Source of the DNA: Oehlia diaphana
Taxonomy: Eukaryota > Glomeromycota > Glomeromycetes > Glomerales > Glomeraceae
DNA length: 17,271 nt
Assembly: GCA_003833135.1 (NCBI GenBank)
Contig: QZLH01000616.1
Coordinates: forward strand, 1-17,271
Direction: 5' to 3'
Part shown: positions 1-17,271 of the stretch, piece by piece
How positions within the stretch are numbered: position 1 is the first letter of the stretch
How the letters are laid out: each line of letters opens with the position of its first letter
Translations under genes and position numbers: made by a program
Notes under the pieces: generated by a model
Database searches by the model: none
What the model saw: the letters and a program-made list of their open reading frames with translations, nothing else
Told to the model about the DNA's origin: nothing

Positions 1-60
1 TCAACTACATTTCATTCTGCTACAAATGCTCCACTATTTATAATTATTTTACTCTAATTA

Positions 61-210
61 ATTAATGTTAAATATATCTAACATATTGCATATATTAAAC
101 ATATCTAACATATTGTATATATTAAACATATTTAATATGTTGCATATGTTAAACATGTTAAACATATTAAACATTCGTAACATTTGTAACATTTGTAACA
201 TTTGAAACAT
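61..210. repeat. AT-rich tandem repeats, 27-bp and 9-bp units
   Basis: Seen directly: a 27-base unit of the form atatctaacat...attaaac starts at 74, 101 and 128, with a shortened fourth copy at 155-172. It is followed by a 9-base unit gtaacattt at 177, 186 and 195 and a variant ending at 210. Several copies are internally near-palindromic (aacat/atgtt). This looks like minisatellite DNA in the leader of the kinase gene. No function can be read from it. Confidence 0.8.
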
Positions 211-244
211 AGATCAACAATCCCGTGATTAAATCGAATTCTGG

Positions 245-263
245 TCACGTGATCGATCGATCG
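245..263. promoter_or_regulatory. TCACGTGA palindrome followed by GATC repeats
   Basis: TCACGTGA occupies 245-252 and runs into a tcgatcgatcg string to 263. CACGTG is the core site of fungal bHLH regulators (Cbf1/Pho4 type). It lies about 410 bp upstream of the proposed start of the first kinase gene. A second CACGTG lies upstream of the other kinase gene at 12275-12280. A TATA-like stretch (tataaaaa, 273-280) follows closely. The regulatory role is inference from the motif only. Confidence 0.3.
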
Positions 264-452
264 CTACAATATTATAAAAATGTATAAATGATTTATGTTC
301 TTTCATAATATTTTATACAACAAATTTTAAAGATTTAAAATTTTTTAAAAAATTGCAGAAGTACTCAGCACCACTGGCGTGATTAGTGAAGTTGTAAGTT
401 ATTCACTTTGTTTATTTTAAAAAAAAATAAAAAATAAAAAAAGAGAGAAATT

Positions 453-554
453 ATGAAAGTTTGCACTAAATTATTCAAATTAGCCAATAGTTATCAATTT
501 CAAATCACATCTCCAAAAAATTTCGTGGATTGTTCTACAACAGATCAATTATGA
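453..554 (+). other. Short upstream ORF (33 codons) in the kinase leader
   Basis: An ATG at 453 opens a 33-codon frame ending in TGA at 552-554, about 100 bp before the proposed kinase start. The peptide has no recognisable motif. It could be a translated upstream ORF, an unrecognised alternative first exon, or chance. A GTAAGT donor-like hexamer at 394-399 leaves open a 5'-leader intron upstream of it. I would not annotate it as a protein without transcript or ribosome data. Confidence 0.2.
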
Positions 555-658
555 TCAGCAGCATTATGCGTGATGACGATTTAATGAAATATTCATGAAT
601 AAATAACGAACTTTAAATTCTTTTTTCGAAGAAAACATTTTATACATTCTCTGAAATA

Positions 659-3600
659 ATGAAACCAAATAAAGGTATATTGCAAAATAAAATTTTTTTG
701 ATGGAATATAAATATGAATAATACTTAAATTATTTATTTTTAGAAAAATTGAAAAAAGGTTTATACGGAACATGTATAGAATGTAAACAGCCAAGAAGCC
801 ATTATCAATGGTGTCAACCATGTGAACGGAAACGATGCGAAGAAAATTTTAAAAATTGGAGTGGAGATAAAAAAATTGATGAGTTCCTTCGAGATGCACA
901 ATTAAAATCTATAAGACCTCAAACTTTTCTAGAATGGATTCCTTATGACAAACTTAAAAAAATAAATATATTGGATACAAAATCAGAAAATAAGACAAGT
1001 ACAGTATATTCAGCTATATGGAAAGATGGACCAAGAATCAAGTGGGATCAACAGAACGAAAAATATGGGAGAGTTGAAACTAAAGTTACTATCATAAAGA
1101 AGGATGGGGATGATGTTGACCAAATTAAAGAAATTTTAAATGAGGTGAATTGTTAATAATTTATTTTATTTTGAATTTTCAACTCCACTTGTTAAAATAA
1201 CGGTTCTTTTTTATTATAATTATAACTATATAGCTTAAGATATATTTGAAGTGTCATACTCAAGAATATGCTCTATTAATTCAATTCTATGGAATCTCTA
1301 AACATCCTGTCAGTAATGATTATTTTATTGTAAAGCAATTTCATAAAGACGCTTCGTCATTGGCAGAGTACATTTCCCATAATTTCAATAATTTAAACTG
1401 GGAGATGAAATTGCGTTTACTACTTTGTCTTTCTGAAGATTTAAAAGCATTACACAATGCTGAATATGTTCATAGATATTATAAGCATCCATTTAGTGTA
1501 TTAGTATTTAATAATAGCTTTTGTGCAATAGAAACTTTCTTGGAATGCAAAGCTCTGCCTTTATCAAATACAGATGAAAAAGGTGGATGGTATCTTTATA
1601 AGGCACCAGAAATTTTGGTTCGCCAATCTTATACAAAAGCCAGTGATATTTATTCATTTGGAATTATTATGCATGCTATTGGAACTGAAACAATTCCTCC
1701 TCGTAATTTCGCATCACCTTTTAATCATTTTCATCAGTGTTTAACTTTTGATATTTGTTTTGGATTAAGACCACATATTCCAGATAATATACCAATAAGT
1801 TTCAAGAACTTAATGGAAAAATGTTGGAATACTGAACCAGATTTACGCCCTAATATTCATGAAGTACACAATGCTTTATTGAACTTATGGTCATCAATTT
1901 ATTATTATGACAAAAATTTAACTTCATTAAATTTAGTATATTTAGAATATCTTGCTGCAGACAATAATAAAGATTATTCTAAATCTAATTCCCAAGAAAC
2001 GATTACTAAAAAAGCAGAAAATAGCAATTTAGAACCATTAGAAACGATCACTAAAAAAGCAGAAAATAGCAATTTAGAACCATTAGAAATGATTACTAAA
2101 AAAGTAGAAAATAGCAATTTGGAACCATCAGAAATGATCAAATATATTAAAGAAAATAGTATAGTTAAAGTTTTTAGTATCGATGAATTAACAATGATGA
2201 CTCCTATTGACAATGACCAATTTTGCAAGATTTCAAAAGCTACTTTGAAAATAGAAAAAACAGATATTACAGTTGCTTGCAAAAGATTTAAAAGTACCCG
2301 ATTAGATAAAACGTTCCTTCATGAATTAAAGATGCATCATAAAATTTTATATTTTTGTTTAAGAATTCTACGTGTAATAGGCATAAGTTTAGGTAAGTTT
2401 TTTTGCTTAAGTATTTTTATTGCTTTATAACAAATTCTCATTTGTTATTTATTTACAGATGAAAATACTAAAGAATATTTGCTCATTATGCAATATGCCG
2501 ATGGTGGAAATTTACGCCAGTATCTTAAAGGTCATTTTTTAGAATTAACTTGGGATGATAAATTAAAATTTGCTTATCAAATCACTGAAGGTATTAAATA
2601 TCTTCATGATGAAGATGTTCTTCATCAAAATTTACAACCTAAAAATATATTAATACATAAAAAAGAAGTTAAGATTATGCTTGATATTGCAAAAAGTACG
2701 GAATCTGATTATTTGAACGAAATGATTCCATATGTTGATCCCAAAATTTTAGATGATCGTTCTTACGAATATGATAAGAAATCAGATATTTATAGTTTAG
2801 GAGTTCTTATGTGGGAATTATCTAGTGGTAGACCTCCCTTTATTTATAGTAAGACTGAGAAATCTTTAGAAATTCAATTAATAATAAGTAGTCATAGAGA
2901 AGAATTAATTCCTAATACCCCTAATGAATACTCGGATTTATATAAATCATGTTGGAATCCTGAACCAAGTGAAAGACCATCTATTAATCAAGTATTTAGT
3001 AAATTAGGAAAAGTGTTATATACTCAAACAAAAACAAATTTGAAGCCAGAAGAATTGATCAATTCCATTAAAAATAATTATTTAGCTATAATTATTAATA
3101 TGGATGAATTATCAAACGTCAACGGAGACACTATTTGGAAAAAAAAAAACGGTCCCTTTCCAGTTATTTGTAAAAAATACAAATTTGTTCAATTAAATGA
3201 AGCTTTCATTCATAAATTAAAGACGTATAGAAAATTCAATTTCTGTTCAAGAATTATACGTATATTTGGTATAAGTTTAGGTAAGCTCATATAATCGTAA
3301 ATATTGTATTTATGTAATGAATATTTATTTATTATTATTTTATTTGCAGATATAAATGCTAATGAATTTTTACTGATTATGCAACATGCTAATGGTGGAA
3401 ATTTACGCCAGTATCTCAAGGATCATTTTTCAAAATTAACTTGGGATGATAAAATAAAGTTAGCATATCAAATTACTGAAGGAATAAAATTTCTTCATGA
3501 TGCAGATATTATTCATCAAAATTTGCACTCTAAAAATATAGTATTACACAATAAAGAAGCTAAAATTATACTTGATATTGTAAAAAGTATAGAAACTGAT

Positions 3601-5357
3601 TATTCGAATAATTATGAAATGATTTCATATGTTGATCCTAAATTTCTAGAAAACTATTCTTATGAATTTGATAAGAAATCGGATATATATAGTTTAGGAG
3701 TTCTTATGTGGGAATTATCTAGTGGTCATCCTCCTGAATTTGTAAATATTTCAAAAAATCATATAATTAATGGTTATAGAGAAACCCGAATTTCTAATAC
3801 TCCTAAAGAATACTTTAATTTATTTGAATCATGTTGGCAATCGGAGCCAAATGCAAGACCAACAATTAATCAAATTTTCAATAAATTAGAAGTAATGAGT
3901 AAAAACTCAGGGTTAGAGGTGTTTGATTTTATTATAAAAAATAAGTTAGTTAAAGTTATTAATAAAAGTGAATTATCAGATATGAAAAATATTGATGGAG
4001 GTAATTTTGGCATTATATCAAAAGCCAAATGGATAAAGACAAATAATTATGTTATTTGTAAAAGATTAAAAAATAATGAATCAATTAATAATAAGCCGAC
4101 CGAAGCTTTTATTCATGAATTAAAAATGCATGGACGACTGAATTTTTGCCAAAGAATAATACGTATTCTAGGTATAAGTTTAGGTAAGCTTAAATTATAT
4201 ACCAACATGATATATTGACATTATTCAAATCATAATAAATGAAGATTCATTTTAAATTTATTTATAGATGAAGAAACAAAAGAATATTTACTCATAACGG
4301 AGTGTGCTGATGGTGGGAATTTACGACAGTATCTTAAACAAAAGTTTTTAGAATTAACTTGGGATGATAAAATTAAGTTAGCTTATCAAATCACTGAAGG
4401 AATAAAATTTCTTCAAGGAGAAAAAATTCTTCATCGAGATTTACACTCTGGAAATATAGTAGTACATCAAGGAGAAGCTAAAATTATTGATCTTGGTATT
4501 GCAAAAAGTATGGAAACTCAAACAAATATTCATTCAGGTGTATTTGGAGTAATTGCGTATGTTGATCCTAAACGATTAGATAATTGTTCTTATGAATACA
4601 ATGAGAAGTCTGATATTTATAGTTTAGGCGTTCTTATGTGGGAAATATCTAGCGGTAATCCTCCTTTTGCTGATGGATATATTAGTGAAAATCTTTTAAA
4701 AATTGATTTAATAGGTGGCCGTAGGGAAAAACCAGTACCTGATACACCTGACGAATACTTGAAATTATATAAATCATGTTGGGATGGTAATCCAGATGCA
4801 AGGCCAACCATTAATAGAGTATTTAGTATATTAGTTAAATTAGGAAGAGAGATGAGTATTCAAGACTTCCAAGATATCAAATGTGATGACGACGATATAC
4901 AAAGTAACTTGCAATAATAATTTTTATTAAAAAGACATTAATTATTAACGCGATAAATAATTTTTTAAATTTTATATTATAAATACTGTATTTATTGTAT
5001 AATAAATTAATTATTAGGCATTCAAGATAATAATGACAACGATACTGATGCACAAGGTAAAAAATTTTTATTTATAATAATTAAAGTTATATAAGTAGTA
5101 ATTTCCTTTTTTTAATAATAAAATTTTTACAAAATGAACTACAGAAGTAAACGTTAATGTTGAAGCAGGTAATCAATATATATGCTTTTTTGTTTTAATT
5201 TTTATAAGTTCATATTATTTATAAATTGTTTATAGTCAAATTTATAGAAGATTATATAAATGATGATTTAGACAGTAAGTTTATTCACAATAACTTATTA
5301 TTTTGAGATATAGAATAAATAATTTACTTTGTATTTTTAGTTCCCGATGACTGTTGA
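659..5357 (+). CDS. Four-domain kinase-like protein: three pseudokinase domains plus one active-looking TKL-type kinase domain
   Basis: Spliced model, 1328 codons. Exons: 659-674, 744-1144, 1234-2392, 2459-3280, 3350-4183, 4268-4903, 5018-5056, 5145-5168, 5236-5274, 5341-5357. All introns are GT-AG, 66-114 nt, and every junction keeps the frame. The ATG at 659 is the first after an in-frame TAA at 614. An N-terminal CxxC...WCxxC pair (C16, C19, C29, C32) and an FKNW motif are typical of glomeromycete kinases. Domain 1 (about 67-350) lacks a glycine loop, has HRY (219-221) for HRD and no DFG, but keeps APE (263-265). Domain 2 (about 439-715) keeps VACK (K489) but has HQN (581-583) and a damaged DFG. 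Domain 3 (about 720-985) keeps ICK (K764) and also has HQN (855-857) and a damaged DFG. Domain 4 (about 1000-1270) looks catalytic: GGNFG (1016-1020), K1037, HRD (1133-1135), N1140, DLG (1152-1154). The tail is acidic. If the intron at 4904 is retained, translation stops at 4915-4917 after 1293 residues. The kinase identity is sure; exon 1 and the tail are less so. Confidence 0.8.
1996..2130 (+). repeat. Three 45-bp (15-residue) repeats in the linker between kinase domains 1 and 2
   Basis: Three head-to-tail copies start at 1996, 2041 and 2086. Each encodes E-[TM]-ITKK-[AV]-ENSNLEP-[LS]; the first two copies are identical in protein. A partial fourth copy follows from 2131 (EMIKYIKENS) and merges into the N-lobe of domain 2. 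The segment is polar, Lys/Glu/Asn-rich and probably a flexible spacer. Near identity in DNA suggests a recent, length-variable repeat. Confidence 0.9.
2393..4903 (+). repeat. Tandemly duplicated exon-intron units of the kinase gene
   Basis: Introns 2393-2458, 3281-3349 and 4184-4267 all interrupt the same Asp codon (G|AT) just after the sequence GISL, between N-lobe and C-lobe. The exon between two such introns therefore holds the C-lobe of one domain and the N-lobe of the next. Exons 2459-3280 (822 nt) and 3350-4183 (834 nt) are clearly related, and 4268-4903 is the C-lobe half of the same unit. Long stretches are nearly identical, for example around the DKKSDIYSLGVLMWELSSG coding segments. 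The domains multiplied by duplication of one phase-1 unit. Confidence 0.85.
4904..5357 (+). other. Proposed chain of tiny 3' exons (39, 24, 39 and 17 nt) encoding an acidic tail
   Basis: After donor GTAACT at 4904 I find exons 5018-5056, 5145-5168, 5236-5274 and 5341-5357. They are bounded by attag, acag, atag and tttag acceptors and by gtaaaa, gtaatc and gtaagt donors. Every junction is phase 1, and the joined frame is open until TGA at 5355-5357. The encoded tail is Asp/Glu/Asn-rich and ends in IPDDC. The alternative is simple read-through to the TAA at 4915. Both forms could exist as splice variants. Confidence 0.6.
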
Positions 5358-6205
5358 TTATTGAATTATTTTACTTAGTAAGTTCATAATTTTTTTCAAT
5401 AATGTCATATACGTACACTTATTCTTGCTATTAAATACATTTTTACTTTTCAAAAATATTTTGTTCCAATATTTTTATATTTACAATAGTTATTATATAT
5501 GTAATCTTTAGATTCAATGTTTATATATACTCACAAATTATAAAATAAAAAATCAAGTATTTAAAATCTATTTAATCAAATTCTTCAGAGAGGTTTATTT
5601 ATACTTTCAATTTTAGAATCCCATTCATCATGAAAATTGACGTTAAAAACTGATTAACAATACGTTAAAATGAACATAAATATGTGAACTTTTTTATACA
5701 GATTAAATAAATAACATAAGACATTTGATTATTTGATGAGATTAATCAAAATAATTATTTTATTAGTATTTTATCAATTGGAATGTTTGTATATTTATTA
5801 TTTATTAACTACACTAAAATTTTTACGTATTGCATACTTTACGTCACTATCCAATTTGTACCAGTTTGATTATTCATTAAGAATGTTTACATTTTTTATA
5901 AAAATTTAAAATTTTTCCTATTTCTTTATTTTAAAAATTTTGTTATACAGAAGTAGATAATTATACGTGCATACGTTTAAATTAAATTTGTTATATATCT
6001 TATAGCTTATAGAAAGACTATATCAGAATACGGGACAAAGTTAAATTAACAATTAAAGGGATTACAGTATGCACAAATAGATGTGAAACATTGAGTTATT
6101 TTAGAAAAATCTCTTTAATTTTGATTAGCATGATAAATATATTTACCGTAATCGTATAGAAATCAATCTTCTAAAGCACAATTTTTTTAAATGGTAAAAT
6201 AAATC

Positions 6206-6252
<47 letters not shown>

Positions 6253-6740
6253 AATAAATAAATAAAATAAAAAAAAAGGTTGTTGCAAATTTGTACCCTG
6301 AGTGAAATCATATACTGTCACTAAATAAGTTGCTAAAATCAGGTGATTCACACGTATAAAAATGCCCTAGGTTAAATAACTTAATTGATTGAAAATATTT
6401 TATTATATAAATCTCAACATTTAAACAAAATCTAATAATAATAATTATTTCTTTAATGACTAAAAAAAAATTATTTAAATTACAAACCAAGAATTTTGTA
6501 AACATTTTACTACTCTAGTCCTAGTGTTTAAATAATATTTAATATTTGGATAAAATATAAAAAAAAAAATAAAATGAAGAATAATTTTTGTTAAATGCAT
6601 GACATCAAATATTACTATATCTTTTTTAAAACACAAATAATTATGTTAATTTTCATCTGTTTTAATATCTAAATATTAAATAAATAAATAAATTAATTTA
6701 TTTTATAATATACCAGTTATATTATATACACTTTACATAC
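5358..6740. other. Intergenic region between the convergent kinase genes
   Basis: About 1.4 kb of AT-rich sequence between the 3' ends of the two kinase genes. I see no coding frame with family resemblance, no RNA gene and no clear element apart from a long A run with flanking TAAA repeats. The open frames here are short and low in complexity. Confidence 0.6.
6208..6277. repeat. 43-A homopolymer followed by a TAAA microsatellite
   Basis: An uninterrupted run of A fills 6208-6250, followed by taaataaataaataaaat and a further A run ending at 6277. The structure could be a microsatellite or the tail of a retroposed copy. No retroelement coding sequence is visible on its 5' side. The exact A count is likely to be unreliable in any assembly. 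Confidence 0.85.
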
Positions 6741-9700
6741 CTAAAATAAGATATATTCATTCAAATCTTCGCTTACTAGCGTTTCACTCAATTGTACACT
6801 AGTTTGTGGATAGTTACTTTCAAATATTTCATTTAATTCTTTACTAGTAAAATTAAGTAAGCGACTTGAATAACATGATTTAGGATGAGATTGAGTAATA
6901 AGATTGTTATGCTGCCCAATTGGTGCATTTATAAATTCCATAATGTTGCTTTTTAATTCTTCACCGACTTCATAAGAATGGAAAATCCATTTTCTAATAA
7001 TATCTAAAACTTCTCCAGAAGTTGGCCTTTTTAATGGATCCTCTTTCCAACATTTTTTCATCAAATCCACATAACATTGTGGAGTATTTTCAATAATTTT
7101 AGGACGTTCACCTTTACAAATATTTAAACTAAGTTGAATATCATGTGCTCTATTATTAAATGGTGGTACTCCAGATGTAAATTCCCACATAATCATAGAA
7201 AAACTATATATATCACTAGCTGGAGTATAAGAGCTGCCTCTTAATATTTCGGGTGCCATAAATGGTATAACACCATACTTTTTCAAAAACGATTTTACAG
7301 GATGACATAATCCGAAATCATTAATATAAACTTTATCTTCATTCTCATCATCATTATGTAATAAAATATTGCCATCATGAAAATCACAATGAACAATATT
7401 TTGATTATGTATCTCATTAAGCCCAGAAATAATTTTGTGCAATATACATAATTTTTGTTTCCAATCCTTTTTGATTATTCTTGTTAAATTTTCTCTTAAA
7501 TTACCCTTGTTTGCATAATCTATTACTACCATATAATTTGAAGTATTTGGATCTTCTGTAAATCCATAAAAATTAATAATTTCAGGTGAATTTAAGCAAC
7601 TTTCATGATATTCCCACTATAAAAACAATAATAATATGTGTATAAATAAATTATAATTTAAATTAAAAAATAAATAATATACTATCATACTTCATTTAAA
7701 AATTCATCTAAATTTTCACTTAAATTTCTTTGACATTTTAAAATTACTTCTCTATCTCCATCATTATTTAACCAAATAGCTTTGAATATAGTACCAAATC
7801 CTCCTTCATTTAAATATTCAACATTTTTAAATTTATTATAAGGAATCCATTTTAATTTTTTTTCAAAAATAAATTTATCCAATATTGCATTTTCACTTTT
7901 TCCAAATCTATAAATTTAAATAATTAAAATTATATTATAATTTATATGAAATTTACACTGAATTTTAAATTAAATAATACTTACTCTAAAATTCAAATAG
8001 AAATTTAATTAAATATAAGTCTTAGTTTTGCAAATATATATAATAATCTATAATTCACAACTTACCAACTAAATAAAATTAAAGATATTTTTTAAATAAA
8101 GAATTCAGATAACAAATAAATATTATATAATATTATATAAATACTGTATATAATAAAAGAAATAACCAATAACTTACATGCTATATTATTGATGATTTTA
8201 AATATTAAGAGTTTAAATTAAATGTAAACATTATAAATATATATATAATAGAATTGAATAAATAACTTACAAGCTATATTTTTTTTTTAAAAAAAAATAA
8301 AAGATAAGAATTTTAAATATTATATAAATATAAATATGTAATAAATAAATAATTCTTATAACTTACCTCCTATTTAATTAAATAATTTTTTATATAAAGA
8401 AATTAGTTAGTTTAAATTATATGCAAATGTTATATAAATATGTAGTAATAAACGGAATTAAATAAATAACTTATAACCTACCAACTAAGAGAAATTACCA
8501 ATTTTTAAAATAAAGAATTTAGTTAATATAAATATTATATAGATATATAATAATAGTACTAAATAATATAACTTACTTCCTATATTATTTAAATTTTTAA
8601 ATAAAGAATTTAGGTTAAATTATATAATAAATATTATACAAATATGTAATAATAGAATTAAATAAATAGCTTATAACTTACCGACTGAAAGAAATTACCA
8701 ATTTTTAAATAAAGAATTTAGTTAGTTTAAATTATATGTAAATATTATATAAATATGTAACAATATAATAACAAATAACTTACAATCTAATAGTAATTAC
8801 CAAATAATTTTAAAATAAAGAATTTAATTAATGTAAATATTAGTAATAATAGAAAATATAAATAACTTACTCTCTCCTATTTTAAAGTAGTTTTTAAATA
8901 AAGAAATCAATTAATTATAATATTATGTAATATGCAGTAACAGAATTAAATACATAACTTACTTCCTACTATGTTATCAAGTATTTTTAAATTAAAGAAT
9001 TTAGTTAGTTTAAATTATATTGTAAACTTATATAGATATGTAATAATAATAGAATTATGTAAATAACTTACTTCCTATATTATTAAACATTTTAAATAAA
9101 AATTTAGTTAGTTTATATTATATGCAAATATTACATAAATATCATGTAATAACAGAATTAAATAAATAACTTGCCCCCTACATTATTAAAAATTTAATTA
9201 GTATATTATATATAATCATGAGTAAATATATAGTAATAACAGAATTAAATATATAACTTACAATCTAAAATAAATTATCAAATAATTTTTAAATAAAGAA
9301 TTTATGCAATTATTATATAAATATAATAATAGAATTAAATAATTAAATAAATAACTTACTCTCTATATTATTAAATAATTTTTAGTTACCAATGTTAATT
9401 TAATTATGTATAAATATATAATAATATAGTAATTTAAAAATAAATAACTTACGATCTATATTGTTAAGTAAAGAATTAATTTAAATTATGTAAATATTAT
9501 ATAAATATATAATAATAATAAAATTAAATAATACTGTAACTTACAAGCTATATTATTAAATAATTTTTTTAAATAAAGTATTTAATTAGTTTAAATTATA
9601 TATAATATATAAGAATAATAAAATTAAATAATACTGTAACTTACAAGCTATATTATTAAATAATTTTTTAAATAAAGTATTTAATTAGTTAAAATTATAT

Positions 9701-12106
9701 GTAAATATTATATAAATTATATAATAATTAAAGTTATAAATAACTTACTCCCTATATTATTAAAGAATTTAATTAATATAAATTGCATATAAATATCATA
9801 TTATATGATAATAGAATTAAAGAAATAACTTACAATCTAAAATAATTGTCAAATACTTTTAATAAAGAAATTATTTAGTTAAATTACATGTAAATATATA
9901 ATAAATATGTAATACTTAACAAGCTATATTATTATTTAGTTAAATTGTACGCAAATATATATTGTATATATAAATATATAATATTAGAATTAAAGATATA
10001 AATAAATTTAGTTAGATTAAATTATGCAAACATTATATAAATATGTAATAATAAAAATTAAATAAATAACTCACACACTATATTATTAAACAATTTATTT
10101 AGTAAAGAATTTAGTTAGTTTAATTAATATGTAAATATTATATAAATATGCAATAATAGAAATGAATAACTGAAATAACTTACAATCTATATTATTAAAT
10201 AATTTAATAATTTTTCAAATAAGGAATTTAGTTAACTTGATATAAATATTATTTAAAATGTAATAAATAAATAGCTTTTAACTTACCAACTAAAGAAATT
10301 GCCAAATAGTTTTTTAAATGAAGAATTTAGTTAGTATAAATTAATGTAAATATTATATATATATGATCTAATTAAATAATTTACCTCCTATTTTATTAAA
10401 CAATTATTTATATAGAGAATTTGGTTAGCTTAAATTATATGTAAATATTATATAAATATGTAATACAAGAGTTAAATAAGTAAACTTACCAACTAAAAAG
10501 AAATTACCAAATAATTTTTAAATAAATAATTTAATTATTATTACATAAAATATAATTAATAATAGAATTAAATTTAATAACTTACAATCTAAATGAATTA
10601 CCAAATAATTTTAAACAAGGAATTTAGTTAGTTTAAATTATATATAAATATTATATAATTATGTGATAATAAAATTAAACAATCACTTACAAGCTATATT
10701 ATTAAATGATTTTTAAAATAAATAAAAATTTAGTTAGTTTAAATTATATATAATAGATAATAATAAAATTAATATAAATAACTTACAAGCTATATTTAAG
10801 AAGAAAAAACTTAGTTAGTTTAAATTATATGTGAATATAAATATATAATAGTAAATTAAATAAATAACTTACAAACTATATTATTAATAATTTTGAATAA
10901 AAAATTTAGTCAGTTTAAATTAATGTAAATATTATATATATGTAATAATAGGATTAAATAAATAACTTACTGTCTATATCAATTAAATAATTTTTTTAAA
11001 GAATTTAATTAGTATAAATTCTATGTAAATGTTATATAAATACGTAGTAATAGAGTTAATAAATAACTTACCCCCTATTAAATAATTTTTTAAATAAAGA
11101 ATTTAATTAGTTTAAATCATAAGTAAATATTTATACAAATAGAATTATATAAATAATTTACCTCCTATTTTATTAAGTAATTTTTAAATGAATAATTTAG
11201 TTAGTTTAAATTATATGTAAATATTACATAATATGAATTGAATAACTTATAACTTACCAACTAAGAGAAATTAGTAAATAATTTGTAATGGAGATTAGTT
11301 AGTTTAAATTATATAAATAATGGAAATATAGATAACATATAACTTACACCCTGTAGATATTATTAATTATTAATTAGTTAGATATAAATATAATACAAGA
11401 GATTAAAATGTATTACTTACAATCTAAATATTTAATCATTTAAATAATAAATACGATTAGTTTGTATCATATAAAATATTAAAACAGACGAATATAATTT
11501 TAAACATTGTAACTTACCATCTGTAATATAATTAGTTATTTAAACAAAGAGTTTAGTTATCTGAATATTATGTAAAATAATTAAAGTAAAGAACTAGAGA
11601 TTTAAAAAACTGATAACTTACTAACTATAGTATTATAAATCATTAAATGAATTATTTAGTTACATAAATATAACAAAAATAACAAGTAATTATTTAATTA
11701 AAGATAACCTATTAACTTACGAGCTAAATTATTTAATATAATTTTACATAATATAGTTAGTTTAAATTATAGTTGTATATTAGGGTATAATTATGGATAG
11801 TATTTAATTTATTTACAAAATAAAAATTTAATATTTCAGCTTGTTTGATATACCTTTAGATTCGGTGCTACTTTCTTCAAATTCCTCAATATCACTTCCT
11901 CTGAATTCTTCAATTTCACTTTCTTCAAATTCCTCGGTATTACTTTCTTTAGATTCCTTGGTACTACTTTCTTCAACTTTCTTGGTATTACTGGAAACTA
12001 GTTCTATTATATTGTAAATTTGTTTAAAATTTTAGAATTCTAATTTGTATTAAATGCTCATGCTATATTTACCTTTATCTTTACGCTTTTTTTTAAATAG
12101 AGGCAT
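6741..12106 (-). CDS. TKL-type protein kinase with a 39-microexon N-terminal linker (43 exons)
   Basis: Spliced model, 464 codons: exon 1 12106-12073 (ATG), exon 2 12003-11854, 39 microexons 11723-7985, kinase exons 7907-7691 and 7616-6741 (TAG at 6743-6741). Base counts 34+150+118+217+876 = 1395, exactly 465 codons. Residues 1-11 carry a basic KKKRK cluster, possibly a nuclear localisation signal. Residues 12-61 form a Glu/Ser-rich acidic segment. Residues 62-101 come from the microexons and are rich in Gly, Ser, Phe, Tyr and Trp. The kinase domain (about 125-400) has glycine loop GGFG (136-139), K158, HCD (249-251; Arg of HRD replaced by Cys), N256, DFG (D273) and APE (294-296), so it looks active. 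The C-terminus (about 400-464) is of the RLLNFTSKELNEI kind seen in this fungal family. The kinase exons are certain. The N-terminal half rests on frame and splice-signal consistency, not on transcripts. Confidence 0.75.
7985..7985 (-). other. Candidate single-nucleotide exon (A)
   Basis: On the minus strand the acceptor ...gaattttag (ending 7986) is followed by one A (7985) and then the donor GTAAGT (7984-7979). This lone A plus the G carried from the previous triplet and the first A of the kinase exon (7907) makes GAA. It shifts the frame by one, as needed to enter the kinase frame. The two longer alternatives I tested, from acceptor-like AGs upstream, run into stop codons. One-nucleotide exons have been reported in plants, so the idea is not unprecedented. 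Confidence 0.6.
9490..9720 (-). repeat. Two nearly identical neighbouring microexon units
   Basis: The units carrying the ctt microexons at 9545 and 9645 are exactly 100 bp apart. Both share the same unusual flank (aaataatactgtaac before ttac on the + strand) and the same aataaagtatttaattagtt body, with only a few differences. This is the youngest-looking duplication in the array and shows that units are still being copied as whole intron-exon blocks. Confidence 0.75.
9924..10074 (-). other. Double-length intron containing a unit that lost its microexon
   Basis: The distance between the ctt (9921) and tgt (10075) microexons is 154 bp, about half again the usual spacing. The interval holds two branch-site blocks (ttagtta... 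near 9936 and ttagttagatt near 10008) but only one exon-flanking block. The segment that should carry donor, triplet and acceptor is missing between about 10000 and 10008. This reads as a unit deleted for its exon. The 130-nt intron at 11853-11724 may have a similar history. Confidence 0.5.
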
Positions 12107-12500
12107 TGATGTTAAAATGTTAAATATCTTATTATTTTATTTTTTCAAATAAACAGATTACAAATGGGGGACGGGTATTATTATTATTAATAATATTTAT
12201 GCAAAATGCATTATGTTCATTATGTTGCAAAACGTTGATCAACAAGTACAAGCATTGCATGTATACAAACTTTGCACGTGTCAACTATCAAAGACTAATT
12301 GGTGCGCAGCAAAAATCACAAAACAGAAAAAATTTTCTTAATGCATAATATATAAATTTCTGAAAGTCATTAAGCAGAATATATAACTTAGAGTGACGAA
12401 GGTTAATTTTGATATCATTTTTTTGTTAAATCCATCTTGGAAATGATCGGCAAAGACGATAGTGGTAAATTGCAATAACGATTATACTACCGTGAGCATT
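12107..12500 (-). promoter_or_regulatory. Putative promoter region of the microexon kinase gene
   Basis: Upstream of the ATG at 12106 (minus strand) lie a CACGTG box at 12275-12280, 169 bp from the ATG, and an AT-rich tttatatatt stretch near 12350. The same CACGTG core occurs upstream of the other kinase gene. There is no coding frame of note. The start of transcription cannot be placed. Confidence 0.3.
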
Positions 12501-13416
12501 TTTTCAAAATATCATCCATCTTATTGGTGCCAAATAAAGTAAATGTAATTATTTAAATGACGATATTATATTCAAATATTACTACAGTAATATGTCGTAA
12601 ATACGTCATGTTTTAAAAATAGGATTAATTTTTAAAACATTAGTAAAAAAAAAGAAAAAACCCAGCCAAATATCTTTTAAAGGTAGCTAAATATTTAGAT
12701 TTTTACCAGTAGGGGTATAGTGATTTTTAGCCAAATCCTATAAATCTGTAGTAAAAACTGCAAAAATCTGTATCTACTTTTTTGGAGATTGCATAGTTGT
12801 GAATTTGTTTTTTTTTGATTCATTAATTGTGACTTGTTATGCGTCAAATGAATTTAAGTTGTGTGTTTATTTGTTGGATGATTGCTTTGCGATTCATTAT
12901 GATTTAACTTTCAAGATTATAAATCTCCTTAGCATACCAAAATCGAAGTTGATTGATTAGTTTGGGTTTTAGGTTTGTATGTGTTGGATACTTTAGTTGT
13001 CTTTTTATTAACTATTTAATGATTAAATTGTTTGTGTATTTGGTCATATGTTATGTTAGAAGAAGGATTGGTGCGATTGGCGCTTTTGTTGTTCATTTAA
13101 CATTTCAAAACCGAGTTAATTTTTTTATATACGATATTGCAAATGAATACCAATAATTATTATTGTCTCGTTATAATCATGTTCCCATTATTCTTTAACT
13201 TACTAATTCATTTTCACGCATGATAGTGAAATAAGCGAAAAGCAAAAATAAAAAATAAAAAATAAAAAAAAATTATTCTCGTTCAATTTGATTTAATATG
13301 CTAAAACTTTTTTTAATAAATTGTATTTTATCGCGAACTGATTGAGTTAAATAATATTGGTGTTCAATATATACAAAAAAAATATAAGAAAATAAGTAAG
13401 AAGAATTAAAATTTCA
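12500..13416. other. Non-coding region without recognised genes
   Basis: AT-rich sequence with an A-rich stretch at about 13237-13271 and a GT-rich plus strand at 12780-13100. The longest frame (12953-13156) begins with TTG, is hydrophobic and has no family resemblance. I see no RNA gene. Parts such as 12663-12760 (tagctaaat, tttttagccaaat) look like worn repeat DNA, but the family is not identifiable by eye. Confidence 0.5.
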
Positions 13417-13672
13417 GAATTATCAGAGTATGAAAGTCACGAAATTAAAAATTAATTCCAAAATTTATTTTCTGATATCCATACACTTTGGGAGAGTTAA
13501 AAATATTATTAAATCACTTCATGAGTTCATGAAAATAGTGATATCGATAAACTTTCTGTTATTGAAAATGAAATTGCTTTCAGCAATAGTAAGACTTATA
13601 CATTTCATGATGTACCACCGTGCATTAACTTTTGAAGTTATCTATAACGATTTTACTAGAAGAACAGGATAG
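13417..13672 (+). pseudogene. Possible degenerate coding fragment
   Basis: After a ttcag acceptor-like site ending at 13416, one frame reads ELSEYESHEIKN, a stop, then FQNLFSDIHTLWES, several stops, then a 34-codon open piece including DIDKLSVIENEIAF and KTYTFHDVPPCINF. The composition looks protein-like in a frame broken by at least four stops. The overlapping 80-codon frame from ATG 13430 is basic and hydrophobic and looks like a shadow. I do not recognise the family. It may be a relic gene or transposon. Confidence 0.25.
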
Positions 13673-13744
13673 TAATTATCGATTATCTTTTTAAATATAA
13701 CGGCGTATTCTAATATACTGTATCTTACGTATTTAATTTTACAG

Positions 13745-13847
13745 CTTACTCTCCTTCTCTTTTCTCATTCTTCCCCTTTCCCTTTCCCTATTTCCTCGCA
13801 CTTTCCACTTTCCACTTTCTCGCTTTTCCTTCCCTTTCCCCTCCCTG
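13745..13847 (+). repeat. Polypyrimidine (CT-rich) tract
   Basis: About 100 bases of nearly pure C/T with repeated ctttcc and ctttccactttcc motifs. It stands out because the rest of the window has very little C. The tract is capable of unusual DNA structure. It leads directly into a short hairpin region (13844-13873). Confidence 0.85.
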
Positions 13848-13873
13848 ATCGCACCTCAACGTTGGTGATCAGG
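13844..13873. repeat. Inverted repeat CCTGATC...GATCAGG
   Basis: CCTGATC (13844-13850) pairs with GATCAGG (13867-13873) around a 16-base spacer that holds the palindrome CAACGTTG. It sits at the end of the pyrimidine tract and just before the CACTGGCGAC motif at 13898. It may be the border of an inserted element. No target-site duplication was identified. Confidence 0.5.
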
Positions 13874-13897
13874 TGACAATAGGGTGTTGCTAAATCT

Positions 13898-14214
13898 CAC
13901 TGGCGACGATTATTATCACTTAATTACGGCCAAAAATTACAATTTAGCCAGCCAGTTTAAAAGCCGGTTTATAATTTTGGCCAGAGTTAAAAAATACTGA
14001 TTGCTTATGTTAACCATGATAAAATTTTCAAAGAAATCAAAATTTTGCATTTTTTCTCAAAAATTATCTCAAAAACAGCCTTTTTGACCTTAGATAAATC
14101 TTTTTTTCTTGTAAATTTACATATAACTATTTAATATGTGTAGTCAATTATTTAATTTAATATTAATCTTATATAATTTAAAAAAATCGGACCGGTGAAA
14201 ATCACCAGTGGTGA
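13898..14214. mobile_element. Possible short inverted-repeat (MITE-like) element
   Basis: The left end reads CACTGGCGACGATT from 13898. The right end, reverse-complemented from 14214, reads GTCACCACTGGTGATT. The two ends share a CACTGGYGAY core in opposite orientation about 310 bp apart, with no coding sequence between. The interior holds odd GC-bearing motifs (ccggtttataattttggcc) in otherwise AT-rich DNA. A similar string, CACCACTGGCGTGATT, occurs at 369-384. No target-site duplication is clear, so the element boundaries are tentative. Confidence 0.3.
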
Positions 14215-14818
14215 CATTTTGATATTTCCTTCTTAATATTCAATTTAAAATTTTCGAAAATGTATTAGTAACATGGTCCAAAGATTATTAATAAATGCGT
14301 ATTGTATAAAATTAATTTTAACTTTAATTTAGCACAAGTCATTTAAACTTTATTATAGCTTTTAACAATTATAACAGCAAGTTTCAGTTTTTGCCTGCTC
14401 TACAAATTTGCTTATGAATTGAGGTGAGTAATATTAAATCTGAGGAACAAATTCACCTTTTTTATATATTATCTAAATTTAAATAATTCAAAAATATATA
14501 GAAATATTATCTTTTAATCATTTTCAACACTTAAGGCAATAATATTGATACAACTTAGATATCCTAAGTTTCTAATTTAAATAATTCGTTTATTTTTTTA
14601 TAAAATAGTTGTCATTAAATAAAAAGAACTTTTTACTTGTATATATAAAAATTTTGTAATCTGAATAATTAAAAAAATTGATGCAAACCTAAGGTTATAT
14701 AACGTGTATTATTATTTCTCTTACATGTTTACGTTATGGATAAAATGAAAATTAAAGTGTCGTCTACGACTTTTACATTCTGGTATTATGGTATGTTATT
14801 TTAATATGAAATTATATT

Positions 14819-15004
14819 CCCGTAAAAGGCTCATATTTCAGGAATTAATAATCTTATATCATGGAATTTATCTAATTATTTTCAATTTCCGTGAATGGTT
14901 CCGTAAAAGGTTCATATTTACGGAATTAATAACCTTATATCACGGAATTTATCGGATTATTTACATTTTCCGTGAATGGATCCGTAGGCTAATCTTTACG
15001 GAGT
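14819..15004. repeat. 81-bp tandem repeat, about 2.3 copies
   Basis: The unit beginning cgtaaaagg at 14821 recurs at 14902 and, diverged, at 14983 (cgtaggct), a constant period of 81. Each unit contains TTCCGTGAATGG and CCGTAAA...TTTACGG inverted pairs (14901-14907 with 14917-14923), so single strands can fold. Because 81 is 27 codons, the frame 14788-15018 shows a 27-residue repeat. The peptide is unlike any protein I know and I take it as a by-product of the period. Confidence 0.8.
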
Positions 15005-15623
15005 TTCTACAGAAATAACGGATAAAATTTTTTACAGGATGAACATTTTTTAAGAAAAGCAGTAATCATTGACGATAAGGTTTTATAATTCGAAAACAAT
15101 TAAAAGATTCTTGTATAAGAATTAACTTAAAACTTGGAATCTAATCTACCTTGGAAAAAAAAGTTGAGAATTATTATAAACATAATAATGAAATAATAAT
15201 GAATTAAAAATATTTTGGAAATTTCTTATATTAATGGAAATAAAAGAATCGTAACCCGTTAAAACTTTAATCCAGATTGTGCAGGTATCCGCAACATGTT
15301 GAGCATGTTGATCATTTTTTTTTTTTTTTTATTTTTATTTTATTTATTTTATTTTATTTATTTATTTATTTTATTTTTTATATCATAATTATTTCATGAT
15401 AAAATAAAATTCAGAACTGTGTATGGAAAAAAAATATTTCACGCGGATAATTATTAGAGTTAAATTTCATATAGCAAAATTATCTCAATTTACACATTCT
15501 CAAATAATAATTATAAAGTATAGTAAGTATAAATAATGACTTTATAAAAATATTTTGAAGATCGTGAAATTGATCAGTGACTATCAAGTGGAGGGGGCAT
15601 TTTTATTCTTTCACAATTTTATC

Positions 15624-15655
<32 letters not shown>

Positions 15656-16430
15656 ATAAAACTATTAATATATAAATATATTGATTGTATTGATTATATT
15701 AATGTGTTAAATGTGTTAAATAGATAGTATTTTTAGGAAAAAGGTTATTTCATTTATTTCACACATTATTATTTGATGTATGAAAATTTCGGTTTGAGTA
15801 TAATAATGATTCAAAAATCTGAAACAAATGTACAGTAAAACTTTAATTGTATGAGTTCCAAAAATAAAAGATTCGGAATAGTAAGTCTTTTTTTTTTTTT
15901 AGAAAGAGAAAGAATGAAATAACAATGGTTCTATTATTATATAATTACTAAAATAAATTTATGATTTTGCCAAGCTTAATGATTTTATCGATAAAATTTT
16001 AAGGTTTGAGGGTATTTTAAATTCAGGAATCCAGTTATAATATCTTTATTCTTAAAATTCTTGAATATTTCTGATATTTGATAAATAAAGTTAGTGTATT
16101 ACAATAGATGAGTTAAAATTGTCCCAATAAGAATTTTATTCGTTTATTAATGTAACTATTACCGAAGAGGATGATCATTTTACGCACAATTGGTATAATA
16201 CTTTAATCCGGGATAATTATACAAATAAAGATTAGCTTTTTGTACTATTTTAATTGTAAAATTTTCTCATCGCATATTTATTTGAACATTTTTAACAAAT
16301 ACCGAGGACAAATCGCAAAATCACATAAAAGCCACAATACTGTTATTTTTAATAAGTTTGAACGATTTAGTGAGTTAATTGTTTAAATTAGATGATACAC
16401 GATAAAGTCTTTTGTTTGTTAAAATAATAT
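15005..16430. other. Non-coding AT-rich region with homopolymer and microsatellite stretches
   Basis: No gene is recognised. It holds a palindrome CAACATGTTG (15292-15301) followed by a T/TTTA-rich stretch (15315-15380), a 29-A run (15624-15652) and a 12-13 T run near 15889-15900. At about 15830-15860 the string acagtaaaactttaatt resembles ends of pogo/Tigger-type transposons, but no partner end or transposase is visible. Confidence 0.5.
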
Positions 16431-16516
16431 TACATTATGTTCGTAATGTAGCATAACGTCAAGAAGCATATGGGTAAAGTGGTAAACAAAATTGAATTCA
16501 CGTTCATAATGTAGTA
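16431..16516. promoter_or_regulatory. Hairpin and repeated motif upstream of the oxidase gene
   Basis: TACATTA (16431-16437) and TAATGTA (16444-16450) form a 7-bp inverted repeat around a 6-base loop. The motif GTTC[GA]TAATGTAG[CT]A occurs at 16439-16453 and again at 16502-16516, 63 bp apart. Both lie 140-220 bp upstream of the multicopper oxidase start. A paired regulator site is possible, but this is inference from position and repetition. Confidence 0.35.
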
Positions 16517-16569
16517 AAATATCGAATGAAGTAAATAAACTGCTTAAAGAAAAATTGGCCTCGATTTTT

Positions 16570-16579
16570 ATATAAAAGG
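16570..16579 (+). promoter_or_regulatory. TATA box of the oxidase gene
   Basis: The sequence tatataaaag lies 83 bp upstream of the ATG at 16653. A CT-rich start region (ttctcttcttttatatttcctcacc) follows about 25-45 bp downstream, where transcription would be expected to begin. It is a textbook TATA-plus-pyrimidine arrangement and the clearest promoter in the window. Confidence 0.55.
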
Positions 16580-16652
16580 CTTCAAGAATTCTCTTCTTTT
16601 ATATTTCCTCACCTTTTAATTTTAAGGTACAATTAATAATAAATTTCAATTT

Positions 16653-17176
16653 ATGACCTTATTAAGAATAAAATTTAATCTTAAGAGGATTTTAACCCTC
16701 TTTATCTCATTATTTGTGATTGGATCTGTAGCAATTGAGACAAGCGTTCACACCGTTAGTGGGGATAGTCTTCATTTGAAAGATTATACTAATGAAATTC
16801 AAAATTTTAATGAACCATACAAATTTATTAAAACCGATTATTTTAAACCAATAACATATCTCTCTTTCACTAATAAACCTGTAACTCGTTATTATCAATT
16901 GACATTAAAAAAGATTAAAATGTCACCTAATGGTTTTGAAAGAACTGTTTGGAGTGTAAACGGTCAACATCCTGGTCCACTTATTCAAGCAAATAAAGGA
17001 GATAGACTTGTTATAATGTAACAAACAACTTTGATGATCCGGCAAGTATGTTTGTTTATAATTTATAATTGTTTATATTAGTACTTAAAAAGACTGACAT
17101 TGACATATATTCATTATTATTTTTAGCTGTTCACTGGCATGGTATGTTTCAACATGGTACTGTTAAGCCAGTTCTT
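16653..17176 (+). pseudogene. Multicopper oxidase (laccase/ferroxidase type), 5' part, frameshifted
   Basis: The ATG at 16653 opens a hydrophobic signal peptide or anchor (about residues 12-28), then a first cupredoxin domain with FERTVWSVNGQHPGPLIQAN and GDRLVI. Multicopper oxidases oxidise iron or phenols while reducing oxygen at four copper atoms. The frame then meets TAA at 17019-17021. One base further on, the expected continuation VTNNFDDPA is present (17018-17044), so one base, probably an A, is missing near 17013-17017. A donor GTATGT at 17046 and an acceptor ending at 17126 join in phase to TVHWHGMFQHGT, which holds the copper-binding HWHG (17132-17143). The usual following YDGV.. 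segment is absent: the frame either stops at 17186 or enters another intron (gttaag at 17162) that leaves the window. The family is sure. Whether this is a dead gene or a sequence error is open. Confidence 0.65.
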
Positions 17177-17271
17177 GTATGCTTATAAAAATAAGCTTAT
17201 GTGTATATGGTAAGCAGAAGGAATTATAAATGACGGTAAATGCGTAGTGAAATAAAATATAATAAAATACT

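Follow-up and report, generated by a model that had tools for sequence, protein, structure and literature searches.

Layout of the kinase gene

The window, a stretch of 17,271 nucleotides (contig QZLH01000616.1, Oehlia diaphana), carries on its minus strand, from 12106 to 6741, a gene in which an array of microexons lies between two upstream exons and two kinase exons (strokes mark splice sites):

12073..12106, minus strand, exon 1 (ATG..., 34 nt, ends in phase 1), from ORF and donor AAAG/GTAAAT
11854..11997, minus strand, exon 2, acidic Ser/Glu-rich N-terminus (144 nt, ends in phase 1 at AAAG/GTATAT)
8066..11723, minus strand, microexon array, 38 three-nt exons
7985..7985, minus strand, one-base exon A (TTTTAG/A/GTAAGT)
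7691..7907, minus strand, kinase exon 1 (217 nt)
6741..7616, minus strand, kinase exon 2 including the stop codon (876 nt)

These exons give a spliced CDS of 1386 bases encoding 461 aa, with MPLFKKKRKDK as the N-terminus of the protein; the two kinase exons account for 1093 of the bases and the microexons for 115. Should the exon-2 acceptor lie six bases upstream, the CDS would comprise 1392 bases, and adding one six-base unit brings it to the 1395 bases proposed in the initial annotation. The array is entered in phase 1 from exon 2 and the kinase frame at 7907 is reached via the one-base exon. The phases thus fit at both ends of what had been described as a stop-free array linking an ATG-initiated, acidic N-terminus to the kinase, while joining exon 2 (phase 1) directly to the kinase exon, which needs phase 2, would produce a frameshift. 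By eye, the upstream exon closes in phase 1 at all four loci checked (the window array C613, C58, C30 and C106); in the latter three, exon 2 combines this phase-1 end with a common ACTAG/ acceptor, and the corresponding exon 1 (MAQS..K) ends in phase 1 as well.

The kinase part of the window gene is identical at 363 of 364 residues to its deposited model, P0001, in which Pfam found only kinase-type families (PF07714, E 1.9e-41; PF00069, E 1e-38), NACHT and ankyrin domains being absent. The catalytic motifs HCD and DFG were recognised by eye. We take this kinase to belong to the TKL (tyrosine-kinase-like) class, and the TKL-type kinase behind the array is apparently active.

Microexon units of the window array

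The array runs from 11723 to 8066 and consists of 38 units of the form AG/NNN/donor, each with exactly three bases:

11721..11723, minus, microexon 1, CTC
11622..11624, minus, microexon 2, TTA
11518..11520, minus, microexon 3, ATG (start codon in public model P0001)
11421..11423, minus, microexon 4, ATT
11348..11350, minus, microexon 5, GGT
11258..11260, minus, microexon 6, TTG
11162..11164, minus, microexon 7, GAG
11072..11074, minus, microexon 8, GGG
10971..10973, minus, microexon 9, ACA
10873..10875, minus, microexon 10, TTT
10787..10789, minus, microexon 11, CTT
10691..10693, minus, microexon 12, CTT
10586..10588, minus, microexon 13, ATT
10490..10492, minus, microexon 14, TTG
10385..10387, minus, microexon 15, GAG
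10287..10289, minus, microexon 16, TTG
10184..10186, minus, microexon 17, ATT
10075..10077, minus, microexon 18, TGT (donor GTGAG)
9921..9923, minus, microexon 19, CTT (weak donor GTTAAG; previous unit 154 bases away)
9834..9836, minus, microexon 20, ATT
9749..9751, minus, microexon 21, GGA
9645..9647, minus, microexon 22, CTT
9545..9547, minus, microexon 23, CTT
9453..9455, minus, microexon 24, ATC
9360..9362, minus, microexon 25, AGA
9262..9264, minus, microexon 26, ATT
9175..9177, minus, microexon 27, GGG (GC donor, GCAAGT)
9072..9074, minus, microexon 28, GAA
8963..8965, minus, microexon 29, GAA (alternative TAGGAA, 8963-8968, via an upstream AG)
8871..8873, minus, microexon 30, AGA (alternative six bases GAGAGA, 8871-8876)
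8784..8786, minus, microexon 31, ATT
8682..8684, minus, microexon 32, TCG
8577..8579, minus, microexon 33, GAA
8482..8484, minus, microexon 34, TTG (donor GTAGG)
8367..8369, minus, microexon 35, GAG
8271..8273, minus, microexon 36, CTT
8178..8180, minus, microexon 37, CAT
8066..8068, minus, microexon 38, TTG

Together with the single A at 7985 these make up the 39 minus-strand units counted in the initial annotation. Where that annotation allowed one exon of six or three bases, two units, at 8965 and 8873, show a second possible acceptor three bases upstream; by hand, phase 1 stays open at microexon 29 with either GAA or TAGGAA. Spacing from unit to unit ranges from 73 to 154 bases, and the donors are GTAAG (32), GTAAAT (2), GTGAG, GTAGG, GTTAAG and GC (one each). 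The units form AT-rich tandem repeats. Read in order, the 38 triplets contain no stop in phase 1 or phase 0 but three stops in phase 2, and when exon order was shuffled phase 1 stayed stop-free in 0.57% of cases. Microexons 1-6 read LNDWF in phase 1. This motif is conserved as L-[EN]-[ND]-W-[FY] in five arrays, over their first six microexons, and also in L063, which contains a TAG exon and reads LENWY in phase 1.

An array family across the genome

Two neighbouring TAG/NNN/GTAAG units matched the genome 459 times, compared with 2 matches for the backwards pattern, which together with the shuffles of the window array upholds the earlier argument that the array exceeds chance. An array was present at 30 of the 31 loci read, and these 30 arrays hold 503 exons in total; those read end to end contain 38 (window), 33 (C30), 46 (C106) and 51 (C58) three-bp exons. 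Under strict calling, the spacer from TTAG/ATAG to GTAAGT was 3 in 273 of 280 cases, the others being 6 (four cases) and 10, 15 and 17 (one each). Introns average about 93 nt; T at -3 reached 0.95 and donor columns +1 to +6 reached 0.93-1.0, values partly fixed by the calling of units, and CTAA occurred within 52 bases upstream of 83% of 492 units, compared with 31% in shuffles. The arrays also contain 29 wider gaps between units, so some units were missed or lost. Of the 30 loci L041-L070, 23 have a kinase exon 2 whose frame is open for at least 290 aa, in two cases through masked bases. At L050 and L051 arrays are kept despite broken-looking kinase exons.

Near-identical introns occur inside arrays, with flanks 90-98% identical (gaps left out) around codons that differ, although the blocks around the codon differ between units too. 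A six-unit periodicity of exons was seen in C17 (P 0.006), C30 (P 0.004) and C58 (P 0.021) among 72 tests, a number at which a few small P values are expected. The periodicity and the differing codons between near-identical introns would fit recombination between introns.

Neighbouring microexons are likely joined in order

Stops in the codons formed at exon junctions were counted over 444 neighbouring exon pairs from 30 arrays and compared with 5000 shuffles of exon order within arrays. Phase-1 junctions held 1 stop where 22.1 +- 3.6 were expected (shuffle minimum 10), while the other junction phase, phase 2, held 50 where 49.5 were expected. As the arrays share ancestry, exon pairs are not fully independent; counted over 250 distinct pairs, there was 1 stop compared with 13.3 expected and a minimum of 3 across 5000 shuffles. 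Depletion persisted when the window array was left out (1 vs 18.9), when only strict splice sites were admitted (0 vs 16.0) and without the six arrays, L063 among them, whose kinase exon 2 appeared broken or short (0 vs 19.1). Among 37 testable junction codons the lowest z-scores belonged to TAG (0 vs 9.6), TGA (0 vs 5.9) and TAA (1 vs 6.5), followed by GTT (13 vs 21.4), with TAT (36 vs 35.4) and TGG (28 vs 20.9) among the sense codons. The sole neighbour stop, in L063, follows an exon with a GC donor. An apparent stop was found at 3 of the 29 wider gaps (C46, L054 and L046), and within the gaps of C46 and L054 lies a further unit whose donor is variant, or exons of six nt.

Stop depletion was confined to joins between immediate neighbours, and it is thus likely, from these junction codons, that neighbouring microexons are spliced together in order. 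The earlier proposal of consecutive three-base joining read in phase 1 is sustained by this depletion, by the phase-1 upstream exon at four of four loci and by the conserved L-[EN]-[ND]-W-[FY]. The same test bears on combinatorial alternative splicing, by which a different subset of triplets would enter each mRNA and one gene would yield many linkers. Nearly all exons are symmetric (3 nt), so skipping would preserve the frame, and combinatorial splicing of 3-bp exons is reported for truffle nank genes. However, phase-1 joins that skip one exon keep their stops (lag 2, 20 vs 19.4), so skipped products have not been under the same selection; lag 3 gave 15 vs 16.6 and lags 4-6 were at chance. In phase 2, lag 2 was low (32 vs 42.8, sd 4.6). 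We consider such combinatorial splicing unlikely.

A conserved one-base exon

In the window gene, one base lies between a consensus acceptor and donor and is required for phase; the A at 7985 completes a GAA (Glu) codon between the last G of microexon 38 and the A that opens the kinase exon. A search with GTAAGT fixed in its patterns found 39 copies genome-wide ahead of a kinase exon, compared with none for the backwards-pattern control. All 39 carry A as this base, in agreement with the one-base closing exon first proposed for the window, and 29 of the 30 copies read have a 3-nt exon array upstream.

It could still be envisaged that the 3.7 kb is spliced out as a single intron, or in several steps that retain no triplets, the units being spare or recursive splice sites. 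One large intron would be simpler for the spliceosome, and a zero-length exon is feasible where units end GAG/GT. Yet this would leave stop avoidance, the triplet length of 3 and the invariant one-base exon without a reason and would join exon 2 to the kinase exon out of frame, and we hold it to be highly improbable. A neutral tandem repeat, an intron satellite with no coding role, would agree with the AT-rich repetition of the units, but is contradicted by stop depletion, constant exon length, the invariant one-base exon and the conserved phase-1 end motifs, and is almost certainly not the explanation.

Deposited models

In the deposited model of the window gene, P0001 (Rhizophagus diaphanus), translation begins with the ATG microexon, 22 of the 38 exons are read in order and in phase 0, and the array ends with an apparent 5-nt exon, AGTAA/GTATTA; P0002 of R. 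irregularis resembles it downstream of the acidic N-terminus. Such models take the triplets as whole codons, with a 5-nt AGTAA closing exon, many exons skipped and translation initiated within the array or in a different exon. Phase-0 strings ending LSK do precede the kinase in P0001, P0002, P0013 and P0029, phase 0 is stop-free in the window array and in C58, and stop triplets are only 3 of 503 exons. These three (TAA, TGA and TAG), spread over the arrays C46, L052 and L063, would nevertheless stop phase 0 where they occur. The scarcity of stop triplets has to be read against a set of exons that descends by duplication. Moreover, phase 0 predicts no depletion of stops between neighbours, in contrast to the 1 vs 22 observed, and is contradicted by the phase-1 end of exon 2; the 5-nt exon requires donors such as GTATTA, GTGTTA, GTAATA and GTTTTG, whereas A/GTAAGT offers a full consensus donor. 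It is thus very unlikely that the arrays are read in phase 0, and P0001 is probably wrong. In a comparison of the phase-1 peptide with deposited proteins sharing 5-residue words, one query gave 5 candidates, none at E<=0.001, and a second gave 7, none at E<=10, so that neither turned up a protein carrying this peptide. For R. irregularis 2,533 kinases are given in PMC10234402, and our results suggest that deposited models for part of the Rhizophagus kinase family have a wrong N-terminus.

Proposed mechanism and significance

We consider it likely that all units are spliced in order into junction-spanning codons, and we propose that recombining arrays encode a hypervariable segment with fixed ends. 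Every unit would be included, giving about 38 amino acids, each with its codon across an exon junction. The splicing information would be carried by the introns (GTAAGT donor, CTAA-type branch site, TAG acceptor) through intron definition; as the two sites around an exon of 3 nt or 1 nt cannot both be bound simultaneously, the introns would be removed successively. The arrays would gain, lose and rearrange units through unequal recombination between near-identical introns, with whole codons added or swapped and no frameshift, while selection would purge changes that create junction stops. The product would be a hypervariable segment before the kinase, between the fixed ends L-[EN]-[ND]-W-[FY] and F-E, most likely a sensor or docking part, which might for instance serve to recognise nonself or a partner. 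With such a variable stretch the fungus may be better able to perceive its environment.

From sequence alone, it is very likely that the spliceosome faithfully joins dozens of 3-nt exons and a 1-nt exon in about thirty genes, a test of how far exon recognition can be pushed. A further suggestion, which we put forward tentatively and at somewhat less than even probability, is that the arrays are a codon-shuffling device, one residue per exon-sized unit in dozens of kinase genes, that supplies a fast-evolving recognition repertoire convergent with that of the truffle. If so, recombination anywhere in the near-identical introns would add, drop or swap single residues without frameshift, and the arrays would parallel by convergence the 3-bp exons reported for truffle immune receptors. 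The kinase arrays point to a second lineage of fungi whose signalling proteins may diversify one codon at a time.

Comparison with known systems

Schistosome micro-exon genes, described as having exons of 3-81 bp, long introns and secreted products (PMC10526429), share with the kinase arrays their numerous short exons, some as small as 3 bp. The abstract of that paper does not mention dozens of 3-nt exons in one array, and unlike the schistosome genes the window CDS is not made mainly of short exons. A known tandem-exon system with 90 bp exons resembles the arrays in its one exact symmetric length, a junction codon at each join and diversification by recombination; here, in contrast, each exon amounts to one codon and all array codons are junction codons. 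Single-nucleotide exons are reported for Arabidopsis APC11 (PMC4674806) and Fusarium CYP621A (PMC12940212), and there, as in the kinase family, the base is needed for phase; those are single genes, whereas the same A occurs in 39 copies within the one genome studied here.

The closest likeness is to the nank (NACHT-ANK) NLR family of Tuber melanosporum, with tens or dozens of 3-bp exons (Iotti et al. 2012, as cited in PMC4986451, PMC3689799, PMC9815663 and PMC10197012), and the view of the kinase array as a previously undescribed gene architecture does not hold in full. Both systems combine tens of codon-sized 3-bp exons with an expanded family, a mycorrhizal fungus and a variable part of a signalling protein. 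The truffle and the window fungus belong to different phyla. The gene classes differ, the array here preceding a kinase domain, and the splicing may differ too: alternative splicing is reported in the truffle and is unsupported here by the lag-2 test, the kinase arrays pointing instead to inclusion of every unit in order, with codons that span the junctions and a closing exon of one conserved base.

The kinase gene and its microexon array

The kinase gene of the window was read on the minus strand as two upstream exons, an array of units in which an AG acceptor and a donor enclose three bases, a one-base exon and two kinase exons.

12106-12073, minus strand: exon 1, ending in phase 1
11997-11854, minus strand: exon 2, acidic, ending in phase 1
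11723 to 8066, minus strand: 38 three-base units, each with an AG acceptor and a GT donor (GC once)
7985, minus strand: one-base exon A, a single-base unit directly after the 38 triplets
7907-7691 and 7616-6741, minus strand: two kinase exons, downstream of the array

Splicing in silico gave an open frame of 461 codons and a stop, where the initial annotation had counted 465 codons. The kinase was identical at 363 of 364 residues to P0001, the Rhizophagus diaphanus deposit that models this gene, a match that makes this arbuscular mycorrhizal fungus the very likely source. The domain behind the array retained HCD and DFG, read by eye. From exon 2 to the kinase exon, the predicted mRNA would carry 115 bases (38 x 3 + 1), or 118 or 121 with the six-base options of units. 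The predicted linker peptide is ALNDWFGGDISSYFGVDLSYWTSYQNWGRKNFGIGASFE, then FGKSENAIL, and ALNDWFGGDISSYFGVDLSYWTSYQNWGR is the tryptic peptide that would be expected from the phase-1 linker, in which each codon spans an exon junction.

Elsewhere in the window, a neighbouring plus-strand gene at 662-5350 has, by eye, several tandem kinase-like domains; a kinase match covers 3982-4824, and 1995-2140 holds a 45-bp repeat. At 16650-17210, plus strand, lies an open-frame start (..GFERTVWSVNGQHPGPLIQANKGDRLVI..) that looked multicopper oxidase-like by eye and whose frame is apparently interrupted.

Exon length, splice signals and introns

A strict count of the spacer between a TTAG or ATAG acceptor and a GTAAGT donor gave a length of 3 in 273 of 280 cases and of 6 in four, with 10, 15 and 17 found once each. 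Mean intron length was 93 nt, and lengths fell into the three remainders modulo three as 167, 128 and 149. The donor hexamer was conserved at 0.93-1.0 per column, the donor and acceptor columns being partly fixed by unit calling, and 83% of 492 units had CTAA somewhere in the 52 bases before the acceptor, versus 31% after shuffling. Information in the exon itself was 0.10 bits at its first base, 0.53 at its second and 0.01 at its third, and most of the signal is thus intronic. These short AT-rich introns would probably be recognised by intron definition. They would come out one by one, because an exon of three bases or one has no room for factors on its two sides simultaneously; sequential intron removal is likewise argued by the authors for the one-base exon of Arabidopsis, in the available part of PMC4674806.

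Two-codon units exist too, inside an otherwise 3-nt array: at about 730-1110 on the array-bearing strand of one extracted locus (L054), four consecutive six-nt exons, GGCGTT, CATCTT, ATAGCA and AGTATA, lie in one wide gap.

A family of arrays in the genome

The genome (108.8 Mb, 1672 contigs) was searched for further arrays. A pattern of two neighbouring units matched at 181 + 278 places versus 1 + 1 for the backwards pattern. A one-base exon followed by a kinase exon was matched 39 times (control 0), and the base, left unconstrained in the pattern, was A in 39 of 39. Thirty of 35 loci were taken, five repeating longer arrays, and with the array of contig C46 added, 31 were read; an array lay upstream of the one-base exon in 30. 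Exon counts from the unit caller were 33 (C30), 38 (C613, the window), 46 (C106) and 51 (C58) in the arrays read end to end, while C17 (42 exons) and C46 (43) may be incomplete at the edge of their stretch and the remaining arrays were read over their last 1500 bases or less. Short partial arrays, with 3-6 exons found, occurred at L043, L048, L056, L058, L059, L062 and L068, and masked bases in 5 of the 30 loci. Kinase exon 2 was open for at least 290 aa in 23 of 30 loci (L041-L070). At L069 the kinase exons are broken and there is no array, and at L050 and L051 an array is present despite broken kinase exons.

Two kinase genes on another contig, at C38:71500-74598 (L025 1296-3057) and C38:87093-91844 (L026/L029), have a 3-nt exon array after the kinase domain. 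Its intron sequence differs, with ...TTATATTACATTTTATAG before the exon (NNN) and GTAAGTTTAT after it, and there are a few 9-nt candidate exons. The few exons of this array, read by hand, favoured no single phase. The same architecture may have arisen here independently.

Stop codons at the junctions of neighbouring exons

In phase 1, a junction codon is formed by the final base of one exon and the first two of the next. Junction codons were scored in 444 pairs of neighbours separated by no more than 130 bases, with 5000 shuffles of exon order within arrays as the null. Immediate neighbours (lag 1) gave 1 stop in 444 pairs versus 22.1 ± 3.6 after shuffling, in which the minimum was 10. The identical pairs read in phase 2 gave 50 stops versus 49.5 expected. 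Phase-1 stops were at chance between exons two to six positions apart: 20 vs 19.4, 15 vs 16.6, 14 vs 14.5, 13 vs 12.5 and 13 vs 10.9 at lags 2, 3, 4, 5 and 6, respectively. Phase-2 stops were low at lag 2 over 30 arrays (32 vs 42.8, sd 4.6).

The lag-1 count in phase 1 was 1 versus 13.3 with distinct pairs counted once (minimum 3 in 5000 shuffles), 1 versus 18.9 without the window array, 0 versus 16.0 with strict splice sites only and 1 versus 9.9 on partial arrays alone. Including wide gaps, those of the 29 pairs of neighbours separated by over 130 bases and excluded from the main test, it was 4 versus 24.0. TAG, TGA and TAA had the lowest z-scores among 37 junction codons; TAT and TGG were undepleted, so an effect of splice sites on T before A or G does not account for the stop depletion.

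The direct reading of these sequence counts is that the mRNA would join immediate neighbours, in order and in phase 1. The undepleted stops at lag 2 speak against the same selection having acted on products of exon skipping. Removal of the array as one large intron was rejected, as the avoidance of stops between neighbouring triplets would be left without reason. A neutral satellite was likewise rejected on the stop depletion, the constant exon length and the invariant one-base exon.

Codon phase and the deposited model

Phase 1 was also addressed independently of the junction counts. Exon 2 ended in phase 1 in all four loci checked by reading. Stop triplets occur as exons, namely TAA (C46), TGA (L052) and TAG (L063), the last in CTC TAG AAA ATT GGT ATC, which is L-E-N-W-Y in phase 1. 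Over the first six microexons the phase-1 motif is LENWY in C58 and C106, LENWF in C30 and LNDWF in C17 and C613. Of 30 arrays, 25 have TTG as their final microexon, while C46, L055 and L064 have TCG, L068 has TCA and L050 has ATG; a change from TTG to TCG is synonymous (Phe) in phase 1 and non-synonymous in phase 0.

The deposited P0001 is a competing model, in which a subset of the exons is read in phase 0, each triplet being a whole codon. The 22 residues at its start correspond to triplets taken in order from the 38 and read in phase 0, which 0 of 20000 random orders allow, so a pipeline placed those exons. Phase 0 is moreover nearly stop-free, with stop triplets in 3 of 503 exons as a raw count. 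However, the lag-1 stop depletion lies in phase 1. To close that phase, an exon must have a length of 1 modulo 3; the single A has it, and AGTAA in the deposited model, at 5 nt, has not. The phase-0 reading was thus rejected, and P0001 is probably wrong. If it rests on reads, some transcripts would be in phase 0, and another cause would then be needed for the stop depletion. Two queries for the phase-1 peptide among deposited proteins, searched by shared 5-residue words, gave no match. P0001 and three further deposited Rhizophagus kinases (P0002, P0013 and P0029) have N-termini in which strings like GLEGTLLELGLLIRI or GVGGGGVGGGG precede LSKFGKS or something close to it; such N-termini resemble microexon arrays translated in phase 0, and are probably wrong.

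Array evolution and the encoded segment

With phase 1 as the preferred reading, the commonest residues of the segment are F, R, N, Y and W. The protein outcome would be a segment with fixed ends ahead of the kinase domain, for which our best guess is a putative sensor or docking role in recognition.

Between units, codon position 3 agreed in 0.32-0.64 of pairs (baseline 0.27) and intron bodies were at least 90% identical; in some units the flanking introns are 95-99% identical (gaps omitted), yet the codons differ. The proposal of a far higher mutation rate in exon bases than in introns was toned down, as units also differ in a block of about 15-30 bases surrounding the codon. Exon identity was highest between exons six units apart in C17, C30 and C58, three of the six long arrays (72 tests overall), which suggests that six-unit blocks may be the unit of duplication. 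This periodicity, together with near-identical introns around differing codons, suggested that unequal recombination would drive array growth. Two introns of the C58 array, in its wide gaps at about 3816-4029 and 2550-2797 on the reverse strand of L039, hold inserts that are related to each other and include the inverted motif GGTGATGATCACC; a small mobile element has apparently inserted itself there.

Comparison with known systems

One-base exons are described in Arabidopsis (PMC4674806) and Fusarium (PMC12940212), and in LRR genes of Tetrahymena, exons of exactly 90 bp are arrayed with junction codons, according to the parts of these sources available to us. An exact-term search for microexons in the available Rhizophagus literature returned no report of such arrays, and the best 12 of 15 places for SP7 effector genes, in the excerpts available, mentioned no microexons. 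The initial annotation had suggested that tens of consecutive one-codon exons could be an undescribed architecture; tens of 3-bp exons as such are already known from one fungus, Tuber melanosporum, whose NACHT-ANK genes are described, in the passages available, as having tens or dozens of them, alternatively spliced (PMC4986451, PMC3689799, PMC9815663 and PMC10197012, citing Iotti et al. 2012). As far as our literature searches go, the novelty lies in which gene class and lineage carry such exons, in their codon phase, in a closing exon of one base and in the evidence that they are included in order.
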